Made by a program: the position numbers and the translations under genes
Shown: in pieces, positions 1 through 64,000 of the stretch
Layout of the letters: each line of letters opens with the position of its first letter
How positions within the stretch are numbered: position 1 is the stretch's first letter
Assembly: GCF_024436035.1 (NCBI RefSeq)
Contig: NZ_JANFNG010000011.1
Span: 1-64,000 of the forward strand
Source: Streptomyces humicola
Lineage (GTDB): Bacteria > Actinomycetota > Actinomycetes > Streptomycetales > Streptomycetaceae
Length of the DNA: 64,000 bases
Direction: 5' to 3'
The notes under the pieces: model-generated
The model's input: only the letters and a program-made list of their open reading frames with translations
What the model was told of the DNA's origin: nothing
Database searches by the model: none

Positions 1-36
1 CACCCACGCAGCGCCCTCGTGACCCACCCGATCACG

Positions 37-152
37 GCAACGGGCGGGCGGCGGGGAAAAACCCCCACCCCAGCCGCAACCGCGGGGAACGGGCGAACCG
101 GCCGCAGAACGCCCAGCGCAGCGTCACCGCAACGGGCGGGCGGCGGGGAAAA
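37..152. repeat. pair of 24-base direct repeats
   Basis: Two identical 24-base copies, at 37-60 and 129-152, read GCAACGGGCGGGCGGCGGGG followed by AAAA. They lie in the non-coding stretch at the left edge, beyond the 3' end of the MgtC gene. I see no gene in 1-190. The repeats could be a small intergenic element or part of a terminator region; no function is visible. Confidence 0.5.
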
Positions 153-190
153 CACCTGACGCAAGCCGAGACACGGGACGCACGGGGTAC

Positions 191-946
191 TCAGTACGCC
201 CCGTTGCCCGTCGGGGACCAGACGCTGATCACGCCGTCCACCTCCGCGAGCCGCGTCACGAGATGGTGGATGGATCCCGTGCCCTCGATGGAGAGCTGGA
301 CCTCCGTGGTGCCCGTACCCCGTTCCGCCTCCTCGGCGCCCTCGCGCCATGGGGCGTGCTCGACGCGGACGTCCATCACCCGGAAGCCGGCACCCGTGCA
401 GTGCTCAAGGATGCGTGTGAGCACGCCGCGGCCCGCGCGGTACGTGAGCTGCAGATCGGCCTGTTCGGGCGCGGTCACCGCCGGGAAGTGGCGGGTGATC
501 AGCGGATATCCGCGGATGATGAGGAAGTGGCCGGCGGTGACGGCGACGGCGAGCAGGGCCAGGCCGCCGCCGCAGGCCATGCCGATGGCGGCCGTCAGCC
601 AGATGGTCGCGGCGGTGGTGAGCCCCTTCACCGCGTCGCGGCGCACGAAGATCAGGCCGCCGCCGATGAAGCCGATGCCGGTGACGATCTGGGCGGCGAC
701 CCGGGAGGGGTCGAGGGCGACATGCTGCATGCCCAGGACGTTGTTGAAGCCGTGCTGCGAGACCTCCATGAACAGCGCCGCACCTACGCCCACCAGCGTG
801 TGGGTGCGCAGGCCCGCGCTCTTCTGCTGGACCGCGCGCTCCAGGCCGATCAGCGTGGAGAGCACCAGGGCAAGACCGAGCTCGGCCAGTTGCCGCAACC
901 CCTGGCCGCCGCTCGGGTTCCACACAGCCGAAGCGATCATATGCAC
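191..946 (-). CDS. MgtC/SapB family membrane protein
   Basis: This is an integral membrane protein of the MgtC/SapB family, 251 residues long. The N-terminal half has about four hydrophobic segments and the family signature: an LIGLERAVQQKSAGLRTHTL segment followed by a VTGIGFIGGGLIF segment. The C-terminal part (about residues 150-251) is a soluble ACT-like domain. MgtC proteins are linked to magnesium limitation and virulence in other bacteria; the role here is unknown. The start is GTG at 946, with an in-frame ATG two codons later (940) as an alternative. It stands alone, about 40 bp from the 3' end of nirD, and probably has its own promoter. Confidence 0.85.
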   Translation of the reverse strand: MHMIASAVWNPSGGQGLRQLAELGLALVLSTLIGLERAVQQKSAGLRTHTLVGVGAALFMEVSQHGFNNVLGMQHVALDPSRVAAQIVTGIGFIGGGLIFVRRDAVKGLTTAATIWLTAAIGMACGGGLALLAVAVTAGHFLIIRGYPLITRHFPAVTAPEQADLQLTYRAGRGVLTRILEHCTGAGFRVMDVRVEHAPWREGAEEAERGTGTTEVQLSIEGTGSIHHLVTRLAEVDGVISVWSPTGNGAY

Positions 947-986
947 ACGGCAACGGTAACGTGAGCGCCGCGCGCAGCGCCGACGG

Positions 987-1370
987 TCACCCGTGACTCG
1001 TACGCGTTTCGTACGCCGCGATCGTCACGTTCTCGTCGTCGAGGCATCGGCCCGTCTGCAGGTCGAAACGTTGCTTCAGTAGCGGCGAGGCGACGAAGGG
1101 GCGCCCCGAGGCCGAGCCGAGCAGGCCGCGGGAGAGCACGTAGGCGCCGGTGAACGGGTCGCGGTTGGCGATGGCGTGGAGCCCGCCGTTGCGGTCGCGG
1201 AAGACGGCGACCTGGCGGCCGTCGGGCAGCAGCGCGGCGACGCCGCGGCCCGGGGTGAGCAGGGACAGGTCGCAGACGCCGACCCACGCACCGTCCACGC
1301 GCAGCTCCACGGTGGCGGTCTGTGCGGCGGTCTCTACGGCCTCTACGGTCTCTACGGAGAGCGTGGTCAT
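987..1370 (-). CDS. nirD: nitrite reductase small subunit NirD
   Basis: This is the small subunit of assimilatory NAD(P)H nitrite reductase, 127 residues. It has the Rieske-like beta fold (VELRVDGAWVGVCDLS, then RNGGLHAIANRDPFTGAYVL and GRPFVASPLLKQRFDLQTG) but no Cys-His cluster ligands, as is normal for NirD. The start ATG overlaps the last codons of nirB (1367-1370), so the two are translationally coupled. With NirB it reduces nitrite to ammonium in the cytoplasm. The first 20 residues are a low-complexity run rich in V, E and T. Confidence 0.93.
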   Translation of the reverse strand: MTTLSVETVEAVETAAQTATVELRVDGAWVGVCDLSLLTPGRGVAALLPDGRQVAVFRDRNGGLHAIANRDPFTGAYVLSRGLLGSASGRPFVASPLLKQRFDLQTGRCLDDENVTIAAYETRTSHG

Positions 1371-3970
1371 GCGGACGGTGTCCCTTCGAGCGTGCGGACG
1401 GGAAGAGTGGGCCCGGCGAGGATCTCCAGATCCGGTTTGATCTGGTCCCGCTCGGGGACGAAGCGGACGGACGGGTCGGGCGCGTCGGGGGCGTTGACGA
1501 AGGAGACGAAGCGGCGCAGCCGGTCCGGGTCGTTCAGCGTCTCCGCCCATTCGTCCCGGTAGTTCGCCACGTGATCGGCCATCAGTGCCTCCAGCTCGTC
1601 GCAGATGCCGAGCGAGTCGTGGACAACCACGTCGCGTACGTGGTCCAGTCCGCCGTCGATCCGCTCCAGCCAGGCGCTGGTGCGTTCCAGGCGGTCGGCT
1701 GTGCGGATGTAGAACATCAGGAACCGGTCGATGAGGCGGATCAGCTCTGCGTCGCTGAGGTCCTGCGCCAGCAGGTCGGCGTGGCGGGGGTCGGCGCCGC
1801 CGTTGCCGCCCACGTACAGGTTCCAGCCATTGGACGTGGCGATGACGCCGAAGTCCTTGCCGCGCGCCTCGGCGCACTCGCGGGCGCAGCCGGAGACGGC
1901 CGACTTCAGCTTGTGCGGGGAGCGTAGACCCCGGTAGCGCAGTTCCAGGTCGATGGCCATCCGCACGCTGTCCTGCACGCCGTAGCGGCACCATGTCCGG
2001 CCGACGCAGGACTTCACCGTGCGCAGCGCCTTGCCGTAGGCGTGGCCGGATTCGAACCCGGCGTCCACGAGGCGGGCCCAGATCAGCGGGAGTTGGTCGA
2101 CCCGGGCGCCGAACATATCGATCCGCTGGCCGCCGGTGATCTTCGTGTAAAGGCCGAAGTCGCGGGCGACCTCGCCGATGACGATGAGTTTCTCGGGGGT
2201 GATCTCACCGCCGGGGACGCGCGGGACGATCGAGTAGGAGCCGTTCTTCTGCAGGTTGGCGAGGAAGTGGTCGTTGGTGTCCTGCAGCGCGGCCTGTTCG
2301 CCGTCGAGGACGTATCCGCCGGCGCCGATCGTCGGCGCGAGCGAGGCGATGATCGAGGCGACGGCGGGCTTGCAGGTCTCGCAGCCCTCACCGCCGCGCG
2401 CCTCCTCCCGCCCGTGCTGGTCGAGGAGTTCGGCGTACGAGGCGATGCGCAGCGCGCGCACGATCTCGTACAACTCGGCGCGGGTGTGGACGAAGCAGCC
2501 GCACAGCCCCTTGTCGACGGTGATGCCACCGGCTTCGAGCTCCTCGTTGACGAGCGTGGTGAGCATCTTCACGCAGCTGCCGCAGCCGGTGCCGGCCTTG
2601 GTGCACTTCTTCACCTCGGGGACGGTGGTGCATTCGTGCTCGGTGACGGCGGCCCGGATGGCGCCCTTGGTGACGCCCAGGCAGTTGCAGATCACCGCGT
2701 CGTCGGGGAGCGCGGACGGGCCCAGCGCCGCAGGGGCCCCGGCGCCGGACGGCAGCACCAGCTGTTCGGGCGCCAGCGGCGGTACGGAGCCGGTCAGCGG
2801 CCGAAGCATCCCGTATGCGTCGGCGTCCCCGACCAGCACGCCGCCGAGGAGGGTGCCGTCCTCGCCGACGACCAGTTTCTTGTAAATGCCGGCGCGGGAG
2901 TCGGAGTAGTGGACGTCGAGGCAGCCAGGGGTGGTGCCGTGCGCGTCGCCGAAGCTGGCGACGTCGACGCCGAGCAGCTTCAGCTTGGTCGAGGTGTCGG
3001 CGCCGGTGAACGATCCGCCGGTCTCGCCCGCTATCGCCTTGGCGGCCGTCTCGGCCATGTCGTAGCCGGGGGCGACGAGTCCGTAGACCCGGCCGTCCGC
3101 CGCGAGCGCGCACTCGCCGATGGCGTAGACGTGTTCGTCCTCGGGCGTGCGGCACTGTGCGTCGACGACGATGCCGCCGCGCTCGCCCACCGGCAGACCG
3201 CACTCGCGGGCCAGCTGGTCGCGCGGGCGCACGCCTGCGGAGAAGACGACGAGATCGGTGTCGAGCACCGAGCCGTCGGAGAGGTTCATCGCGACGACCG
3301 AGCCGTTCTCGCCAGTGACGATCTCCTGCGTGCCGACGCCCGTGTGGACCTCGACGCCCATCCCCTCGATGGTGCGGCGCAGCGCCTCGCCGCCGCCCTC
3401 GTCGACCTGCACCGGCATCAGCCGGGGTGCGAACTCCACCACGTGGGTGGTCAGTCCCAGTCCTTTGAGCGCACCCGCGGCCTCCAGGCCCAGCAGCCCG
3501 CCGCCGACCACGGCGCCGGTCCGCGAGCCCGCCGCGTATTCCTCGATGGCGAGCAGGTCCTCGATGGTGCGGTAGACGAAGCACCCTTCGGCGTCCTTGC
3601 CGGGCACGGGCGGGACGAAGGGGTAGGAGCCGGTGGCGAGGACGAGTGTGTCGTAGGTGACGGTGAGGCCGGAGCGCGCGGTGACGGTGCGCGCTGCCCG
3701 GTCGATGGCGACGGCCGGGTCGCCGGTGTGCAGTTCGATCCCGTGCCGGGTCATGAACTCCGCCTCTACCAGGGAGAGTTCGTCGGGGGTGCGGCCGGAG
3801 AAGTAGGAGGTCAGCTGTACGCGGTCGTACGCGGGACGCGGCTCCTCGCACAGCACCACCACGCGCGCACGGTCGGGGACGCGCCGGTCGGCGAGGGCCT
3901 CGAGGAAGCGGTGCCCGACCATCCCGTGGCCGATCTGCACGATCGTGGGCGGGTTCGCGGCAGCGGTCAT
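1367..3970 (-). CDS. nirB: nitrite reductase large subunit NirB
   Basis: This is the catalytic subunit of assimilatory nitrite reductase (nitrite to ammonium, six electrons from NAD(P)H), 867 residues. Domains in order: an FAD/NAD(P)H pyridine nucleotide reductase (IVQIGHGMVGHRFLEAL; second GGG at AVVGGGLLGLEAAG), a BFD-like [2Fe-2S] region (CNCLGVTKG, CTKAGTGCGSC), a ferredoxin-like half domain, and the siroheme/[4Fe-4S] domain (SCVGRTWCRYG and SGCARECAEARG). The start ATG is placed by homology to the FAD motif. It overlaps the end of the upstream FAD reductase gene by four bases and the start of nirD by four, which makes a three-gene operon. The chelatase gene at 12.7 kb may supply siroheme. 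Confidence 0.95.
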   Translation of the reverse strand: MTAAANPPTIVQIGHGMVGHRFLEALADRRVPDRARVVVLCEEPRPAYDRVQLTSYFSGRTPDELSLVEAEFMTRHGIELHTGDPAVAIDRAARTVTARSGLTVTYDTLVLATGSYPFVPPVPGKDAEGCFVYRTIEDLLAIEEYAAGSRTGAVVGGGLLGLEAAGALKGLGLTTHVVEFAPRLMPVQVDEGGGEALRRTIEGMGVEVHTGVGTQEIVTGENGSVVAMNLSDGSVLDTDLVVFSAGVRPRDQLARECGLPVGERGGIVVDAQCRTPEDEHVYAIGECALAADGRVYGLVAPGYDMAETAAKAIAGETGGSFTGADTSTKLKLLGVDVASFGDAHGTTPGCLDVHYSDSRAGIYKKLVVGEDGTLLGGVLVGDADAYGMLRPLTGSVPPLAPEQLVLPSGAGAPAALGPSALPDDAVICNCLGVTKGAIRAAVTEHECTTVPEVKKCTKAGTGCGSCVKMLTTLVNEELEAGGITVDKGLCGCFVHTRAELYEIVRALRIASYAELLDQHGREEARGGEGCETCKPAVASIIASLAPTIGAGGYVLDGEQAALQDTNDHFLANLQKNGSYSIVPRVPGGEITPEKLIVIGEVARDFGLYTKITGGQRIDMFGARVDQLPLIWARLVDAGFESGHAYGKALRTVKSCVGRTWCRYGVQDSVRMAIDLELRYRGLRSPHKLKSAVSGCARECAEARGKDFGVIATSNGWNLYVGGNGGADPRHADLLAQDLSDAELIRLIDRFLMFYIRTADRLERTSAWLERIDGGLDHVRDVVVHDSLGICDELEALMADHVANYRDEWAETLNDPDRLRRFVSFVNAPDAPDPSVRFVPERDQIKPDLEILAGPTLPVRTLEGTPSA

Positions 3971-5232
3971 GACGATGAGCCTCCGTCGTGGGTGAGCAGG
4001 TGGAGCGGTGAGGAGTCCGATGCGATCGGCTCGTCGTCCTCCCAGGTGCGGGCGAGTGCGCCGACGGTGGTGAGGTCGCCCAGCAGGATTCCGCCGATGA
4101 GCCGGTCGTCGCGGAGCACGACCTTGCGGTAGACGCCGCGGGTGGCGTCGGAGAGCCGCAGTACGTCGTCGCCTGCGACCGGCACGGGGGTGCCGAAGGT
4201 GGCGATGTCCAGCGGGGAGTGTGCGGACGGGCCGGGGAGCGTGAGCCGGGTGAGGGCACGCGTTCCGGCGTAGCCGAGCTGCGGTGCGCTCTCCTGGCCG
4301 CCGGTGAGCAGCCGCGCCAGCAGGTCCGCCTGGTCGATAGCGGGTCCGGCGAGGCCGTAGACGACGCCCTCGTGCTCGGCGCAGTCGCCGATGGCCCGGA
4401 TGCGCGGGTCGGAGCTGCGGAGCCGGTCGTCGACGAGGACGCCGCGCTCCACGTCCAGTCCCGCGGCGTGGGCGAGCCCGACGCGCGGCCGCACTCCGCA
4501 GGCGAGGACGACGACGTCGGTGTCGAGCCGGTATCCGTCGGCGAGTTCGACGGCGCGCGCCCTGGCCGTGCCGGTCAGGCCGCGCACGCGGCATTCGAGG
4601 TGGACCTCGACGCCGAGTGCCTCCAGGTGACTGCGGACCAGTGCTGCGGCCATCGCGTCGAGGTGGTGTTCCATCAGGTGCTCGCCCTGCTGGGCCAGCA
4701 CCACCTGGGCACCGCGCGCGGCGAGCGCACGCGCCGCCGACACCCCGAGCAGGCCGCCGCCGACCACCACGGCCCGTACCCCCGGGCGGGTGGCGGCGGC
4801 GAGCGCCAGGCAGTCGTCCATGGTCCTGAAGGCGTGCACACCGTCGGGCAGCCCGCTCTCACCAGACGCCAACAGGCCGCGCAGCGGCGGCAGCACCGGG
4901 TTGGAGCCGGTGGCGAGGACGAGCGTGTCGTAGGGGACGAGCGAGCCGTCGTCGCACACGACGCGGCGCTCGTCCCGGTCGATGCGGACCGCCCGCACCC
5001 CGCGCCGCATACCGGGCGCCTCCGGCAGCGACACGACCTCCGGTGCGTACCGTCCGGCGAGCACGTCGGCGAGCAGCACCCGGTTGTAGGGGGCGTGCGC
5101 CTCCTCCCCGATCACTGTGACCTCGCAGCCGTCACCGGCGGCCCGCAGCTGGTAGGCCAGCCGGGCGCCGGCGACCCCGCCACCGATGACGGTGACGCGA
5201 TGGCGCGTGGAGGCGGAGGTTTTCGTCAGCAC
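3967..5232 (-). CDS. FAD-dependent NAD(P)H oxidoreductase of the nitrite/nitrate reductase cluster
   Basis: This pyridine nucleotide-disulfide-type oxidoreductase has 421 residues. It has an N-terminal FAD motif (VTVIGGGVAGARLAYQLRAAG), a central NAD(P)H motif (VVVGGGLLGVSAARALA) and a C-terminal FAD-closing segment (IRAIGDCAEHEG). It resembles the N-terminal reductase half of NirB but lacks BFD and siroheme domains. In actinobacteria such proteins sit beside nirB and may pass electrons to nitrate or nitrite reductase; that role is inferred from position. The chosen start is GTG at 5232, just before the FAD motif; longer in-frame extensions look non-homologous. It is the first gene of the nirBD operon. 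Confidence 0.85.
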   Translation of the reverse strand: MLTKTSASTRHRVTVIGGGVAGARLAYQLRAAGDGCEVTVIGEEAHAPYNRVLLADVLAGRYAPEVVSLPEAPGMRRGVRAVRIDRDERRVVCDDGSLVPYDTLVLATGSNPVLPPLRGLLASGESGLPDGVHAFRTMDDCLALAAATRPGVRAVVVGGGLLGVSAARALAARGAQVVLAQQGEHLMEHHLDAMAAALVRSHLEALGVEVHLECRVRGLTGTARARAVELADGYRLDTDVVVLACGVRPRVGLAHAAGLDVERGVLVDDRLRSSDPRIRAIGDCAEHEGVVYGLAGPAIDQADLLARLLTGGQESAPQLGYAGTRALTRLTLPGPSAHSPLDIATFGTPVPVAGDDVLRLSDATRGVYRKVVLRDDRLIGGILLGDLTTVGALARTWEDDEPIASDSSPLHLLTHDGGSSS

Positions 5233-5366
5233 ATGTGAAGACTGCGATAGGGCTGTTACCTGCCCGCATCCCGCCCGTTTCCCCCGCGCAACGGTGACCT
5301 CAGCGCGACTCCCGGGCCGTGGTGAGATCGGCCTCCCCCGTTCGTGTGATCGCATGAACGACCGAG

Positions 5367-5393
5367 TGTCAGGCGGGTGACAAGGCGTGTCAC
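5367..5393. promoter_or_regulatory. overlapping TGTCA/TGACA inverted repeats between divergent genes
   Basis: TGTCA (5367-5371), TGACA (5378-5382) and TGTCA (5388-5392) alternate in orientation. The second pair extends to a perfect GTGACA-n5-TGTCAC palindrome at 5377-5393. The array lies 28 bases before the esterase start and about 135 bases before the divergent nir operon start, so it looks like an operator for one or both. The cognate regulator is not identified. Confidence 0.45.
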
Positions 5394-5420
5394 CAGCCGG
5401 CGGGCCCGGAAGACTCCAAT

Positions 5421-6563
5421 GTGGGTCTCACGTCCAAGATCTTCTTCATAGCACTGGCGGTCATCGCGACGGCGATGATCGCCGGGACGCTGTGGCTGTG
5501 GCCCCGCGCCGCGGGCCAGGGCCCCGCTGCCTGGCTCGGACGGCTGGGAATGCTCGCGGCCACCCAGGTCTCGATCATGGCCCTGCTGCTGGTCGCCGCC
5601 AACGACACCTACGGCTTCTACTCCTCCTGGAACGACCTGCTCGGCCAGGCCGAGGGCAAACAGACCCTGGACGAACCCGGTGCCCCGGCCGGCCGGCCGG
5701 CCGCCCTCACCGTCACCGGCACCTTCCGGGACGCCCGCCTCAAGGGCGGCAGGGAGCGGGCCGGCCTGGTCGAGGCGGTGACCTTCCACGGCGCCGCCTC
5801 CGGGCTGACAACCGACGGCTACGTCTATCTGCCCCCGCAGTACTTCCAGAAGGGACATGAGTACGACCACTTCCCGGTCGTCGTCGCTCTCACCGGCTAC
5901 CCGGGCGTCGCCAAGAATCTGATCACCGAACTCGACATTCCGCGCACCGTCTCCGACGACATCAGGACGAAGAAGATCCAGCCGGTGATCTACGTGTTGG
6001 CGCGCCCGGCCGTCGTGCCCGGCCGCGACACCAACTGCACCGACATCCCCGGCGGCTCGCAGGCGCTGACCTTCTTCAACCAGGACCTTCCCATGGCCGT
6101 CGCAGGCCACTACCGCACCACGGGAGCTCCCGGTACCTGGGGCGCCGTCGGCGACTCGACGGGCGGCTACTGCGCGCTGAAGTTCGCCATGACCAACCCG
6201 GTCCGCTACGGCGCGGCCGCAGGCCTGTCCGCGGACTACTTCGCCCGCCGCGACGGCCAGACGGGTGATCTCTACGGCGGCAACGCCCAGGTCAGGAGGG
6301 AGAACGACCTGACGTGGCGTCTCGAACACATGCCCCCGCCGCCGGTCTCGCTGCTCGTGTCGAGCAGCAGGAAGGGCGAGGAGAACTATGGCCCGACTCT
6401 GACGTTCGCCGCGAAGGCGAGGCCACCGACCCGGGTCACCACGCTGATCCGGGACGAGGGCGGCCACAACTTCCAGACGTGGCTGTCGGAGTACCCCGAG
6501 GTCGTCCTCTGGATGGACCGCCAGCTCACGCTCGCCGTGCACGACCGGTCCCAGACCGGCTGA
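5421..6563 (+). CDS. membrane-anchored esterase family protein
   Basis: This is a predicted alpha/beta-hydrolase of the esterase D / mycolyltransferase-like family, 380 residues. Two hydrophobic segments at residues 5-27 and about 41-60 anchor it in the membrane, so the catalytic domain is probably extracellular. The nucleophile motif is GDSTGG (inside AVGDSTGGYCALKFAM), and a late GGHNFQTW supplies the likely catalytic histidine. It starts with GTG at 5421 behind only a weak ribosome site. It is divergent from the nir operon and 39 bases upstream of the amidohydrolase gene, so the two may be co-transcribed. The substrate is unknown. Confidence 0.75.
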   Translation: MGLTSKIFFIALAVIATAMIAGTLWLWPRAAGQGPAAWLGRLGMLAATQVSIMALLLVAANDTYGFYSSWNDLLGQAEGKQTLDEPGAPAGRPAALTVTGTFRDARLKGGRERAGLVEAVTFHGAASGLTTDGYVYLPPQYFQKGHEYDHFPVVVALTGYPGVAKNLITELDIPRTVSDDIRTKKIQPVIYVLARPAVVPGRDTNCTDIPGGSQALTFFNQDLPMAVAGHYRTTGAPGTWGAVGDSTGGYCALKFAMTNPVRYGAAAGLSADYFARRDGQTGDLYGGNAQVRRENDLTWRLEHMPPPPVSLLVSSSRKGEENYGPTLTFAAKARPPTRVTTLIRDEGGHNFQTWLSEYPEVVLWMDRQLTLAVHDRSQTG

Positions 6564-6602
6564 TGCCGGTGTTCGCACGAAGCCCGTCGCATTGGAGCAG
6601 AA

Positions 6603-9600
6603 ATGAAGCCGATCGATATGCCGAGTGACAACCGGACACCTGCGGAGGGGACGCTGCCCGACGGGATGACGCGGCGGGGCTTCGTACGGGCCGCCGCGCT
6701 CTCGGGGGCGGGAACGGCGCTCGGCCCGCGGTCCGCGCCCCGGACCCGTCCCCCCTCCGGCAGCCGCACGGTCACCTTCACCGAGGGAACCAACGCCTCG
6801 GTGGCCGTCTCGCCGGCCGGGGACCGGTTGATCCTGGAGATCCAGGGAGTCCTGTGGGCGCTGCCGCCCGAAGGCGGCGAGGCGACCGCACTCACCGCCC
6901 CCGACCTGGAGCCGACCCGCCCGGTCTGGTCGCCGGACGGTTCCACGGTGGCGTTCTGCGCCTACAAGGGCGGAGGCTTCCACCTGTGGACGATGGCGCC
7001 CGACGGCACCGGGCTGCGACAGCTCACCAGCGGGCCGTGGGACGACCGCGGCGTGTCGTGGTCGCCCGACGGCAGGCGGCTCGCCTTCGCCTCGGAGCGC
7101 GGCGGCGACGACGTGACGGGCAGCTCGTACAGCATCTGGACCGTCGACGTACGCAGCGGTGAGCTGCACCGCCTCACCGACGGTCCGTTCGAGGACTACG
7201 ACCCGGCGTGGCACCCGGACGGCCGCACGGTCTGCTTCGTCCGAGCCGAGGTCACGGACGACGTCGAACGCAAGGGCGGGCGGACCATCGCGGCGGTGCC
7301 GGCGGCGGGCGGCGCGGTCACGGTGCAGCGCACCGAACAGGACGGCGCGGTCTTCTGCCCGTCCGTCAGCAGCGACGGCCGGATCGCTTACGTCCGCCTC
7401 GGTCCCGGCCGTCTGCCCGAGGGCGCGAGCGGCTCGCAGCTGTGCGTGGACGGGACGGCTGTCACCGCGGGGGAGGACGTCTCCCCGACGCCGCCGAGCT
7501 GGGGCCCGGCGGGGGAGTTGTATTACGTCGCCGACGGGCGGCTGCGGGTGAGGCACACTCGGCCCTCCCCCGGGCGAGCGGCCGCCGCCGCCGAGGAGAT
7601 CCCCTTCACGGCCCGGCTCGACGTGCCCCGCCTGCGCTACCGCCGCAAGCGTCAGTCCTTCGACGCCACGGGCCCGATGACCTCGGAGCCGGTGCGCGGC
7701 ATCCAGCACCCGGCGCTGTCGCCGGACGGTACGACGGTCGCCTTCGTCGCCCTCGACGCGCTGTGGGTGATGAGGATCGGCGGGCGCCCCCGCAAGCTCG
7801 TCCAGGCCCCCGCCTCCCGCTACCTGCAGATGCCATCGTGGGCGCCGGACGGCCGTTCCGTTCTCTACGCCTGCGACGACGACCCCCGGGGGCTGTTCGC
7901 CGTCCACCGGGTGCGTCTCGACGACGGCGCCGACACGGTCCTGGCCACCGGCGGCAGGCTCAACCCCGCGCTCTCCCGCGACGGCACCGTGCTCGCATGC
8001 CAGAACGTCAACGGGACTGTGTTGATCCGTCACCTCGGGGGCGGGGCGGAGCGCGAGCTCGTCTCCCCGCTCGGCGGCGGCGGCCTTCCCGGCCGGCCCA
8101 GCTGGTCGCGCGACGGGCAGCACGTGGCCATCTGCGACCGCAACCGCCTCAACCACCGCTTCCGGGAGGGCTACAACCTCATCCGCGTCGTCGACACCCA
8201 CACCGGAAAGGCCACGGCGTACTTGCCGCTTCCTCACGCCGGGATCTCCGACCGCGGTGACTGCGGGCCCGTGTGGTCCCCGGACGGCGCCTCCATGGCG
8301 ATCATCATGGAGTCCGCCCTGTGGGTGCTCCCGGTCCACCCCGACGGCACACCGGCCGGTGAGCCGCGCCGACTCACCGACGAACCGGCCGACCACCCCT
8401 CCTGGTCCGGAGACTCCCGCAGCCTGCTCTACCTCTCGGGCGGGGAGTTGTGCCTGATCGGCAGGGACGGCCGCGAGCGGCGCACCGTCGCCGTACCGCT
8501 GCGCTGGCAGCGCCGGCTGCCGCCGCGCACCCAGATCACCAGGGTGCACGCCGGACGTCTGTGGGACGGCACCGGCGAGACCGTCCAGGAGGACGTGGAC
8601 ATCGTCATCAGCGGCAACCGCATCACGGCCGTGGAGCAGCACCGGCCCGGCGCCCGCCGCGCCGGCGAACGGCAGATCGACGCATCGAAGGCCACCGTGA
8701 TCCCCGGGCTGTGGGATTCCCACACCCACCCGTGGCAGTACTGCTACGGCGGCCGCCAGAACAGCCTGATGCTCGCCTACGGCATCACCGCCAACGTCTC
8801 GATGGGTGGCTTCGCCTACGAGGAGGTGCGGCTGCGCGAGTCCTTGGCGGCGCAGGCCATGACCGGTCCGCGGCTGTTCGCCACGGGAGAGTTGATCGAC
8901 GGCAGCCGTACCGCGTACAGCCACTGCCGCATTCACTGCACCGAGGACGGTGTGCGGCGCACCCTCGACCGCGCCGTCGCCCTCGACTACGACTTCGTCA
9001 AGACGTATGTGCGGGCGCCCAGCTGGATCATGGCGGAGGCGGCGCGCACCGCTCACGAGCGCCTGGGGGTGCTCGCGGGCGGGCACCTGTGCGCGCCCGG
9101 CCTCGGGGTCGGCCAGGACCTGACCACCCATCTGCAGGCCACCCAGCGCCTTGAGTTCGGCCACGCGAGCTCTGCCACACGCCGTTCGTACCGGGACATC
9201 CTGGAGCTGTACCACGACGGCGAGTTCCAGCTCCTCGTCACCCCGTTCACCGCCTCACCATTGGTCGGCGCCGCCCCGGCCCTCGCCGACGACCCGCGGG
9301 TCACGGTCCTGATGCCGCCGTGGGACGCCGCCAAGATCAAGAAGGACGCCGGCCGTGCCCCGACCGGGACCGAGCTGACCGCGCTGCAGCGGGAGATGGG
9401 GGTCTACCGGAGGATCATGGACGACGGCGGCATGCTCGTCCTCGGCACGGACACCGCGCTCGTCCCCGTCGGACTGCACCTGCACCTCGCGCTGCGCGCC
9501 CTGCACCAGTACGCGGGGCTGACACCCGCACAGGCGCTGCGCACCGCCACGGCGGCCCCGGCCCGGCTCTTCGGCGTCAGCGACGATCTCGGCACCGTCG

Positions 9601-9851
9601 AGCCGGGCAAGGTCGCCGACCTGACCGTGATCGACGGCAACCCTTTCCACGACTTCTCCGACCTGGTGCGCACCTCCATGGTGTTGCGCGACGGCGTCGT
9701 CCACCGTCAGCAGGATCTGGTGAGCGCCTTCGCCACAGGCACAGGCCCGGGTGCCGGCCAGGGTGCGGGCGCGGGGCCGCAGCAGGCGGACGACGCCTTG
9801 TGGCTCGCGGTCGGCGACCGGTTGCGCACCGACGCCTGCTGCGGTCCGTAG
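6603..9851 (+). CDS. Tat-exported amidohydrolase with N-terminal beta-propeller
   Basis: This large exported hydrolase has 1082 residues. The N-terminus carries a twin-arginine signal (TRRGFVRAAALSGAGTALG, about residues 23-41). Residues of about 60-620 form a TolB/PD40-type beta-propeller with repeated WSPDG-like blades (VWSPDGSTVAF, SWSPDGRRLAF). Residues of about 640-1040 form an amidohydrolase domain with metal ligands DSHTH, a lysine in FVKTYVRAP, histidines in GGHLCAPG and LEFGHASS, and an aspartate in LGTDTA. This architecture is known among actinobacterial amidohydrolases. GGAGCAG seven bases before the ATG supports the start. The substrate is unknown; a cyclic amide or peptide derivative is plausible. 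Confidence 0.85.
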   Translation: MKPIDMPSDNRTPAEGTLPDGMTRRGFVRAAALSGAGTALGPRSAPRTRPPSGSRTVTFTEGTNASVAVSPAGDRLILEIQGVLWALPPEGGEATALTAPDLEPTRPVWSPDGSTVAFCAYKGGGFHLWTMAPDGTGLRQLTSGPWDDRGVSWSPDGRRLAFASERGGDDVTGSSYSIWTVDVRSGELHRLTDGPFEDYDPAWHPDGRTVCFVRAEVTDDVERKGGRTIAAVPAAGGAVTVQRTEQDGAVFCPSVSSDGRIAYVRLGPGRLPEGASGSQLCVDGTAVTAGEDVSPTPPSWGPAGELYYVADGRLRVRHTRPSPGRAAAAAEEIPFTARLDVPRLRYRRKRQSFDATGPMTSEPVRGIQHPALSPDGTTVAFVALDALWVMRIGGRPRKLVQAPASRYLQMPSWAPDGRSVLYACDDDPRGLFAVHRVRLDDGADTVLATGGRLNPALSRDGTVLACQNVNGTVLIRHLGGGAERELVSPLGGGGLPGRPSWSRDGQHVAICDRNRLNHRFREGYNLIRVVDTHTGKATAYLPLPHAGISDRGDCGPVWSPDGASMAIIMESALWVLPVHPDGTPAGEPRRLTDEPADHPSWSGDSRSLLYLSGGELCLIGRDGRERRTVAVPLRWQRRLPPRTQITRVHAGRLWDGTGETVQEDVDIVISGNRITAVEQHRPGARRAGERQIDASKATVIPGLWDSHTHPWQYCYGGRQNSLMLAYGITANVSMGGFAYEEVRLRESLAAQAMTGPRLFATGELIDGSRTAYSHCRIHCTEDGVRRTLDRAVALDYDFVKTYVRAPSWIMAEAARTAHERLGVLAGGHLCAPGLGVGQDLTTHLQATQRLEFGHASSATRRSYRDILELYHDGEFQLLVTPFTASPLVGAAPALADDPRVTVLMPPWDAAKIKKDAGRAPTGTELTALQREMGVYRRIMDDGGMLVLGTDTALVPVGLHLHLALRALHQYAGLTPAQALRTATAAPARLFGVSDDLGTVEPGKVADLTVIDGNPFHDFSDLVRTSMVLRDGVVHRQQDLVSAFATGTGPGAGQGAGAGPQQADDALWLAVGDRLRTDACCGP

Positions 9852-9854
9852 GCT
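9849..9854 (+). promoter_or_regulatory. predicted -10 element of a leaderless transcript (TAGGCT)
   Basis: TAGGCT is followed by exactly six bases and then the ATG of the 56-residue protein, the geometry expected if transcription starts at or next to the start codon. It overlaps the stop codon of the upstream amidohydrolase gene. Confidence 0.5.
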
Positions 9855-9860
9855 TGCTGT

Positions 9861-10031
9861 ATGGCGGACGACGATGACGATGATGACGATGAGGAGCAGC
9901 TCGTCACCATCGCGCCCTACGAGCCGCCACCGCCGGATCCGCTCTACCGCCCGTGGGTCGGACCCGCGTTCATCATCGGGCTGCCGTCCGGGCTGGCCTT
10001 CGTCGTCTTCGTCCTTTTCTTCCTCAAGTAG
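9861..10031 (+). CDS. small acidic single-pass membrane protein
   Basis: This 56-residue protein begins with MADDDDDDDDEE, has a proline-rich stretch (YEPPPPDPLYRPW), and ends in one hydrophobic helix (VGPAFIIGLPSGLAFVVFVL) followed by a terminal FFLK. It looks like a tail-anchored membrane peptide. No Shine-Dalgarno sequence is present; a TAGGCT -10 motif six bases upstream suggests leaderless translation. Its last eight bases overlap the 3' end of the convergent nitrate reductase gene. Similar small proteins beside nitrate reductase genes are conserved in Streptomyces as far as I recall; the function is unknown. Confidence 0.75.
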   Translation: MADDDDDDDDEEQLVTIAPYEPPPPDPLYRPWVGPAFIIGLPSGLAFVVFVLFFLK

Positions 10032-12126
10032 CCGCCTCGACCCGCACCGCGCAGACCTTGAACTCCGGCATCCGGGAGGTGGGGTCAAGCGCAGGATTGG
10101 TCAGCGTGTTGGCGCGGCCCTCGCCGGGCCAGTGGAACGGCATGAAGACCGTGTCGTCACGTATGCCCCGGCTGATCCGGGCCGGGGCGACGGCCCGCCC
10201 TCTGCGGCTGGTGACGGCGACCGGGTCCCCGTCGCCGACGCCCAGCTGTGCGGCGAGCCGCGGGTGCAGTTCCACGAACGGGCCGGGCGCGGCCTTGTTG
10301 AGCGTCTCCACACGACGCGTCTGGGCGCCCGACTGGTACTGGGCGAGGACCCGGCCCGTGGTCAGGTAGAGCGGATAGTCGGCGTCCGGCTCCTCAGCCG
10401 ACGGGCGGTGCGAGACCTCCGCGAACCGCGCCCGCCCGTCGGGTGTGGCGAAACCGTCGAGGAAGAGCCGGCGGGTGCCCTCGGACCCCTCGGCGCACGG
10501 CCAGAAGACGCCGTCCTCCTCGGCGATACGGCGGTAGGAGATGCCCGAGTAGTCCGCGGGGCCGCCCGCCGAGGCGCGCCGCAGCTCGTCGAAGACCTCC
10601 TGCGGGTCGGCCGGGAAACCCTTCTCCCACCCCAGGCGCGTGGCGAGCGCGCCCAGCACCTCCAGATCGGTGCGCACACCCGGCGGCGGTTCGACGGCCT
10701 TGCGGCGCAGCAGCACCCGCCCTTCGAGATTGGTCGTCGTCCCCGACTCCTCCGCCCACTGCGCCACCGGAAGCACGACGTCCGCGAGCGCCGCCGTCTC
10801 GGAGAGCACGACGTCGGCGACGGCGAGGAAGTCCAGCGCCCGCAGCCGCCGTTCGACGTGGGCCGCGCGCGGGGCGGAGACCACCGGGTTGGAGCCGGAG
10901 ACCAGCAGCGCCTTGATGTCGCCGCCGAGCGCGTCGAGCAGCTCGTACGCGCTGCGCCCGGGCGCGGGAAGAACGTCCGGATCCACCCCCCACACCTCCG
11001 CGACGTGCGCCCGCGCCGCCGGGTCGTCGAGCTTGCGGTAGCCGGGCAACTGGTCGGCCTTCTGGCCGTGTTCGCGTCCGCCCTGCCCGTTGCCCTGGCC
11101 GGTCAGGCAGCCGTAACCGGACAGCGGGCGGCCCGCGCGGCCGGTGGCCAGGCACAGATTGATCCACGCGCCGACGGTGTCCGTCCCCTTCGACTGCTGC
11201 TCGGGGCCGCGGGCGGTGAGCACCATGGAGGTGGGGGCGTCGCAGAACATGGCGGCCGCGGCCCGCAGCTGGGGCACCGGTACGCCAGTGATCCGCTCCA
11301 CCAGCTCAGGCCAGTGCGCCATCGCCGCCGCCCGCGCCTGCGGCCAGCCCGTGGTGCGCTCGGCTATGAACGCCTCGTCGGTCCTGCCGTCCGCCACCAC
11401 CAGGTGCAGGATGCCCAGGGCGAGCGCCAGATCGGTGCCGGGGCGGGGCTGCAGATGCAGATCGGCCTGCTCGGCGGTCCTGGTGCGGCGCGGGTCGATG
11501 ACGATCAACGTGCCCCCGCGCCTGCGCAGTTCGGTGATGTACCGCAGCGCGGGAGGCATCGTCTCGGCGAGGTTGGAACCGACGAGAACCAGACATCCGG
11601 TGGCCGCGACGTCCTCGAGCGGGAACGGCAGGCCGCGGTCGAGGCCGAAGGCGCGCTGGTGGGCGGCGGCCGCGGACGACATGCAGAACCGGCCGTTGTA
11701 GTCGATCTGCGAGGTGCCGAGCACGAGCCGGGCGAACTTCCCCAGCGAGTACGCCTTCTCGTTGGTCAGACCGCCGCCGCCGAAGACGGCGACCGCGTCC
11801 CGGCCGTGCGCCTGCGCGGCACGCGTGAGGCCTTCGGCGACCGCGTCCAGCGCCTCGTCCCAGCTCGCCGGCTCCAGCCGGCCGCTGTCGCGGTTGCGCA
11901 CCAGCGGCTCGGTCAGCCGCACCCGCGCGGAGAGCAAGGCCGGCGCGGTGCGGCCCTTCCCGCACAGGGCGCCCTTGTTGACGGGGAAGTCGGGGCGCTC
12001 GGTGACGTCGAGCCCGGGGCCGGCGGCCGAGGGGCGCAACGTCATGCCGCACTGCAGCGCGCAGTACGGGCAGTGGGTCGCGGTCCCGGTCGCGGTCCCG
12101 CTCGCGAGCGCGTCGGTCATGGGCAT
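10024..12126 (-). CDS. nasA: assimilatory nitrate reductase, molybdopterin oxidoreductase
   Basis: This catalytic subunit of the assimilatory-type nitrate reductase family (nitrate to nitrite, cytoplasmic) has 700 residues. The N-terminal [4Fe-4S] motif is CPYCALQCGM with the fourth cysteine in GALCGKG, followed by the Mo-bis-MGD domain. The C-terminal molydop-binding domain contains LYLTTGRVLAQYQSGAQTRR. Absence of a Tat signal fits an assimilatory enzyme. The ATG at 12126 is preceded by GGAGG at a good distance; a second ATG lies two codons on. Its neighbours include the nir operon and the siroheme chelatase gene. It could instead be another cytoplasmic formate/nitrate-family enzyme, but the context favours nitrate reductase. 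Confidence 0.88.
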   Translation of the reverse strand: MPMTDALASGTATGTATHCPYCALQCGMTLRPSAAGPGLDVTERPDFPVNKGALCGKGRTAPALLSARVRLTEPLVRNRDSGRLEPASWDEALDAVAEGLTRAAQAHGRDAVAVFGGGGLTNEKAYSLGKFARLVLGTSQIDYNGRFCMSSAAAAHQRAFGLDRGLPFPLEDVAATGCLVLVGSNLAETMPPALRYITELRRRGGTLIVIDPRRTRTAEQADLHLQPRPGTDLALALGILHLVVADGRTDEAFIAERTTGWPQARAAAMAHWPELVERITGVPVPQLRAAAAMFCDAPTSMVLTARGPEQQSKGTDTVGAWINLCLATGRAGRPLSGYGCLTGQGNGQGGREHGQKADQLPGYRKLDDPAARAHVAEVWGVDPDVLPAPGRSAYELLDALGGDIKALLVSGSNPVVSAPRAAHVERRLRALDFLAVADVVLSETAALADVVLPVAQWAEESGTTTNLEGRVLLRRKAVEPPPGVRTDLEVLGALATRLGWEKGFPADPQEVFDELRRASAGGPADYSGISYRRIAEEDGVFWPCAEGSEGTRRLFLDGFATPDGRARFAEVSHRPSAEEPDADYPLYLTTGRVLAQYQSGAQTRRVETLNKAAPGPFVELHPRLAAQLGVGDGDPVAVTSRRGRAVAPARISRGIRDDTVFMPFHWPGEGRANTLTNPALDPTSRMPEFKVCAVRVEAAT

Positions 12127-12247
12127 GGCCTCCAGCCTGGGCCGGCGGTGTTTCGCGGCCGGACCGGGAATGTTACGCGGGGGCAAAGGGGGGCTCACGG
12201 GTGAGTGATGCGCCGTCGTGCGCCGCCCGGTCGGCGATGATGGCGGT

Positions 12248-12682
12248 ATGCGTCCGGCCTGCCTGCCCTTCTTCGTCTACGGCACGTTGCGTCCCGGTGA
12301 GCGCAATCACGACCGGGTGCTGAGGGGGCGCGTCGCGTCCGTGGAGGCCGCCGTGCTGCCGGGGACGCTGCTGTTCGACGGGCCCGGCTACCCCTACGCG
12401 GTCGACGATCCACGCGGCGCCGGGCGGGTGCACGGCGAGCTGGTCGAGCCGCTGCCGGAGGCCTACGACGAGGTCCTCGCCGACCTCGACCGGCTCGAGG
12501 AGTACGTGCCCGGCGCGCCCGGCAACCTCTACGAGCGCGTCGTGCGCGAGGTGCGGTGCGGGGACGGTGCGCGGCGGGCCTGGGTGTACCTCGCCGCAGG
12601 TCCGATCCGGCAGGAGCTGCTCGCCTCAGGCCGCCGCGCCGGCGGCGACTGGCGCTCCCGGCGCGGGAAATGCCCGCGGTGA
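12248..12682 (+). CDS. gamma-glutamylcyclotransferase-like (AIG2 family) protein
   Basis: This 144-residue protein of the AIG2/GGCT-like fold carries the signature FFVYGTLRPGERNHD near the N-terminus and a downstream DLDRLEEYVPGAPGNLYERV segment that supplies the conserved acidic residue and tyrosine. Family members cyclise gamma-glutamyl amines or dipeptides, or act in peptide modification; the substrate cannot be told here. No ribosome-binding site is seen. GATGAT six bases before the ATG fits the leaderless pattern of this window. It is divergent from the nitrate reductase gene. Confidence 0.8.
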   Translation: MRPACLPFFVYGTLRPGERNHDRVLRGRVASVEAAVLPGTLLFDGPGYPYAVDDPRGAGRVHGELVEPLPEAYDEVLADLDRLEEYVPGAPGNLYERVVREVRCGDGARRAWVYLAAGPIRQELLASGRRAGGDWRSRRGKCPR

Positions 12683-12748
12683 TGACTTCGAAACGGGTCG
12701 ACACCTGAGTGCAACGCGCTCGCAACCACCCGCCGCAACACTTTGTGC

Positions 12749-13585
12749 ATGACGGATTCGATCTCCGCGGTTCCGCCCTCCACGGTCCCCTTCGACAGCA
12801 CCGGCCGTCTCATGAGCCTGATCACCGCGCAGCTGAACACCCAGCTCACCCGCGTCTCCCCGCCCCGCCGCCGGCCCGCGACGCTGGTGGCCGTGGGCCA
12901 TGGCAGCCGCGACCCCGAGGCGTCCCGTACCGTGCGGGCGCTGCTGGAGCGGGTACGGGCACTGCGGCCCGGCATCCCCCTGCGCCTCGGTCACATCGAG
13001 CTGTCCGAGCCGCTGCTCAGCGACACCCTGGCGTCGCTGCGCGGCGAAGTGGTCCTCGTACCGCTGCTGCTCGGCCGTGGCTATCACGTCAAGCACGACC
13101 TGCCTGAGGCGCTGGCCCGCGCCCCGCACCTGACCGGGCGGATCGCGGCCCCGCTCGGCCCGCACCCACTGCTCGCCGAGGCACTGCACTCGCGGCTGGT
13201 GGAGGCCGGTTTCCGCAGGAGCCGGCGGGCCGCCGTGGTGCTCGCCGCGGCGGGGTCACGCGATCCGGACTCGGCCGCCGACGCCGCCCGTACCGCCGCG
13301 CTGCTCAGCGCGCGCCTCGACGGGCTGCCGGTGGTGCCGGCCGTCGCCTCCGCCGGCGGGCCCACCGTCGCCGATGCGGTCCGCACGCTGGTGGTGAACG
13401 GCAGTCACCGGGTGGCCATCGCCTCGTACTTCACGGCTCCCGGACGCTTCGCCGCCCACTGCACCTCCGCCGCGCCGTGGATCGCCGCGGCCCCGCTCGG
13501 CGCTCACGACTCGATGGCCCGGCTGGTGCTGCACCGCTACGACGAGGCACTCGCCCGGCGGACGGCGTCCGTGGCAGTGGCTTAG
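12749..13585 (+). CDS. sirohydrochlorin chelatase (CbiX/SirB family)
   Basis: This two-lobed chelatase of the CbiX/SirB family has 278 residues. It inserts a metal, probably iron, into sirohydrochlorin to give siroheme, the cofactor of NirB. Family marks are [16 protein letters not shown] (about residues 50-65), [13 protein letters not shown] and [20 protein letters not shown], with a second degenerate repeat ([20 protein letters not shown]). The first ~35 residues are an unmatched leader. AACACT lies six bases before the ATG and no Shine-Dalgarno sequence is seen, so it is probably leaderless. Position near nirBD and nasA supports a nitrogen-assimilation role. Confidence 0.87.
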
Positions 13586-13662
13586 GCCCTGTCCCTGTCC
13601 CAGTCCCTGTCCGGGTTGCCCCGGCCTGGCGCACTACGAGCGCGGCTGTCGGCGACTGCGGT

Positions 13663-13668
13663 TACCGT
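13663..13668 (+). promoter_or_regulatory. predicted -10 element of leaderless dgt (TACCGT)
   Basis: TACCGT sits exactly six bases before the dgt ATG at 13675, with no ribosome-binding site. This supports that distal start despite the repeat-bearing N-terminus. Confidence 0.5.
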
Positions 13669-13674
13669 CGCTGT

Positions 13675-15213
13675 ATGAACGGGAACCACCCGGTGAGCGA
13701 CGCACGCGAGCAAGCGGAGGGGGTCCCCCCGCATGGCAGGGGAAGACCGGCCGAGGCTCCGGTCGAGGGGCGCACCTCCGGCACGACAGGCCGTCCGCGG
13801 AGCGCGGGAGGGGGTCCCCCCGCGGTGCAGGGGGAGGGTCCCCCCGCGGTGCAGGGGGAGGGTCCCCCCGCGGTGCAGGGGGAGAACCAAGACGCTGCCG
13901 CAATGGCGATGCCCGCTGCTCCGCACGACGGACCGCATGACGGACGCTACGACGAAGCGGCCATTCAGCGTTGGGTACCCGAGCCCGACAAGCGGCCCGG
14001 GCGCACCGCGTTCCAGCGCGACCGCGCCCGCGTGCTGCACTCCGCCGCGCTGCGCCGCCTCGCCGGCAAGACCCAGGTGGTCGACCCGGCCGCCGCCGCG
14101 CCCGAGATCAACACCAGCCCGCGCACCCGCCTGACGCACTCGCTCGAATGCGCCCAAGTCGGGAGGGAGTTGGGAGCCGCGCTCGGCTGCGATCCCGACC
14201 TCGTCGAGACGGCGTGCCTCGCACACGATCTGGGGCATCCTCCGTTCGGCCACAACGGTGAGAAGGCGCTCGCCGAAGTGGCGTGCAGCTGCGGCGGTTT
14301 CGAGGGGAACGCGCAGTCGCTGCGCCTGCTGACGCGGATCGAGCCCAAGCGTTTCGCCGCCGACGAGAACGGCCGCATCGCGAGCGTCGGCCTCAACCTC
14401 ACCCGCGCGGCACTGGATGCCGCCACCAAGTACCCGTGGCCGCGCGGCGGTCACCCCGTCGACCCGTCCTCCCGCAAGTTCGGGGTGTACGAGGACGACA
14501 AACCCGTCTTCGCGTGGCTGCGCAACGGTGCGCCGGACGGCCGCGCCTGCTTCGAGGCCCAGGTGATGGACTGGTCCGACGACGTCGCCTACTCCGTCCA
14601 CGACGTAGAGGACGGCCTGCACGCCGGCCACCTCGACCCGAATCTGCTGCTCGCCGAGGCCGAGCGCCGCGAGATCTACACCGTCGCCATCGAACGCTAC
14701 GCGCCCGACGCGGAACCGGCCGAGCTGGCCGACGCCCTCGACCGGCTGCTCGACCAGGAGTGGTGGCCGCACGGCTACGATGGCTCCGCGCTGGCCCAGG
14801 CCCGGCTGAAGGACGCCACCTCCCAGCTCATCGGCCGCTTCTGCCTCGCCGCCGAGCGCGCGACACGCGAAGCGTACGGGCCGGGCCGGCTCACCCGGTA
14901 CGTGGCGCAGCTCGTCGTACCCCGCCCGGTACGCCTGGAATGCGCCGTTCTCAAGGCGGTCGCGGACCGCTACGTCATGCAGCGCGCGGACCAGGAGCGG
15001 CGCCGCGCCGAACAGCGCGTCATCATCGCCGAGTTGGCCGAGGCGCTGCTCGCCCGGGTGCCCGACGGGCTCGATCCGCAGTTCCGCGGGTTGTACGACG
15101 CGGCGCCGGACGACCGCGCCCGGCTGCGTGTGGTCGTCGACCAGATCGCGTCTCTCACCGACGCGGCGGCGCTCACCCTCCATCAGCGCCTCACGGCGAG
15201 ACGCACCGCATGA
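13675..15213 (+). CDS. dgt: deoxyguanosinetriphosphate triphosphohydrolase (dGTPase-like HD protein)
   Basis: This HD-domain dNTP triphosphohydrolase, 512 residues from this start, removes triphosphate from dGTP-like nucleotides. Conserved features are RTRLTHSLE, the HD pair in [33 protein letters not shown] and [17 protein letters not shown]. Residues 1-76 are not part of the family; they contain three tandem GPPAVQGE units encoded by a DNA repeat. If translation instead began at the ATG at 13903 the protein would have 436 residues, closer to the family norm. I keep 13675 because of the leaderless -10 motif. It lies upstream of the flavoprotein and dnaG. Confidence 0.85.
13813..13884. repeat. 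three tandem 24-base GC palindromic repeats within dgt
   Basis: Three perfect 24-base copies (13813, 13837, 13861) begin GGTCCCCCCGCGGTGCAGGG and end GGAG. A degenerate relative lies just upstream near 13720-13742. They keep the reading frame because 24 is divisible by three, and they encode GPPAVQGE. Related copies occur at 15427-15449 and, inverted, at 39589-39612. Confidence 0.85.
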
Positions 15214-15548
15214 CCCGGCGAAATCCATGCGATTGGTCGGTGAACCGCGGGATGTAAGTCCTGCATAAGGCGTGCACGGGGTGCGGTCCGGAGTGACCCG
15301 GCCCGTCAGGCGATGCACCATGGAGATCCAACTGGCCTGGGTCCGTCGGTACGGCGCTCTTCACGTGAGCGGCGCCGTGCGGGAGGCTCCTGGGAACGTG
15401 AGCGTCGCGCGCGAGCAGGTGAAGAGGGTCCCCCGCGGAGCAGGGGGAGGCCGGCCGAGGGAACGAGGCCGTCGGCGGAGCCTGCGAGCGGGCGGAGGAG
15501 CGAACGAACAAATGATCCGCCGGGGGATGCCGCGCGAGGAGGCGCACA
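15214..15548. other. intergenic region with one GC palindromic repeat
   Basis: No convincing gene is seen between dgt and the flavoprotein gene. At 15427-15449 there is a 23-base copy of the GGTCCCCC...GCAGGGGGAG repeat with flanks similar to those in the dgt N-terminus (an upstream CGCGAGCA and a downstream GCCGGCCGAGG). So the mobile unit may be longer than the core, perhaps about 60-100 bases. Confidence 0.55.
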
Positions 15549-16811
15549 GTGGTCGACGCACATGAGACGTTCGTCATCGTGGGAGCCGGGCTGGCCGGAG
15601 CCAAGGCCGCCGAGACTCTGCGAGCCGAGGGGTTCACCGGACGAGTGATCCTGATCGGGGACGAACGCGACCACCCGTACGAACGCCCGCCGCTCTCCAA
15701 GGGCTATCTCCTCGGCAAGGAGGAGCGCGACTCCGTCTTCGTCCACCAACCCGCCTGGTACGCCGAGCACGACATCGAACTCCACCTCGGCCAGCCCGTC
15801 GTCGGCCTCGCCCGCGAAGCGCACACGGTCACCCTCGGCGACGGCACCGTCCTGCGCTACGACAAACTGCTCCTCGCCACCGGCGCGGAACCACGGCGAC
15901 TGGACATCCCCGGCACCGACCTGGCCGGCGTCCACCACCTGCGCCGCCTCGCCCACGCCGACCGGCTGCGCGGCGTCCTCGCCTCGCTCGGCCGCGACAA
16001 CGGCCACCTGGTGATCGCGGGAGCCGGGTGGATCGGCCTCGAAGTCGCCGCGGCCGCCCGTACCTACGGGGCCGAGGTCACCATCGTCGAACCCGAGCCC
16101 ACACCGCTCCACCACGTCCTCGGCCCCGAGATCGGCGGGCTCTTCACCGAGCTGCACAGCGAGCACGGGGTACGGTTCCGCTTCGGCGCCTCGCTCACCG
16201 AGATCACCGGCCAGGACGGCATGGTGCTCGCCGTGAGCACCGACGACGGCGACGAGCACCCGGCCCACGACGTGCTCGCCGCCATCGGCGCCGCACCGCG
16301 CACCGCGCTCGCCGAGGCCGCCGGTCTGGAGCTCGCGGACCGCAGCGCGGGCGGCGGCATCGCCGTCGACGCCTCGCTGCGCACGTCCGACCCCGACATC
16401 TTCGCGGCCGGCGACTGCGCCGGCGCCGAGCACCCGCTGCTGGGGATGCGGCTGCGTGTCGAGCACTGGGCCAACGCGCTCAATGGTGGGCCGGCGGCCG
16501 CGCGCGCCATGCTCGGGCAGGACGTCTCGTACGACAGGGTGCCGTACTTCTTCTCGGACCAGTACGACCTCGGCATGGAGTTCTCCGGGTACGCCGCGCC
16601 CGGCAGCTATGAGCAGGTGGTCTGCCGTGGCGATGTCGGCAAGCGGGAGTTCATCGCCTTCTGGCTGGGGCAGGGACGCGTACTCGCCGCCATGAACGTC
16701 AACATCTGGGACGTGACCGACCAACTGCAGCAGCTCATCCGCTCCCGCCGGCCCGTCGATCCGGAGCGCCTGTCGGACCCGACCGTCCCTCTGGCGTCCT
16801 TCACGGAGTGA
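15549..16811 (+). CDS. ferredoxin reductase-like FAD/NAD oxidoreductase
   Basis: This flavoprotein of the rhodocoxin/putidaredoxin reductase group has 420 residues and would move electrons from NAD(P)H to a small iron-sulfur protein. It has an N-terminal FAD motif (VIVGAGLAGAKAAETLRAEG), a YERPPLSKGYL segment typical of this family, a central NAD motif (VIAGAGWIGLEVAAAARTYG), an IFAAGDCAG segment and a C-terminal reductase domain. The GTG start at 15549 follows GAGGAGG at ideal spacing. It lies 45 bases upstream of dnaG. The electron acceptor is unknown; the P450/ferredoxin pair at 39.6-41.0 kb is one possible client. Confidence 0.87.
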   Translation: MVDAHETFVIVGAGLAGAKAAETLRAEGFTGRVILIGDERDHPYERPPLSKGYLLGKEERDSVFVHQPAWYAEHDIELHLGQPVVGLAREAHTVTLGDGTVLRYDKLLLATGAEPRRLDIPGTDLAGVHHLRRLAHADRLRGVLASLGRDNGHLVIAGAGWIGLEVAAAARTYGAEVTIVEPEPTPLHHVLGPEIGGLFTELHSEHGVRFRFGASLTEITGQDGMVLAVSTDDGDEHPAHDVLAAIGAAPRTALAEAAGLELADRSAGGGIAVDASLRTSDPDIFAAGDCAGAEHPLLGMRLRVEHWANALNGGPAAARAMLGQDVSYDRVPYFFSDQYDLGMEFSGYAAPGSYEQVVCRGDVGKREFIAFWLGQGRVLAAMNVNIWDVTDQLQQLIRSRRPVDPERLSDPTVPLASFTE

Positions 16812-16844
16812 CGGGCGACGCGGGGAGGTGTCGGCGGCGCACCG

Positions 16845-16850
16845 TAGAAT
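16845..16850 (+). promoter_or_regulatory. predicted -10 element of leaderless dnaG (TAGAAT)
   Basis: TAGAAT is followed by six bases and the GTG start of dnaG. There is no ribosome-binding site, so leaderless initiation is likely. Confidence 0.55.
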
Positions 16851-16856
16851 TCCCGC

Positions 16857-18761
16857 GTGGCGGGAAAAATCAGGGACGAGGATGTGAAGGCGGTTCGGGA
16901 CGCGGTCCCGATCGACGCCGTCGTCTCGGAGTACCTGCAGCTGCGGCCGGCCGGCGGCGGCAACCTCAAGGGGCTGTGTCCCTTCCATGACGAGAAGACG
17001 CCGTCCTTCCAGGTCAGTCCGAGCAAGGGGCTCTTCTACTGCTTCGGCTGCCAGGAGGGCGGCGACACCCTCGACTTCGTGATGAAGGTCGACCACCTCT
17101 CCTTCGCCGAGACGGTCGAACGGCTCGCCGCCCAGGCCGGCATCACCCTGCGCTACGACGAGGGCGGTTACGCTCCCGGCCGCCAGCAGGGCGAACGCAC
17201 CCGGCTCGTCGAGGCGCACAAGATCGCCGCCGAGTTCTACACCGCCCAACTCGACGGCGCCGAGGCGGAGATCGGCCGCAAGTTCCTCGCCGGCCGCGGC
17301 TTCGACCAGGCCGCGGCCGCCCACTTCGGCGTGGGCTACGCCCCCGCCGGATGGGACCACCTCGTCCGCTTCTTGCGCGGCAAGGGCTTCACCGACAAGG
17401 AGCTGCTCACCTCCGGTCTTGCGAGCGAGGGCCGTCGCGGTCCCATCGACCGCTTCCGGGGCCGCCTGATGTGGCCGATCCGCGACATCACCGGCGAGGT
17501 GATCGGTTTCGGTGCCCGCAAGCTCCGTGATGACGACAACGGGCCCAAATACCTCAACACGCCCGAAACCCCCCTGTATAAGAAGTCCCACGTCCTCTAC
17601 GGCATCGACCTCGCCAAGAAGGACATCGGGAAAACCGGCCGCGCCGTTGTCGTCGAGGGCTACACCGACGTCATGGCCTGCCACCTCGCCGGCGTCACCA
17701 CCGCCATCGCCACCTGCGGCACCGCCTTCGGCGAGGACCACATCAAGATCCTTCGCCGCATGCTGATGGACAACTCCCGGACCAAGGTGATCTTCACCTT
17801 CGACGGCGACGCCGCCGGGCAACGAGCCGCCCTGCGGGCTTTCGAGGACGACCAGAAATTCGCGGCGCACACCAGTATCGCCGTCGGCCCGGGCGGCATG
17901 GACCCGTGCGAACTCCGCCTTGCCCAGGGCGACGAGGGCGTACGGCAACTCGTCGAGCGGAGCACACCGCTCTTCGAGTTCGCGATCCGCTCCGTGGTGA
18001 GCAAGCACGAGGTCGATTCGCCCGAGGGACAGGCGGCAGCCCTGGAAGAGGCGGCACCGATCGTGGCACAGATCAAGGACGCCTCCGTCCGGCACAAATA
18101 CGCCGTGATGCTCTCCGGGCTGCTCGGTTACGTCACCGACAACGAGTTCGCCGTCCGCCGGGTCGGCCAGCTCGCACGCTGGCAGCGTGAACGAGGCCAC
18201 AAGCGTGCACCGGCCCGCACTGCTCCCGCACCACCGCCGCAGGCACCCGCATCCGCCCGGCGCGGCGCACCCTCGGGTCCCCGCCTCGACCTGCGCAGCC
18301 CCGCCCATCGCGTCGAGCGCGAACTGCTCAAACTCGCCCTGCAGTACCCGCACCTGGTCGCGCCCGCCTTCGACGCTTACGGGGAGGACGAGTTCACCGG
18401 CCGCCCGTACGCCGTCGTACGCCGGGCGATCGCCGACGCCGGGGGAGTGGCCGCCGCCGACGACGGCTACCTCGCCCGCGTCCGTGACGTGGCCCCCGAC
18501 GACACCGTGCGCGCCCTCGTCACCGAACTCGCCGTCGAACCACCCATCACGCGGCGCGCCGTCGACCCCCTCTATGCGGGCGAGCAGCTGGTCGCGGTGC
18601 GGCTGCAGGCCGTCGAGCGCCGCATCGCCGAAGTCCGGGCCGATCTCGCCCGGCTTGGCCCGCGCGCCGACGCCGCCGCTCTCGCCGCGGTGCAGAACGA
18701 GCTGTGGGCGCTCCAGCAGTACGGGCAGCGGTTGCGCGAGCAGGGCGTGGGCGCGCTCTGA
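16857..18761 (+). CDS. dnaG: DNA primase
   Basis: Primase makes RNA primers at the replication fork; this protein has 634 residues. It has the N-terminal CHC2 zinc finger ([11 protein letters not shown], then [10 protein letters not shown], about residues 40-66), the primase core ([31 protein letters not shown]), the TOPRIM motifs [11 protein letters not shown] and [10 protein letters not shown], and a C-terminal helicase-binding region after an alanine/proline linker near residue 455. The start is GTG at 16857 with a TAGAAT -10 motif six bases before it. It is followed by the sigma factor gene, the order known from S. coelicolor. Confidence 0.96.
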
Positions 18762-18789
18762 GCGGCGCGTTCCGTCAAAAAGGCTCACC

Positions 18790-18808
18790 GCGCCCAAAAA
18801 CTGGGCGC
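18790..18808. terminator. hairpin after dnaG
   Basis: This is a perfect 7-base stem (GCGCCCA / TGGGCGC) with a five-base AAAAC loop, 28 bases after the dnaG stop and before the sigma factor gene. It has no T-run, so it is a possible factor-assisted terminator or attenuator. Confidence 0.45.
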
Positions 18809-19000
18809 ACACCCCTCGTAACCACGGTGTGGCGTACCGCACACTGGGTTGCGGTGCCTGAGTCCTCGGAGCGCGGAACCCCGGAATGTCCCGGCGGTCC
18901 GCTTGCGGTACACCCCCGGACGGACAGCGGCTCGGCCGCGACCGTTCCACCGCCGCACGCCTCCGAATCCGTGACCGTGCTCAGTGTGGAGGCCGTCCCC

Positions 19001-20164
19001 GTGCAGACCCCTACCACGACACTCGCCCCCGAGATCCCCGAGATCGCCGATCGACTCCCGGCGACCGAAGACCTGTTGGAGCGCGTGCCTGAGCAGGGCC
19101 AGGCGCTGCTGCATCCCGAGAAGGTCCCCGTACGCCCCGCCGGGCCGGACGCGGCCCGCACCCCGCTCGACCGGGCCGCGCCCGACCCGGGCCCCGCTGC
19201 CGGACCGGAGGGCGACGACGCCGAAGAACGGCCCACACGCGGCGAGGTGACCGGCCCGTCCTCCGACCTCTTCCGCCAGTACCTGCGGGAGATAGGGCGC
19301 ATACCGCTGCTCACCGCCGCCGAGGAAGTGGAGCTGGCGCGCAGGGTCGAGGCCGGGCTCTTCGCCGAGGAGAAGCTCAACAACTCCACCGACATCGACT
19401 CCCGGCTCGGATACGACCTCGACCGCCTCGTCGTCCAGGGCAGGATGGCCAAACGCCGCCTGATCGAGGCCAATCTGCGCCTGGTCGTCTCCGTCGCCAA
19501 GCGCTACGTCGGCCGCGGCCTGACCATGCTCGACCTGGTCCAGGAGGGGAATCTCGGCCTGATCAGAGCCGTCGAGAAATTCGACTACGCGCGCGGCTAC
19601 AAGTTCTCCACGTACGCGACATGGTGGATCCGCCAGGCCATGAGCCGCGCCCTCGCCGACCAGGCACGCACCATCCGCGTCCCCGTCCACGTCGTAGAGC
19701 TCATCAACCGCGTCGTGCGCGTCCAGCGTCGCCTGCTGCAGGAACGCGGTGTCGAGCCGGCCGCGGCCGACGTCGCCGCCCACCTCGACCTCACCGAGGA
19801 ACGGGTCAGCGAGGTGCTCAGGCTCGCCCAGGAGCCCGTCTCGCTGCACGCCCCCGTCGGCGAGGAGGAGGACGTCGCGCTCGGCGACCTCATCGAGGAC
19901 GGCGACGCCGCCTCACCCGTCGAGTCCGCGTCCTTCCTGCTGCTGCGCGAACACCTGGAGGCCGTGCTCTCCACCCTCGGTGAGCGGGAGCGCAAGGTCG
20001 TCCAGCTGCGCTACGGACTCGACGACGGCCGCCCGCGCACCCTGGAGGAGATCGGCCGGATCTTCGGCGTCACACGCGAACGCATCCGCCAGATCGAGTC
20101 CAAGACCCTCAACAAGCTGCGCGACCACGCCTTCGCCGACCAACTGCGCGGCTACCTCGACTGA
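19001..20164 (+). CDS. HrdA-like group 2 RNA polymerase sigma factor
   Basis: This is a sigma-70 family factor close to the principal factor HrdB, but with a short N-terminus. Region 1.2 is [20 protein letters not shown], region 2.1-2.4 includes [17 protein letters not shown] and [16 protein letters not shown], and region 4.2 is [20 protein letters not shown]. Position next to dnaG matches hrdA of S. coelicolor as I recall it. The start is uncertain: GTG at 19001 (387 residues) has GGAGG upstream, while GTG at 18971 (397 residues) and 18854 (436 residues) are in frame. A hairpin at 18790 separates it from dnaG. Confidence 0.85.
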
Positions 20165-20186
20165 TCGGTGCGGCGAAGACGGGGAC

Positions 20187-21647
20187 TCACGTCGCCTGGC
20201 CGAACGCTCCCGGGTGAGCCTTCTCACGCACCGAGGCGTACTGCTGGCGCACCGCCGAGCCGGACGGCAGCTCGTCGCCCGGCTCGACCAGCCGGAACGC
20301 CGCGGACTGCCAGTGCGGCGGCTGCTGCGCGGACAGGGAGCCGCGCTGCACCCCGAGCGCCCACGCCGCCTGGCGCGCCGCGCCCAGCGCCGCGTAGTCG
20401 GCGGGCTGTGGCACGACGACCGGCACCCCGAACACCGACGGCGCGATCGCCTGCACCGAGGGGAGCTCACCCGCGGCCCCGAGCAGGAAGACGCGGCCCA
20501 CCTGGACGCCCCGCCCGCGCAGCAGGTCGAGCGCGTCCGCGAGGCCGCACAGCATGCCCTCGAAGGCGGCCCGCGCCACGTGCTCCGGCTTCATGCTCTC
20601 CCGGCGCAGCCCCGACAACATCCCTGCCGTGTGCGGCAGATGAGGCGTGCGCTCGCCCTCCAGGTACGGCAGCATCACCAGACCGTACGAACCGGGCGTC
20701 GAGTGCAGCGCGAGATCCGAGAGTCCGGCGAGATCGGTGCCGAGCATGTCGGCTGCACCGCGCAGCACCCGTACCGCGTTGCGTGTCTGGACGACGGGCA
20801 GATGGCGGCCGGTCGCGTCGGCGAAGGCGGTGATCGAACCGGTGGGATCGGTGAGCGCCTCGTGGTGCACGGCGAAGACCGTTCCGGATGCGCCGAGCGC
20901 CACGACGGCATCGCCGGGCCCGACCCCGAGCCCGAGCGCCGCCGCCATGTTGTCGCCCGTGCCGGCGGAGATCAGCAGCCCCTCGGGGGTGTGCCCGGCC
21001 GGCTCGGCAGGCCCGAGCACCTCGGGCACCCGCACCTGGTGGCCGAGGGCGAGCTGCACCAGGTCGCCTCGGTAGGCGCCGGCCTCAGCCGACCAGTAAC
21101 CGGTCCCGGAGGCGTCGCCGCGGTCCGTCGTCCGGCGGGCGGGCCGGCCGAGCAGTTGCCAGACCAGCCAGTCGTGGGGGAGCAGCACCTCCGCGGTGCG
21201 CTTCGCCGAGGCCGGCTCATTGCGGGCGAGCCAGCGCAGCTTCGCGACGGGATACGGCGCCTGGGGCACGCAGCCGACAGCCTCGGCCCACCCGGCGGGC
21301 CCGCCGAGCTCATCGGTGAGGTCGGCCGCGGCCGACTGGGCGCGCTTGTCGTTCCACAGCATGGCTGGACGCACCAGCACCCCGCCTGCGTCCAGCGTCA
21401 CCAGGCCGTGCTGCTGACCGGAGACGCCGATCGCCTCCACCCCTTCGAGCAGCCCCTCCTTGGCGGCCTCGCCGAGCGAGAGCAGCCAGGCCTGCGGATC
21501 GATCTCGGTCCGCTTGCCCGGCTTCACCGTCTCGTCGTCCACGGGATGCGGGGCGTACCCCTGCCTCAGCACGGCACCGGTGTCGGCGTCACAGACGACA
21601 ACGGTGGTGCCTTCGGTCGAACTGTCCAAACCGGCGACTATCCCCAT
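20187..21647 (-). CDS. xylB: xylulokinase (FGGY family)
   Basis: This FGGY-family carbohydrate kinase, 486 residues, phosphorylates D-xylulose to xylulose-5-phosphate. It begins at the nucleotide-binding motif GIVAGLDSSTEGTTVVVCDADTG. It shows the xylulokinase segments ISGQQHG-like (GVSGQQHGLVTLDAGG), LWNDKR and LPHDWLVWQL, and the C-terminal ATP motif LLGAAGELPSVQAIAPSVFG. The start is the ATG at 21647, just before the phosphate-binding loop. It is convergent with the sigma factor gene (22 bases between stops). No xylose isomerase or xylose transporter gene is visible in the window. Confidence 0.9.
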   Translation of the reverse strand: MGIVAGLDSSTEGTTVVVCDADTGAVLRQGYAPHPVDDETVKPGKRTEIDPQAWLLSLGEAAKEGLLEGVEAIGVSGQQHGLVTLDAGGVLVRPAMLWNDKRAQSAAADLTDELGGPAGWAEAVGCVPQAPYPVAKLRWLARNEPASAKRTAEVLLPHDWLVWQLLGRPARRTTDRGDASGTGYWSAEAGAYRGDLVQLALGHQVRVPEVLGPAEPAGHTPEGLLISAGTGDNMAAALGLGVGPGDAVVALGASGTVFAVHHEALTDPTGSITAFADATGRHLPVVQTRNAVRVLRGAADMLGTDLAGLSDLALHSTPGSYGLVMLPYLEGERTPHLPHTAGMLSGLRRESMKPEHVARAAFEGMLCGLADALDLLRGRGVQVGRVFLLGAAGELPSVQAIAPSVFGVPVVVPQPADYAALGAARQAAWALGVQRGSLSAQQPPHWQSAAFRLVEPGDELPSGSAVRQQYASVREKAHPGAFGQAT

Positions 21648-21724
21648 GCCCCAGATCATGCCGTATGAGCGTGACGCGTGATCTGAGCGGGATGCCGCGG
21701 CCGCCCGAGGCAAAGGCCCGGGGG

Positions 21725-22027
21725 TCAGGTATTGCTGGTGCCCCAGTCGTCGTCGGCGTCCGCGCCGCGCGGCTCCCGCAGAGAGCGCACCTTCTCGTTC
21801 AACGGGCCGGGCAGCCTGTCCCCGAACCGCTCGGTGACCGACGCCGCGGCCTTCGCGGCGAATGCCCGGCTCTGCTGGCCCGCCGACTCCACGGTATTGC
21901 GGACCGCGGGATTCTGGGCGATGCCCTGGGCTGTCTTGCGCAGCTGCTCATAGCGCTCACGCCCGGCGCGCGCACCGAGTACGTAACCGGCAGCGAACCC
22001 GGTGATGAACGTCAGCCGGTAGCGCAT
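21725..22027 (-). CDS. YtxH-like small membrane-associated protein
   Basis: This 100-residue protein has one N-terminal hydrophobic segment with glycines (MRYRLTFITGFAAGYVLGAR, then AGRERYEQLRK), typical of YtxH-type proteins. A long polar, probably helical region and an acidic tail (DADDDWGTSNT) follow. Relatives are often stress-associated, but the biochemical role is unknown. GGTGGAG before the ATG at 22027 supports the start. It is the last protein gene before the tRNA cluster. Confidence 0.7.
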   Translation of the reverse strand: MRYRLTFITGFAAGYVLGARAGRERYEQLRKTAQGIAQNPAVRNTVESAGQQSRAFAAKAAASVTERFGDRLPGPLNEKVRSLREPRGADADDDWGTSNT

Positions 22028-22207
22028 GGCTCCACCCTTCACTCCGCAGCGGTCACTATGCTCGGCGCCTACCCGTTGTAGCCGGGCCACAACCGCGGCG
22101 ATACCGGTTGGCGGAGCACCCCCCCGCTTGCGCTAATGTATGTGTCGCAACGAGCGCGCGCCGTCCGGAGAGCCGGGCGTGGGTGCATTCGAGGCACCCA
22201 GAGCATT

Positions 22208-22280
22208 CCTCCGTAGCTCAATTGGCAGAGCAGCCGGCTGTTAACCGGCAGGTTACTGGTTCGAGTCCAGTCGGGGGAGC
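22208..22280 (+). tRNA. tRNA-Asn (GTT)
   Basis: This is a 73-base cloverleaf. The acceptor TCCTCCG pairs with CGGGGGA, the discriminator is G, the anticodon loop CTGTTAA gives GTT, and the T-arm is CTGGTTCGAGTCCAG. CCA is not encoded. It is the first of two identical tandem copies. Confidence 0.96.
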
Positions 22281-22285
22281 TCGGT

Positions 22286-22358
22286 CCTCCGTAGCTCAAT
22301 TGGCAGAGCAGCCGGCTGTTAACCGGCAGGTTACTGGTTCGAGTCCAGTCGGGGGAGC
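22286..22358 (+). tRNA. tRNA-Asn (GTT), second identical copy
   Basis: It is identical over all 73 bases to the copy at 22208-22280, from which it is separated by five bases. The 78-base unit is a recent tandem duplication or one kept identical by gene conversion. Confidence 0.96.
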
Positions 22359-22366
22359 CCACGACA

Positions 22367-22390
22367 AGGACCCCGAAGGGGTCCTTTTTG
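22367..22390 (+). terminator. intrinsic terminator of the tRNA-Asn pair
   Basis: The stem AAGGACCCC / GGGGTCCTT with a three-base GAA loop runs into a T5 tract, starting nine bases after the second tRNA-Asn. It is a textbook factor-independent terminator. Confidence 0.9.
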
Positions 22391-22512
22391 GCGTGCGCGG
22401 GAACCGTTCCTCCCGGGGCGCGGTCCTCGCTTTTGTGCGACCGTGACCCGCGAGGGCAACAGATCGTATGAGCAGCTATGCTGCGGCAGACGATGTGCAC
22501 GGCACGCCGTAC

Positions 22513-22586
22513 GGGGCGGTAGCTCAGCCGGTTAGAGCAGCGGACTCATAATCCGTCGGTCGTGGGTTCGAGTCCCCCCCGCCCCA
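22513..22586 (+). tRNA. tRNA with CAT anticodon (elongator tRNA-Met, or tRNA-Ile2)
   Basis: This is a 74-base cloverleaf. The acceptor GGGGCGG pairs with CCGCCCC, the discriminator is A, and the anticodon loop is CTCATAA. The D-arm is AGCTCAGCCGGTTAGAGC. The acceptor is not that of an initiator tRNA. A CAT anticodon may be elongator methionine or lysidine-modified isoleucine-2; I cannot decide from sequence alone. The T-stem has one U-C mismatch. It lies next to an integrase remnant and may be an attB site. Confidence 0.92.
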
Positions 22587-22636
22587 CCCAAACTTGAGTT
22601 CGCACATATGCTCTGACCTGCGGAAACGTCACAGCT

Positions 22637-22672
22637 AGGGCCGCCACGGACACCGTGGCGGCCCTCGTTTTT
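22637..22672 (+). terminator. strong intrinsic terminator after the CAT tRNA
   Basis: A perfect 13-base stem (AGGGCCGCCACGG / CCGTGGCGGCCCT) with a three-base ACA loop is followed by CG and T5. It could also serve the convergent integrase remnant. Confidence 0.88.
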
Positions 22673-22713
22673 CACCCAGACCAAGATCGTGAGACCAAGG
22701 TGAGACCAAGGGG

Positions 22714-23217
22714 CTATGCAGCCTCGAGGTCACCCTTAGGGGGCACCGACTGCAGGGTTGCTCCTGGCTTCGCTCGCGGAACGACGGACACGGTGGACTC
22801 GGGCTCGGCGCGCATCATCTGAGGCAGGACGCTGGTGTAGGTGTCCGAGGTGATCTGCCAGGGCGAGTGCCGGAGTCGTTCCTGGACGACCTTGATGTCG
22901 TTGCCGGCCAGCAGGGCCAGTGTGGCGGAGCCATGCCGCAGGTCGTGGAGGCGGACCGGTGGCATGCGGTGCAGCTCCACCGGGCGCTTGAAGCGACGGC
23001 TGAACCAGTCTGGGTCGTACGGCTCCCCATTCTCCTGGGTGAAGACGCGGCCGGAGTCGACGTAGGCCTTCTGGCCCGACCAGTCTGCCCAGTCTGCTCG
23101 CTCGCGTTCCTGCTGCTGCCTCCACTCCCGGAGGACGGCGGCGGTCTCGGTGCTGAGGGAGATGGTGCGTACGCTGTCGGCCTTCGAGGCCGGGCCGCAT
23201 GACGCCGGCCCGCGCAC
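22714..23217 (-). pseudogene. C-terminal fragment of a tyrosine site-specific integrase
   Basis: About 150 residues of a phage/AICE-type integrase catalytic domain are present. Visible motifs are RLHDLRHGSATLALLAG (Arg and His of box II), LRHSPWQITSDTYTSV (His and the tyrosine nucleophile), and the preceding RTISLSTETAAVLREWR strand. The core-binding domain and the first catalytic arginine are missing, so it is truncated and inactive. Its 3' end points at the CAT tRNA gene 128 bases away, the usual arrangement for an integrated element. I see no second copy of the tRNA 3' end in the window, so the element has probably been lost. Confidence 0.82.
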
Positions 23218-23323
23218 GGACGGGACCTGGCGGGTTGTTGAGGTCGGCGATGGCCAGGTCAGCGACCTGCCCGCCGGTACCGGCCCGGCAACGCTCCTGG
23301 GCCACCTGCTCGACGCGGCATGA
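23205..23323 (+). pseudogene. possible 3' remnant of an unknown gene
   Basis: This is an open stretch with strong G/C third positions, ending GDGQVSDLPAGTGPATLLGH then LLDAA and stop, without a start codon in frame. It abuts the truncated 5' end of the integrase fragment. It reads like the C-terminus of a small hypothetical protein, possibly cargo of the lost element. The family is not recognised. Confidence 0.3.
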
Positions 23324-23743
23324 GCCTCAAGGCTCAGGGGCGGGGTGCGGCTGCCCTGTAGCAGAGCGACCGGACGGCCGTCCAGACGGTCGTCCGGTCG
23401 AGGTGCACCACCTGCTGCCCGCAGCAGTGCAGCACCCGCCCCGTCGGGGCGGTGTCAGTCTCCGTCGGCGGCGAGTCGGCCGACCTCCTGACGCGACATC
23501 AATGCCTGGACGCCTGCGAAGTGCGGCGCGGCGTCGGCCGGTTCCAGGACTGCCTCCAGGGCAGGGCGTGCGGGCACCCGGGGCAGGAAAGCGTGCGCTG
23601 CACGATCTGGCGGTGATGCGCGATGCACCACTGGGCGCCATGCCGGCTTTCTGTGGCGCCGAGCGCGCAACGCCGACGCAGTGAACGCAGGCGGACCGGC
23701 GCTGCAGATGCGGGTGAGTACAGGTGCGCTTACGCTGCAGGTG
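23324..23743. other. degraded region with hairpins, no intact gene
   Basis: At 23367-23400 a 10-base inverted repeat (CGACCGGACG / CGTCCGGTCG) spans 14 bases. At 23436-23452 a CCGCCCCG / CGGGGCGG hairpin sits just after a minus-strand stop at 23455. The minus-strand stretch ending HFAGVQALMSRQEVGRLAAD then GD has codon use like coding DNA but no recognisable family, and its 5' part seems to need a frame change. I read it as a decayed gene end with its terminator. Confidence 0.35.
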
Positions 23744-24538
23744 ATGTCCGTCGCCAGACGCCTGGTGATGTACCGCATCGCCCAGGCGACAACCGTTGTG
23801 GCGGTCAGCGCGCTGACCGCCAGGAGCGGGGCGCGCCCTGCGCCGGAGGTGAACCGCGGGCCTGCCCAGGGGCCGTCGCTCGGCGGGAAGATCAGGCTGT
23901 GGACCGCACCCAGACCCGCGGTTGTGCCCCGCGCCCAGTGGCAGGCTGGTCAGTCGCAGGACCATCTGCCACCCGCCCACTACGCCCCCACGGTCCAGGC
24001 CGTGATCGTCCATCAGTCCGAGAGCGGCAACGACTACCGCCAGCGGGACGTCGGTGAAATCATCGTCGGCATCTATACCGATCACGTCGGCAGGCGGGGG
24101 TGGGACGACATCGGCTACAACTTCCTCGTCGACAAGGAGGGCACGCTCTATGAGGGGCGCCACGGCGGCATCGACCGGCCAGTGATCGGCGCCCACGCCA
24201 ACGGCTTCAATATCGGCACCGTCGGCATTGCCGCGATCGGTACGTACCGGGAAGGAGCGGCCATGCCCGAGCCGATGCTGAATGCCATCGCCCGGCTCGC
24301 CGCGTGGAAGCTCGGGCTCTACGGGATCGACCCCCGCGCGAGGGTGAGCCTCACCTCCACAAGTACCAGTGACGACAGCCGATACCGCAGGGGCGAGTGC
24401 GTGACCGTCGACGCCGTCTTGGGCCACTGCGACATCGACCACACCGACTGCCCTGGCGCGGGGCTCTACGCCATGCTCCCGCTCATCCGCGCAACGGCGG
24501 CCCGCCTCCAGGGCCGCACTGTCACATCGGCGTCGTAA
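23744..24538 (+). CDS. N-acetylmuramoyl-L-alanine amidase / PGRP-like secreted protein
   Basis: This 264-residue Amidase_2/PGRP-fold protein would cleave the amide between muramic acid and the peptide stem. Features are a hydrophobic N-terminus (MYRIAQATTVVAVSALTARS, signal-like), QAVIVHQSESGND (first zinc histidine), WDDIGYNFLVDKEGTLYEGR, VIGAHANGFNIGTVGIAAIG and GHCDIDHTDCPG (second histidine and cysteine). The second histidine usual in the HHT-type motif is Q. The start ATG at 23744 has TACGCT seven bases before it and looks leaderless; ATG 23768 is an alternative. It stands alone in the decayed region after the integrase. Confidence 0.8.
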   Translation: MSVARRLVMYRIAQATTVVAVSALTARSGARPAPEVNRGPAQGPSLGGKIRLWTAPRPAVVPRAQWQAGQSQDHLPPAHYAPTVQAVIVHQSESGNDYRQRDVGEIIVGIYTDHVGRRGWDDIGYNFLVDKEGTLYEGRHGGIDRPVIGAHANGFNIGTVGIAAIGTYREGAAMPEPMLNAIARLAAWKLGLYGIDPRARVSLTSTSTSDDSRYRRGECVTVDAVLGHCDIDHTDCPGAGLYAMLPLIRATAARLQGRTVTSAS

Positions 24539-24838
24539 GCCGGCATCCGTCGCACCTGCCAGTCGCAGCAGGATGTTCTGCCGTGCTGCTTCGACTGCCG
24601 TACCTCGCGTTGAGCGGTGAGCTGTACGTTCTTGCGTTGCTGCGTATTGACCGATGTGCAACTCAGGACATTACCGCGGCCCCGGAAGCACGGTTCCGGG
24701 GCCGCAGGGTGTCCCCACCTCGACCAAGGGCCTGCCGCTCAGCCGATCAGTTCGAGTAGACGCAGCGCCTGGCGCTCCGCGGTGCCGCGCGGATTTCGTG
24801 GCTGTTGAAGAAGTAAGGCCCTCCGCGAACTGCCCGCG
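24539..24838. other. intergenic region with a bidirectional hairpin
   Basis: A 12-base stem (GCGGCCCCGGAA / TTCCGGGGCCGC, 24676-24705, six-base loop) lies between the convergent amidase and helicase genes. It probably terminates one or both. No gene is seen. Confidence 0.55.
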
Positions 24839-26353
24839 CTACGCTGCCGCGGACCTACGCCGGGACGCGGTGCGCCTGCGGCGGCCGCGTGACGAAGCCG
24901 CGCCCCCTCCGGTGGGCTCGGTGACCGGCGCGCTGATCGTGACGGGGACGCCGGAAGGTGTCCGGGCGCCGGTGATGCGGGTGAGTTCGGCTTCACCGGA
25001 CCGGACCTGGACCGTATTCGGGGTGATACCGGCGTTGCTCATCAGCTTGCTCATCTCCCGGCGCTGGTCAGGCAGTACCAGCGTGACGACCTTGCCGGAC
25101 TCGCCGGCCCGGGCAGTACGGCCGCCACGGTGCAAGTAGTCCTTGTGGTCGGTCGGCGGGTCCACATTGACGACCAGGTCGAGGTTGTCAACGTGGATGC
25201 CGCGGGCGGCGACGTTGGTCGCCACCAGCACGGTCACGTGACCGCTCTTGAACTGCTCCAGCGTGCGGCTGCGCTGCGGCTGGGACTTGCCACCGTGCAG
25301 AGCGGCGGCCCGAACGCCGCTGGCCAGCAAATTCCGGGTCAGCCGGTCCACAGCGTGCTTGGTGTCCAGGAACATGATCACCCGGCCGTCCCGGGCCGCG
25401 ATCTCGACGGTCGTGGCGTGCTTGTCGGCATCATGGATGTGCAGCACATGGTGCTCCATGGTGGTGACCGCCCCCGCCGAGGGGTCGACGGAGTGGACGA
25501 CCGGGTCGGACAGGAACCGACGCACCAACTTGTCGACGTTACGGTCCAAGGTCGCGGAGAAAAGCATCCGCTGACCGTCGGGCCGTACCTGGTCGAGCAA
25601 TGCGGTGACCTGGGGCATGAACCCCATATCGGCCATCTGGTCGGCCTCGTCGAGGACGGTGACGCTCACCTGGTCCAGGTGGCAGTCACGACGCTGGATC
25701 AGGTCCGCCAGCCGCCCCGGAGTGGCCACGACCACCTCGGCGCCGCTGCGCAGCACGCCGGCCTGCCGGCCGATGGACATGCCACCGACGACCGTGGTCA
25801 TCCGCAGGCGCAGTGCCTGGGCATAGGGGGTGAGTGCATCGGTGACCTGCTGGGCCAATTCCCGGGTGGGGACGAGTACCAGGGCCAGCGGCCGGCGGGC
25901 CTCGGCGCGCCGGCCGCGCCCGGCGGTACGGGCCAGCAGCGCCAGCCCGAAGGCGAGGGTCTTGCCGGAGCCGGTGCGACCGCGCCCGAGCACGTCCCGG
26001 CCGGCCAGGGAGTTCGGCAGAGTCGCCGCCTGGATGGGGAACGGCTCGGTCACACCCTGGGCGGTGAGCGTGGTCAGCAGGGCCGTCGGCATGTCCAGGT
26101 CGGCGAAGGAGGCGACCGGGGGCAGAGCGGGGGTGGTGCTGACGGGCAGCGCGAACTCACCCTGCGGTGCGGCGGCCGGACGGCGGCCGCGACCCGCGCC
26201 GCCGGAGCGGTTCGGGTTCTGGGAGCGGCCTCGGCCACCGCTGCCGGTCCCGGAGCTCTTGCCGCGGCTGGACGCGGACTTCTTGCCGAAGCCGGAGTTG
26301 TCCGGGCGGGAGCGGGAGGCGTAGTAGTCGTTGGAGCGAGCGGTGCGGTTCAT
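24839..26353 (-). CDS. DEAD-box RNA helicase
   Basis: This ATP-dependent RNA helicase has 504 residues. A basic, glycine- and serine-rich N-terminus of about 90 residues precedes the core. The core has a Q-motif-like FPIQAATLPNSLAG, motif I GRTGSGKT, PTRELAQQ, TPGRL, DEAD, SAT, and the C-terminal motifs ATNVAARGIHV and HRGGRTARAG. A basic tail (SSRGRRRRTASRRRSAAA) suggests RNA binding. RhlE-type actinobacterial helicases of this kind act in cold adaptation and RNA decay. GAGGAAGG before the ATG at 26353 supports the start. It shares strand with the cold-shock gene about 320 bases upstream. Confidence 0.93.
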   Translation of the reverse strand: MNRTARSNDYYASRSRPDNSGFGKKSASSRGKSSGTGSGGRGRSQNPNRSGGAGRGRRPAAAPQGEFALPVSTTPALPPVASFADLDMPTALLTTLTAQGVTEPFPIQAATLPNSLAGRDVLGRGRTGSGKTLAFGLALLARTAGRGRRAEARRPLALVLVPTRELAQQVTDALTPYAQALRLRMTTVVGGMSIGRQAGVLRSGAEVVVATPGRLADLIQRRDCHLDQVSVTVLDEADQMADMGFMPQVTALLDQVRPDGQRMLFSATLDRNVDKLVRRFLSDPVVHSVDPSAGAVTTMEHHVLHIHDADKHATTVEIAARDGRVIMFLDTKHAVDRLTRNLLASGVRAAALHGGKSQPQRSRTLEQFKSGHVTVLVATNVAARGIHVDNLDLVVNVDPPTDHKDYLHRGGRTARAGESGKVVTLVLPDQRREMSKLMSNAGITPNTVQVRSGEAELTRITGARTPSGVPVTISAPVTEPTGGGAASSRGRRRRTASRRRSAAA

Positions 26354-26622
26354 GCGGAACCTTCCTCGATACGGCGCGTGTCGAGGGAAGACCCGGCGGC
26401 ACATCAGCCGCACAGAGAATCGCAAGAACGAGCCGGTGGAACAGAGATGACGAAGCCGGACGGGAATATCGTTTCGTATATTCATGTCAGGGCTTCAGGA
26501 CGGTCGGCGCCTGCCGGGAGGGTGGCGGTCGAAATGCCGGACCGAGCGGGAGCCGACCGGCTTCGATTGCTGTGCGGTCGGCTCGTGAGCGAGTGGCCAC
26601 CACCCGCCTTTCAGCGAAGCGC

Positions 26623-26652
26623 GGGGCCCGCACCCTTGTCGGTGCGGGCCCC
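26623..26652 (-). terminator. terminator of the cold-shock gene
   Basis: The 12-base stem GGGGCCCGCACC / GGTGCGGGCCCC with a six-base loop begins 24 bases beyond the csp stop. It lies upstream of the helicase on the same strand. Confidence 0.75.
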
Positions 26653-26675
26653 GGCTGTGTGTGGTGTCGCGGCGA

Positions 26676-26879
26676 TCAGGCCGGGACGATGTTCTCCGCC
26701 TGCGGGCCCTTCTGGCCCTGTGTGACGTCGAAGCTGACCTTCTGGCCCTCCTGCAGTTCGCGGAACCCCTGGGTCGCGATGTTCGAGTAGTGGGCGAAGA
26801 CGTCAGGCCCGCCGCCGTCCTGCTCAATAAAACCGAAACCCTTTTCCGAGTTGAACCACTTCACGGTGCCAGTAGCCAA
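26676..26879 (-). CDS. cold-shock protein (CspA family)
   Basis: This single cold-shock-domain RNA chaperone has 67 residues. RNP1 is KGFGFI and RNP2 is VFAHYS, framed by [20 protein letters not shown] and [12 protein letters not shown]. It binds single-stranded RNA and melts structure. The start has GAGGAGAT upstream. A long AT-rich leader precedes it. It is a full-length, canonical Streptomyces Csp. Confidence 0.96.
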
Positions 26880-27000
26880 TTCAATCTCCTCAGTAGAACC
26901 AGTGCCCGCAAAAAAATGCGCCGGAGGCGATAATCCCCGTCAGGCGCACTTCATTTTCTACGGGTATCAAAATTTTAAGCTCGTCACAGTAGCACGGATC
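26880..27000 (-). promoter_or_regulatory. AT-rich untranslated leader / promoter region of csp
   Basis: This stretch is much richer in A/T than its surroundings (for example a run of seven A at 26910-26916, and ATCAAAATTTTAAG at 26968-26981). On the minus strand it carries a hairpin closed by TGCGCC/GGCGCA. Long structured leaders are typical of cold-shock genes; function here is inferred. The rest of the gap to 27284 holds a decayed GTPase fragment. Confidence 0.45.
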
Positions 27001-27104
27001 CCGCCGCGGTGGGAAGGCAGGGCACTCAGCCCGCTGCGCCCCTACTGTCACAGAGCGTAACCCCTCCTGTCGTCGGCCGCCCGGACCTTAAGTCAACCGA
27101 TACC

Positions 27105-27191
27105 GCCGGGGTCATCGATGAGATCGGCAGTGTCGACGACGGCACCACCCAGACCGACACCCTGGCGCTGCAGCGCCGGCGCGGTATCACC
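27105..27191 (+). pseudogene. fragment of a TetM/OtrA-type ribosomal-protection GTPase
   Basis: Twenty-nine codons read AGVIDEIGSVDDGTTQTDTL then ALQRRRGIT. This matches the segment after the P-loop and through switch I of TetM/TetO/OtrA-type translation GTPases (family form GSVDxGTTRTDxxxLERQRGIT). There is no P-loop before it and no G domain after it, so it is a short relic. It sits between the cold-shock gene and a small secreted-protein gene. Confidence 0.65.
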
Positions 27192-27284
27192 ACGCGTCGA
27201 TGTGGGCGGTTCGGCCCTATCGGCGTCGGCTGTCCGAGGTGAAGCCTTGATTACATAGTCGGGGGCGAGAGGAGGCGAGGACCG

Positions 27285-27551
27285 ATGCGCGTTCGTCTCG
27301 CGACGGCGGCAGTAGCCGTAGCTGCGATGTCGGCTCTGCTCGGGGGCGCAGTGGCCGCGAATGCTGCTGCCGCTCCGCAGCACGCGGCGACGGTTCACAG
27401 CGGGCCGATATGTCCCCTGAACAACCGAGGCCGGTGCCCGCCCATCCCCCGGCTCGGGCCGTGCTACGTAGTGCCTGGCCACTGGGCGAAGGCGATCAAC
27501 TGGTCCGGCCGCCCGTGGGTCTGGATCCCGCCGCACAAGGTGTGCACGTAG
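27285..27551 (+). CDS. small secreted protein of unknown function
   Basis: This 88-residue protein has a clear signal peptide (RVRLATAAVAVAAMSALLGG, then AVAANAAA, cleavage near residue 30). The mature peptide of about 58 residues is rich in proline, tryptophan and basic residues, with four cysteines (PICPLNNRGRCPPIP, GPCYVV, KVCT) that could form two disulfides. GAGGCGAGG upstream of the ATG supports the start. No family is recognised. The genes on both sides are decayed, so it may be a recent arrival. Confidence 0.7.
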   Translation: MRVRLATAAVAVAAMSALLGGAVAANAAAAPQHAATVHSGPICPLNNRGRCPPIPRLGPCYVVPGHWAKAINWSGRPWVWIPPHKVCT

Positions 27552-27585
27552 AACGCCTCCGTGACCTCCTGGGGCGTCACCTGAA

Positions 27586-27804
27586 CCCGCAACGCTGGAC
27601 AGCGAGGCGCGTGCCTTTCTCCAGCGTGGGATGGCTCTGGCGATGGAGTGGGCGACGCAGGGACTTGTGGTCCCGCACGTCAGCCAGACCGTCAACAGCA
27701 CCGTTGAGGCGATCAATGCGGGACTGCAGTCGCTCAAGGCGGGCCGTGGCACACTAGGCAAGGTGGCGGTGATCGTGGATCGCGACCTGGCCGCGGGGAA
27801 GTGA
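27586..27804 (+). pseudogene. C-terminal fragment, probably an MDR-type dehydrogenase
   Basis: Seventy-two codons with good actinobacterial codon use end in stop, running through EARAFLQRGMALAMEWATQG and INAGLQSLKAGRGTLGKVAV. The GLQSLKAGRGTLGKVAV type of ending resembles the C-terminus of medium-chain dehydrogenase/quinone reductases. No N-terminal part precedes it, so it is a truncated remnant. The family assignment is moderate only. Confidence 0.45.
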
Positions 27805-27863
27805 CGGGCGGTCGCCTGTTTTCCCACGGTGATGCGCGCAGGCGAGCGCCACGACGTCGTCGG

Positions 27864-27972
27864 ACGGCCGAGCACACCGCGCAGGCCCGTTCGGTGCTGG
27901 GCGAACAGCCCTTGCTCGCACCCGAGTTGAAGGTCGTGCTCGACAGCGACCCGGAGCGCGCCCGCGGCGGCG
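27864..27972 (+). pseudogene. fragment of an F420-dependent LLM-class oxidoreductase
   Basis: About 36 codons read TAEHTAQARSVLGEQPLLAP then ELKVVLDSDPERARGG. This matches the segment of TIGR03620-like luciferase-type oxidoreductases in which the enzyme is followed by acceptor residues before an ARA helix. A neighbouring frame upstream (AGERHDVV) suggests a frameshift in the relic. The rest of 27805-28061 shows no intact gene. Confidence 0.45.
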
Positions 27973-28061
27973 TGGGTCACATTCGGTGGAGCGGTGTCCG
28001 TGCCACAACCGTGGGACGGGGCGCGACTCGGCCGACTCGGCCGGATCTGCGCTTTGGGACG

Positions 28062-28601
28062 TCAGGCGGTCTGCAGACGGCGGATCAGATCGTGCGGGAG
28101 GGAGTCGCGGTTCGCCGGTGTCAGGTGCACGAGTTCGACATCGGTGCGCCCCTTGAGGGCGTCGGTGAACGGATCGCGGTGTACGTGGACGGTGGCGACG
28201 ACATCGACGTCGGCCTGGAACAATGCGCTGACGGTGTCCCGGAATGCGGCGCAGGCCAGCTCCATGCGTCCGAGCTCGTCGATGATCACCAGGAGTCCGG
28301 GGCCAGGAGCGGCCGAGTGTGCCGTCGCGACCCGCAGCGGCGGCAGCGCGAGCCGTTCCATCACGCCCAGGTCGACGCCGTACCGTCCGATTCGTGGCGG
28401 CCCCGGGAAGCCGGTGTGCGCGAGCACCTCGCGCCGGCCGGTCAGTGTCTCCAGCGCGAATCCGACTCGTGTCCCGCCGTCCCGGATCTCCTCCGTGGTG
28501 AAACCGGTGATCTCACGGTCGTGAAGCATCGCCGCCAGCCGGCGGACAGCGGTGGTCTTACCCGCGCCGGGACGCCCTTCGAGCAGGATCCTCGTCGGCA
28601 T
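28062..28601 (-). CDS. THEP1-family nucleoside-triphosphatase
   Basis: This P-loop NTPase of the THEP1 family has 179 residues. The Walker A motif is GRPGAGKT at residues 9-16, then a FTTEEIRDGGTRVGF segment typical of the family, a Walker B at LLVIIDELGRMEL, and a C-terminal HVHRDPF segment. Family members hydrolyse NTPs in vitro; the cellular role is unclear. The start ATG has GGAGGAC just upstream. It overlaps the preceding YjbR-like gene by 44 bases, which suggests co-translation. Confidence 0.85.
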   Translation of the reverse strand: MPTRILLEGRPGAGKTTAVRRLAAMLHDREITGFTTEEIRDGGTRVGFALETLTGRREVLAHTGFPGPPRIGRYGVDLGVMERLALPPLRVATAHSAAPGPGLLVIIDELGRMELACAAFRDTVSALFQADVDVVATVHVHRDPFTDALKGRTDVELVHLTPANRDSLPHDLIRRLQTA

Positions 28602-29010
28602 CTTGTCCTCCTCCCGTGGGCGGGCCCACCGCCGCTCGCTCCCCGCGGTGGACGCCGGGCCAGTCGAGCAGCAGCTGCCGGGCGTGTGGCAGGCCGGCAA
28701 CGACCAGGTCGTAGGAGTCTTCGATCATCTCGTGGACGAGGCGGTCGGGGACGGAGCCATCCAGCAGCACGGTGTTCCAGTGGCGCTTGTTGAGGTGCCA
28801 GCCACCCGTGATCGCCGGGTACCGCTCGCGCAGTTCCAGCGCGAGATCGGGGTCGCACTTCAGGCTCACCGACAGCGGGACGGCGTCCAGCGCGCTGAGC
28901 GCGAACATCTTGCCGCCGACCTTGAAGACCGAGGTCCCGGCGTTGAAGGGGAAGGTCTCGGCTGCCCCGTTGAGCTCCAGACAGGCTGCTTTGAGTGACT
29001 CGGGTGTCAT
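28558..29010 (-). CDS. MmcQ/YjbR family DNA-binding-like protein
   Basis: This 150-residue protein has the MmcQ/YjbR fold. Typical elements are the ETFPFNAGTSVFKVGGKMFA segment, SLKCDPDLALELRERYPAI and GWHLNKRHWNTVLLDG, ending in DLVVAGLPHARQLLLDWP. The family usually ends about there (near 118 residues). The last ~32 residues (GGGQDADEDPARRASRRG) look like read-through in the overlap with the THEP1 gene and may not be functional. The molecular role is unknown. Confidence 0.8.
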   Translation of the reverse strand: MTPESLKAACLELNGAAETFPFNAGTSVFKVGGKMFALSALDAVPLSVSLKCDPDLALELRERYPAITGGWHLNKRHWNTVLLDGSVPDRLVHEMIEDSYDLVVAGLPHARQLLLDWPGVHRGERAAVGPPTGGGQDADEDPARRASRRG

Positions 29011-29019
29011 GGGACGAAC

Positions 29020-29571
29020 TCACGCCTTCCTTGAGGCGGCGAGGATCTTCTCGGCGGTGTGGAAGAACCGTCCCGTGGCGTACACCCCGAAGGTCTTCTC
29101 GATCACCGGGTTCGGGTTGGCGCCGGGGCGGCCGTTGAGCCGCCGCCAGATCACGTAGGCGGTCCTTTCGCTGGCGCCGAGGATTTCCCAGTCGCCCTTG
29201 GCCGAACGCATCGGGAACTCCCCACCGGCCAGTGAACCCGACGTGAAGACCATGGAGAAACGCTCGTCCTCGGCAGGCTCCCTGCCCACGAATGGTGAGG
29301 CGGCCAGCTCCGCTTCGAGTTCCGGCACCGTGCGCAGGATGGTCGGTATCGCGAAACCGAAGGAGTCGGCCAGTGCGTGCTCGATGCGCTCCACGAGGGC
29401 GGTGCGGTCGGTCTCCGCGCTGGTGAAGAACGCGTTGCCGCTGGCGATGTAGGTGCGCACGGAGCCGAGACCGAGCCCGGCCAGGACCTCGCGCAGGCGC
29501 GCCATCTCGACCTTGCGTCCGCCGACGTTGACGGCGCGCAGGAAGGCGATGTGGGTCTGGTCGGCGCTCAT
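29020..29571 (-). CDS. DUF1697 domain protein
   Basis: This 183-residue protein matches DUF1697. Its N-terminus has HIAFLRAVNVGGRKVEM and SVRTYIASGNAFF, with RFSMVFTSG and a late PNPVIEKTFGVYATGR. The family is widespread in actinobacteria and uncharacterised. A minus-strand TAGCAT lies seven bases before the ATG and there is no Shine-Dalgarno sequence, so it is probably leaderless. It is the first of three same-strand small genes. Confidence 0.85.
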   Translation of the reverse strand: MSADQTHIAFLRAVNVGGRKVEMARLREVLAGLGLGSVRTYIASGNAFFTSAETDRTALVERIEHALADSFGFAIPTILRTVPELEAELAASPFVGREPAEDERFSMVFTSGSLAGGEFPMRSAKGDWEILGASERTAYVIWRRLNGRPGANPNPVIEKTFGVYATGRFFHTAEKILAASRKA

Positions 29572-29707
29572 GGCGACGATGCTAGAGCCATCGGGCGGCG
29601 TTTGAGCCCCGACCCGGAGTCCGGCCCGTCCCTGTGGTCCCGCCCCGCCCCCGGCCGAGTTCGCGGTTCGGGGTGCGCATCGCGGCCGCCCGTCGCAGTC
29701 TGGGGCT

Positions 29708-29911
29708 ATGGAGCATCCACCGGTGGTGGTGTACCCGCCGCAGGACGGTGCGCGGCGGGTGACCGTTCGTGGAGAGCCCGTGGGCACGGCCTACGGGTTG
29801 GTGGACCTGGAGGAGTTCCTGCGCCTTGCCGGGCTGGACCCCGACGACGTCGCTCTCGACGATCCCGCACTGATCGAGTGGCGTGGGGGCGGGCCCGAGG
29901 TGTGGGAATAG
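29708..29911 (+). CDS. conserved small acidic protein, unknown function
   Basis: This 67-residue soluble protein has a basic patch (GARRVTVRGEPVG) and an acidic second half (LVDLEEFLRLAGLDPDDVAL). No signal or membrane segment is present and no family is recognised. CAGTCT six bases before the ATG fits the leaderless pattern. Codon use matches the neighbours. It precedes the DCC-type gene. Confidence 0.6.
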   Translation: MEHPPVVVYPPQDGARRVTVRGEPVGTAYGLVDLEEFLRLAGLDPDDVALDDPALIEWRGGGPEVWE

Positions 29912-29953
29912 CCCGGCGGCGGAGGGTTTCGCCGTGCGAGGCATGATGTGTTG

Positions 29954-30337
29954 ATGCGAACACGACCAGTTCTGGTGTACGACGGCGACTGCGGCTTCTG
30001 CACCACCTCGGTGACCTTCGCCGAGCGCCGCATACGTCCCCAGTGCGAGGTCACCGCGTGGCAGTTTGCGCAGTTGAGCGAGCTGGGGACCACGCAGCAG
30101 CGCGCGGAGCGCGAAGTGCTGTGGATCCTGCCGGACGGCACGGTGCACGGTGGTGCCCAGGCCGTCGCCCGGCTTCTGCTCAGCGCGGGCAGCGGTTGGG
30201 CCGTCCTGGGGGCGCTGCTGCGACTGCCGCCGTTGCGATGGGCGGCCGCCGGTGTCTACCGGCTCGTCGCGAACAACCGGGAGCGCATGCCCGGCGGCAC
30301 GCCTGCGTGTGCACTGCCGCGGCCCAGCGGCCGTTGA
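29954..30337 (+). CDS. DCC-type thiol-disulfide oxidoreductase family protein (DUF393)
   Basis: This 127-residue protein has the signature VLVYDGDCGFC near the N-terminus, which gives the DxxCxxC active-site pattern, followed by RIRPQCEVTAWQF and a hydrophobic segment (LGALLRLPPLRWAAAGVYRLV). The N-terminus suggests redox activity on thiols; partners are unknown. The ATG at 29954 is preceded by CATGAT at six bases; an in-frame GTG two codons earlier is an alternative. Confidence 0.85.
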   Translation: MRTRPVLVYDGDCGFCTTSVTFAERRIRPQCEVTAWQFAQLSELGTTQQRAEREVLWILPDGTVHGGAQAVARLLLSAGSGWAVLGALLRLPPLRWAAAGVYRLVANNRERMPGGTPACALPRPSGR

Positions 30338-30786
30338 CGCATGCCGGACCATTGACGCGCGATGGCGCCCGGATCATGATGCCGTGCCCAGAAGGGCGTC
30401 GAGCAGCATCTCCACCGCTTGCGCGGAGCGTTGCCGCGGACGGGGTGCGGGTGCCACCGGATCCCGCTGTCGCGTCGAAGAGGATGCAGTCGCACGGACC
30501 GCATCCGGATATTCCGCCACGCCCGGCGGCCGTTGAATTCGGATTCCTCGCGGATGCACCCGTCCGGCGGCATTCCGGCGCCGGAATCGGAGTAATTCCG
30601 AATGATGCGCACGGAGCGAACAGGATTCCGGACGGAATGGCGAATGAGATCTGAATCACACTGTGCGGTCATCCGGGGGCATGCCGGGTAGCGTGCCGCG
30701 AAAGCCACAATCTGTCCGGACTTTTCGATCTTTCTCACTTCGCTGGTTCCGACCGTTCCCGAAGGGCCGGCCGACGAGGAGGTGCG
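30338..30786. other. long non-coding region before the redox operon
   Basis: No intact gene is visible. The minus-strand stretch ending RQRSAQAVEMLLDALLGTAS at 30374 looks like a decayed C-terminus, perhaps of a TetR-type regulator; this is weak. From about 30530 to 30640 the motif ATTCCG and its complement recur many times (TTCGGATTCC, CATTCCGGCGCCGGAAT, TAATTCCGAAT), giving nested inverted repeats. These could hold an operator for the downstream operon. Confidence 0.35.
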
Positions 30787-31086
30787 ATGTCCCACCCCGT
30801 CCACCACGACCACCCTCACCATGCCGAGGCAGCCCGGCGGCGGGACCGCGGACTGCGGCGCGTCGGACGCACGACCCGCCGGGTTGCCCTCCTCTCCGTC
30901 GCCGGAGCCATGGCGCTCGGCGCCGGGTACGCGCACGCGCTGCCGAAGCTGCCGAACATGAGCACCGTCTGGTCGGTGTTCTCGCTCCAGAGCGACTGGC
31001 ACCCGGTGCCCCCCGCCGTCCACGCGCAGACCGCCCCCGCGCAGCACACGGCCTCCCTGTCGCCCACCGCCACGCGATCCTCATGA
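30787..31086 (+). CDS. small membrane or secreted protein, first gene of the redox operon
   Basis: This 99-residue protein starts with a histidine-rich cytoplasmic segment (SHPVHHDHPHHAEAARRRDR), then one hydrophobic helix (RRVALLSVAGAMALGAGYAHA), then a short serine/threonine/proline tail outside. GAGGAGG precedes the ATG. It has no FMN-binding domain or recognisable flavinylation motif. Its stop overlaps the ApbE start (ATGA), so it belongs to the operon. It may be a metal-sensing or anchoring component; this is speculation. Confidence 0.65.
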   Translation: MSHPVHHDHPHHAEAARRRDRGLRRVGRTTRRVALLSVAGAMALGAGYAHALPKLPNMSTVWSVFSLQSDWHPVPPAVHAQTAPAQHTASLSPTATRSS

Positions 31087-31988
31087 CCGTCACCGCACTC
31101 CCACCCGCTGCGGTCTCCTTCTCCGCGCTCGGCACCACCGCCGTGCTGCGCCTTACGGATCCGGCCGGCCTCGAAGCGGCCCGCCGCGTCCTCGAGGAGG
31201 AACTGGCCGCCATCGACGCCGTCTGCAGTCGCATCCGGCCCGACTCCGAGCTCTCGCGGGCCAACGCTGCCGCGGCCTCTGCCCGCGCGGCGGTCCACGT
31301 CAGCCCGCTCCTCGCCGAAGTGCTGGACGTGGCGCAACGCGCCGCCGAAGCCACCGGCGGCGCCGCCGACCCCACCGTTCCGGCCGCGTCCACGCCGTCC
31401 GGCTCCTCGCCCGGGTCGGCGTACGGCCGACCGGTGTGGCCGATGCGGCCCGCACGGCCCGCAACGGGCTGGCGTTCCGTGCGCTGGCACCGCGCGGCCC
31501 GCTGGCTCTGCCTGCCCGCGGGCGTGAGCCTCGACCTGGATTCGACCGCACGGGCTCTGGCCGCCGACCGCACGGCCCACCGCGCGGCTGCGGCCGCGGG
31601 CTGCGGCGTTCTGGTCACCGTCGGCGGTCACCACCGCGCGGCCGGCGAGGCGCCGCCGGGCGGCTGGCGGATCGCCGTCGCCGGTGACCCCCAGGTACGG
31701 ATCGCCGCCGGCGCCCTGGTCACCCAGGCCACCGCGGTGCCGCTCCAGCGCGGCGAGCGCAGGACACGAGGGCACGGCGACGCCGGGCCGGCGGTCTGGC
31801 GGACGGTCAGCGTCTGCGCGATGGACTGCGTCGACGCCGACACGGCCGCCACCGCCGCCGCCAGGCTCGGCGAGCGCGCGGCCGGCTGGCTGCGCCGCGT
31901 CGGCCTGCCCGCCCGGCTGACCAGGATCGATGGCACCGTCGTGCGCGTCTGCGGCTGGCCGGAGGAGGCCACGGGAGGTCTCCGATGA
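31083..31988 (+). CDS. divergent ApbE-like FAD:protein FMN transferase
   Basis: This 301-residue protein is related to ApbE, which attaches FMN to Ser/Thr of exported redox proteins. Matching parts are ALGTTAVLRLTD, IDAVCSRIRPDSELSRANAA, ATGGAADPTVP, SLDLDSTARALAADRTAHRA (family DLxxIAKGxxVD), VTVGGHHRAAGEAPPGGWRI and a late MDCVDADTAATAAA. The usual C-terminal HxxDP segment is not visible; the region reads LVTQATAVPLQRGERRTRGH. So activity is uncertain. The start overlaps the upstream stop and its stop overlaps the cytochrome gene (ATGA). Confidence 0.72.
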   Translation: MTVTALPPAAVSFSALGTTAVLRLTDPAGLEAARRVLEEELAAIDAVCSRIRPDSELSRANAAAASARAAVHVSPLLAEVLDVAQRAAEATGGAADPTVPAASTPSGSSPGSAYGRPVWPMRPARPATGWRSVRWHRAARWLCLPAGVSLDLDSTARALAADRTAHRAAAAAGCGVLVTVGGHHRAAGEAPPGGWRIAVAGDPQVRIAAGALVTQATAVPLQRGERRTRGHGDAGPAVWRTVSVCAMDCVDADTAATAAARLGERAAGWLRRVGLPARLTRIDGTVVRVCGWPEEATGGLR

Positions 31989-32650
31989 CCTCAGTGGTCC
32001 GGCTGGGAGCCGCGTCGCTGCCCGTTGCCGCCCACCGTCCGCTGTGGTTCGCCACGCGGGCGAGTGGCAGCATCACCCTGCTTCTGCTCACGGCAGCCGT
32101 TGCACTGGGCGTCCTGGTGAGCGGACGGTACGCGCCGAAACGGTTCACCCGCTTCGAGATCAGCGCGCTGCACCGCAACGTCTCGGTGCTCAGCCTCGCC
32201 TTCCTGGCGGTGCACATCGTGACGACGGTCGTCGATCCGCTCGTCCCCGTCGGCTGGGTGCCGGCGCTGGTGCCGTTCATCTCCGCCTACCGGGCGCCGT
32301 GGCTGGGCCTGGCCACCCTCGCCTCCGACCTGATGCTCGCCGTCGCGATCACCAGCGCCGTACGGCTGCGGATGGGCCGCCGTCCGTGGAAGGCGGTGCA
32401 CTGGCTGGCCTACGCGGCCTGGCCGGTCGCGCTCTTCCACGCGGCGGCGGGCACCGACACCCATCTCGACCTGCAGCGCGGGCTGTACGCGGCGTGCGTC
32501 GCCGCGGTGCTCGCCGCGGTGTGGTGGCGGCTGTACCGGGCCGGTCCCGGCATGCTTGCCGGCCGCCTGTCGGCGGGCGTCGTCGCCGCGTTGGTCCCGG
32601 CCGCGCTCGGGGCCTTCCTCGCCTCCGGACCGCAGGGGGTCTTCCTGTGA
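31985..32650 (+). CDS. cytochrome b-like ferric reductase transmembrane protein
   Basis: This 221-residue integral membrane protein has about six helices and resembles the ferric reductase-like transmembrane family. Candidate heme ligands are the histidines in LHRNVSVLSLAFLAVHIV and in AVHWLAYAAWPVALFHAAAG, two per helix pair as expected. It would carry electrons across the membrane between the cytoplasmic NuoF-like protein/ferredoxin and an outer acceptor. Four-base overlaps join it to ApbE upstream and to the NuoF-like gene (GTGA) downstream. Confidence 0.82.
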   Translation: MTSVVRLGAASLPVAAHRPLWFATRASGSITLLLLTAAVALGVLVSGRYAPKRFTRFEISALHRNVSVLSLAFLAVHIVTTVVDPLVPVGWVPALVPFISAYRAPWLGLATLASDLMLAVAITSAVRLRMGRRPWKAVHWLAYAAWPVALFHAAAGTDTHLDLQRGLYAACVAAVLAAVWWRLYRAGPGMLAGRLSAGVVAALVPAALGAFLASGPQGVFL

Positions 32651-34002
32651 CCGAGACGCAATCATCTTCTCCGCCTTCCGCGGCCTGCGTGCTGGACGGC
32701 CCGACGGGCCCGTACGGCTCCCGCCTGCTGTACGGCTGGCTTCGCACCGGCAGCCCCGCCGACCTCGACGAACACCTCGACCGGTACGGCCCGCCGCCGC
32801 TGCCGCGCACCGCGCGCCGCCCGACGGCCGGACCGCTGGTACGGGCCGTGGAGGAGGCGGGACTCACCGGCCGCGGTGGCGCCGCTTTCCCCACGGGCCG
32901 CAAGCTGCGCACCGTCGCCGAGACCCCCGGCCCGGCTGTCGTCATCGCCAACGGCATGGAGAGCGAACCGGTCAGCCGCAAGGACAAGATCCTGCTCAGC
33001 CTCGCCCCGCACCTGGTGCTGGACGGCGCGTCGCTCGCGGCCGCCGCGGTTGGCGCCGAAGCCGTCCACCTGTGCCTGCCGCGCACCCGGGCCGGGCTGG
33101 TCCGGCATCTGGCCGGTGCCGTTGACGAGCGGCGGCTGCGCGGCATCGACCGGGTGCCCATCCACGTCCATGGGCTGCCCCACCGCTACGTCTCCAGCGA
33201 GGCGACGTCGCTGGTGCGGTGGGTGAACGGCGGAGACGCCCGTCCCGCATCGACACCGCCGCGCCCCTTCGAACAGGGTGTGGGCGGGCTCCCGACGCTG
33301 GTCGACAACGTCGAGACCCTCGCCCATCTGGCGCTGATCGCCCGGTACGGCGCCGACTGGTTCCGTACCGCGGGACGTCCCGGCGCGCCCGGTACGACGC
33401 TGGTCACGCTCGCCGGCGCGGTCCGCGCGCCCGGTGTCTACGAGACGCCGATGGGCACCCCGATCGGCGAGCTCGTGGACCGTGCCGAGGGCCCCAGCGA
33501 GGAGATCGGCGCGCTGCTGCTCGGCGGCTTCTTCGGCAGCTGGGTTCCGGCGGAGACGGCGATGGGGCTGTCCTTCGCCAAGAACGACCTCGCGGCCGTC
33601 GGCGCGGGTCCGGGGGCCGGGGTGATCGCGGCGCTGCCGCGGCGCGCCTGCGGCCTCGCCGAGACCGCCCGCGTGCTGGCGTACCTCGCGGCGCACAGCG
33701 CCAGGCAGTGCGGCCCGTGCACGATGGGACTGCCCACGGTCGCCGAGGACTTCGCCGCGGTGGCACGGGGCGACGCCGACACCCGCCTGCTCGACCGGCT
33801 CGCCGGCAGGATCGGCCTGCTGTCCGGGCGCGGCGCCTGCCGCCACCCGGACGGGGCGTCGCGGCTCGCCGCCACGGCGCTGCGGGTCTTTGCCGACGAC
33901 CTGCGCCAGCACATCCGGCGGGGGCCGTGTGCGGCTGCCTCGCGCAAACCGGTGCTGTCCGTGCCCGATCCCGCGGCGGCCGATGCACAGGGATGGCGGT
34001 GA
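32647..34002 (+). CDS. NuoF-like NADH-dehydrogenase flavoprotein
   Basis: This 451-residue protein is homologous to the 51-kDa NuoF/HoxF flavoprotein. It has the FMN/NADH site GLTGRGGAAFPTGRK, NGMESEPVSRKDK, GLPTLVDNVETLAHLALI, an SLBB-like segment (TTLVTLAGAVRAPGVYETP), and a C-terminal iron-sulfur region SARQCGPCTMGLP...GRGACRHPDG. The third cysteine of the usual CxxCxxC cluster is replaced by glycine. The start is GTG overlapping the previous stop. It probably oxidises NADH and feeds the cytochrome b and ferredoxin of this operon. Confidence 0.85.
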   Translation: MTETQSSSPPSAACVLDGPTGPYGSRLLYGWLRTGSPADLDEHLDRYGPPPLPRTARRPTAGPLVRAVEEAGLTGRGGAAFPTGRKLRTVAETPGPAVVIANGMESEPVSRKDKILLSLAPHLVLDGASLAAAAVGAEAVHLCLPRTRAGLVRHLAGAVDERRLRGIDRVPIHVHGLPHRYVSSEATSLVRWVNGGDARPASTPPRPFEQGVGGLPTLVDNVETLAHLALIARYGADWFRTAGRPGAPGTTLVTLAGAVRAPGVYETPMGTPIGELVDRAEGPSEEIGALLLGGFFGSWVPAETAMGLSFAKNDLAAVGAGPGAGVIAALPRRACGLAETARVLAYLAAHSARQCGPCTMGLPTVAEDFAAVARGDADTRLLDRLAGRIGLLSGRGACRHPDGASRLAATALRVFADDLRQHIRRGPCAAASRKPVLSVPDPAAADAQGWR

Positions 34003-34238
34003 ACGGCATGTCCGATGCACAGACCGCGTCCGGTGTGCACACCCTGCTGATCGACCGCATTGCGTGCGACGGCCACGGCGCCTGCGCCGAGCTGCTCCCC
34101 GAACTCATCGGGCTCGACGAGTGGGGCTATCCCATCGTCAGGTCCACCGACGTTCCCGGAGAGCTGCTCGATCATGCGCGGCGCGCCGTCGCCGAGTGCC
34201 CTGTGCTGGCGCTCCGCGTCGAGCAGAAGCACCGCTAG
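33993..34238 (+). CDS. ferredoxin ([3Fe-4S] type)
   Basis: This 81-residue ferredoxin has cysteines at 25, 31 and 69 (IACDGHGAC and AECP). The middle ligand position is histidine, which gives the CxxHxxC...CP pattern of [3Fe-4S] ferredoxins. It overlaps the NuoF-like gene by ten bases and closes the five-gene operon. A second start (ATG at 34008) is possible. It is likely the electron partner of the NuoF-like protein or cytochrome. Confidence 0.85.
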   Translation: MAVNGMSDAQTASGVHTLLIDRIACDGHGACAELLPELIGLDEWGYPIVRSTDVPGELLDHARRAVAECPVLALRVEQKHR

Positions 34239-34248
34239 GCGCCTGGCG

Positions 34249-36741
34249 TCAGGCGACGGCCACGCCGCTCGGCTCGCTCGACAGGCCCAGCGGCGCACTG
34301 CCCACCACCTGCAGCGTCTTGACGTCGATCGCATCCACCGTGCTCGCCGCGTTCGCCGACACCCACACGGTGTCGTCGGTTGCGGTGATCCCGGTCGGCA
34401 CGTGGTGCACCCGCACCCGGGCGACGACGGTGCCGCTCGCGGCGTCGACCACCGTGACGGTGTCGTCCCCCGCACTGGTGACGTAGACGCGTGCACCGTC
34501 CGGGGCGACCGCGACCTGCCAGGGCCTCCTGCCCACGGGGATCCGCGCGACGACGAGGTGGTCGCGCGTGTCGATCACCGACAGCGTTTCCTCCCAGGCG
34601 TTGGCGACGTACACGCGGGTGCCGTCCGGGTGCACGGCGACGCCGTTGGAACGCGCCTGGCCGATCAGGAGCCGGCGCTGTTCGCCGTCGCCGGTGTCCA
34701 CCACCGACAGTCCGTCGAAGCAGGTGACGTACAGCGTTCCGCCGTCGGGGCTCGGCGCGACGGAGTGCGGCGCGAGACCCGTCTGCCACGTGGCGCACAC
34801 CTTGTCACAGCCGGTCTCGATCACCGAGACGGTCTGCGAGCCGCCGGGGCCGGTGTCCGGGCCGGTGTTGGCGACGTAGACGTGGCGGCCGTCCGGCGAG
34901 GACGCCACACCGTGCGGGAGGAGACCCACGGTGACACTCGAGACGATCCTGCCCTGCGTGGTGTCGTACACCGAAACGTCGCTCGCTCCGGAGTTGCTGA
35001 TGTACAGCTTGTGGCCGCCGGCGGGCGCGGTGATGCCGTAGGGGTTGGTCCCGGCGTCGATGCTCGCCACCAGCCGGTGGGTCGATGTGTCGACCACGGC
35101 GATCGAGTAGCTGACCATGCCGGCCGCGTAGGTGTGCACGCCGCTGGTCGGGCCGGTCTTGGGCACGGAGTCCTGCGTGCCGGGGAAGTTGGTGCCCGCG
35201 GTGCCGTCCGGGAAGTCACCGCTGTGCGAGGTGGCATTCTCCACGGAACGGCTCGTGGAGTACCGCCGCGCACCGCTCAGTTCGCCCGTCCCGCCCGGCG
35301 CGGAGCTCGCGGACGGCACCGCTTGAAGACCCGGGCCGGTCTCCTGGTGCGGGGGCCTCTGGTCGGCGCCGGGGACGGGCGGCGGCGGCAGGGTGGCCAC
35401 CTCGTGCTCGGCGGTCCACAACTGCCGCTTGGTCGGTGGCAGCGCCGGGAACGGCCGGGTGTGCGGGAATCCGAGCGCCGAGGTGAGGTCGCCGAACGTC
35501 TGCCGCCGCCAGTCGCTGATGTTCGGCTCGCGCACGCCGGTGATCTGCTCCAGGAAGCGCAGCACGGAGGTGTGGTCGAAGGGCTCGCTCGACACGTAAC
35601 CGCCTTGCGTCCACGGCGAGACGATGATGCACGGCACGCGGATGCCCGCGCCGATCGGCAGCCCCTGGACGAACTCGTCTGCTGTCCCCTCGGGCGGCGT
35701 CGGCGGGACGACGTGGTCGAACAGGCCGTCGTTCTCGTCGTAGTTGACGATGAACACGGTCTTGCGCCACACGTCGGGGTTGGCGGCCACCGCATCCAGC
35801 TGTCGGGCGAGGAAGTCGGCGCCGGACGCCGGGAGGTAGTCGGGATGCTCCGACTGCGGTGACGTCGGGATGATCCATGAGACGGTCGGCAGCCGGTCGT
35901 GGAGCGCGTCGCGCGCGAACTGGTCGGCCGGGCCGATGGTCAGCCCGTGCTCGTAGAGCGGGTCGCCCGGCTCGGCGTCCTGGTAGGCCTTGAAGAACTC
36001 CAGCGGATTGCAGCCGTAGTCGTCCTCCTCCTGGTAGACGTGCCAGGAGATGCCGGCCTCGGTCAGCCGCTCGGGATAGGTGGTCCAGCGGAACGGCTGC
36101 GGGATCACGTTGCTGATGACCGGTCCGCCGTGCGCGCCACCGGGGTCGATGGTGCCGCTCCAGTGGTAGAGGCGGTTGGGCCAGGTCGGGCCGAGGACGG
36201 AGCTGTGGTAGGCGTCGCAGAGGGTGAAGGACTCGGCGAGCGCGAAGTGGAAGGGGATGTCGGCCCGCTCGTAATAGCCCATGGTGTAGGGGCCGTTGGC
36301 GTTGCCGTCGGCGGCGCGGTGGGCCGGGACCCAGTTGTCCATCGCGCCGCCGTTCCACGCCTGGTGCTGCGTCGTCCACGCGTGGCTGGTCGACGGGATC
36401 GCCTGTGCGCTCGTGCTCCTGGTGTCCAGGTGGAACGGGAGCAGATAGCCGTCGGGGTTGTCCGGATCCGGCTGGTAGAAGATCGAGCGCCCGTTCGGCA
36501 GCGTGGCGGCATCCGGGTCGTCGAATCCGCGCACTCCGCGCAGCGTGCCGAAGTAGTGGTCGAACGACCGGTTCTCCAGCATCAGGATGACGACGTGCTC
36601 GATCTCCTCCAGCGAGCCGGGACGACGGACCGGGTCGGCCATGACGCGCTGCAGATTCGGCGGGAGCACGGATGCCGCGGCGGCGAGACCGCTGATGCCC
36701 AGTGCTGACCTGAGTAGCCGTCGACGGGAGACGCCTGCCAT
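34249..36741 (-). CDS. Tat-exported phosphoesterase fused to a YVTN beta-propeller
   Basis: This 830-residue protein has a twin-arginine signal (SRRRLLRSALGISGLAAAAS, about residues 5-24). A phosphoesterase domain of the phospholipase C/acid phosphatase family follows (VVILMLENRSFDHYFGTLRG, VNYDENDGLFDHVVPP, FDHTSVLRFLEQITG) to about residue 470. After a linker, the C-terminal ~300 residues form a YncE-like propeller with repeated YVTN/YVAN blades (VYVANAWEETLSVIDTRDH, LYVTCFDGLSVVDTGDGEQ). The start ATG has GAGGTGG upstream. It is convergent with the redox operon. Substrates are probably exported phospholipids or organic phosphate. Confidence 0.87.
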   Translation of the reverse strand: MAGVSRRRLLRSALGISGLAAAASVLPPNLQRVMADPVRRPGSLEEIEHVVILMLENRSFDHYFGTLRGVRGFDDPDAATLPNGRSIFYQPDPDNPDGYLLPFHLDTRSTSAQAIPSTSHAWTTQHQAWNGGAMDNWVPAHRAADGNANGPYTMGYYERADIPFHFALAESFTLCDAYHSSVLGPTWPNRLYHWSGTIDPGGAHGGPVISNVIPQPFRWTTYPERLTEAGISWHVYQEEDDYGCNPLEFFKAYQDAEPGDPLYEHGLTIGPADQFARDALHDRLPTVSWIIPTSPQSEHPDYLPASGADFLARQLDAVAANPDVWRKTVFIVNYDENDGLFDHVVPPTPPEGTADEFVQGLPIGAGIRVPCIIVSPWTQGGYVSSEPFDHTSVLRFLEQITGVREPNISDWRRQTFGDLTSALGFPHTRPFPALPPTKRQLWTAEHEVATLPPPPVPGADQRPPHQETGPGLQAVPSASSAPGGTGELSGARRYSTSRSVENATSHSGDFPDGTAGTNFPGTQDSVPKTGPTSGVHTYAAGMVSYSIAVVDTSTHRLVASIDAGTNPYGITAPAGGHKLYISNSGASDVSVYDTTQGRIVSSVTVGLLPHGVASSPDGRHVYVANTGPDTGPGGSQTVSVIETGCDKVCATWQTGLAPHSVAPSPDGGTLYVTCFDGLSVVDTGDGEQRRLLIGQARSNGVAVHPDGTRVYVANAWEETLSVIDTRDHLVVARIPVGRRPWQVAVAPDGARVYVTSAGDDTVTVVDAASGTVVARVRVHHVPTGITATDDTVWVSANAASTVDAIDVKTLQVVGSAPLGLSSEPSGVAVA

Positions 36742-36964
36742 GACCACCTCGCTGCCGGAGACCGGGGACCTGTTCACCACACACCAGTGCGCCGTGCGAC
36801 ACAAGGGACAGGCGGTGAACCCCCCTCAACTTCGCATTGACCGGGCTGCGGGACACCGGCGCATCTCGGCCATTCGGGTGATCGGCCGGACTCGCCGGGG
36901 CATGTGTGAGGTGCCCGTCAGCGGGCAGGTACGACGGCGACCGACAACGAACGGGGTGAGGTAC

Positions 36965-37252
36965 ATGCACGACGGGGGCGGATTCAGCGGTGGCCACGGC
37001 GGGGGCGGCTTCGGCGGCCATCACGGCGGGGGCAGCGGCCTGCAACACCATCACCACACCGGGAATCACCACCATCACAACGGGAACGCGCAGGACGCGG
37101 GTTCCGGCGCGCTCTTCGCCACGGCCTCCGGCAGCCGCCGGCACCCCGGCCGTCGTTCCGCGTCTCGCTCCGGCGTTGCCACGGTGATGGTCGCGATCTT
37201 CCTGGTCGTCGCTTTCGTCCTGGTGGCCACGGCCATTCAGACGCATCACTAG
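36965..37252 (+). CDS. histidine/glycine-rich single-pass membrane protein
   Basis: This 95-residue protein begins with a Gly/His-rich half (HDGGGFSGGHGGGGFGGHHG; 17 of the first 43 residues are His or lie beside His runs, with an LQHHHHTGNHHHHNG patch). A basic segment and one C-terminal transmembrane helix (VATVMVAIFLVVAFVLVATA) follow. It may bind divalent metals on one membrane face. GGGTGAGG before the ATG supports the start. It is the first of three same-strand genes before the flotillin. No family is recognised. Confidence 0.65.
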   Translation: MHDGGGFSGGHGGGGFGGHHGGGSGLQHHHHTGNHHHHNGNAQDAGSGALFATASGSRRHPGRRSASRSGVATVMVAIFLVVAFVLVATAIQTHH

Positions 37253-37338
37253 CGGCCAAGCAGGCCGCGAGGCGTTAATGTCTGGGCTGCAGAAACAACA
37301 AGGCTGCAGTTCCGGAACGACGAGGGGGGCGGCCGTCC

Positions 37339-37590
37339 ATGACGCGGGACGAGGCCGTGATCGGCTGTACGGGGGTGCTCGTCATCGGCACCCGCGGGCC
37401 CGCTGGTCCCGGCGAGGTCCTGGTACGGGTCAGGGGCGGTTCCGAGACCTTCCTCGCCTGGTCCGCCGAGCCCCTGGCCAAGGGGGCGCCCGTGCTCGTC
37501 GTCGAATCCCGTGGCGCTCGCCAGGTCGATGTCATCGAGTGGGCTGATTCGTTGGATGCGTCGGCCGGCGGTACCGGCGACGCCGGTTGA
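37339..37590 (+). CDS. NfeD-like soluble OB-fold protein
   Basis: This 83-residue protein with a beta-rich core (EAVIGCTGVLVIGTRGPAGP, GEVLVRVRGGSETFLAW, GAPVLVVESRGARQVDVIEW) matches the soluble OB domain of NfeD-type partners of flotillins. It lacks the membrane helices of longer NfeD proteins. It ends eleven bases before the flotillin start, so the two are an operon. It probably helps flotillin membrane assemblies. Confidence 0.7.
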   Translation: MTRDEAVIGCTGVLVIGTRGPAGPGEVLVRVRGGSETFLAWSAEPLAKGAPVLVVESRGARQVDVIEWADSLDASAGGTGDAG

Positions 37591-37601
37591 GGAGACGAAA
37601 G

Positions 37602-38768
37602 ATGTTCGGTTACCGGGTTCCCGCCCCCGACGAGGCGATGCTGATCTCGGGTGGCAGGCGTGGGCAGGGGGGTGCGCCGTTCCGCGTGGTGACCGGCCAC
37701 GGCAAGTTCGTGCTCCCCGTCTTCCGTAAGGTCCGCTTCCTGACGCTCGCGATGTGCGAGGCCGAGGTCGCGGAGACGTGCGTGACCAAGCAGGGCATCG
37801 CCCTGACGGTGCGTGCCGTGATCGCCTTCAAGGTGGGCAACGACACCGAGTCCATCGTCAACGCCGGGCAGCGGTTCCTCTCCGACCAGGACCAGATGTC
37901 GGTGCTGACGGGGCGGATCTTCGCCGGGCATCTGCGCGCGATCATAGGCTCGATGACGGTCGAGGAGATCGTCACCGAGCGGCAGAAGCTGGCCACCGAG
38001 GTGCTCGACACCTCGAAGGCGGAGATGGCGAAGATCGGTCTGATCGTCGACTCACTGCAGATCCAGTCGATCGACGATGGCGACACCGGCTATATCGACG
38101 CGATGTCCGCCCCGTACAAGGCGGCCATCCAGCGGCAGGCCCAGATCGCCCAGGCGCAGGCCACCCAGGCCTCGGTCGAGGCGCAGCAGGAGGCCGCACG
38201 GAACCAGGCCGAGTACGCCCGGCAGACCGCCATCGTCCAGGCCCAGTACAACGCCGAGGTGGACCGCGCCCAGGCCCAGGCGGCGCAGGCCGGACCGCTG
38301 GCACAGGCGCACGCGCAGCAGGAAGTGCTGGCGGCGCAGACCGAGTTGGCCGAGCGCGCGGCCCAGCTGCGCCAGCAGCAACTGGTGGCCGAGGTGGTCA
38401 AGCCCGCCGAGGCGGAGGCCGAGCGGATCAGGGTCCTCGCCCTCGCCGAGGCGGAGCGGATGAAGATCCAGGCCGAGGCGGCGGCATCGCACGACCGGGT
38501 GGCACTGGACCGCATGCTGATCGAACAGCTCCCGCAGATCGTCAAGGAGGCCGCGGCCGGTCTCTCCGGCGCCAGCGTCAACGTCCTCAACGGCGCCGAC
38601 GGGCTCGGTGAGATCGCGGCGGGCCTGGTCGGGCAGGGCCTGACGATCCTGGAGTCGGTGCGCAAGAACCTGGGCACGTCCGAGGGCGACGGCGGGACGC
38701 GGAAGTTCGAGGTGCAGCGGTATCTGGGGTCGTCCGGCAAGGACAGCGGCTCGATCGACATCCAGTAG
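37602..38768 (+). CDS. SPFH/flotillin-like scaffold protein
   Basis: This 388-residue flotillin-like protein has an N-terminal SPFH domain (FGYRVPAPDEAMLISGG, KFVLPVFRKVRFLTLAM, SIVNAGQRFLSDQDQMSVLT) and then a long alanine/glutamine-rich coiled coil (QAQIAQAQATQASVEAQQEA, about residues 175-300), ending in a short hydrophobic-repeat tail. Flotillins organise membrane microdomains. The ATG is preceded by GGAGACGAAAG. It pairs with the NfeD-like gene upstream. Confidence 0.92.
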   Translation: MFGYRVPAPDEAMLISGGRRGQGGAPFRVVTGHGKFVLPVFRKVRFLTLAMCEAEVAETCVTKQGIALTVRAVIAFKVGNDTESIVNAGQRFLSDQDQMSVLTGRIFAGHLRAIIGSMTVEEIVTERQKLATEVLDTSKAEMAKIGLIVDSLQIQSIDDGDTGYIDAMSAPYKAAIQRQAQIAQAQATQASVEAQQEAARNQAEYARQTAIVQAQYNAEVDRAQAQAAQAGPLAQAHAQQEVLAAQTELAERAAQLRQQQLVAEVVKPAEAEAERIRVLALAEAERMKIQAEAAASHDRVALDRMLIEQLPQIVKEAAAGLSGASVNVLNGADGLGEIAAGLVGQGLTILESVRKNLGTSEGDGGTRKFEVQRYLGSSGKDSGSIDIQ

Positions 38769-38814
38769 CCCGCATACGGCTCCGCCGGGGGAGCCGCAGA
38801 GAGGAGGCCGTCGG

Positions 38815-39450
38815 GTGGCCGGCGATGGTGCAGTTGCTCATGGCGGCCGGCCCGGGCGGCCGCGCAAGATCCCGCTGAGCAATCCGGAGCGGCGCCGGGA
38901 GGTCTTCGACGCCGTGCGGGCCCTGCTCGCCGAGGTGGGGTACGAGCGATGCACCATGGACCTGGTCGCCCAGCGGGCCCGGGCCAGCAAGGCAACGCTC
39001 TACCAGCGCTGGCCGTCCAAGGCCCAGCTGGTGGTCGACGCGCTGCAGGAGCACCAGCCCGCACTGGCGGGGGCGGACACCGGGTCGTTCCGTGACGATC
39101 TGCGGCATCTGCTGATCTCGTGGCTGTCGGGCCTGACGGAGGAGGATCGCGGGCTCGTGATCGCCCTGCTCGAAGGCAGCAGAAGGGACGCCGAACTCGC
39201 CAGGCTGCGCCGTGAGCGGCTCAGCCGGCCGTTGCAGCAGGCGGCGGAGACCGTCCTGGCGAGGGCTCAGCAGCGGGGTGAGATCCCGCCGGGCGTCGAT
39301 GAGGAACTGCTGGTCGAGTTGCCCTTCGCGCTGGTGCTGATGCACGTGCTGGTCCTCGACGAGGAGCCGGGCCGTGAGCTGGTCGACCGGATCGTCGACG
39401 GGGTGCTGGGGCCCCTGCTCGGCGCGCCGGAACCACCTCGGCCCGGCTGA
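38815..39450 (+). CDS. TetR family regulator
   Basis: This 211-residue repressor has an N-terminal HTH (RREVFDAVRALLAEVGYERC, then TMDLVAQRARASKATLYQRW) and a C-terminal ligand domain. GTG at 38815 follows GAGAGGAGG. The gene is followed by a cluster of CGGATCCG palindromes and then the P450 and ferredoxin genes on the same strand. It most likely binds those sites and controls the P450 unit, possibly with its own expression. The inducer is unknown. Confidence 0.9.
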   Translation: MAGDGAVAHGGRPGRPRKIPLSNPERRREVFDAVRALLAEVGYERCTMDLVAQRARASKATLYQRWPSKAQLVVDALQEHQPALAGADTGSFRDDLRHLLISWLSGLTEEDRGLVIALLEGSRRDAELARLRRERLSRPLQQAAETVLARAQQRGEIPPGVDEELLVELPFALVLMHVLVLDEEPGRELVDRIVDGVLGPLLGAPEPPRPG

Positions 39451-39461
39451 GCGTGCCGGCT

Positions 39462-39522
39462 GATCGGATCCGGCCGGATCCGATCTATGCACAGCAGTCC
39501 CAGGCACATAGAACGGATCCGT
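39462..39522. promoter_or_regulatory. palindromic operator cluster (CGGATCCG x3)
   Basis: A perfect 24-base palindrome at 39462-39485 contains two CGGATCCG cores ten bases apart (39465, 39475). A third core lies in ACGGATCCGT at 39513-39522. They sit between the TetR gene and the P450 start, with the last about 50 bases before the ATG. TetR factors bind such paired palindromes, so this is the best candidate operator for the neighbouring repressor. Confidence 0.65.
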
Positions 39523-39571
39523 ACTACCCTGAAATGGAAGATCCAGTTCTTCGCCTGGGAGGTTTGATCCC

Positions 39572-40828
39572 ATGCGCGTGACCGAGCCCTCCCCCTGCTC
39601 CACGGGGGGACCCCCGCCGACCACCCTGCCGACCCACCGCAGCTGCCCGTTCGATCCGCCTGAAGAGTACGACCGGCTGCGCGAGCAGGATCCGGTCAGC
39701 AGGCTGGCGTTCCCCGACGGCAAGACCGGCTGGCTGCTCACCCGCCACCAGGACGTACGCGCGCTCCTGGCGGACGACCGCTTCAGCTCCGACCGCAGGC
39801 GCGCCTCCTCGCCGCTGCGTACCTTCCCCCTGCGCCCCGATGATCTTCAGTCGCGCGCCGGCATGCTCATCACCATGGACCCGCCCGAGCACACGCGGTA
39901 CCGGCGGATGCTCACCCGCTATTTCACGGTGCGGCGGATGCGTGCCCTGGCGCCGCGGGTCGAGCAGATCGTCGCCGAGCATCTCGACGCGATGGAACGC
40001 AGCGGGCCGCCCGTGGACCTCGTCCGCGCCTTCGCCCTGCCGATCCCCTCGCTCGTCATATGCGAGCTGCTCGGCGTGCCGTACGACGACCGTGCGAAGT
40101 TCCAGCAGTGGACGTCGACCCTGCTCAGGCTCGACACCGACGAAGAGACCGCGCTGGCGGCGCGCGACGCGCTACGCGACTACATGCTCGGCCTGGTGGC
40201 CGTCAAGCGCTTCCACCCCGACGACGCCCTGCTCTCCCACCTGATCGCCACGCAGGACATGCAGGAGACGCCCCAGGACGCCGAGCTCACCGACGAGGAA
40301 CTGGCCGGCGTCGGACGCCTCCTGCTCGTCGCGGGCCATGAGACCACGGCGAACATGCTGGCGCTCGGCACCTACACCCTGCTGTCGAACCCCGGCCAGC
40401 TCCGCGCCATGCTCGACCAGCCCGAATCCGTGGAGCGCGCCGTCGAGGAGCTCCTGCGCTACCTGACCATCGTGCAGTTCGGCACGATCCGCGTCGCCCG
40501 CGAGGACGTCGAGATCGACGGCCGTCACATCCGCGCCGGTGAAACGGTGGTCGCCTCGCTCGCCGCCGCCAACCGGGACCCGGAGCACTTTCGGCACCCC
40601 GAGGAGCTCGACCTGGGGCGCGAGCCCTCCCAGCACGTCGCCTTCGGGCACGGCATCCACCAGTGCCTCGGCCAGCAACTGGCCCGCGTGGAGATGGAGG
40701 TGGCGTTCCCGGCTCTCTTCCGCCGCTTCCCGGGCCTCCGCCTCGCTGTAACGCCGGAGCAGGTCCCGATGCGCGATGACATGCTCATCTACGGAGTGCA
40801 CGCACTTCCGCTCACCTGGGACGGGTGA
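39572..40828 (+). CDS. cytochrome P450
   Basis: This 418-residue P450 of the soluble bacterial class, CYP105-like in character, has I-helix LLLVAGHETTANML, ExxR in EELLRYLTIV, and the heme loop FGHGIHQCLGQQLARVEM with the cysteine thiolate. The substrate is unknown. It is followed by a [3Fe-4S] ferredoxin and preceded by a TetR gene and palindromes. GGGAGG precedes the ATG. Codons 6-14 lie inside an inverted copy of the GC palindromic repeat and encode a CSTGGPPP insert before the conserved start of the fold. Confidence 0.93.
   Translation: MRVTEPSPCSTGGPPPTTLPTHRSCPFDPPEEYDRLREQDPVSRLAFPDGKTGWLLTRHQDVRALLADDRFSSDRRRASSPLRTFPLRPDDLQSRAGMLITMDPPEHTRYRRMLTRYFTVRRMRALAPRVEQIVAEHLDAMERSGPPVDLVRAFALPIPSLVICELLGVPYDDRAKFQQWTSTLLRLDTDEETALAARDALRDYMLGLVAVKRFHPDDALLSHLIATQDMQETPQDAELTDEELAGVGRLLLVAGHETTANMLALGTYTLLSNPGQLRAMLDQPESVERAVEELLRYLTIVQFGTIRVAREDVEIDGRHIRAGETVVASLAAANRDPEHFRHPEELDLGREPSQHVAFGHGIHQCLGQQLARVEMEVAFPALFRRFPGLRLAVTPEQVPMRDDMLIYGVHALPLTWDG
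39589..39612. repeat. inverted copy of the GC palindromic repeat in the P450 start
   Basis: This 24-base copy reads CTCCCCCTGCTCCACGGGGG then GACC. It is the reverse complement of the repeat family in dgt (GGTCCCCC...GCAGGGGGAG) with one central difference. It keeps the P450 frame. Confidence 0.75.
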
Positions 40829-40835
40829 TCCCGCC

Positions 40836-41033
40836 ATGAAGATCCGGATCGATCACGAGCGGTGCCGCGGCGCCGGGCAGTGCGCCCTCCACGCTCCCGA
40901 GCTGTTCGACCAGTCCGACGACGACGGCACCGTCGTCCTGCTCGACGCGGAGCCCCCGCCCGAGCTCGAGGACTCCGCGCGCCTCGCCGCGGCCCTGTGT
41001 CCCAACTCGGTCATCACCATCATCGAGTCCTGA
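40836..41033 (+). CDS. ferredoxin partner of the P450 ([3Fe-4S] type)
   Basis: This 65-residue ferredoxin has cysteines at 10, 16 and 55 (ERCRGAGQC and LCPN); alanine replaces the fourth ligand, as in P450-associated [3Fe-4S] ferredoxins. It starts seven bases after the P450 stop, so it is co-transcribed and most likely the direct electron donor. Confidence 0.93.
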   Translation: MKIRIDHERCRGAGQCALHAPELFDQSDDDGTVVLLDAEPPPELEDSARLAAALCPNSVITIIES

Positions 41034-41111
41034 GCGGTCCCTGCCGAGGTGCGGGGGACACGGCCCGGTCGGCTCACGGCCCACGGGACCGTGCGCCGAC
41101 CTCGGACCGGC

Positions 41112-41705
41112 TCAGCCCTTGCGGCCGGCCCGGCGCCTGATGACGAAGCCGGTGGCCAGTGCACCGGCCATCAGCGCGGTACCGAAGGCGACTTCACCGC
41201 CGTCGGGGTGGGTGATGCCGCCGCCGAGGCCCGTGCGGGCACTGCCGCGCGGCGCGGCGGGCTTGGTCGTCGGCATGGGCATGGCCGACGCGCTCGCGCT
41301 CGGGCCGGGGCTGCTGCCGCTGCGCATGACGGTCAGGGTGGCCGTCGCGCTCACGCCCGAATTGACGTCGCACGCCACATTGACCTTGTACGTGCCCGGC
41401 TTGACGCTGGAGAAGACGGTGCCGGTGCCGGTGACGGCGCCGGGTGTCCCGCCCTTGTACGCCTGGAGGCTGATGGTGGGGAAGGCGTTGGAGTACGCCC
41501 GGGAAACGGCGGTGCTGCTGGTGGTGCTGCTGGTGGTGATGCAACCGGTCGCGGTGATCCGCACCGCCTGACCGGGACGCGCGTTGCTCGGGGAGACGAT
41601 GACCTGCCCGCCCTCGACAGCCGATGCCGGCGGGGTCGTGATCACCAGGGCCGCCCCGGTGACGGCGGCCATCGCGCCGACGCGGGCTATGCCTGCTGTA
41701 CGCAT
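41112..41705 (-). CDS. secreted protein with C-terminal membrane anchor, unknown
   Basis: This 197-residue protein has a signal peptide (RTAGIARVGAMAAVTGAALV, cleavage near ASA at about 29) and a beta-rich domain of about 100 residues with two cysteines (TATGCITTS, NVACDVNSG). A Ser/Pro/Thr linker and a C-terminal helix with basic tail (GTALMAGALATGFVIRRRAG) end it. There is no LPXTG-type motif. The domain looks like an Ig-like/PKD-type extracellular fold. Function is unknown. It is convergent with the P450-ferredoxin unit. Confidence 0.65.
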   Translation of the reverse strand: MRTAGIARVGAMAAVTGAALVITTPPASAVEGGQVIVSPSNARPGQAVRITATGCITTSSTTSSTAVSRAYSNAFPTISLQAYKGGTPGAVTGTGTVFSSVKPGTYKVNVACDVNSGVSATATLTVMRSGSSPGPSASASAMPMPTTKPAAPRGSARTGLGGGITHPDGGEVAFGTALMAGALATGFVIRRRAGRKG

Positions 41706-41941
41706 GTGGATCCCTTGCCTTTCCGAATCGTATGCGCCGCAGCCGTCCTGTCACACTTTCGGATGGTGACCGGACGGCTGAGTCGTACCGCGGCGTCCGA
41801 CCTCAGCCAAGGGGAGATCGCACGTCCAGGCCCACCGCTGATCGCCCAGACGGGTGGCCGCGTTGCGTCGTTCGGGGGCCGTTACGGCAAGGGAGGTTTC
41901 ACGGAGGCGCGCAACACGACAGCGACGCGACGCCATACGGC

Positions 41942-43189
41942 TCACGCCGTACGGGCGAGCGGCCGGGCGCCGAAGCCGTCATCGCGCCCCCGGCGAGCGA
42001 GCGCCTCGACGACATGTGCCGCCTCCCGCTCCGGCGGCAGCAGCGGCAGGTACACGCGCCCGCGGCCGGCCTGCGCCTCCAGCGCGTCGGCAAGGCCCGC
42101 GGGAGTTTGCGGCCACGGTGCGATGCCGGCGGCCGCCAGCGTCGCCGCGTTCGCCCGGCCGTGCCCGGAGAGCACCTCGTAGCTGACCGCCGGCAGCCCC
42201 GCGACGAGCGCCTCGGTGAGCGAAAGGCCGCCCGCGTTGTGGACCAGCACATCGGCGGCGGCCATCAGCCTCGGCACGTCGTCGCGCCAGCCGAGCGCCA
42301 CCACACCGGGCAGCGCCTCGATCCGGCGCCGCAGCCGGTCGTTCCTGCCGCACAGCACGACGGGCACGGTGCGTCGTGCCGCCCGCATCGCACGGACGCT
42401 GCCCATGACGTCGCCGAGGCCCAGGGAACCGGTCATCATCAACGCGATCCGCTGGTCCGCCGCGACTCCCAGCTCCGCACGCACCGCCTGCCGCACCCCC
42501 TCCCGCGCGGACTCGTCGGCCGCCTGCCGGAAGGCGTCGTGCGCCAGCGGCCCCGCGGGCGCCATGGGCACCCCGTACCGCTCCATCCCCTCGACAGCCG
42601 TCGCCTCCGTGCACGTGAGGTGGGCGTCGTTGTGCGGATGCACCCACAGGCGGTGCGGTGCCGGGTCGGTGAGATAGCAGACCGTCGGCGCGATGAGAGC
42701 GCCATCCCGCTTGAGCATCCCGAGGGTCTGGGCCGCGAACGGGAAGGTGGTGACCACCACGTCGTACCCTCGGCCCCCAGGACCCGCCTCCGGGGCCGCC
42801 CGGTGCGCCCAGTCGGCCACGTCCCGGCGCGCCGACCGGCACACGTGCATGGTCAGCCGGCGCACCCCGGAGTCCCGTTCCCCGCAGCGGAACAGCCAGT
42901 CGAACACCGCGGGGGCGTGGCTGGCGCTGAACGCGTACCCGTCCCGCAGCACCCGCTGGTACGGGCGCGGCAGCGCATCGAGGAAGTCGCGGCAGGTGGC
43001 CTCCATGCCCCGCGCCCGCAGCCTGCGCGCCAGCTCGGCGGCCGCACCGTCGTGGCCCGCCCCCACGCTGCCGGAGATCACCAGAGCGCGCAGCGGCCCC
43101 TCGTCCCGGCCGGTATGCCCACACCCAGGGGCCGCTCCCCGCCCCTCCGACGCCGACCTCCGGCTCAGGGCAACAGTGCGCAGGCGCAT
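41942..43189 (-). CDS. MGDG synthase/UDP-sugar-type glycosyltransferase
   Basis: This 415-residue GT28-like glycosyltransferase resembles monogalactosyldiacylglycerol synthase. N-terminal ALVISGSVGAGHDGAAAELA is the family's GxGHxxAA start. The C-terminal nucleotide site is ADVLVHNAGGLSLTEALVAG. It probably transfers a sugar to a lipid or membrane acceptor on the cytoplasmic face. It is single, with no partner gene apparent. The region 43190-43354 upstream is non-coding. Confidence 0.82.
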   Translation of the reverse strand: MRLRTVALSRRSASEGRGAAPGCGHTGRDEGPLRALVISGSVGAGHDGAAAELARRLRARGMEATCRDFLDALPRPYQRVLRDGYAFSASHAPAVFDWLFRCGERDSGVRRLTMHVCRSARRDVADWAHRAAPEAGPGGRGYDVVVTTFPFAAQTLGMLKRDGALIAPTVCYLTDPAPHRLWVHPHNDAHLTCTEATAVEGMERYGVPMAPAGPLAHDAFRQAADESAREGVRQAVRAELGVAADQRIALMMTGSLGLGDVMGSVRAMRAARRTVPVVLCGRNDRLRRRIEALPGVVALGWRDDVPRLMAAADVLVHNAGGLSLTEALVAGLPAVSYEVLSGHGRANAATLAAAGIAPWPQTPAGLADALEAQAGRGRVYLPLLPPEREAAHVVEALARRGRDDGFGARPLARTA

Positions 43190-43354
43190 CGAGACGGATC
43201 CTCCAGTGCGTGATGGGACTCGGGGGCCGGCCGGCCACCGACACGGGCACGAAGACCTTGTCCGCCGAGGGGCCCCGGCCGGTGTCCTGTGCCCTACGAA
43301 TCCGGTAACACTGCGCGAACGGCTCAGTCCGTGAACGGCTCGGCCTTCGGCCGC

Positions 43355-43567
43355 TCAGTGCTGGAAGAGCCTGAGGCCGGTGCGTACCAGAGTGATGCCG
43401 TGTTCGCGGCAGGTCTGCTCGACTTCGCCGGACCTGATCGACCCGCCCGGCTCGGCGATCCGCTCGACGCCGTGGCGGCGGCCGTGGTCGACGTTGTCGC
43501 GGAACGGCAGCGCGCCCTCGGAGACGGAGGCGACGTTGGAGAGCCTGCCCCGCCACTGCGCCCGCTG
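43355..43567 (-). pseudogene. C-terminal fragment of PurH (AICAR transformylase)
   Basis: About 70 residues contain ASVSEGALPFRDNVDHGRRH and EPGGSIRSGEVEQTCREHGI, ending TLVRTGLRLFQH and stop. This closely resembles the C-terminus of AICAR formyltransferase/IMP cyclohydrolase (family: PFRDNVD...QPGGSxRDxEV...TGxRHFRH). The catalytic bulk is absent and no start is appropriate. It is a relic on the edge of the CBS/USP island. The remaining sequence of 43190-43740 is non-coding apart from the palindromes below. Confidence 0.7.
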
Positions 43568-43628
43568 AACGGGCGTCAGCGGCCTGTCCGGGATGCGGGC
43601 GGGCCAGGGGCGGGACGACGATGTGAGA

Positions 43629-43663
43629 GGGACCAATGGTCCCGGCACGGGCCCGGCCGTCCC
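43629..43663. promoter_or_regulatory. tandem DosR/DevR-like boxes upstream of the first CBS gene
   Basis: GGGACCAATGGTCCC (43629-43643) and GGGCCCGGCCGTCCC (43649-43663) start exactly 20 bases apart, two helical turns. They end 77 bases before the first CBS-BON gene. The halves GGGAC/GTCCC match the M. tuberculosis DosR box core, though the spacer here is five rather than four. Candidate targets of the DevR-like regulator at 47.0 kb. Confidence 0.45.
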
Positions 43664-43740
43664 TATGCCGGCCGTCCCGGTCGGGGCACCGTGGGAGCCG
43701 AGCGCTCGTGAGCGTCCCGCAGTCGTGAAGGGACTGGATC

Positions 43741-44436
43741 ATGCATCACCGGACAGTCGCAGACCTCATGACGCACATGGTGGTGCGCGTGCACCGCACG
43801 ACCCCGTTCAAGGAGATCGCCGAGTTGCTCGACGAGCACGACATCACGGCCGTCCCCGTCGTGGACGCCGGCGACCAGCCGGTGGGCATCGTCTCCGAGG
43901 CCGATCTGCTGCGAAAGGAAACCGGCAGGCCCGACCCCTCCGGTCGCATCAGTCCGACGCCCCAACAGCCGCATGAGCGCGCCACGTTCGAGGCGACGAC
44001 GGCCGAGGGCCTGATGTCGAGCCCGGTGGTGTGCGCGCGCCCCGAGTGGAACGTGGTCGAGGCCGCCCGCGTGATGCAGGACCGCGGTGTCAAACGGCTT
44101 CCCGTGGTGGACGAGATGGGACGTCTGGTGGGCATCGTCAGCCGCAGTGACCTGATGCGGGTCTTCCTGCGCCGGGACAGCGCGATCCGCGACGAGATCA
44201 CCGAGGACGTCGTGGTGCGCACGCTGCGCGAATCGCCCTCGGCGGTCCATGTCGAGGTGAAGAACGGCCAGGTCACGCTCGGCGGCAGCGTGGCGCGCCG
44301 CAGCCTGGTCCCGGTCCTGGTGCGGCTGTGCCAGAGCGTGGACGGCGTCGTACGCGTCGAGGAGCACCTGGGGTACGAGCGCGACGACCTCGGCGAGACC
44401 GAGGACGTGACGGGCGATGCACACCACCCGGGGTGA
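43741..44436 (+). CDS. CBS-pair protein with C-terminal BON domain
   Basis: This 231-residue protein has two CBS motifs (TVADLMTHMVVRVHRTTPFK; GLMSSPVVCARPEWNVVEAA, then VKRLPVVDEMGRLVGIVSRS) and a BON domain near residues 160-215 (AVHVEVKNGQVTLGGSVARR). CBS pairs bind adenine nucleotides; BON domains bind lipid or membrane. GAAGGGA before the ATG supports the start. It is 98 bases from a second, homologous gene, and candidate regulator boxes lie upstream. Confidence 0.88.
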   Translation: MHHRTVADLMTHMVVRVHRTTPFKEIAELLDEHDITAVPVVDAGDQPVGIVSEADLLRKETGRPDPSGRISPTPQQPHERATFEATTAEGLMSSPVVCARPEWNVVEAARVMQDRGVKRLPVVDEMGRLVGIVSRSDLMRVFLRRDSAIRDEITEDVVVRTLRESPSAVHVEVKNGQVTLGGSVARRSLVPVLVRLCQSVDGVVRVEEHLGYERDDLGETEDVTGDAHHPG

Positions 44437-44534
44437 CAGCGGGGACGGGCGGACTCCTGCGGCTTGGCCGGGCGTTGGAGACCACTGTCTGCGAACTCCT
44501 CGTCGGGGCGCCGCTGGAAGGAGGGCTGGTGGCC

Positions 44535-45182
44535 ATGGCACACTGCACGGTCGACGAGGTGATGACGCGTTCGCCGGTGACCGTCACTCCCGATGCGCCG
44601 GTCAAGTCCGTCGTCGCCGCGCTCACCAAGCACGGTGTCACTGCGGTACCCGTAGTCGGCGCGGACGGACGGCCGCTGGGGATCGTCTCCGAGGCCGACC
44701 TGATGGTCAAGGAGTCGCTGCGGTCCGGCCCCGGAGGGGAGACCGCCGCGCAGGTCATGTCGACCCCGGTGTTCACGGCCAGGCCCGAGATGGCGGTGCC
44801 GGAGGCGGCCCGGGTGATGGAGCGCCATCACGTCAAGCGGCTGCCCGTGGTGGACGAGGAGGGCCGCCTGGTGGGCATCGTCAGCCGTACCGATCTGCTG
44901 AGCGTCTTCCTGCGGGACGACGAGGCCATCGGGGCCGAGATCCTGCATGACGACGTCTTCTTCGGCATCCTGTGGGCCGACTCCACGGCCCTGCATGTGG
45001 ATGTGGACGACGGCGTGGTCACCCTCACCGGCACTCTGCAACGGCGCAGCACCATCCCGGTCGCCGTGCAGCTGTGCGAGGCGGTCGACGGTGTGGTCGC
45101 CGTCCATGAGCGGCTGGCATGGGTGCAGGACGACACCGCGTTGCGGGAGCCGGCGGGACCCGTCGACGGCACCCGCGCGTGA
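44535..45182 (+). CDS. CBS-pair protein with C-terminal BON domain (second copy)
   Basis: This 215-residue protein has the same architecture as its neighbour: HCTVDEVMTRSPVTVTPDAP and the second CBS half with VKRLPVVDEEGRLVGIVSRT, then a BON-like segment (LHVDVDDGVVTLTGTLQRRS). ATG at 44535 has GGAGG upstream; an in-frame GTG two codons earlier is possible. It is the second gene of a same-strand pair and convergent with the hypoxic-response CBS gene. Confidence 0.86.
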   Translation: MAHCTVDEVMTRSPVTVTPDAPVKSVVAALTKHGVTAVPVVGADGRPLGIVSEADLMVKESLRSGPGGETAAQVMSTPVFTARPEMAVPEAARVMERHHVKRLPVVDEEGRLVGIVSRTDLLSVFLRDDEAIGAEILHDDVFFGILWADSTALHVDVDDGVVTLTGTLQRRSTIPVAVQLCEAVDGVVAVHERLAWVQDDTALREPAGPVDGTRA

Positions 45183-45215
45183 CGTGCGTTGGTTTTGCCA
45201 CCTGCATCCGCACCG

Positions 45216-45665
45216 TCAGTCGTACCCGCAGCCGACGCCCGCGGGAGGCTCCCGCAGCACACTCCACGCGACCGGCCCGAGCAGATCGGCCATTCGCTGG
45301 AAGAGGTCCATCAGCACGTCGTCGAGGGAGAGCACGCCGACGAGCCGGCTGCCGTCGAGCACCGGCAGCCGGCGGATCGCGGCCCTGCGGAAGCGGCGGT
45401 AGGCGGCGTCGATGCCCTCGTTCACGTCGAGCGTGGTCACGGGCGCCGACATCACCTCGCGCACCGCCGTCCTCTCCGGATCACGGCCGTGAGCGATCAC
45501 GCGGACCGCCAGGTCGCGGTCGGTGACGATTCCCCGCAGTGCGCCGTCATCGGCGACGAGGACCGCGCCGACGCCGTTCACGTCCATCCGGACCGCGGCC
45601 TCCCGCGCCGACGTCCCCGAAGCGACCACGACCGGCGGTGAGTTCATCAGCTCGGAGATCTTCAC
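45216..45665 (-). CDS. two-CBS protein, Hrp1 (Rv2626c)-like
   Basis: This 149-residue protein has only two CBS motifs (KISELMNSPPVVVASGTSAR; TAVREVMSAPVTTLDVNEGI, IRRLPVLDGSRLVGVLSLDD) and no BON domain, the size and layout of hypoxic response protein 1 of the mycobacterial DosR regulon. GTG at 45665 overlaps the stop of the upstream USP gene (GTGA) and follows GGAGG. It is the third gene of a DUF1876-USP-CBS operon. Confidence 0.87.
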   Translation of the reverse strand: MKISELMNSPPVVVASGTSAREAAVRMDVNGVGAVLVADDGALRGIVTDRDLAVRVIAHGRDPERTAVREVMSAPVTTLDVNEGIDAAYRRFRRAAIRRLPVLDGSRLVGVLSLDDVLMDLFQRMADLLGPVAWSVLREPPAGVGCGYD

Positions 45666-46630
45666 GCCTCCGCCCTCCGTTTCCCGGCGAGCGGAACGGT
45701 GATGACCGGGCACCGCGCGTGGTGCAGTACGCCCTGGCTGACGGAGCCGAGCAGCATCCCCGTGAAACCGCCGAGCCCCCGGGTGCCGACGACGATGCCG
45801 AGTGCGCGCGCCGACTCCTCGCCCAGCACGTGCACGGGGTGGCCGAGCACGACCTCGTGGCCCGCCTTCACAGCCGGGTAGGCGGCCTCGCGCTCCGACA
45901 CCAACTGCGTCAGCTCCGCTTCGAGCATCGCCTCGTGCCCCGCCCGCTCGTCGCGGTTGCGCAGGAACGCCGGATGCCAGACGGAGACCGCCCGCAGCGA
46001 GGCGCCGCGCAGCGCCGCCTCCGCGAAGGCGAAGTCGAGCGCACCCGCCGCTTCGGCGCTGCCGTCGACGCCCACCACGAAGTGCGGTGGCTCTCCCGCC
46101 GTGTGCTCGGGCTCGCGGACCACCACCACGGGGCAGGGCGCGTGGGCGATCACCGGCAGGGCGACCGACGCGGAGGTGAACAGCTCGCGCCCGGTGGACA
46201 GGCGGCGCGAGCCGAGGACGATCAGCGACGCCTCGGGCGCCTGTTCGCGCAGTACCCAGCTCGGCTCGCCCTCCGCGAGCTCCACCGTCACCATCAGCTG
46301 CGGATGGCGGTCCTCGACGTAGGCGACCGCGTCGCCCAGCGCCAGCTCGCCGGCCTCGTGCAGCGAGCGGTTCCACTGCTCCCAGGAGGGGAGCAGATCG
46401 GCCTGGGTGACCCGGACGGTCGGCAGGCCCTGCGCGTAGACGATGCGCAGCGGCAGGCCGCGCCGGTCGGCCTCGTCGGCCGCCCAGTCCAGCGCCCACC
46501 GGTGGGAGGGGTTCGGGTCGAGCCCGACCACGACCGGGCGCGGGCCTTCGCGGGCGCGGCCGGGACGGGGGATCCAGGCGGTGGTCCGCGGTGCGGTCTC
46601 AGGGACCTGCGGGGCCTGCGGGCTTGTCAT
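45662..46630 (-). CDS. tandem-domain universal stress protein
   Basis: This 322-residue protein has two UspA domains. Domain 1 begins RPVVVGLDPNPSHRWALDWA; domain 2 has the ATP-binding ending GTRGLGGFTGMLLGSVSQGV, then a CPVITV strand. Such double USPs (Rv2623-like) bind ATP and are induced in dormancy. It is preceded by the DUF1876 gene (ATGA overlap) and followed by the CBS gene (GTGA overlap), so it is translationally coupled on both sides. Confidence 0.9.
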   Translation of the reverse strand: MTSPQAPQVPETAPRTTAWIPRPGRAREGPRPVVVGLDPNPSHRWALDWAADEADRRGLPLRIVYAQGLPTVRVTQADLLPSWEQWNRSLHEAGELALGDAVAYVEDRHPQLMVTVELAEGEPSWVLREQAPEASLIVLGSRRLSTGRELFTSASVALPVIAHAPCPVVVVREPEHTAGEPPHFVVGVDGSAEAAGALDFAFAEAALRGASLRAVSVWHPAFLRNRDERAGHEAMLEAELTQLVSEREAAYPAVKAGHEVVLGHPVHVLGEESARALGIVVGTRGLGGFTGMLLGSVSQGVLHHARCPVITVPLAGKRRAEA

Positions 46631-46872
46631 GGGTCGAGTCCCTCGACGTCCTCCGCGGCCGTGCGGATGAGCTGGCGGCCGAGGTCCGCGAGGGCGCGGC
46701 CGGCGGCCAGTTCGTCACCGATCTCGGGAACCTGCAGGTCGTGCGGGCTGATCCGGGCGGTGCCGTGACCGGCGAGATGAGAGGTATTGGTGTCCAGGGT
46801 CACCCTGGCCTTGGTGACGTCATCCTCCTCGAAGAGAAACACGTTCGCCTTCCACTCGGCGACGTGTGTCAT
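46627..46872 (-). CDS. DUF1876 (Rv2632c-like) small protein
   Basis: This 81-residue protein has the DUF1876 features THVAEWKANVFLFEEDDVTK, ARVTLDTNTSHLAGHGTARI and a helical end IGDELAAGRALADLGRQLIR. The mycobacterial relative Rv2632c/Rv1738 family is stress-induced and has an HPF-like fold. AGGAGGT before the ATG and the ATGA overlap with the USP stop make it the first gene of a DUF1876-USP-CBS operon. A candidate DevR box lies at 46950-46963. Confidence 0.87.
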   Translation of the reverse strand: MTHVAEWKANVFLFEEDDVTKARVTLDTNTSHLAGHGTARISPHDLQVPEIGDELAAGRALADLGRQLIRTAAEDVEGLDP

Positions 46873-46949
46873 CGCTGCCACCTCCTGTGTCACCCCCGTA
46901 CATCGCTTCTCACCACTCACTGTGCCGCAGGTGCAGCGGCGGGCGCCGT

Positions 46950-46963
46950 GGGCCGAACGTCCC
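46950..46963. promoter_or_regulatory. candidate DevR/DosR-like box upstream of the DUF1876-USP-CBS operon
   Basis: GGGCCGAACGTCCC fits GGGnC-n4-GnCCC. It lies 78 bases upstream of the operon start and 37 bases beyond the response-regulator stop. Confidence 0.4.
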
Positions 46964-46999
46964 CCGCGGTGTCCGGACGGCCCCCAAAGGCCTGGTGCA

Positions 47000-47725
47000 T
47001 CAGTGCGCCGTGTGCGGGTCGTGGTGGTGGTGCTCCGCGTCGTGGTCGCCGCCCGCCCGCACCGCTTCGGTGGCGATGACGGCGGCCTGGATGCGGCGTT
47101 CGACGCCGAGTTTGGACAACAGCCGGGAGATGTGGTTCTTGATCGTCTTCTCGGAGAGATACAGCCGCTTGCCGATCTGCCGATTGGTCAGCCCCTCGCC
47201 GATCAGGACGAGGATCTCCCGCTCGCGCGCGGTCAGCCCGGCAAGCATCGTGTCCTCCTGCTCCTCGTGGCCGTCCTCGCGCAGGCTGTTCATCAGCCTG
47301 GCCGTCGTCGCCGGGTCGAGCATCGACTGCCCCGAGGCGACCGTGCGTACCGCGGAGACCAGGTCGGAGCCCTTGATCTGCTTGAGCACATAGCCGGCGG
47401 CACCGGCCATGATCGCGTCGAGCAGGGCGTCGTCGTCGTCGAACGAAGTGAGCATCAGGCACGCGAGTTCCGGCATGCGGGAGCGCAGCTCACGGCAGAC
47501 GGTGATGCCGTCCCCGTCCGGCAGCCGCACGTCGAGGACGGCCACATCGGGCCGCAGCGCGGGGCCGCGTGCCAGGGCGTGATCCATCGTCCCGGCCTCA
47601 CCGACGACCTCGATGTCGGGCTCGGCGTCCAACAGATCGTGCACACCTCGCCGTACGACCTCGTGATCGTCGACCAGGAAGACCCGGATCGGCGTCCCCG
47701 ATGAGAAACCGTGCGCTTCCGCCAT
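47000..47725 (-). CDS. DevR/DosR-like (OsdR-like) NarL-family response regulator
   Basis: This 241-residue two-component regulator has a receiver with acidic D19/D20 ([20 protein letters not shown]), phospho-acceptor D65 ([13 protein letters not shown]) and LTSF and GYVLKQ signature positions. The LuxR-type HTH has [20 protein letters not shown] then [20 protein letters not shown]. The segment EKTxKNxxSRLLxKLGxERRxQAAV is nearly that of mycobacterial DosR. A His-rich tail ([15 protein letters not shown]) is extra. No histidine kinase gene is next to it in the window. It probably regulates the surrounding stress genes and itself. Confidence 0.9.
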
Positions 47726-47800
47726 GACGGCCCCTAGATCCTCGGTCCCTCCACAAGGGTCCTCTACTCGAAGCCTCCCCCTTGCCGTTGCCCGGTACAT

Positions 47801-47814
47801 GGGCCGAACGGGCC
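47801..47814. promoter_or_regulatory. candidate autoregulatory DevR-like site
   Basis: GGGCCGAACGGGCC lies 76 bases upstream of the response-regulator start. It shares GGGCCGAACG with the box at 46950 but its right half is imperfect, so it is a weak site. Confidence 0.3.
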
Positions 47815-47839
47815 ATTGCGCCGCGGGCGCGACCGCCGG

Positions 47840-48349
47840 TCAGCGCGCCACGGGGAATCCGTTCGTGGACGGGCCCACGGGACCGTGATCCGCCAGCGCC
47901 TGGACGAGGGCGGCCCGCGTGACGACGCCCACCACCGTGCCGTGCTCTCCGATGACGGGGAGCGCGTCCACGTCGTGCGTGGTCAGCAGCTGTGCGATGG
48001 TGGTGATCCGGGTGCCCGGCATCAGCATGGGACGGTCCAGACCGGTGACTTCCTTGACGTAGCGCCGCTGGAGGGCCTTCTCGTCGACCGGGGAGGTGGC
48101 GACCAGATGACGGTCCGACAGCAGCCCGCGGTAGTGGCGCTGATCGTCGACGACGACGAGATGGCGGGTGTGATGCGTCAGCAGCCGTATCACCGCCTCC
48201 CACAGTGTCGCTTCCTGCGTGATGTTCGCTCCGGCCGGGCCGAACGGGTTCACCGTGCCGATCAGGTCCTTCGCGGTCAGCCCGGCGAGCGCCTCGGGCC
48301 GATGGGCGTAGGGAACCCGCACACGGCGGGGGTTCGCGGTCGTGGCCAT
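47840..48349 (-). CDS. CBS-pair protein
   Basis: This 169-residue protein has two CBS halves (ITQEATLWEAVIRLLTHHTR, HLVVVDDQRHYRGLLSDRHL; TIAQLLTTHDVDALPVIGEH) and no BON domain. The N-terminus (RRVRVPYAHRPEALAGLTAK) is unique to it. It is divergent from the USP gene at 48622, with candidate regulator boxes in between, and lies upstream of the response regulator on the same strand with 114 bases between. Confidence 0.82.
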   Translation of the reverse strand: MATTANPRRVRVPYAHRPEALAGLTAKDLIGTVNPFGPAGANITQEATLWEAVIRLLTHHTRHLVVVDDQRHYRGLLSDRHLVATSPVDEKALQRRYVKEVTGLDRPMLMPGTRITTIAQLLTTHDVDALPVIGEHGTVVGVVTRAALVQALADHGPVGPSTNGFPVAR

Positions 48350-48408
48350 GGCAGATGCCTCCTGTGTCGGTCCGTGGCACTCCCATCACCGTTGCTCCGC
48401 CGCGAAGC

Positions 48409-48451
48409 GGGACGAATGGGCTCAAGGGGCAGGCTCGGGGCCATCCGGCCC
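48409..48451. promoter_or_regulatory. candidate DevR-like boxes in a divergent promoter region
   Basis: GGGACGAATGGGCT (48409-48422, imperfect) and GGGCCATCCGGCCC (48438-48451, fits GGGnC-n4-GnCCC) lie between the divergent CBS and USP genes. A GGTCCC-n5-GGGACC inverted arrangement follows at 48470-48486. Confidence 0.4.
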
Positions 48452-48621
48452 TATCCGCCCTGGCCTGTCGGTCCCGCGGCGGGACCTGTGGCCCGCGCGC
48501 CGTTCCTGGTGGAGCGCCAGGCTGGAATCCAGCGGAACACCCCGCGTGGAGCGATTGCCGCGTACGAGCTGATGCCAGCTGTACGACCTGCGCGAGCTGT
48601 GCGACCTGGAGGTGCGTACCG

Positions 48622-49491
48622 ATGGACCGTCCTGTCACCGCCGGCCTGAACGGTTCACCCGAGAGCGTCGCCGCCGCCCACTGGGCGGCCCGTGAAGCCG
48701 AGCTGCGCGGCCTGCCGTTGCGCCTGGTCTACGCCTGGGAGTGGCTGCCCAAGCGCCTGCCGCCGACACCATCCGAGCCCGTCTTCGAGCGGCCCTGGCC
48801 CGACCGCATGATGGGCGAGGTCGTCAAGGACATCGGATCGCACCATCCGCAGCTGAAGGTCATGGTCGAGCAGATCGAGAACCTGCCGGCCCCGGCGCTG
48901 CTCGACGCCGCCCAGGAGTCCGAGCTGCTCGCGCTGGGATCGCGCGGTCTCGGCACCATCGCCGGGTTCCTCGCTGGCTCGGTTTCGCTGGCCGTCGTGG
49001 CGCGGGCCGAGCGTCCCGTCGTCCTGGTGCGTGCCGACGGCGACCGTGAGGCGTCGCAGGCGGTGCGTGAGATCGTCGTCGGGGTCGACCTGGGCCACCC
49101 GTGCGAACCGGTGCTCGAATTCGCCTTCGACATCGCCACCGTCCACAAGGCGACGGTGCGCGCCGTGCACGCCTGGCACTCCCCGCCCAGCTACGGCTAC
49201 GTCGCCGGCGGTGTGGACGTGGACGCGTACACCCTGATCGAGAACGACGAACGCAACTCGCTCGCGGCGGCGCTCAAGCCCTGGCGTGAGAAGCACCCCT
49301 CTCTCGCGGTGCACGAGCAGCTGGTCGCCGACCGGCCCGCACAGCACCTCGTCGAGGCGGCCTCCGGCGCCGTGCTGCTGGTCGTGGGACGCCGTGCGGC
49401 GCGGCCGCCGATGGGCACACGGCTGGGCGCGGCGGCGCACTCGGTGCTGCACCATGCGCCGTGCCCCGTCGTCATCGTCCCGCACGACTGA
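48622..49491 (+). CDS. tandem-domain universal stress protein
   Basis: This 289-residue double-USP protein has GSRGLGTIAGFLAGSVSLAV then VVLV in domain 1 and GRRAARPPMGTRLGAAAHSV in domain 2, whose nucleotide loop is less canonical. GGAGG before the ATG at 48622 supports the start. It is followed by the OsmC gene on the same strand, 55 bases away. Part of the island of dormancy-type genes. Confidence 0.88.
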   Translation: MDRPVTAGLNGSPESVAAAHWAAREAELRGLPLRLVYAWEWLPKRLPPTPSEPVFERPWPDRMMGEVVKDIGSHHPQLKVMVEQIENLPAPALLDAAQESELLALGSRGLGTIAGFLAGSVSLAVVARAERPVVLVRADGDREASQAVREIVVGVDLGHPCEPVLEFAFDIATVHKATVRAVHAWHSPPSYGYVAGGVDVDAYTLIENDERNSLAAALKPWREKHPSLAVHEQLVADRPAQHLVEAASGAVLLVVGRRAARPPMGTRLGAAAHSVLHHAPCPVVIVPHD

Positions 49492-49546
49492 AGCACGACG
49501 ACGGAACACGACGGAACGGAAACGACGGAACCGGGAGGCGGTGCGC

Positions 49547-50023
49547 ATGCCGCGGACATCATCCGGCCGGGCACTGCAAGCGGATCAGCGGGAGCCTGCG
49601 GACAACCGCCACGTCACGGTCGAGCACGCCGCCGGCGATCTGTACCGGATCGCTGTCCGGGGCCACGAGCTGTGGGCCGACCACCCGGGGGTCTCCGGCG
49701 GCGATGGCGATCTCGCCCCGACGCCGACCGAGCTGTTCGTCGCTTCGCTCGCCTCATGCACGGCCTTCTACGCGGGCCGCTACCTCACGCGGCACGGCCT
49801 GGACCGCGCCGGGCTGCGCGTCGACGCCGAGTTCACGATGGCCGGCGACCGCCCGGCGCGTGTCCGGGGCGTGATGCTGCGCGTCACCGTCCCGCGAGAA
49901 CTGAACCCCATGCAGCAGCGCGCCCTGGCAGCGGTCGTCGACCATTGCACGGTCCACAACACGCTGCGGCACCCGCCTCAGGTCGGCATCACCATCGCCG
50001 CCGCCAGGCCCCTGCGCAGGTAG
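49547..50023 (+). CDS. OsmC family peroxiredoxin-like protein
   Basis: This 158-residue OsmC/Ohr-fold protein has the region TPTELFVASLASCTAFYAGR with the first redox cysteine and DHCTVHNTLRHPPQVGI with the second, the two-cysteine hydroperoxide-reduction pattern. It is likely protective against organic peroxides. ATG at 49547 follows GGGAGG; an in-frame GTG two codons upstream is too close to it. It is downstream of the USP gene. Confidence 0.87.
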   Translation: MPRTSSGRALQADQREPADNRHVTVEHAAGDLYRIAVRGHELWADHPGVSGGDGDLAPTPTELFVASLASCTAFYAGRYLTRHGLDRAGLRVDAEFTMAGDRPARVRGVMLRVTVPRELNPMQQRALAAVVDHCTVHNTLRHPPQVGITIAAARPLRR

Positions 50024-50049
50024 CCGGTCGTTACAGCCAGTCGTAAGGG

Positions 50050-50751
50050 TCACAGCGACGGTTGTCGCCGTGTGGCGGTGAGCCGGCATTCGACGTCGAC
50101 GACGCCTTCCACGGCGCGGGTGAGCCGGGCGGCGATGGGGATGAGCGAGGCGTCCGGGATAAGGCCGCGCAGGGTGACCGCACCCTCGTCCACCGTCACC
50201 TCCACGGGTGGCGAGGCGTTCGGGAAGAGCAGCCCGATCACGTCGCGGCGCACCTCGTCCCCGATGTCCTGGTCGGTGCGGAGGAAGACCTTCAGCAGGT
50301 CGCTGCGGCTGACGACGCCCGCCAGGTGCCCCTCGGCGTCGATCACCGGCAGCCGCTTGACGCGGCCGTGGGCCATGATGCGCGCGGCCTGGGCGAGGGT
50401 GGCGTCCGCGTGCACGGTGAGCGCAGGGGTGGACATCAGCTCCTCGGCGGTGGTCGCCCCGGCCTTGGCGAGGTCGGCGAGGCGGCTCAGCTGTTCGATG
50501 CGAGAGGGGTCGCTGTCGCGGAACTCCTCCTTCGGCAGCAGGTCGGCCCCGGAGACGACGCCGATGACACGGCCCTCGCCTGCGAGCACGGGCAGGGCGC
50601 TGACCTTCCACTGCTCCATCGTCCGGACGATCTCCTTGAACGAGGCGCTGCGGCCCACGGCGACGACGGTGTGCGTCATGACGTCGGAGACGATGTGCGG
50701 GCTGTGCGGGATCATGTGCCTCATCTCATGGGCGCTGTCCCGCGAGATCAT
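50050..50751 (-). CDS. CBS-pair protein with C-terminal BON domain (third copy)
   Basis: This 233-residue protein has CBS half 1 (IVSDVMTHTVVAVGRSASFK), half 2 (VKRLPVIDAEGHLAGVVSRS) and BON (VEVTVDEGAVTLRGLIPDAS). The ATG start overlaps the stop of the upstream CBS-BON gene (ATGA), so translation is coupled. It is a paralogue of the 43.7 and 44.5 kb genes. Confidence 0.86.
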   Translation of the reverse strand: MISRDSAHEMRHMIPHSPHIVSDVMTHTVVAVGRSASFKEIVRTMEQWKVSALPVLAGEGRVIGVVSGADLLPKEEFRDSDPSRIEQLSRLADLAKAGATTAEELMSTPALTVHADATLAQAARIMAHGRVKRLPVIDAEGHLAGVVSRSDLLKVFLRTDQDIGDEVRRDVIGLLFPNASPPVEVTVDEGAVTLRGLIPDASLIPIAARLTRAVEGVVDVECRLTATRRQPSL

Positions 50752-51497
50752 GCGAGATCATGGGGTGAGTTGGGCGCCGGAGCGGGTTCCGGACGCTCCC
50801 TGGAGTCGTCGAACCGGAAGGTGAGCCGGTCGACGACCGCGATGACCCCATCCACCCGAGCCGAAAGGCGCAGCGCGATGGCGGCCTCGCTGGCGCGTTC
50901 GACACGACCCTCCAGCGTCACCGCGCCGTCGTGGACGGTGACATGGACGGCGGCCGGCGTGAGCCCCAGCGTCCGTTCCAGCACCCCTCGGATCACCTCG
51001 GTGCGGATCTCGTGGTCGGTGCGGAGGAAGATCTGCAGCAGGTCGCGGCGGGTGACGATGCCGACGAGACGGTTGTCGTCGTCCACCACCGGCAGCCGTT
51101 CGATGCCGTGGCGCACCATGGTGCGGGCCGCCTCCGCCAGGCCGGCCTGCGGGTGCACGGTGATCGCCGGCGCGGACATCAGCCTCTCCGCCGTACGGGC
51201 GCGTTGCTTGGCTGCGCGGACCGCTCCGGCGCGGCCCCGTACCAGGCTGCGCAGCGCCCTGCGGGCGCGGCGCAGGGCAGGGCCGTGCCCGGCCTCGTCC
51301 GCCTCGGAGAGCCGTGCCTGGTACGTCATCAGGTCGGTCTCGGAGATCACACCGGCCACTCGGTCGTCGGGGCCGACGACCGGGACCCCGCTGATCCGGT
51401 ACTCGGCGAGCAGGGAGGCGATGTCCTTGAACGGGGTCGCGAAGCCCACGCGCACCACCTCGGATGTCATGACCTCGGCGACCGTGCGGCGCTCCAT
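50748..51497 (-). CDS. CBS-pair protein with C-terminal BON domain (fourth copy)
   Basis: This 249-residue protein has CBS half 1 (RRTVAEVMTSEVVRVGFATP), a basic insert (RRARRALRSLVRGRAGAVRA) between the halves that its paralogues lack, half 2 (IERLPVVDDDNRLVGIVTRR) and BON (VHVTVHDGAVTLEGRVERAS). The start is the ATG at 51497; no family match extends further upstream. The leader contains repeated SD-like units. It is coupled to the next CBS gene. Confidence 0.86.
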   Translation of the reverse strand: MERRTVAEVMTSEVVRVGFATPFKDIASLLAEYRISGVPVVGPDDRVAGVISETDLMTYQARLSEADEAGHGPALRRARRALRSLVRGRAGAVRAAKQRARTAERLMSAPAITVHPQAGLAEAARTMVRHGIERLPVVDDDNRLVGIVTRRDLLQIFLRTDHEIRTEVIRGVLERTLGLTPAAVHVTVHDGAVTLEGRVERASEAAIALRLSARVDGVIAVVDRLTFRFDDSRERPEPAPAPNSPHDLA

Positions 51498-51506
51498 CGT
51501 CCTCAA

Positions 51507-51620
51507 CTCCTGGTGGCCCTCCTGGTGGCCCTCCTGGTGGCCAGAGACTGAGGCCCTTCCTGAGGTGGCTTTTCGTGAGGTGGCTTTTCGTGAGGTGGCC
51601 CTTCGTGAGGTGGCCCTTCG
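51507..51620 (-). repeat. two tandem repeat arrays in the leader of the CBS-BON operon
   Basis: Next to the start (51507-51542) three perfect 12-base units read, on the gene strand, GGCCACCAGGAG, so that AGGAGG-like Shine-Dalgarno sequences recur every 12 bases. Farther upstream (51561-51620) four 15-base units (plus-strand TGAGGTGGCTTTTCG, with CCTTCG in two) form a second array. The nearest SD copy lies about ten bases before the ATG. Confidence 0.85.
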
Positions 51621-51691
51621 TGAGGTCCCTCCGCCCTTCCAGCCTCCGCCACCCGCGGGCATGCGGCCAGGGCCGACGGGTGCCGGGCGCC

Positions 51692-51705
51692 AGGCCGTCC
51701 GGCCC
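51692..51705. promoter_or_regulatory. possible DevR-like site upstream of hsp20
   Basis: AGGCCGTCCGGCCC fits the box GGGnC-n4-GnCCC with one mismatch and resembles GGGCCATCCGGCCC at 48438. It lies 78 bases before the Hsp20 start. Confidence 0.3.
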
Positions 51706-51782
51706 ATGCCCGGCACCCCTCGTCGCGCGGCACTCTTGAGGTGAGGGAATGGGGACGAAGGAGACAAGAAGGGAGTACCGCG

Positions 51783-52235
51783 ATGGCTGAGAAGAGGAAC
51801 CCGAAGGGTGCCCTCATGGAGCGGCGTCACGGATGGCCGTTCGCGATTCCGGACGTCTTCGACTGGTTCGAGTCCGGTGTGCCCGGACTGCTGGGGACAC
51901 CGGGCCTGCACGGCATCCGCATCGAGGAGGACATGACCGACGGCGCATACGTCCTGCGGGCCGAACTTCCGGGCATCGACCCGGACAAGGACGTGGAGCT
52001 CACGGTGCACGGCGGTGTCCTCACCCTGCGGGCCGAGCGTTCGGAACGCGAAGAGGGCGCCAAGCACTCCGAGTTCCGCTACGGCTCGTTCGCGCGGGCG
52101 CTGCGCCTGCCCGAGGGGGCACGCGCGGAGGACGCGACCGCCGACTACAAGGACGGCATCCTGACGGTCACCGTCCCTTGCGCCGAGGCGGAAAAGGGCG
52201 CCAAGACGATCACCATCAAGCACAAGGCGGACTGA
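51783..52235 (+). CDS. Hsp20 small heat-shock protein
   Basis: This 150-residue alpha-crystallin-type chaperone has a short N-terminal arm and the conserved domain (AYVLRAELPGIDPDKDVELT, VLTLRAERSEREEGAKHSEF, RYGSFARALRLPEG, YKDGILTVTVP). Family analogue: HspX/Acr of the DosR regulon. GGGAG before the ATG supports the start. Its neighbours are the CBS-BON operon (divergent) and the HAD phosphatase gene downstream. Confidence 0.92.
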   Translation: MAEKRNPKGALMERRHGWPFAIPDVFDWFESGVPGLLGTPGLHGIRIEEDMTDGAYVLRAELPGIDPDKDVELTVHGGVLTLRAERSEREEGAKHSEFRYGSFARALRLPEGARAEDATADYKDGILTVTVPCAEAEKGAKTITIKHKAD

Positions 52236-52316
52236 CCGGCACGGACTGCCGCACGCGTCGTACGCCATAGGAGCGCCCGGGCCGGCTGCCCGGGCCCTCC
52301 GGCTCGCCCGCGGACG

Positions 52317-52322
52317 TATCGT
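52317..52322 (+). promoter_or_regulatory. predicted -10 element of a leaderless transcript (TATCGT)
   Basis: TATCGT is followed by six bases and then the ATG of the HAD phosphatase gene, with no ribosome-binding site between. Confidence 0.5.
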
Positions 52323-52328
52323 CGTGCC

Positions 52329-53141
52329 ATGGGACGCGTCGCTGCGGCACTTGTGGACATCGACGGCGTGCTCACCGTCTCCTGGAAGCCGTTGCCGGGC
52401 GCGGTCGAGGCCATGGCCCAGCTGCGCGAGCGTGGTCTTCCGGTGGCGCTCGTGACCAACACGACCTCGCGCACGCGCGCCTCCATCGCCCGCACCTTGT
52501 CGGAGGCGGGATTGCCGGTCCGTCTCGACGACGTCCTCACCGCACCCGCCGTCACCGCCGCGTATCTCGCCGAGCACTACCCGGGCGCGCGGTGCCTGCT
52601 GGTCAACAGCGGTGAGATCGGGGAGGACCTGCCAGGGGTGACGCTGATCGGTGCGGGGCAGGGCAGTGATGCGAATGACGACGCCGATGTCGTGGTGATC
52701 GGCGGCGCCGGGCCGGAGTTCGACTATGCGGCGCTCAACCGCGCCTTCGCGCACGTTCAGCGCGGCGCGCGGCTCGTCGCCATGCTCCGCAGCCTGTACT
52801 GGCGGACGGACCAGGGGCTCCAGCTGGACACCGGAGCCTTCCTGCTCGGTCTCGAACGGGCCTCGGGCGTCGAGGCCGAGGTGGTGGGCAAGCCCGCGGA
52901 GGCATTCTTCGCCACCGCGCTCGACCACCTCGGCGTCACGGCGTCCCAGGCGCTGATGATCGGCGACGACATCGAGACCGACGTCCTGGCCGCCCAGCGC
53001 TCGGGAATGACCGGGGTGCTCGTGCGGACGGGCAAGTACCGGCCGGAGGCGGTCGAGAACGCCGACGGCACGCCCGACCACGTCCTCGACTCCTTCGCCG
53101 ACCTCCCTGCGCTGCTGGAGCGCCTGTCCGGTCAGGCGTGA
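52329..53141 (+). CDS. HAD-superfamily phosphatase (HAD-IIA, LHPP-like)
   Basis: This 270-residue HAD-IIA hydrolase has nucleophile D10 and D12 (LVDIDGVLTVSW), the serine/threonine motif LVTNTTSRTR, and motif IV MIGDDIETDVLAAQRSGMTG. The lysine is in EVVGKPAEAFF. Relatives dephosphorylate small phosphates or phospho-lysine/histidine; the substrate is unknown. It is convergent with dps (ten-base overlap of 3' ends). Confidence 0.87.
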   Translation: MGRVAAALVDIDGVLTVSWKPLPGAVEAMAQLRERGLPVALVTNTTSRTRASIARTLSEAGLPVRLDDVLTAPAVTAAYLAEHYPGARCLLVNSGEIGEDLPGVTLIGAGQGSDANDDADVVVIGGAGPEFDYAALNRAFAHVQRGARLVAMLRSLYWRTDQGLQLDTGAFLLGLERASGVEAEVVGKPAEAFFATALDHLGVTASQALMIGDDIETDVLAAQRSGMTGVLVRTGKYRPEAVENADGTPDHVLDSFADLPALLERLSGQA

Positions 53142-53605
53142 TTCTCCGCCTGGAACATCCAGCTGTGCTTCTCCAGCTCGCGGGTGAGCCCGAGGAAGAT
53201 GTCCTGGGTCACGAGGTCGGTCTTCTCGGTGGCGTCGATGCGCTCACGCATCCGCCGGATCACCTTGTCGAGCGACTCGACGATGAGCTTGACGACGTCC
53301 GTGTCCCGCATCCAGCCGTCCGGCGCGTGCGGCAGGCCGCTGGTCTTCGCGATCACCTCGGCCCGGCCGTCCGGGGTGACGCCGATCGCTGCTGCGCGCT
53401 CGGCGACGATGTCCGCGTACGAGCGTGCCGTTGCCACGACCTCGTCGAGCTGGAGATGGATACTGCGGAACCTGGGTCCCATGATGTTCCAGTGGGCCTG
53501 CTTGGCGACCAGTGACAGATCGAGCAGGTCTACCAGAGCACCCTGCAGGGTGTCCCCGGTGATCCGCCGCGTCTCCTCGGGCAGCGCGCTCTTGACGACA
53601 CTCAT
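53132..53605 (-). CDS. dps: Dps-family DNA-binding ferritin-like protein
   Basis: This 157-residue Dps/starvation protein has the dinuclear ferroxidase residues in AKQAHWNIMGPRFRSIHLQL then DE, and the conserved helix EKHSWMFQAENHA at the C-terminus. It stores iron and protects DNA from oxidative damage. GGAGGAGG before the ATG at 53605 supports the start. No long basic N-terminal tail is present, so DNA binding may be weak. It belongs to the stress island. Confidence 0.93.
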   Translation of the reverse strand: MSVVKSALPEETRRITGDTLQGALVDLLDLSLVAKQAHWNIMGPRFRSIHLQLDEVVATARSYADIVAERAAAIGVTPDGRAEVIAKTSGLPHAPDGWMRDTDVVKLIVESLDKVIRRMRERIDATEKTDLVTQDIFLGLTRELEKHSWMFQAENHA

Positions 53606-53703
53606 GCCTCCTCCTTCCGTCGCCTTCCGCTTTCCGTTTTTCTTCGCCTTCCCACCACAGGCGGCCGCAACCGGCTCAAGGCAGAACACGGACGCTGTCG
53701 TCC

Positions 53704-55158
53704 TCACGCGTGCGGCGCGGCCGCCCGCTCCTCGCGGATGTGCTGCTCCACGTCGTGGGTCAGCTTCGTCAATGCCGCGGAGTCGGTCGCGACGGGTGCC
53801 ACGGGATCGTGGATCCGCTTCGCCTCCTCGGGGAGCGCCACAAGGTCGGCGGTGAAGCGCATATGGGCGGCGGACAGCGCCTCCTGGACCGAATCCGGCC
53901 CGGTCCTGCGGCCGCCGAGCATCATCGGCCGCAGCAGCGGAACGCCGCCGTCGGCGGGGCACGGTTCATCGCGCAGCGCGATGACATCGGCGTACCCCGG
54001 CCGCCGGTACACCTGCTTGGCACCCGGCGCCGTCATCTTCGCCGACGACAGCTTCATCACCGGACGCCCCTCGTACGCCACCAGCTTGTAGGCGGTGTCC
54101 AGCGACGGGGCGTCGGCGCAGACCCCGACCTTCGTCCCCACGGCGAAGACGTCGATGGGCGCCCCGGCGCCGAGCAATGCGTCGATCGCGTACTCGTCGA
54201 GCCCGCCGCTCGCCACGATCCGCACATCGGGAAGTCCCGCCGCGTCCAGGATCCGCCGGGCCCGCACCGACAGATCGGCGAGATCGCCGCTGTCGAGGCG
54301 CACCGCGCACTGCTGCCGTGCCTGCTGCCCCTCGGCCTCCCGCAGCTCGAGCAGGACGCGGGCGGCCGCCGCGACCCCCGCCTCCGTGTCGTAGGTGTCG
54401 ACGAGGAACGTGACCGCGCCGGGCCAGGCCCGCGCGAAGGCGCGGAACGCCTCCTCCTCGCTGCGGAAGGCCTCCACGTAGGAGTGGGCCATCGTGCCGG
54501 TGGCGGGCACGCCGTACGCGGCCGCCGCGCCCATGTGGCTCGTCGCCGCGAACCCCGTCATCGCGCCGAGCCGGGCCGCCTGTTCCCCCGCGGACAAACC
54601 GTGCGTGCGGCGGAGCGAGAAGTCCACCACCGGCCGCCCCCGCGCCGCCAGCACACAGCGCGCCGCCTTCGACGCCACCGCCGTCTGATGGCTCACCTGG
54701 TTGAGCAGCAGCGTCTCGACCAGCTGCGCCTGCGGCAGCGGCGCGGTCACCTCGACGAGCGGCTCGCCGGCGAGCACCACGCTCCCCTCGGGGACGGCCC
54801 ACACGTCGCCCTCGAACCGCATCCCGAGCAGCGCGCGCAGGTCGGACTCCGGCCGGTGCAGCAGCCCGGCGATCACCGTCAGCTCCTCGGGCCCGATCCG
54901 GTAGTCGCCGAGGAGGCCCAGCGCGGGTTCGATCCCCGCTGCGACGAGAAACCCGCGCTGCGGCGGCATCGCCCGTGCGAAGAGGCTGAAGGTGGCGGAG
55001 CCCGTCATCCCTTCGCGCAGGTACGAGCAGGCCATGGTGACCTCGTACAGGTCGCAGACGAGCGCGCTCGACGCCGCCGCTCCCACTGGACGCGCACCAC
55101 CCCCCTGGCGATCGCCCCGCCGGCGATCGAAGGGCGCGGCAAACAGGGCGCGGCTCAC
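53704..55158 (-). CDS. pncB: nicotinate phosphoribosyltransferase
   Basis: This 484-residue enzyme makes nicotinate mononucleotide from nicotinate and PRPP in NAD salvage. Characteristic segments are LVCDLYEVTMACSYLREGM, the VSHQTAVASKAARCVLAARG helix, PVVDFSLRRTHGL, GTMAHSYVEAF, AVRLDSGDLADLS and VGTKVGVCADAP. The start GTG at 55158 overlaps the stop of the DUF1876 gene (GTGA). In M. tuberculosis the second pncB gene is in the DosR regulon; its place here supports the same theme. Confidence 0.92.
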   Translation of the reverse strand: MSRALFAAPFDRRRGDRQGGGARPVGAAASSALVCDLYEVTMACSYLREGMTGSATFSLFARAMPPQRGFLVAAGIEPALGLLGDYRIGPEELTVIAGLLHRPESDLRALLGMRFEGDVWAVPEGSVVLAGEPLVEVTAPLPQAQLVETLLLNQVSHQTAVASKAARCVLAARGRPVVDFSLRRTHGLSAGEQAARLGAMTGFAATSHMGAAAAYGVPATGTMAHSYVEAFRSEEEAFRAFARAWPGAVTFLVDTYDTEAGVAAAARVLLELREAEGQQARQQCAVRLDSGDLADLSVRARRILDAAGLPDVRIVASGGLDEYAIDALLGAGAPIDVFAVGTKVGVCADAPSLDTAYKLVAYEGRPVMKLSSAKMTAPGAKQVYRRPGYADVIALRDEPCPADGGVPLLRPMMLGGRRTGPDSVQEALSAAHMRFTADLVALPEEAKRIHDPVAPVATDSAALTKLTHDVEQHIREERAAAPHA

Positions 55159-55439
55159 AGCCAGAGCCGGGACGGCTCGCTGTCCCGGGGTTCCAGCTCC
55201 TCGTTCTCCTCGACTTCCTGGGATGCCTCGCTGATGAGCTTCCGCGACAGGTCCGCGAGCGCACGCCCCGCGGCCAGCTCGTCACCGATCTCGTGCACCT
55301 GCGGATCCCGCGGATTTCTGCGGGCCGTTCCGTACCCGGTGAACGTCGCCGTCGTGGTGTCCACGCTGGCCTCCGCCTTGGTGAGGTCGCCTTCCTCGGA
55401 GACCACGACCCGCGTCCTCCACTCCGTGGTGTGCGTCAT
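55155..55439 (-). CDS. DUF1876 (Rv2632c-like) small protein, second copy
   Basis: This 94-residue protein is a paralogue of the 46.6 kb protein: MTHTTEWRTRVVVSEEGDLT, ASVDTTTATFTGYGTARRNP, EIGDELAAGRALADLSRKLI, and a longer acidic tail. AGGAGG precedes the ATG. Its stop overlaps the nicotinate phosphoribosyltransferase start, so the pair is translationally coupled. Confidence 0.86.
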   Translation of the reverse strand: MTHTTEWRTRVVVSEEGDLTKAEASVDTTTATFTGYGTARRNPRDPQVHEIGDELAAGRALADLSRKLISEASQEVEENEELEPRDSEPSRLWL

Positions 55440-55521
55440 CGCTCCGTCCTCCTGACTTCCCCCTGCCGACAGGCGGGATGCGAACCGCCTCCCTTCCTCG
55501 ATCATTCCCCCAGGCGAAGCG

Positions 55522-56991
55522 CTAGGGAAGGCCCTTTTGCTCCGCAAATGCGCCTCCTGCGCCTCCGCCGCTCAGCCAACGCAGCGCGGTGGATCCGTAC
55601 AGGGCGGCGAGGGCGAGCGCGATGCCGAGGGAGGCGGTGACCAGGTCGTCGAGGGCCGGGCCGTGGCCGTCCGGGAGTACCGAGAAGACGAGGACGACGA
55701 CCAGCGTCTTCTGCCACGCCCCGGAGAGCCGGTGCCACGCCGTGGCGGCCAGGGGCAGCAGTCCCCACAGCGCGTACCACGGCTGGACGGCAGGGGAGAG
55801 CACCACCAGCGTCAGCAGCGACAGGCCGAGCGCGTACTCGGGTCCGACGGCGGGTGCGCGCCGCGCCCACAGGACGATCGCGACCAACGCCGCCAGCAGG
55901 CAGACGACGCGCACGGCCGTGATCGTGTCGGGTCTGCTCCAGGCGCTCTCGGTGCCCGCGGTGTGCGACACCGAGGCGGCCCAGGCCAGCAGACGCCCGA
56001 CATCCGTACTCGCCGACCACACCGACTCGACGGAGACAGGGGTGCGCAGGGCGGCGATCCAGCCGAGTCCTCTGCCCGTCACGACGCTTACCGTCGCGGT
56101 CACCGCAGTGGCCACGCTCGCCCCCGCAAGCACCCGCCACACGCCGGGCCATATTCGCCCCCGCCATCGAGGCGACAGCGGAACGAGGAACAGCAACGCC
56201 GTCCCCGCAGGTGCCTTGACGATCGTGGCCAGCGAGACCGCGACCACGGCCCACAGCAACCGCCCGCGCCGCGCGAGCACCAGCCCCGTCATCATCAACG
56301 CCAGCATCAGCGCGTCGTTGTGCGCTCCGGCCACCAGATGGCAGATCACCAACGGGTTGAGCGCGGCCGCCCACAACGCCCCGCCCTCGCTCACCCCGGT
56401 CGCCCTCGCCAGAGCCCGCACCGCCCACACGATCACCGCCAGCGAGGCGAGGCAGACCGCCCGCATGCCGAGGACGGCGGGCACCACCGCCGAGCCGGTG
56501 AGCCGCACCACCGCCTGTGCCATGCCCACGAAGGCCGGCCCGTAGGGGGCGGGGGTGTGCTGCCACATCGCCGGGATGCTGTGGACGAGCGGGCCGCCGA
56601 GCGCGGCCGGGCCGAGCTGGTAGACGTCGAGTCCCCGTACGGACATCAACCCCTGGGCTACGTAGCTGTACACATCGCTGCTGAACAGCGGCGGGCCGAT
56701 GACGAGCGGCGCCGACCACCACACCAGCACCCGGACCAGCTCACCGGCGCCGAGCGACCCGGCGATCCGTCCGAGCCGCCACCATGCGCACACCAGCAGC
56801 ACGAGGCCGAGGTAGGTGAGCACCGTCCCCACATCCGCCGCTTCGGCTCCGCGCTCCCGCCACAGCCCGGAGGCGTCGTAGGCGGGCAGCGACCCCGCGG
56901 TCCATCCACCCAGGGCGAGCAGAACGGACCCGGAGGTTCCGATCCGACGGCACAGTGTGAGGGCGGCAGGCGTCGTGGTCGTCGCGGTCAC
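55522..56991 (-). CDS. MptB-like polyprenol-phosphate-mannose alpha-1,6-mannosyltransferase
   Basis: This 489-residue polytopic membrane protein with about 12-13 helices resembles MptB/MptA alpha-1,6-mannosyltransferases that use lipid-linked mannose. Key segment: GPPLFSSDVYSYVAQGLMSV in the first loop, with APYGPAFVGM and NPLVICHLVAGAHNDALMLA later. The expected product is a lipomannan or related glycan on the outer face. Its 3' end is next to, and not part of, the stress island. ATG at 56991 is a clear start. Confidence 0.85.
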   Translation of the reverse strand: MTATTTTPAALTLCRRIGTSGSVLLALGGWTAGSLPAYDASGLWRERGAEAADVGTVLTYLGLVLLVCAWWRLGRIAGSLGAGELVRVLVWWSAPLVIGPPLFSSDVYSYVAQGLMSVRGLDVYQLGPAALGGPLVHSIPAMWQHTPAPYGPAFVGMAQAVVRLTGSAVVPAVLGMRAVCLASLAVIVWAVRALARATGVSEGGALWAAALNPLVICHLVAGAHNDALMLALMMTGLVLARRGRLLWAVVAVSLATIVKAPAGTALLFLVPLSPRWRGRIWPGVWRVLAGASVATAVTATVSVVTGRGLGWIAALRTPVSVESVWSASTDVGRLLAWAASVSHTAGTESAWSRPDTITAVRVVCLLAALVAIVLWARRAPAVGPEYALGLSLLTLVVLSPAVQPWYALWGLLPLAATAWHRLSGAWQKTLVVVLVFSVLPDGHGPALDDLVTASLGIALALAALYGSTALRWLSGGGAGGAFAEQKGLP

Positions 56992-57013
56992 TCGCGACAG
57001 CGTAAGGGGATGG

Positions 57014-57121
57014 TCAGTCGTTGTCCGCAGCAGGGGTCTTCCTCGGCTCGCCGCGATAGGTGCCGAACGCCCAACGATTGCCCTCCGGATCGCGGGCCGT
57101 GAAGTCGCGTCCCGGCGTCTC
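57014..57121 (-). pseudogene. C-terminal fragment of a glyoxalase/VOC-family protein
   Basis: Thirty-five codons read ETPGRDFTARDPEGNRWAFG then TYRGEPRKTP and a short end. The RDFTARDPEGNRWxFGTY ending is the C-terminus of actinobacterial VOC-family proteins. Upstream sequence in this frame is the chitinase antisense and does not match, so only the tail survives. Confidence 0.6.
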
Positions 57122-57201
57122 CACAGGGCAGTATGGCGAAGGACGGCGGACGCGCCCGGGGTCGCGCGGTTGCGCGGCCCCGGGCGCTCGGGCGGACGGT
57201 C

Positions 57202-59199
57202 TCAGGCGATGCTGATGTCGTCCGCGTAGTAGGTGCCGGTGCCGTACCAGCCGTGGGTGTAGACGGTGACGCTGGTGGTGCTCGGCCCGGTGGTGAAGGA
57301 AGCCGCGAGTTTCTGCCAGCTTCCGTTGGTCGTGGCCCAGTTCGAGCCGTCGGTGCCGCCCGACCCGCTGACACCGATATAGGCGTTGCTGCCGTCCACC
57401 CAGCCGGTGAGCGTGTAGCTGGTGCTGGGCTTGACGGTTACGGTCTCGGTGCACTGTGCGTCGTCGCTGCTGGTCGGCGTGGCTTCGAGAGCGTAGGAGC
57501 CGGAGTGCACCGTGGTGCTCTGCACCGTGCCCGAGTTGTTGGTGCAGCTCCACGGCGACAGGCTGCCGGACTCGAAGTCACCGTTGACGGCCGCTGCGCC
57601 ACCGGTCGGGGTGGGTGTGGGCGTCGGTGTGGGCGTCGGGGTCGGTGTGGGCGTCGGTGTCGGAGTGGGCGTGGGGCTCGGGGGAGCCGAGCAGCTGGAC
57701 GCCGAGCCGTTGGTGTCGTTGACGGCGTCGTTGAACAGCGTCGCCGCCTGGTCGAGGTCGTAGAGCGAGAACATCATCGTACCGCCGAGGCCGTTGCAGT
57801 GCAGATAGTCGGCCTTGGCCTGGATGGACTGGGCATCCTCGCCGGTCCAGAAGTTGTTGCCGTCGTAGAAGTACGCGGCCTGGGCCGCCGGATCCCAGAA
57901 GGTGTCGTTGGGATTGTCGATGACCCCGGTGAGCTCCTTGTACATCTGGATGCCGGGCACGTTGCCGGAGTCGGCCGCCCCGGGAGCGGGCCCGGTCGCG
58001 GTCTGGAAGAGCCCGTGGTCGTTGCCGGCCGGTACGCCCGTCCAGCCCCGGTAGTAGAACGGCACGCCCATGTTCAGCTTGTTGGCGGGGAAGCCGCCGG
58101 GTATGCCGTACTGCGAGTCTCCGGCCGTATAGGCCTTGATCGCCTCGTCGGACGAGTACTTCTCGTTGCCGGGTGCGATCGGCTGGCTCGGGTCGTTGGG
58201 GTTGTCATAGATGGGCGTCGCATGGTTGGTCGGCCCGGTGGTCTCGAAGCCGCCGTGCATGTCGTACGTCATCACGTCGCCGAAGTTCAGGTACTGACCG
58301 ATGTTGTTGGTCTCGATGTTCGAGATCTTGTCCTGGCCGGACGGGAGCGCGGCGGTCAGGCTGTAGGTCTTGCCGTCGGCCTGTCCCTGCGCGTCCAGCT
58401 CGGAGCGGAACTCGGCGAGGAGAGCGGTGTAGTTCTGCTTGTCCGACGGGCTGGAGTGGTTGCCGAGGTGGCCGCCGCCGCCCGGGTACTCCCAGTCGAT
58501 GTCGAAGCCGTCGAAGATGCCTTTCGCCGTGCCGGCGCCGCCGAATCCGTTCTGCACGGGCAGATTGCCCTTGATGAACATGTCGATGCACGAGGAGACG
58601 AACTTCTTGCGGGACGCGTCGGTGGCGGCAACGTCGGAGAAGTACTTGGAGTACGTCCAACCGCCGATCGACAGCAGCACCTTCAGGTGCGGGTACTTCG
58701 CCTTCAGCTCCTGCAACTGGTGGAAGTTGCCTGCGATCGGCTGGTTGTAGACGTCGGAGGTGCCGTCGACGCTGATGTCGGAGGTGAACTCCTTCTGGTA
58801 GTCGGCGAAGGAGTCCTCCGCGCCGTCACCGGCGTTGGGGTCGCTCTCGCCGCCGGGGTCGGGGTCGGTGGCCTTGGTGGCCTCGAAGCATGTCAGGTTG
58901 GTCGGGTCGATGTTCTCGAAGTCGTAGATGAGGTAGTCGAGTTTGCCCGCCATCCCTTCGGTGTCGACGTTCTTGAGGTAGAAGGCGTTCTGGTAGATCG
59001 ACCACTGGTCGTAGTACGCCACCTTGATCCCGCCGCTGGTGGCAGGCGCACCGGTGGTGTTGGCGGCGGAGGCGGCGTGCGCGGCGCCGAGCATGGACGC
59101 CGCGAGGCCGAGCAGCGCGGCGGCCGCCGACACGGCGGCGGTGAGGTTCAGGCGTCTGCGGCTGGTTCTGGGACTTCGGGTATCTCTGGAACTTCGCAT
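57202..59199 (-). CDS. secreted GH18 chitinase with C-terminal carbohydrate-binding module
   Basis: This 665-residue chitinase has a signal peptide (about residues 1-44, ending in AHAASA), a GH18 catalytic domain with active-site FDGFDIDWEYPGG, SIGGWTYSKYF and DVMTYDMHGGFE. A Pro-Thr repeat linker (about 30 residues) and a C-terminal module (GDFESGSLSPWSCTNNSGTV...WYGTGTYYADDISIA) of CBM-like fold follow. It hydrolyses chitin outside the cell. A DasR-type dre site lies about 195 bases upstream. The start is the ATG at 59199; GGAGTGA precedes it. Confidence 0.92.
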   Translation of the reverse strand: MRSSRDTRSPRTSRRRLNLTAAVSAAAALLGLAASMLGAAHAASAANTTGAPATSGGIKVAYYDQWSIYQNAFYLKNVDTEGMAGKLDYLIYDFENIDPTNLTCFEATKATDPDPGGESDPNAGDGAEDSFADYQKEFTSDISVDGTSDVYNQPIAGNFHQLQELKAKYPHLKVLLSIGGWTYSKYFSDVAATDASRKKFVSSCIDMFIKGNLPVQNGFGGAGTAKGIFDGFDIDWEYPGGGGHLGNHSSPSDKQNYTALLAEFRSELDAQGQADGKTYSLTAALPSGQDKISNIETNNIGQYLNFGDVMTYDMHGGFETTGPTNHATPIYDNPNDPSQPIAPGNEKYSSDEAIKAYTAGDSQYGIPGGFPANKLNMGVPFYYRGWTGVPAGNDHGLFQTATGPAPGAADSGNVPGIQMYKELTGVIDNPNDTFWDPAAQAAYFYDGNNFWTGEDAQSIQAKADYLHCNGLGGTMMFSLYDLDQAATLFNDAVNDTNGSASSCSAPPSPTPTPTPTPTPTPTPTPTPTPTPTGGAAAVNGDFESGSLSPWSCTNNSGTVQSTTVHSGSYALEATPTSSDDAQCTETVTVKPSTSYTLTGWVDGSNAYIGVSGSGGTDGSNWATTNGSWQKLAASFTTGPSTTSVTVYTHGWYGTGTYYADDISIA

Positions 59200-59393
59200 C
59201 GCGTATCACTCCAGGGAGTGAGTGGGGGAAGGGCTGCGTCATGTGCGCGCGGCTATGGCGAGGACATGACATATGCAGGGCGCGCAGCTGTGCGGAATGC
59301 GGTCCGGCGAGCGGGGGTTGTCGGAAATGCAGGGCGCGGGGCGGCAGAGCGGTGGCGGAGCAGGCACGGCACGTCGAGCGCTTCCCCCTAAGT

Positions 59394-59405
59394 TGGACTA
59401 GACCA
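59394..59405. promoter_or_regulatory. dre-like DasR operator
   Basis: TGGACTAGACCA differs by one base from the dre core TGGTCTAGACCA bound by the N-acetylglucosamine repressor DasR. It lies between the divergent chitinase (about 195 bases away) and aldo/keto reductase (98 bases away) genes. It predicts chitin/GlcNAc control of the chitinase. The remainder of 59200-59503 shows no gene. Confidence 0.7.
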
Positions 59406-59503
59406 AAGCTCGCGTCAAGACCTGTCGCCGGTCGTGACTGTCAGTGGCGGCGGATACGTTGGCTGGTGAAGGCGCGACGTACGATTGCTCGAAGGGACCT
59501 CTC

Positions 59504-60478
59504 ATGGAGTACGTGAAGCTCGGCTCTACCGGACTTGATGTCTCGCGGATCTGCCTCGGCTGCATGAGCTACGGCGTGCCGGGTCGCGGCCCCCATCCGT
59601 GGACGCTCGACGAGGAGGACAGCCGGCCGTTCATCCGACAGGCGGTCGAAGCCGGCGTCAATTTCTTCGACACCGCCAACGTCTACTCGGACGGCACCAG
59701 CGAGGAGATCGTCGGCCGCGCGCTCGCCGATTACGCGCGCCGTGACGAGATCGTGCTCGCCACCAAGGTCTGCGGCCAGATGCGCCCCGGCCCCAACGGC
59801 AGTGGGCTGTCCCGCAAGGCGATCATGGCGGAGATCGACAACAGCCTGCGTCGCCTCGGCACCGATTACGTCGATCTCTACCAGATCCACCGCTGGGACC
59901 GGGACACGCCGATCGAGGAGACCCTCGAGGCGCTCCACGACGTCGTCAAGGCGGGCAAGGCCCGCTACATAGGCGCGAGTTCTATGCACGCCTGGCAGTT
60001 TTCCAAGGCGCTCTACACCTCGCAGCTGCACGGCTGGACTCGCTTCGCCACCATGCAGAACCACTACAACCTCCTGTACCGAGAGGAGGAGCGCGAGATG
60101 CTCCCGCTCTGCGCCGACCAGGGCATCGGCGTCATCCCGTGGAGCCCGCTCGCCCGCGGCCGCCTCACCCGCGACTGGGGCGCGACCACCGCGCGCGTGG
60201 AGACCGACGAGTTCGGCAAGACGCTCTACCAGGAGGAGGACCGGCAGATCGTCGAGGCCGTGACACGGATCGCCGAGGCCCGGGGGATATCGCGTGCCCA
60301 GGTCGCCCTCGCCTGGGTGGCCCAGCAGCCCGGGGTCACGGCGCCCATCGTGGGAGCCACCAAGCCGCACCACCTCGACGACGCCGTCGCCGCCGTGGGG
60401 ATACGCCTCACCGAGGAGGAGACCAAGCAGCTCGAAGCGCCGTACACGCCCCGCGCGATATCCGGCTTCGTCGCGTAG
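59504..60478 (+). CDS. aldo/keto reductase
   Basis: This 324-residue NADPH-dependent aldo/keto reductase of the YajO/Tas type has the catalytic tetrad D-Y-K-H in NFFDTANVYSDGTSEEIVG, VLATKV and YQIHRWD, and the nucleotide site GVIPWSPLARGRL then ATKPHHLDDAVAAV. Substrates are unknown. GAAGGGA before the ATG at 59504 supports the start. It is divergent from the chitinase and followed by MarR. Confidence 0.88.
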   Translation: MEYVKLGSTGLDVSRICLGCMSYGVPGRGPHPWTLDEEDSRPFIRQAVEAGVNFFDTANVYSDGTSEEIVGRALADYARRDEIVLATKVCGQMRPGPNGSGLSRKAIMAEIDNSLRRLGTDYVDLYQIHRWDRDTPIEETLEALHDVVKAGKARYIGASSMHAWQFSKALYTSQLHGWTRFATMQNHYNLLYREEEREMLPLCADQGIGVIPWSPLARGRLTRDWGATTARVETDEFGKTLYQEEDRQIVEAVTRIAEARGISRAQVALAWVAQQPGVTAPIVGATKPHHLDDAVAAVGIRLTEEETKQLEAPYTPRAISGFVA

Positions 60479-60536
60479 GTGTCGCACGGGCATCAGGAGC
60501 GTCACCCAGGCCGGCCGGGCGGCCGGCGGAACGCTC

Positions 60537-60542
60537 TACAGT
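60537..60542 (+). promoter_or_regulatory. predicted -10 element of a leaderless transcript (TACAGT)
   Basis: TACAGT is followed by six bases and the ATG of the MarR gene; no ribosome-binding site is present. Confidence 0.5.
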
Positions 60543-60548
60543 CGTGAC

Positions 60549-61046
60549 ATGCCGCCGCAGTCCCGACCAGAGCCTTCAGCGCCCCCGTACCCGGGCAGCG
60601 CTCCTGATGCCCGCCTGCTCACCGAGGCTGTCACTCGCCTGCGCCGCGCCCTGCGCGCCTCGATCCGTACCGAGTACCCATGGGAGACCCTGCCCATGGC
60701 CCAGGTCGAGCTGTTGCAGGTGCTCGCCGAGCACTCACCGGCGCGCATCGGCGACCTCGCCGCTCGGCAACGCCTCGCCACGAGCACGGTCAGCGGATTG
60801 ATCGGACAGATGATCACCAGCGGGCTCGTCGCGCGCGCTGTCGACCCCGCCGACCGGCGCGCCTCCGCGGTCACCCTCACCGAAGCGGGGCAGGCGCAGC
60901 TCGACGCATGGGCGCGAGCCCATGAACACCGTCTCGACACCGCGCTCGGCGCCCTCGACGAGGCCGACCGCTCGGCTGTGCACGACGCCCTGCCGGCGCT
61001 CTTCCGGCTCGCCGAACAACTCGACGACACCATGACTCAGGCCTGA
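60549..61046 (+). CDS. MarR family regulator
   Basis: This 165-residue winged-helix regulator has the wHTH LAARQRLATSTVSGLIGQMI and wing ARAVDPADRRASAVTLTEAG. The start is the ATG at 60549, supported by the leaderless -10 motif. Its 3' end overlaps the convergent membrane-protein gene by ten bases. The target is unknown; the aldo/keto reductase gene next door is one candidate. Confidence 0.88.
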   Translation: MPPQSRPEPSAPPYPGSAPDARLLTEAVTRLRRALRASIRTEYPWETLPMAQVELLQVLAEHSPARIGDLAARQRLATSTVSGLIGQMITSGLVARAVDPADRRASAVTLTEAGQAQLDAWARAHEHRLDTALGALDEADRSAVHDALPALFRLAEQLDDTMTQA

Positions 61047-63643
61047 CGGCCCGGGGAGGGCAGCGGTGGCGACGCTCCGCGCAGCCGTGGCGCCATGACG
61101 AAACCCTCGGCCGTGGCATCGGCGATGGCGATGCGCGGGAGCTCCGTCCTGCGCTCGTAGAGCATGAAGCGCGGCTCCCAGCGGGGCAGGAACGCGGCGT
61201 TGGCGCGGTGCAGCGCCTCCAGATGCTGACGGCGCGAGACCACCCGCAGGATCCCCCGGTACAGCCGGAACACCGGACCGGTGCCCGGCCTGCCGCCCGC
61301 CGTGCCCTCGGTGTCTGCCGCGCGGAATGTGGCGAGGTTGAGCGAGACTCGCTCGATCCCCGCCAGGGTCCCGGCGTCGTCCCGCGCCCGCAGCAGTACC
61401 TCGGTGATGAGGTAGGCGGTGAGCTCGCCGGCGGATTCCCGGTCGCGCCGCATGAGGTCGAGGGTGAGCCCGGTACGCCCCCACGGCACCAGGCTCATCA
61501 ACGCGCAGGTACGGTCCTGCGCGTCCCGGCACTCGGCCATCACACACGCCCCGTCGGCCGGGTCGCCCAGCCGCCCCAGCGCCATCGTCAGCCCGCGATC
61601 GGCCGTCCCGTGGCGCCACGCGTTGGCGAGGTGGGCGAGGCGGGCCATCTCGGCCTCGGGGATGTCCCGGTGGCGGCGCACCACCACCGTGTACCCGGCG
61701 GCCCGGGCCCTGCGGCGGACCCCGAGCAGTCCGCGCATCGGCTCGCCTTCGAGGCCGAAGGAGGCGACGTCGACCACCGCCTCGTCACCGTAGGCCAGCA
61801 CCTTCAGACCGGCGCGCCCGTACTCCTGCGCCGCGGACTGGCTCGCGCTCACCACCGCGGGCACCCAGGCGTGGGTGCGAGCCGTCTGCAGCCACGCCGC
61901 GATCGCCCCGGCACGTTCCTCGGGGTCGCCGACGGGGTCGCCGGAGGCGAGCGCGACACCGTTGGCCACCCGGTAGAGCACGGCGGCGTTCTGCGACGGC
62001 GACCAACTCACCGCCTTGTCGCGGCGCAGCTCGAAGTACCCGAGCGAGTCGGTCTGCCCGTATGCCTCCAGCAGGGCGCGCAGCCGCATCTCGTCCCCGG
62101 GCTGCAGCCGGGCGCGGCCGCGCGGCGAGCGGAAGAAGGCACGCAGAACCTGCAGGAACAGTGCGAGGCTGAGCACATTGATCACGAAGTCGGTCCAGGC
62201 GGGCACCGTGACCTCGGGCAGGCCGAGGAGGCTGGAGAGCGTGAAGATCCGCAGCACGGCATAGCGCAGGCACGTGCTCCAGCTCGCGGGCGCGGTGGTG
62301 TCCGTCTGGTGGACGAGCACGGTGCCGAGTCCCGCCGCCACCACGCCGCCGACGACGAAGTAGACGAGGCCGAGCGCGATGTTGCCGCGCTCACCGCGCA
62401 CCCGGCATACGGGCGCGGCGATCAGCAGGGCGACGAGGACGGCCGTGGTGATGCCGGTGGACGCCCAGTTGAGCGGGTGGATCCGCATCTCCGGCAGGAA
62501 GATCATCGCCAGCCAGTAGAGCACCGCGTTCCCGCCCGCGAGCAGCGTGGTGATGATCCATGCCGCAAGCTTGCGCCTGCGCAGCATCACGGCGAGCAGG
62601 AACGCGAGCAGCGCGGCGGTGAACCCGGCCGTCACCAGGAATGGCGTGAAGTAGTCGCCGCTGTTGGCCAGATGGACCCGCTCCCTGAACGGTGCGATCA
62701 GGCCGGTGACGACGTCCAGCGTGGCCGCCGCCCGCAGGTACCAGACGACTGCGGCCGCGCTCGCCGCGCTGAGCGGCCGCAGCAGCAGTTCGGTCCGGGA
62801 CGGCACCAGACCCGCAGGCAGCGGCCGCGCCCGGCCCGGGGCCCGCTCCCGGCCCCGCTTTCTTACCTGGCCGGCGGCCCGTGCGGCGGCCGCCTCCACC
62901 GTCTCCAGGTGGGGGGCGCCCGCGAGCGCGTTGTACACGCTGGTGCGCACCGCCATCAGCCGGCGGTGGACGCGCTGGTCACGGCGCTCGGCGCGGGCGA
63001 GCCGGCGTGGTCGGGAGTAGTAGCGCCAGCGTGCCCACGGGCTCGCGGGCCGGGCGAGGCGGACGGCGCCGACGACGGCGATGACGGGGATCATCACCCC
63101 GAGCAGTCCCGTCCACACCTTCCCCTTGAGCAGTGAGATCACCACGCAGCCCACGTTGAACGCCCCGTACACGATCTGAGCTGCCGTCAGCGGTCCGGTG
63201 AACCCGCCCAACGGCGCGTTGCCGAGGAGCAGCAGGGCGATCCACGCGATCGCGAGGATCACGGCGTCCACGGACTTGCGGCCCTGCTCGCTCCAGTAGA
63301 CGTCCTCCAGATGCAGCACGAGCGCGAACTCGTCGAGCACGAGCCCGCATCCGATCCCGAAGATCACGGCGAGCACGTCGCGTGCCACCGGAGCGTTGCC
63401 GCGCAGCGTGAACGAGCCGATGCCGCCGATCAGCATCATCGCCTGGCCGAAGACCACGTGGTGGATGTGGAGCCCGCCGGGCGAGACGTTCCCAGGCCAC
63501 CAGCGCACCCCGCGCCGGATCATCCGCACGCTGAAGCGGATGAAGAGGAACGACAGAATCAGCCCGACGAGCAGCAGGAACAGCGGTTCGCGCCCGGAGT
63601 CCGCGATCCGGGAGCGGTAGGTCTCCACGAGCCAGTGCCACAT
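61037..63643 (-). CDS. large membrane protein with PG lysyltransferase-like C-terminal domain
   Basis: This 868-residue protein. Residues ~1-210: about five helices with LHIHHVVFGQAMMLIGGIGS, a separate membrane domain. A basic, soluble linker follows to ~300, then a second block of about six helices (flippase-like) to ~560. The C-terminal ~300 residues form a DUF2156/phosphatidylglycerol lysyltransferase-like catalytic domain (VSWSPSQNAAVLYRVANGVA, LASGDPVGD, RTCALMSLVPWGRTGLTLDL). MprF-type enzymes put lysine or alanine on phosphatidylglycerol. GGAGGTGA precedes the ATG. No lysyl-tRNA synthetase gene is in the window. Confidence 0.82.
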   Translation of the reverse strand: MWHWLVETYRSRIADSGREPLFLLLVGLILSFLFIRFSVRMIRRGVRWWPGNVSPGGLHIHHVVFGQAMMLIGGIGSFTLRGNAPVARDVLAVIFGIGCGLVLDEFALVLHLEDVYWSEQGRKSVDAVILAIAWIALLLLGNAPLGGFTGPLTAAQIVYGAFNVGCVVISLLKGKVWTGLLGVMIPVIAVVGAVRLARPASPWARWRYYSRPRRLARAERRDQRVHRRLMAVRTSVYNALAGAPHLETVEAAAARAAGQVRKRGRERAPGRARPLPAGLVPSRTELLLRPLSAASAAAVVWYLRAAATLDVVTGLIAPFRERVHLANSGDYFTPFLVTAGFTAALLAFLLAVMLRRRKLAAWIITTLLAGGNAVLYWLAMIFLPEMRIHPLNWASTGITTAVLVALLIAAPVCRVRGERGNIALGLVYFVVGGVVAAGLGTVLVHQTDTTAPASWSTCLRYAVLRIFTLSSLLGLPEVTVPAWTDFVINVLSLALFLQVLRAFFRSPRGRARLQPGDEMRLRALLEAYGQTDSLGYFELRRDKAVSWSPSQNAAVLYRVANGVALASGDPVGDPEERAGAIAAWLQTARTHAWVPAVVSASQSAAQEYGRAGLKVLAYGDEAVVDVASFGLEGEPMRGLLGVRRRARAAGYTVVVRRHRDIPEAEMARLAHLANAWRHGTADRGLTMALGRLGDPADGACVMAECRDAQDRTCALMSLVPWGRTGLTLDLMRRDRESAGELTAYLITEVLLRARDDAGTLAGIERVSLNLATFRAADTEGTAGGRPGTGPVFRLYRGILRVVSRRQHLEALHRANAAFLPRWEPRFMLYERRTELPRIAIADATAEGFVMAPRLRGASPPLPSPGRQA

Positions 63644-63770
63644 CGGTCCGCGTCACCTCCCGCCGCTTGTCGGCCACCCGCCGGCCGGCCCCCGTCCATC
63701 GGAGGGCAAGCGGGTCTGTCCGGTCAACGACAGCAGGGCGCCGGGGCAATGTGGTGACGCTTGTTCGGTC

Positions 63771-64000
63771 CTATTGCTTCCGGCCCGGCTTGGTCCCGCT
63801 CGGGCTCTGGCCCTGCTTGGTCCCGGTGAGGCGTGCGTAGACGACGACGTTGCCGAGGTAGCCGGTCTTCTTGGTGAACCCGCCGCCGCAGGTGATCAGA
63901 CGCAGCTCGGCGCCCGGCGTATCGGCGTAGACCTTGTCGGTCGGGAAGTCGGTCTTTCGGTAGACGTCGATGCCGTAGATGGTGAAGACGGCGGTGCTGC
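63771..64000 (-). CDS. class F-type sortase, 3' part (5' end off the window)
   Basis: The last 76 codons of a sortase-like protein on the minus strand include the DVYRKTDFPTDKVYADTPGA segment and the catalytic-cysteine strand ELRLITCGGGF. A basic tail (TKQGQSPSGTKPGRKQ) ends it. Actinobacterial class F sortases have this LRLITCGG pattern. The signal/anchor, catalytic histidine and start codon lie beyond position 64000. Confidence 0.82.
   Translation of the reverse strand, partial: STAVFTIYGIDVYRKTDFPTDKVYADTPGAELRLITCGGGFTKKTGYLGNVVVYARLTGTKQGQSPSGTKPGRKQ

Follow-up and report, generated by a model that had tools for sequence, protein, structure and literature searches.

The described systems closest to this locus are flavinylation gene clusters, among which 31 MsrQ-like clusters with a NuoF-like gene have been reported (Meheust et al. 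2021, PMC8238504). Described ApbE substrates include those with FMN_bind, DUF2271, DUF3570, Flavodoxin_4 or FMN_red domains (PMC8238504, PMC11334425); they are exported or membrane-linked and carry an [ST]GA[ST] motif, as the small proteins proposed as substrates below would do, but unlike in the small proteins this motif lies in or on folded domains. In the sections of PMC8238504 drawn on here, some 'less prevalent ApbE substrates' are left unidentified and a small C-terminally tailed protein is not mentioned, and a substrate class made up of a tail only was not found in the corresponding sections of PMC8238504, PMC11334425 and PMC12052999. Flavin-tagging by ApbE, as presented in the part of PMC12052999 used here, offers a second point of comparison, since a short terminal D-x-x-[ST]-G-A-[ST] is enough for FMN attachment. 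The seven-residue tag works best at the N or C terminus; the residue modified by ApbE is the final one of the motif, and the Asp is dispensable.

The window, that is, the whole 64,000-nt stretch of Streptomyces humicola DNA that was analysed, shares with the MsrQ-like/NuoF-like clusters, as far as these are described in the sections considered (PMC8238504), a PF01794 cytochrome, an ApbE and a NuoF-like protein with PF10589, but differs from them in having no FMN_bind gene and a degenerate ApbE. No FMN_bind domain was found by Pfam in the five proteins of the window operon and no D-x-x-[ST]-G-A-[ST] motif was seen in them by eye, so that the absence of both from the operon, as stated in the preliminary description, is true of these five proteins. 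The flavinylation substrate of such clusters is thus missing from the window; its relatives carry an [ST]G[AGS]S tail.

Operon architecture and the NADH-to-haem proteins

The operon consists of five genes on the forward strand (30787-34238), each overlapping its neighbour by 4 bases, although the final overlap, between the NuoF-like and ferredoxin genes, holds only with the GTG start of the ferredoxin. With this proviso, the overlaps and domain matches bear out the five overlapping genes of the preliminary description. The same gene set was found again in relatives, and its arrangement is therefore not due to chance.

The MsrQ/ferric-reductase-like cytochrome b (31985..32650) matches PF01794 with 28.9 bits against a cut-off of 28, and its four haem histidines (His 63, 77, 139 and 152) are kept in 87-88 of 88 loci, as befits the cytochrome of an MsrQ-like/NuoF-like cluster. 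Its structure model has six long helices, in line with the six-helix protein described earlier, but its confidence is low (mean pLDDT 54.9), and it was left out of the reasoning. The NuoF-like NADH/FMN and Fe-S protein (32647..34002; PF01512, PF10589 and SLBB) also agrees with these clusters, its PF10589 match scoring 47.7 bits against a cut-off of 23.5. Its FMN/NADH-binding and 4Fe-4S domains align with those of Thermus Nqo1 (2fug); however, it retains only three of the four N3-cluster cysteines of Complex I NuoF, the first of the three clustered ones being Ala or Ser in 88/88 loci, and it scores 186.9 in the NuoF equivalog model, far under the cut-off of 558.65. The single-cluster ferredoxin (Fer4_15; 33999..34238, starting at GTG 33999 or ATG 34008) contains three cysteines, and the PDB entry that it matches best in sequence is 4id8, a 'putative ferredoxin'. 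The [3Fe-4S] cluster assigned to it earlier is putative. A reasonable direction of electron flow would be from NADH through the NuoF-like protein and the ferredoxin to the cytochrome b, and reduction of iron or flavin by the window operon is possible.

C-terminal tails of the small first protein

The first gene (30787..31086) encodes a 99-aa protein with an Arg-rich N-terminus, a single hydrophobic segment followed by AHALP (30883..30930; putative signal peptide or membrane anchor), a short linker and a C-terminus whose last six codons read TATRSS (31066..31083), where close relatives have HTTSGAS-type tails. It belongs to no NCBIfam family, and its lone Pfam match was below the cut-off and rejected as spurious; like that of locus L010, it has no Pfam domain but a hydrophobic segment and a low-complexity linker. 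Its position and a shared pattern, (R)RRxRGxRRV..TTR, a hydrophobic segment and YAxALP, identify it as the equivalent of the tailed proteins in relatives.

The relatives were compared over 88 non-redundant loci, in which a cytochrome b match is accompanied by a NuoF ORF of 330 aa or more and from which nine duplicates had been removed; the genome searches were samples of larger groups. The upstream ORF was chosen by its overlap with the apbE start, or else as the longest, and the tail was not used as a criterion. The last residues of the small protein read [ST]G[AGS]S, the core motif for flavinylation by ApbE, in 69 of these 88 cytochrome b/NuoF loci, and in six loci the full D-x-x-[ST]-G-A-[ST] terminates it. 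Tails of 11 loci were assigned by hand, either because the rule gave the wrong frame or because no apbE was adjacent; L097, L098, L099, L104, L112 and L113, all hand-assigned, are included in the 69, and L067 and L068 are excluded. The upstream tail is missing at a contig edge in L022 and L071, and no small protein was assigned in L064, whose cytochrome is truncated. None of the control C-termini (0/78 ApbE, 0/88 cytochrome b and 0/79 NuoF) has the tail motif, and a six-frame search of the loci of ten relatives (8-12.6 kb each) gave no D-x-x-[ST]-G-A-[ST]. These observations suggest that the small first protein of the relatives is the flavin acceptor and forms a disordered tether whose final residue bears FMN. 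Compared with the engineered tag described in the part of PMC12052999 used here, the tails would be seemingly native, mostly without Asp, and with a Ser that is both acceptor and last residue.

The tail could instead be a by-product of translational coupling, with a ribosome-binding sequence and the overlapping start read as SGAS. Indeed, of the 63 tails read at the DNA level, 53 share 4 bases with the start of apbE and 11 contain a GGAG, GAGG, AGGA or AAGG core. However, the motif is still present in the 10 tails without the usual overlap, and five operon copies without an adjacent apbE (in G785, G786 and G788, which also encode high-scoring operon-type ApbE genes elsewhere) retain TSGGS with no apbE behind it, whereas the neighbouring genes that likewise overlap never end in the motif (0/245). 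Moreover, examination at the codon level showed that all four Gly codons are used over the 63 tails (GGT 26, GGG 15, GGC 15 and GGA 7). Given this codon usage and the persistence of the motif without apbE overlap, such an artefact was judged highly improbable.

Flavin attachment to the tail of relatives, the reading preferred here, has to accommodate other tails next to apparently intact ApbEs. Six loci (L014, L015 and L067-L070) end in C...PSG...C, a different conserved tail; SKAS (L023), SKHG (L116), SNAS (L095) and SSGS (L076 and L077) also occur, and the L034 small protein is out of frame, with a run of G close by. Arg-type tails (TRSS, SRSS, SRGS and TRTS) adjoin apparently intact ApbEs in L086, L087, L089 and L090, distant loci in which no NuoF was detected, and a TVSRGS tail is found in two genomes with their ApbE located elsewhere. 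The window tail, SPTATRSS, which lacks D-x-x-[ST]-G-A-[ST], is therefore no proof of loss by itself. That the small first protein might prove to be the acceptor had been held against the preliminary reading; judging from the C-terminal motif of the relatives this seems to be the case, although the tail in the window itself has changed.

The window ApbE and its clade

The ApbE family protein of the window (301 aa; 31083..31988) appears to keep its fold, as indicated by a PF02424 match of 103.7 bits, a structure model with a mean pLDDT of 82.9 (below 50 at residues 219-233) and a best PDB match to the ApbE 5mgy (TM 0.75). Its active site is altered. Gly-Gly-His replaces Gly-Gly-Asp at residues 181-183 (31623..31631), and in residues 210-232 (31710..31778) ATSG has become VTQA and HHIVDPATG is shortened to GHG, with loss of the loop containing the D-P behind the catalytic His. 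Among 77 non-redundant ApbEs it alone has the Ser to Gln, Lys to Arg and GGD to GGH changes, each position being kept in the 76 others. At the triad positions (Ser241, His257 and Asp285 of V. cholerae, located through their spacing of 16 and 28 residues and an alignment to the ApbEs of E. coli and Thermotoga) it has Gln/His/Asp against Ser/His/Asn in the other 76, in all of which the Asp is replaced by Asn; the window protein thus retains the His and has Asp at two of the three positions but does not have the Ser/His/Asp triad. The lost residues suggest that the window ApbE is probably inactive, a condition that the preliminary description had likewise named as counting against it. Its frame is nonetheless open, with a dN/dS of 0.45-0.50 (pairwise NG86, uncorrected for GC), unlike a fully free pseudogene.

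The retained fold and His and the open frame would also be compatible with activity on a partner elsewhere, e.g. the FMN_bind protein of contig C22 (C22:300286-300507). However, the genome has only this one FMN_bind protein, flanked by an ApbE of its own, in which the AHILDPRTG stretch is intact, and by an FNR-type reductase; FMN_bind-ApbE pairing also occurs in other genomes (e.g. G034, G013 and G208), and the window ApbE lacks positions kept in 76/77. A window ApbE active on such a partner is thus improbable, and the distant flavinylated partner suggested earlier finds no support among the FMN_bind proteins of the genome.

Loss of the flavin part is also indicated by the sister locus (L049, genome G034; tree support 0.994), where apbE is a 27-codon stub, the small-protein tail reads SHSAYRAS and the only other ApbE adjoins the FMN_bind gene of that genome. 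The window clade has probably dropped flavinylation and kept the NADH-to-haem part. The loss is confined to one clade and hence represents one event, which counts against this reading. The sole other genome of the genus had no ApbE and no cytochrome match, and neither three genomes from the genus of G034 nor two from that of G016 added anything on closer steps of decay.

Decay of the entire window operon, now without function rather than streamlined, appears unlikely, if less so than an ApbE active on a distant partner. Cytochrome b dN/dS is higher in window comparisons (0.39-0.43) than in three of the four made among intact relatives (0.17-0.29), the fourth giving 0.40 (pairwise NG86, uncorrected for GC); the window locus has a long branch in the tree, and it lacks the two-component genes and the downstream membrane protein of some relatives, the latter missing genome-wide. 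However, dN/dS is well under 1, all frames are open, and the four haem histidines are preserved, as are the motifs and three cysteines of the NuoF-like protein and the cysteines of the ferredoxin.

Proposed electron route and its significance

We propose, with a probability of about 0.7, that the relatives encode a transmembrane line from NADH to a covalent flavin, and that the window lineage lost the flavin part and kept the NADH-to-haem part. In the relatives, electrons would pass from NADH to the NuoF-like flavin/Fe-S protein, the ferredoxin, the two-haem cytochrome b and the FMN of the small protein, and from there to an extracellular acceptor. The operon ApbE would place this FMN on the C-terminal residue of the first protein, which would act as a disordered tether, exported or anchored in the membrane, with [ST]G[AGS]S at its end. 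The operon ApbEs have no evident signal peptide, yet the tail is expected outside, which counts against a flavin on the tail; loading by a leaderless ApbE would take place in the cytosol before export of the flavin-bearing tail, for which the Arg-rich N-termini would permit a Tat-like route. In the window lineage the tail has changed to TATRSS and the ApbE has kept its predicted fold without the conserved active-site residues, and in the sister lineage apbE is reduced to the stub; the remaining NADH-to-haem part of the window may pass electrons straight to a soluble acceptor or be decaying slowly.

The broader reading, to which we give slightly better than even odds, is that actinobacteria have a class of ApbE substrates without a folded flavin domain, in which FMN sits on the final residue of a disordered exported tail; such a native flavin tag at the C-terminus would shuttle electrons, either tethered or released, and the window clade would have shed its flavin. 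Flavinylation surveys report apbE genes without known substrate, and a tail-only substrate, if real, would be invisible to domain-based searches. We know of no natural ApbE substrate that would be smaller, and its recognition would allow acceptors to be assigned to orphan ApbE/cytochrome operons of actinobacteria and open the way to a simple two-gene test. A clade without the flavin but with the NADH-to-haem line would then be a natural control for the role of the flavin.

The operon and its products

All five genes of the operon (30787-34238, + strand) overlap, as the preliminary description had stated, each overlap being of 4 bases, the last one given a GTG start of the ferredoxin gene at 33999. 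Pfam matches among the window proteins were ApbE, Ferric_reduct, Complex1_51K/NADH_4Fe-4S/SLBB and Fer4_15, and the small first protein had no credible family in Pfam or NCBIfam. The absence of a flavinylation motif from the operon was also borne out, none being seen in the five genes. The operon is flanked by genes for a DCC1-like thiol-disulfide oxidoreductase (29948-30337, +) and a phosphoesterase fused to a YncE-like propeller (34249-36804, -).

Relatives were compared as 88 non-redundant loci, that is, cytochrome b matches with a NuoF ORF of at least 330 aa, nine duplicates removed and the window included. In all 88 loci the NuoF-like protein (window, 32647-34002) has Ala or Ser in place of the first clustered N3 cysteine, and most have a conserved His-Pro-Asp after the last Cys. 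The Fe-S cluster may have a non-standard ligand. Many of the first 25 C-termini viewed end in -WR.

A C-terminal motif in the small protein

With the cytochrome as query, named genomes yielded ten loci: Streptomyces/Actinacidiphila contributed eight and Acidimicrobiaceae metagenome assemblies two. All ten have intact ApbEs, and the small proteins of the eight Streptomyces/Actinacidiphila loci terminate in TSGAS, NSGAS or TTGGS. Matches occurred in 45 of 394 family, 43 of 396 phylum and 20 of 197 order genomes (overlapping sets); the loci compared were the best matches and 20 further family stretches, with weaker phylum and order matches only in part.

In 69 of the 88 loci (window counted) the C-terminus of the small protein reads [ST]G[AGS]S, a motif found at the C-terminus of none of its operon neighbours (ApbE, 0/78; cytochrome b, 0/88; NuoF, 0/79). 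Among 63 tails read directly by script, 34 ended in GAS, 26 in GGS and 3 in GSS. In all, Asp occupies the canonical place in nine tails, of which six show the full canonical motif. The linker before the tail is Pro-, Ser- or Gly-rich depending on lineage, while the last residues are constant. In 64 small proteins, the stretch from hydrophobic segment to C-terminus has a median length of 85 residues (range 43-134; window, 51); RR precedes the segment in 52 of them, and 47 have an [AVST]-x-A site close to where the segment ends, a pattern that fits an exported or anchored protein.

Several observations bear on whether the tail could be a coding artefact. The 4-base overlap with apbE is missing in 10 of the 63 tails, the tail Gly codons vary (GGT 26, GGG 15, GGC 15, GGA 7), and a ribosome-binding core falls within the tail in 11/63. 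Moreover, five operon copies with no apbE behind the small gene (genomes G785, G786, G788) keep a TSGGS end, and these genomes encode operon-type, high-scoring ApbEs elsewhere.

The tail is absent from 19 of the 88 loci. In one clade that includes Acidimicrobiaceae (L014, L015, L067-L070), a conserved C-x-x-x-P-S-G-x-x-x-C-x end replaces it and apparently intact ApbEs adjoin; the small-protein stops of L014 and L015 are at 5071, and the small proteins of L067-L070 lie upstream of apbE. Other ends are SKAS (L023), SNAS (L095), SKHG (L116), SSGS (L076, L077), SRGS (L081, L082), YRAS (L049) and TRSS (window), while L022, L064 and L071 had no small-protein tail assigned. The small gene of L034 changes frame close to a G run that immediately precedes the tail, through either mutation or assembly error. 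Because several of the 19 loci hold apparently intact ApbEs, the association between tail and ApbE is strong, not absolute.

ApbE in the window and its sister locus

Among 77 non-redundant ApbEs (window included), the window alone departs from Ser at the position of V. cholerae Ser241 (Q), from the Lys of LDLGATAK (R) and from the Asp of GGD (H), each conserved in 76/77. The catalytic His is present in 77/77, and the D (68/77) and P (75/77) that lie behind it are deleted in the window. At the position of the V. cholerae catalytic-triad Asp285, 76/77 have Asn and only the window has Asp, a point that argues against simple loss. The modelled protein still has the ApbE fold (mean pLDDT 82.9; best match 5mgy, TM 0.75), with pLDDT below 50 at 106-122 and 219-233. 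Pairwise dN/dS was 0.45 and 0.50 in two comparisons with the window ApbE, whereas four among intact relatives gave 0.22-0.34; it was raised for the window cytochrome b as well.

The window and L049 (genome G034) form a pair in a tree built from NuoF and cytochrome b (local support 0.994). In the L049 locus only a 27-codon stub of apbE stands between the small and cytochrome genes, the tail reads SHSAYRAS, and the only other ApbE of the genome adjoins its FMN_bind gene. Together these features indicate that the flavin step would have been lost in one clade, whose two known members took different routes of decay. Both tails contain an Arg, possibly a shared feature. Arg tails also adjoin apparently intact ApbEs in the distant loci L086, L087, L089 and L090, and therefore the tail on its own is no proof of loss.

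Acceptors, layouts and a proposed electron path

A distant flavinylated partner had been proposed earlier. The window genome (7.07 Mb in 78 contigs) encodes a single FMN_bind protein, with DAVSGAS, beside an FNR-type membrane reductase and an intact ApbE (contig C22, 299448-302167); having its own ApbE and reductase, it belongs to a separate system, and as regards FMN_bind proteins the proposal is not supported. A split variant occurs in G430 and G744, of one other genus, where the small gene (tail TVSRGS) is grouped with those for the cytochrome and NuoF, and apbE is missing from the group. Each of these genomes has one ApbE elsewhere, followed in G430 by an operon-type ferredoxin, and no FMN_bind protein.

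In L006-L010, a His-containing membrane protein is encoded downstream of the operon, at about 8.1-9.2 kb (3.8-4.7 kb in L008); the one tested (L010) had no Pfam match, and homologues were found in 10 of 20 genomes tested and not in the window genome. Two-component regulator and/or kinase genes lie upstream near the operon in L007, L009, L010, L012, L013 and L124, and none was seen around the window operon in a crude gene listing.

According to the portions available of a review (PMC12052999), ApbE takes FMN from FAD and attaches it to the final Ser/Thr of its motif, Ser being taken less well than Thr and the Asp being dispensable; a seven-residue flavinylation tag performs best at a terminus, and cytosolic ApbEs without a leader exist. 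These rules make it plausible that the C-terminal [ST]GAS is a natural flavin tag. No description of a tail-only ApbE substrate was found in the literature searched, available as partial text. Electrons would then pass from NADH through the NuoF-like protein and ferredoxin to the haems and the tail flavin, which would reduce an outer acceptor. Clusters of an MsrQ-like cytochrome, ApbE and a NuoF-like protein are in print (31 in the text available of PMC8238504). The window operon is a reduced member of that kind, in which the last, flavin step is probably missing.
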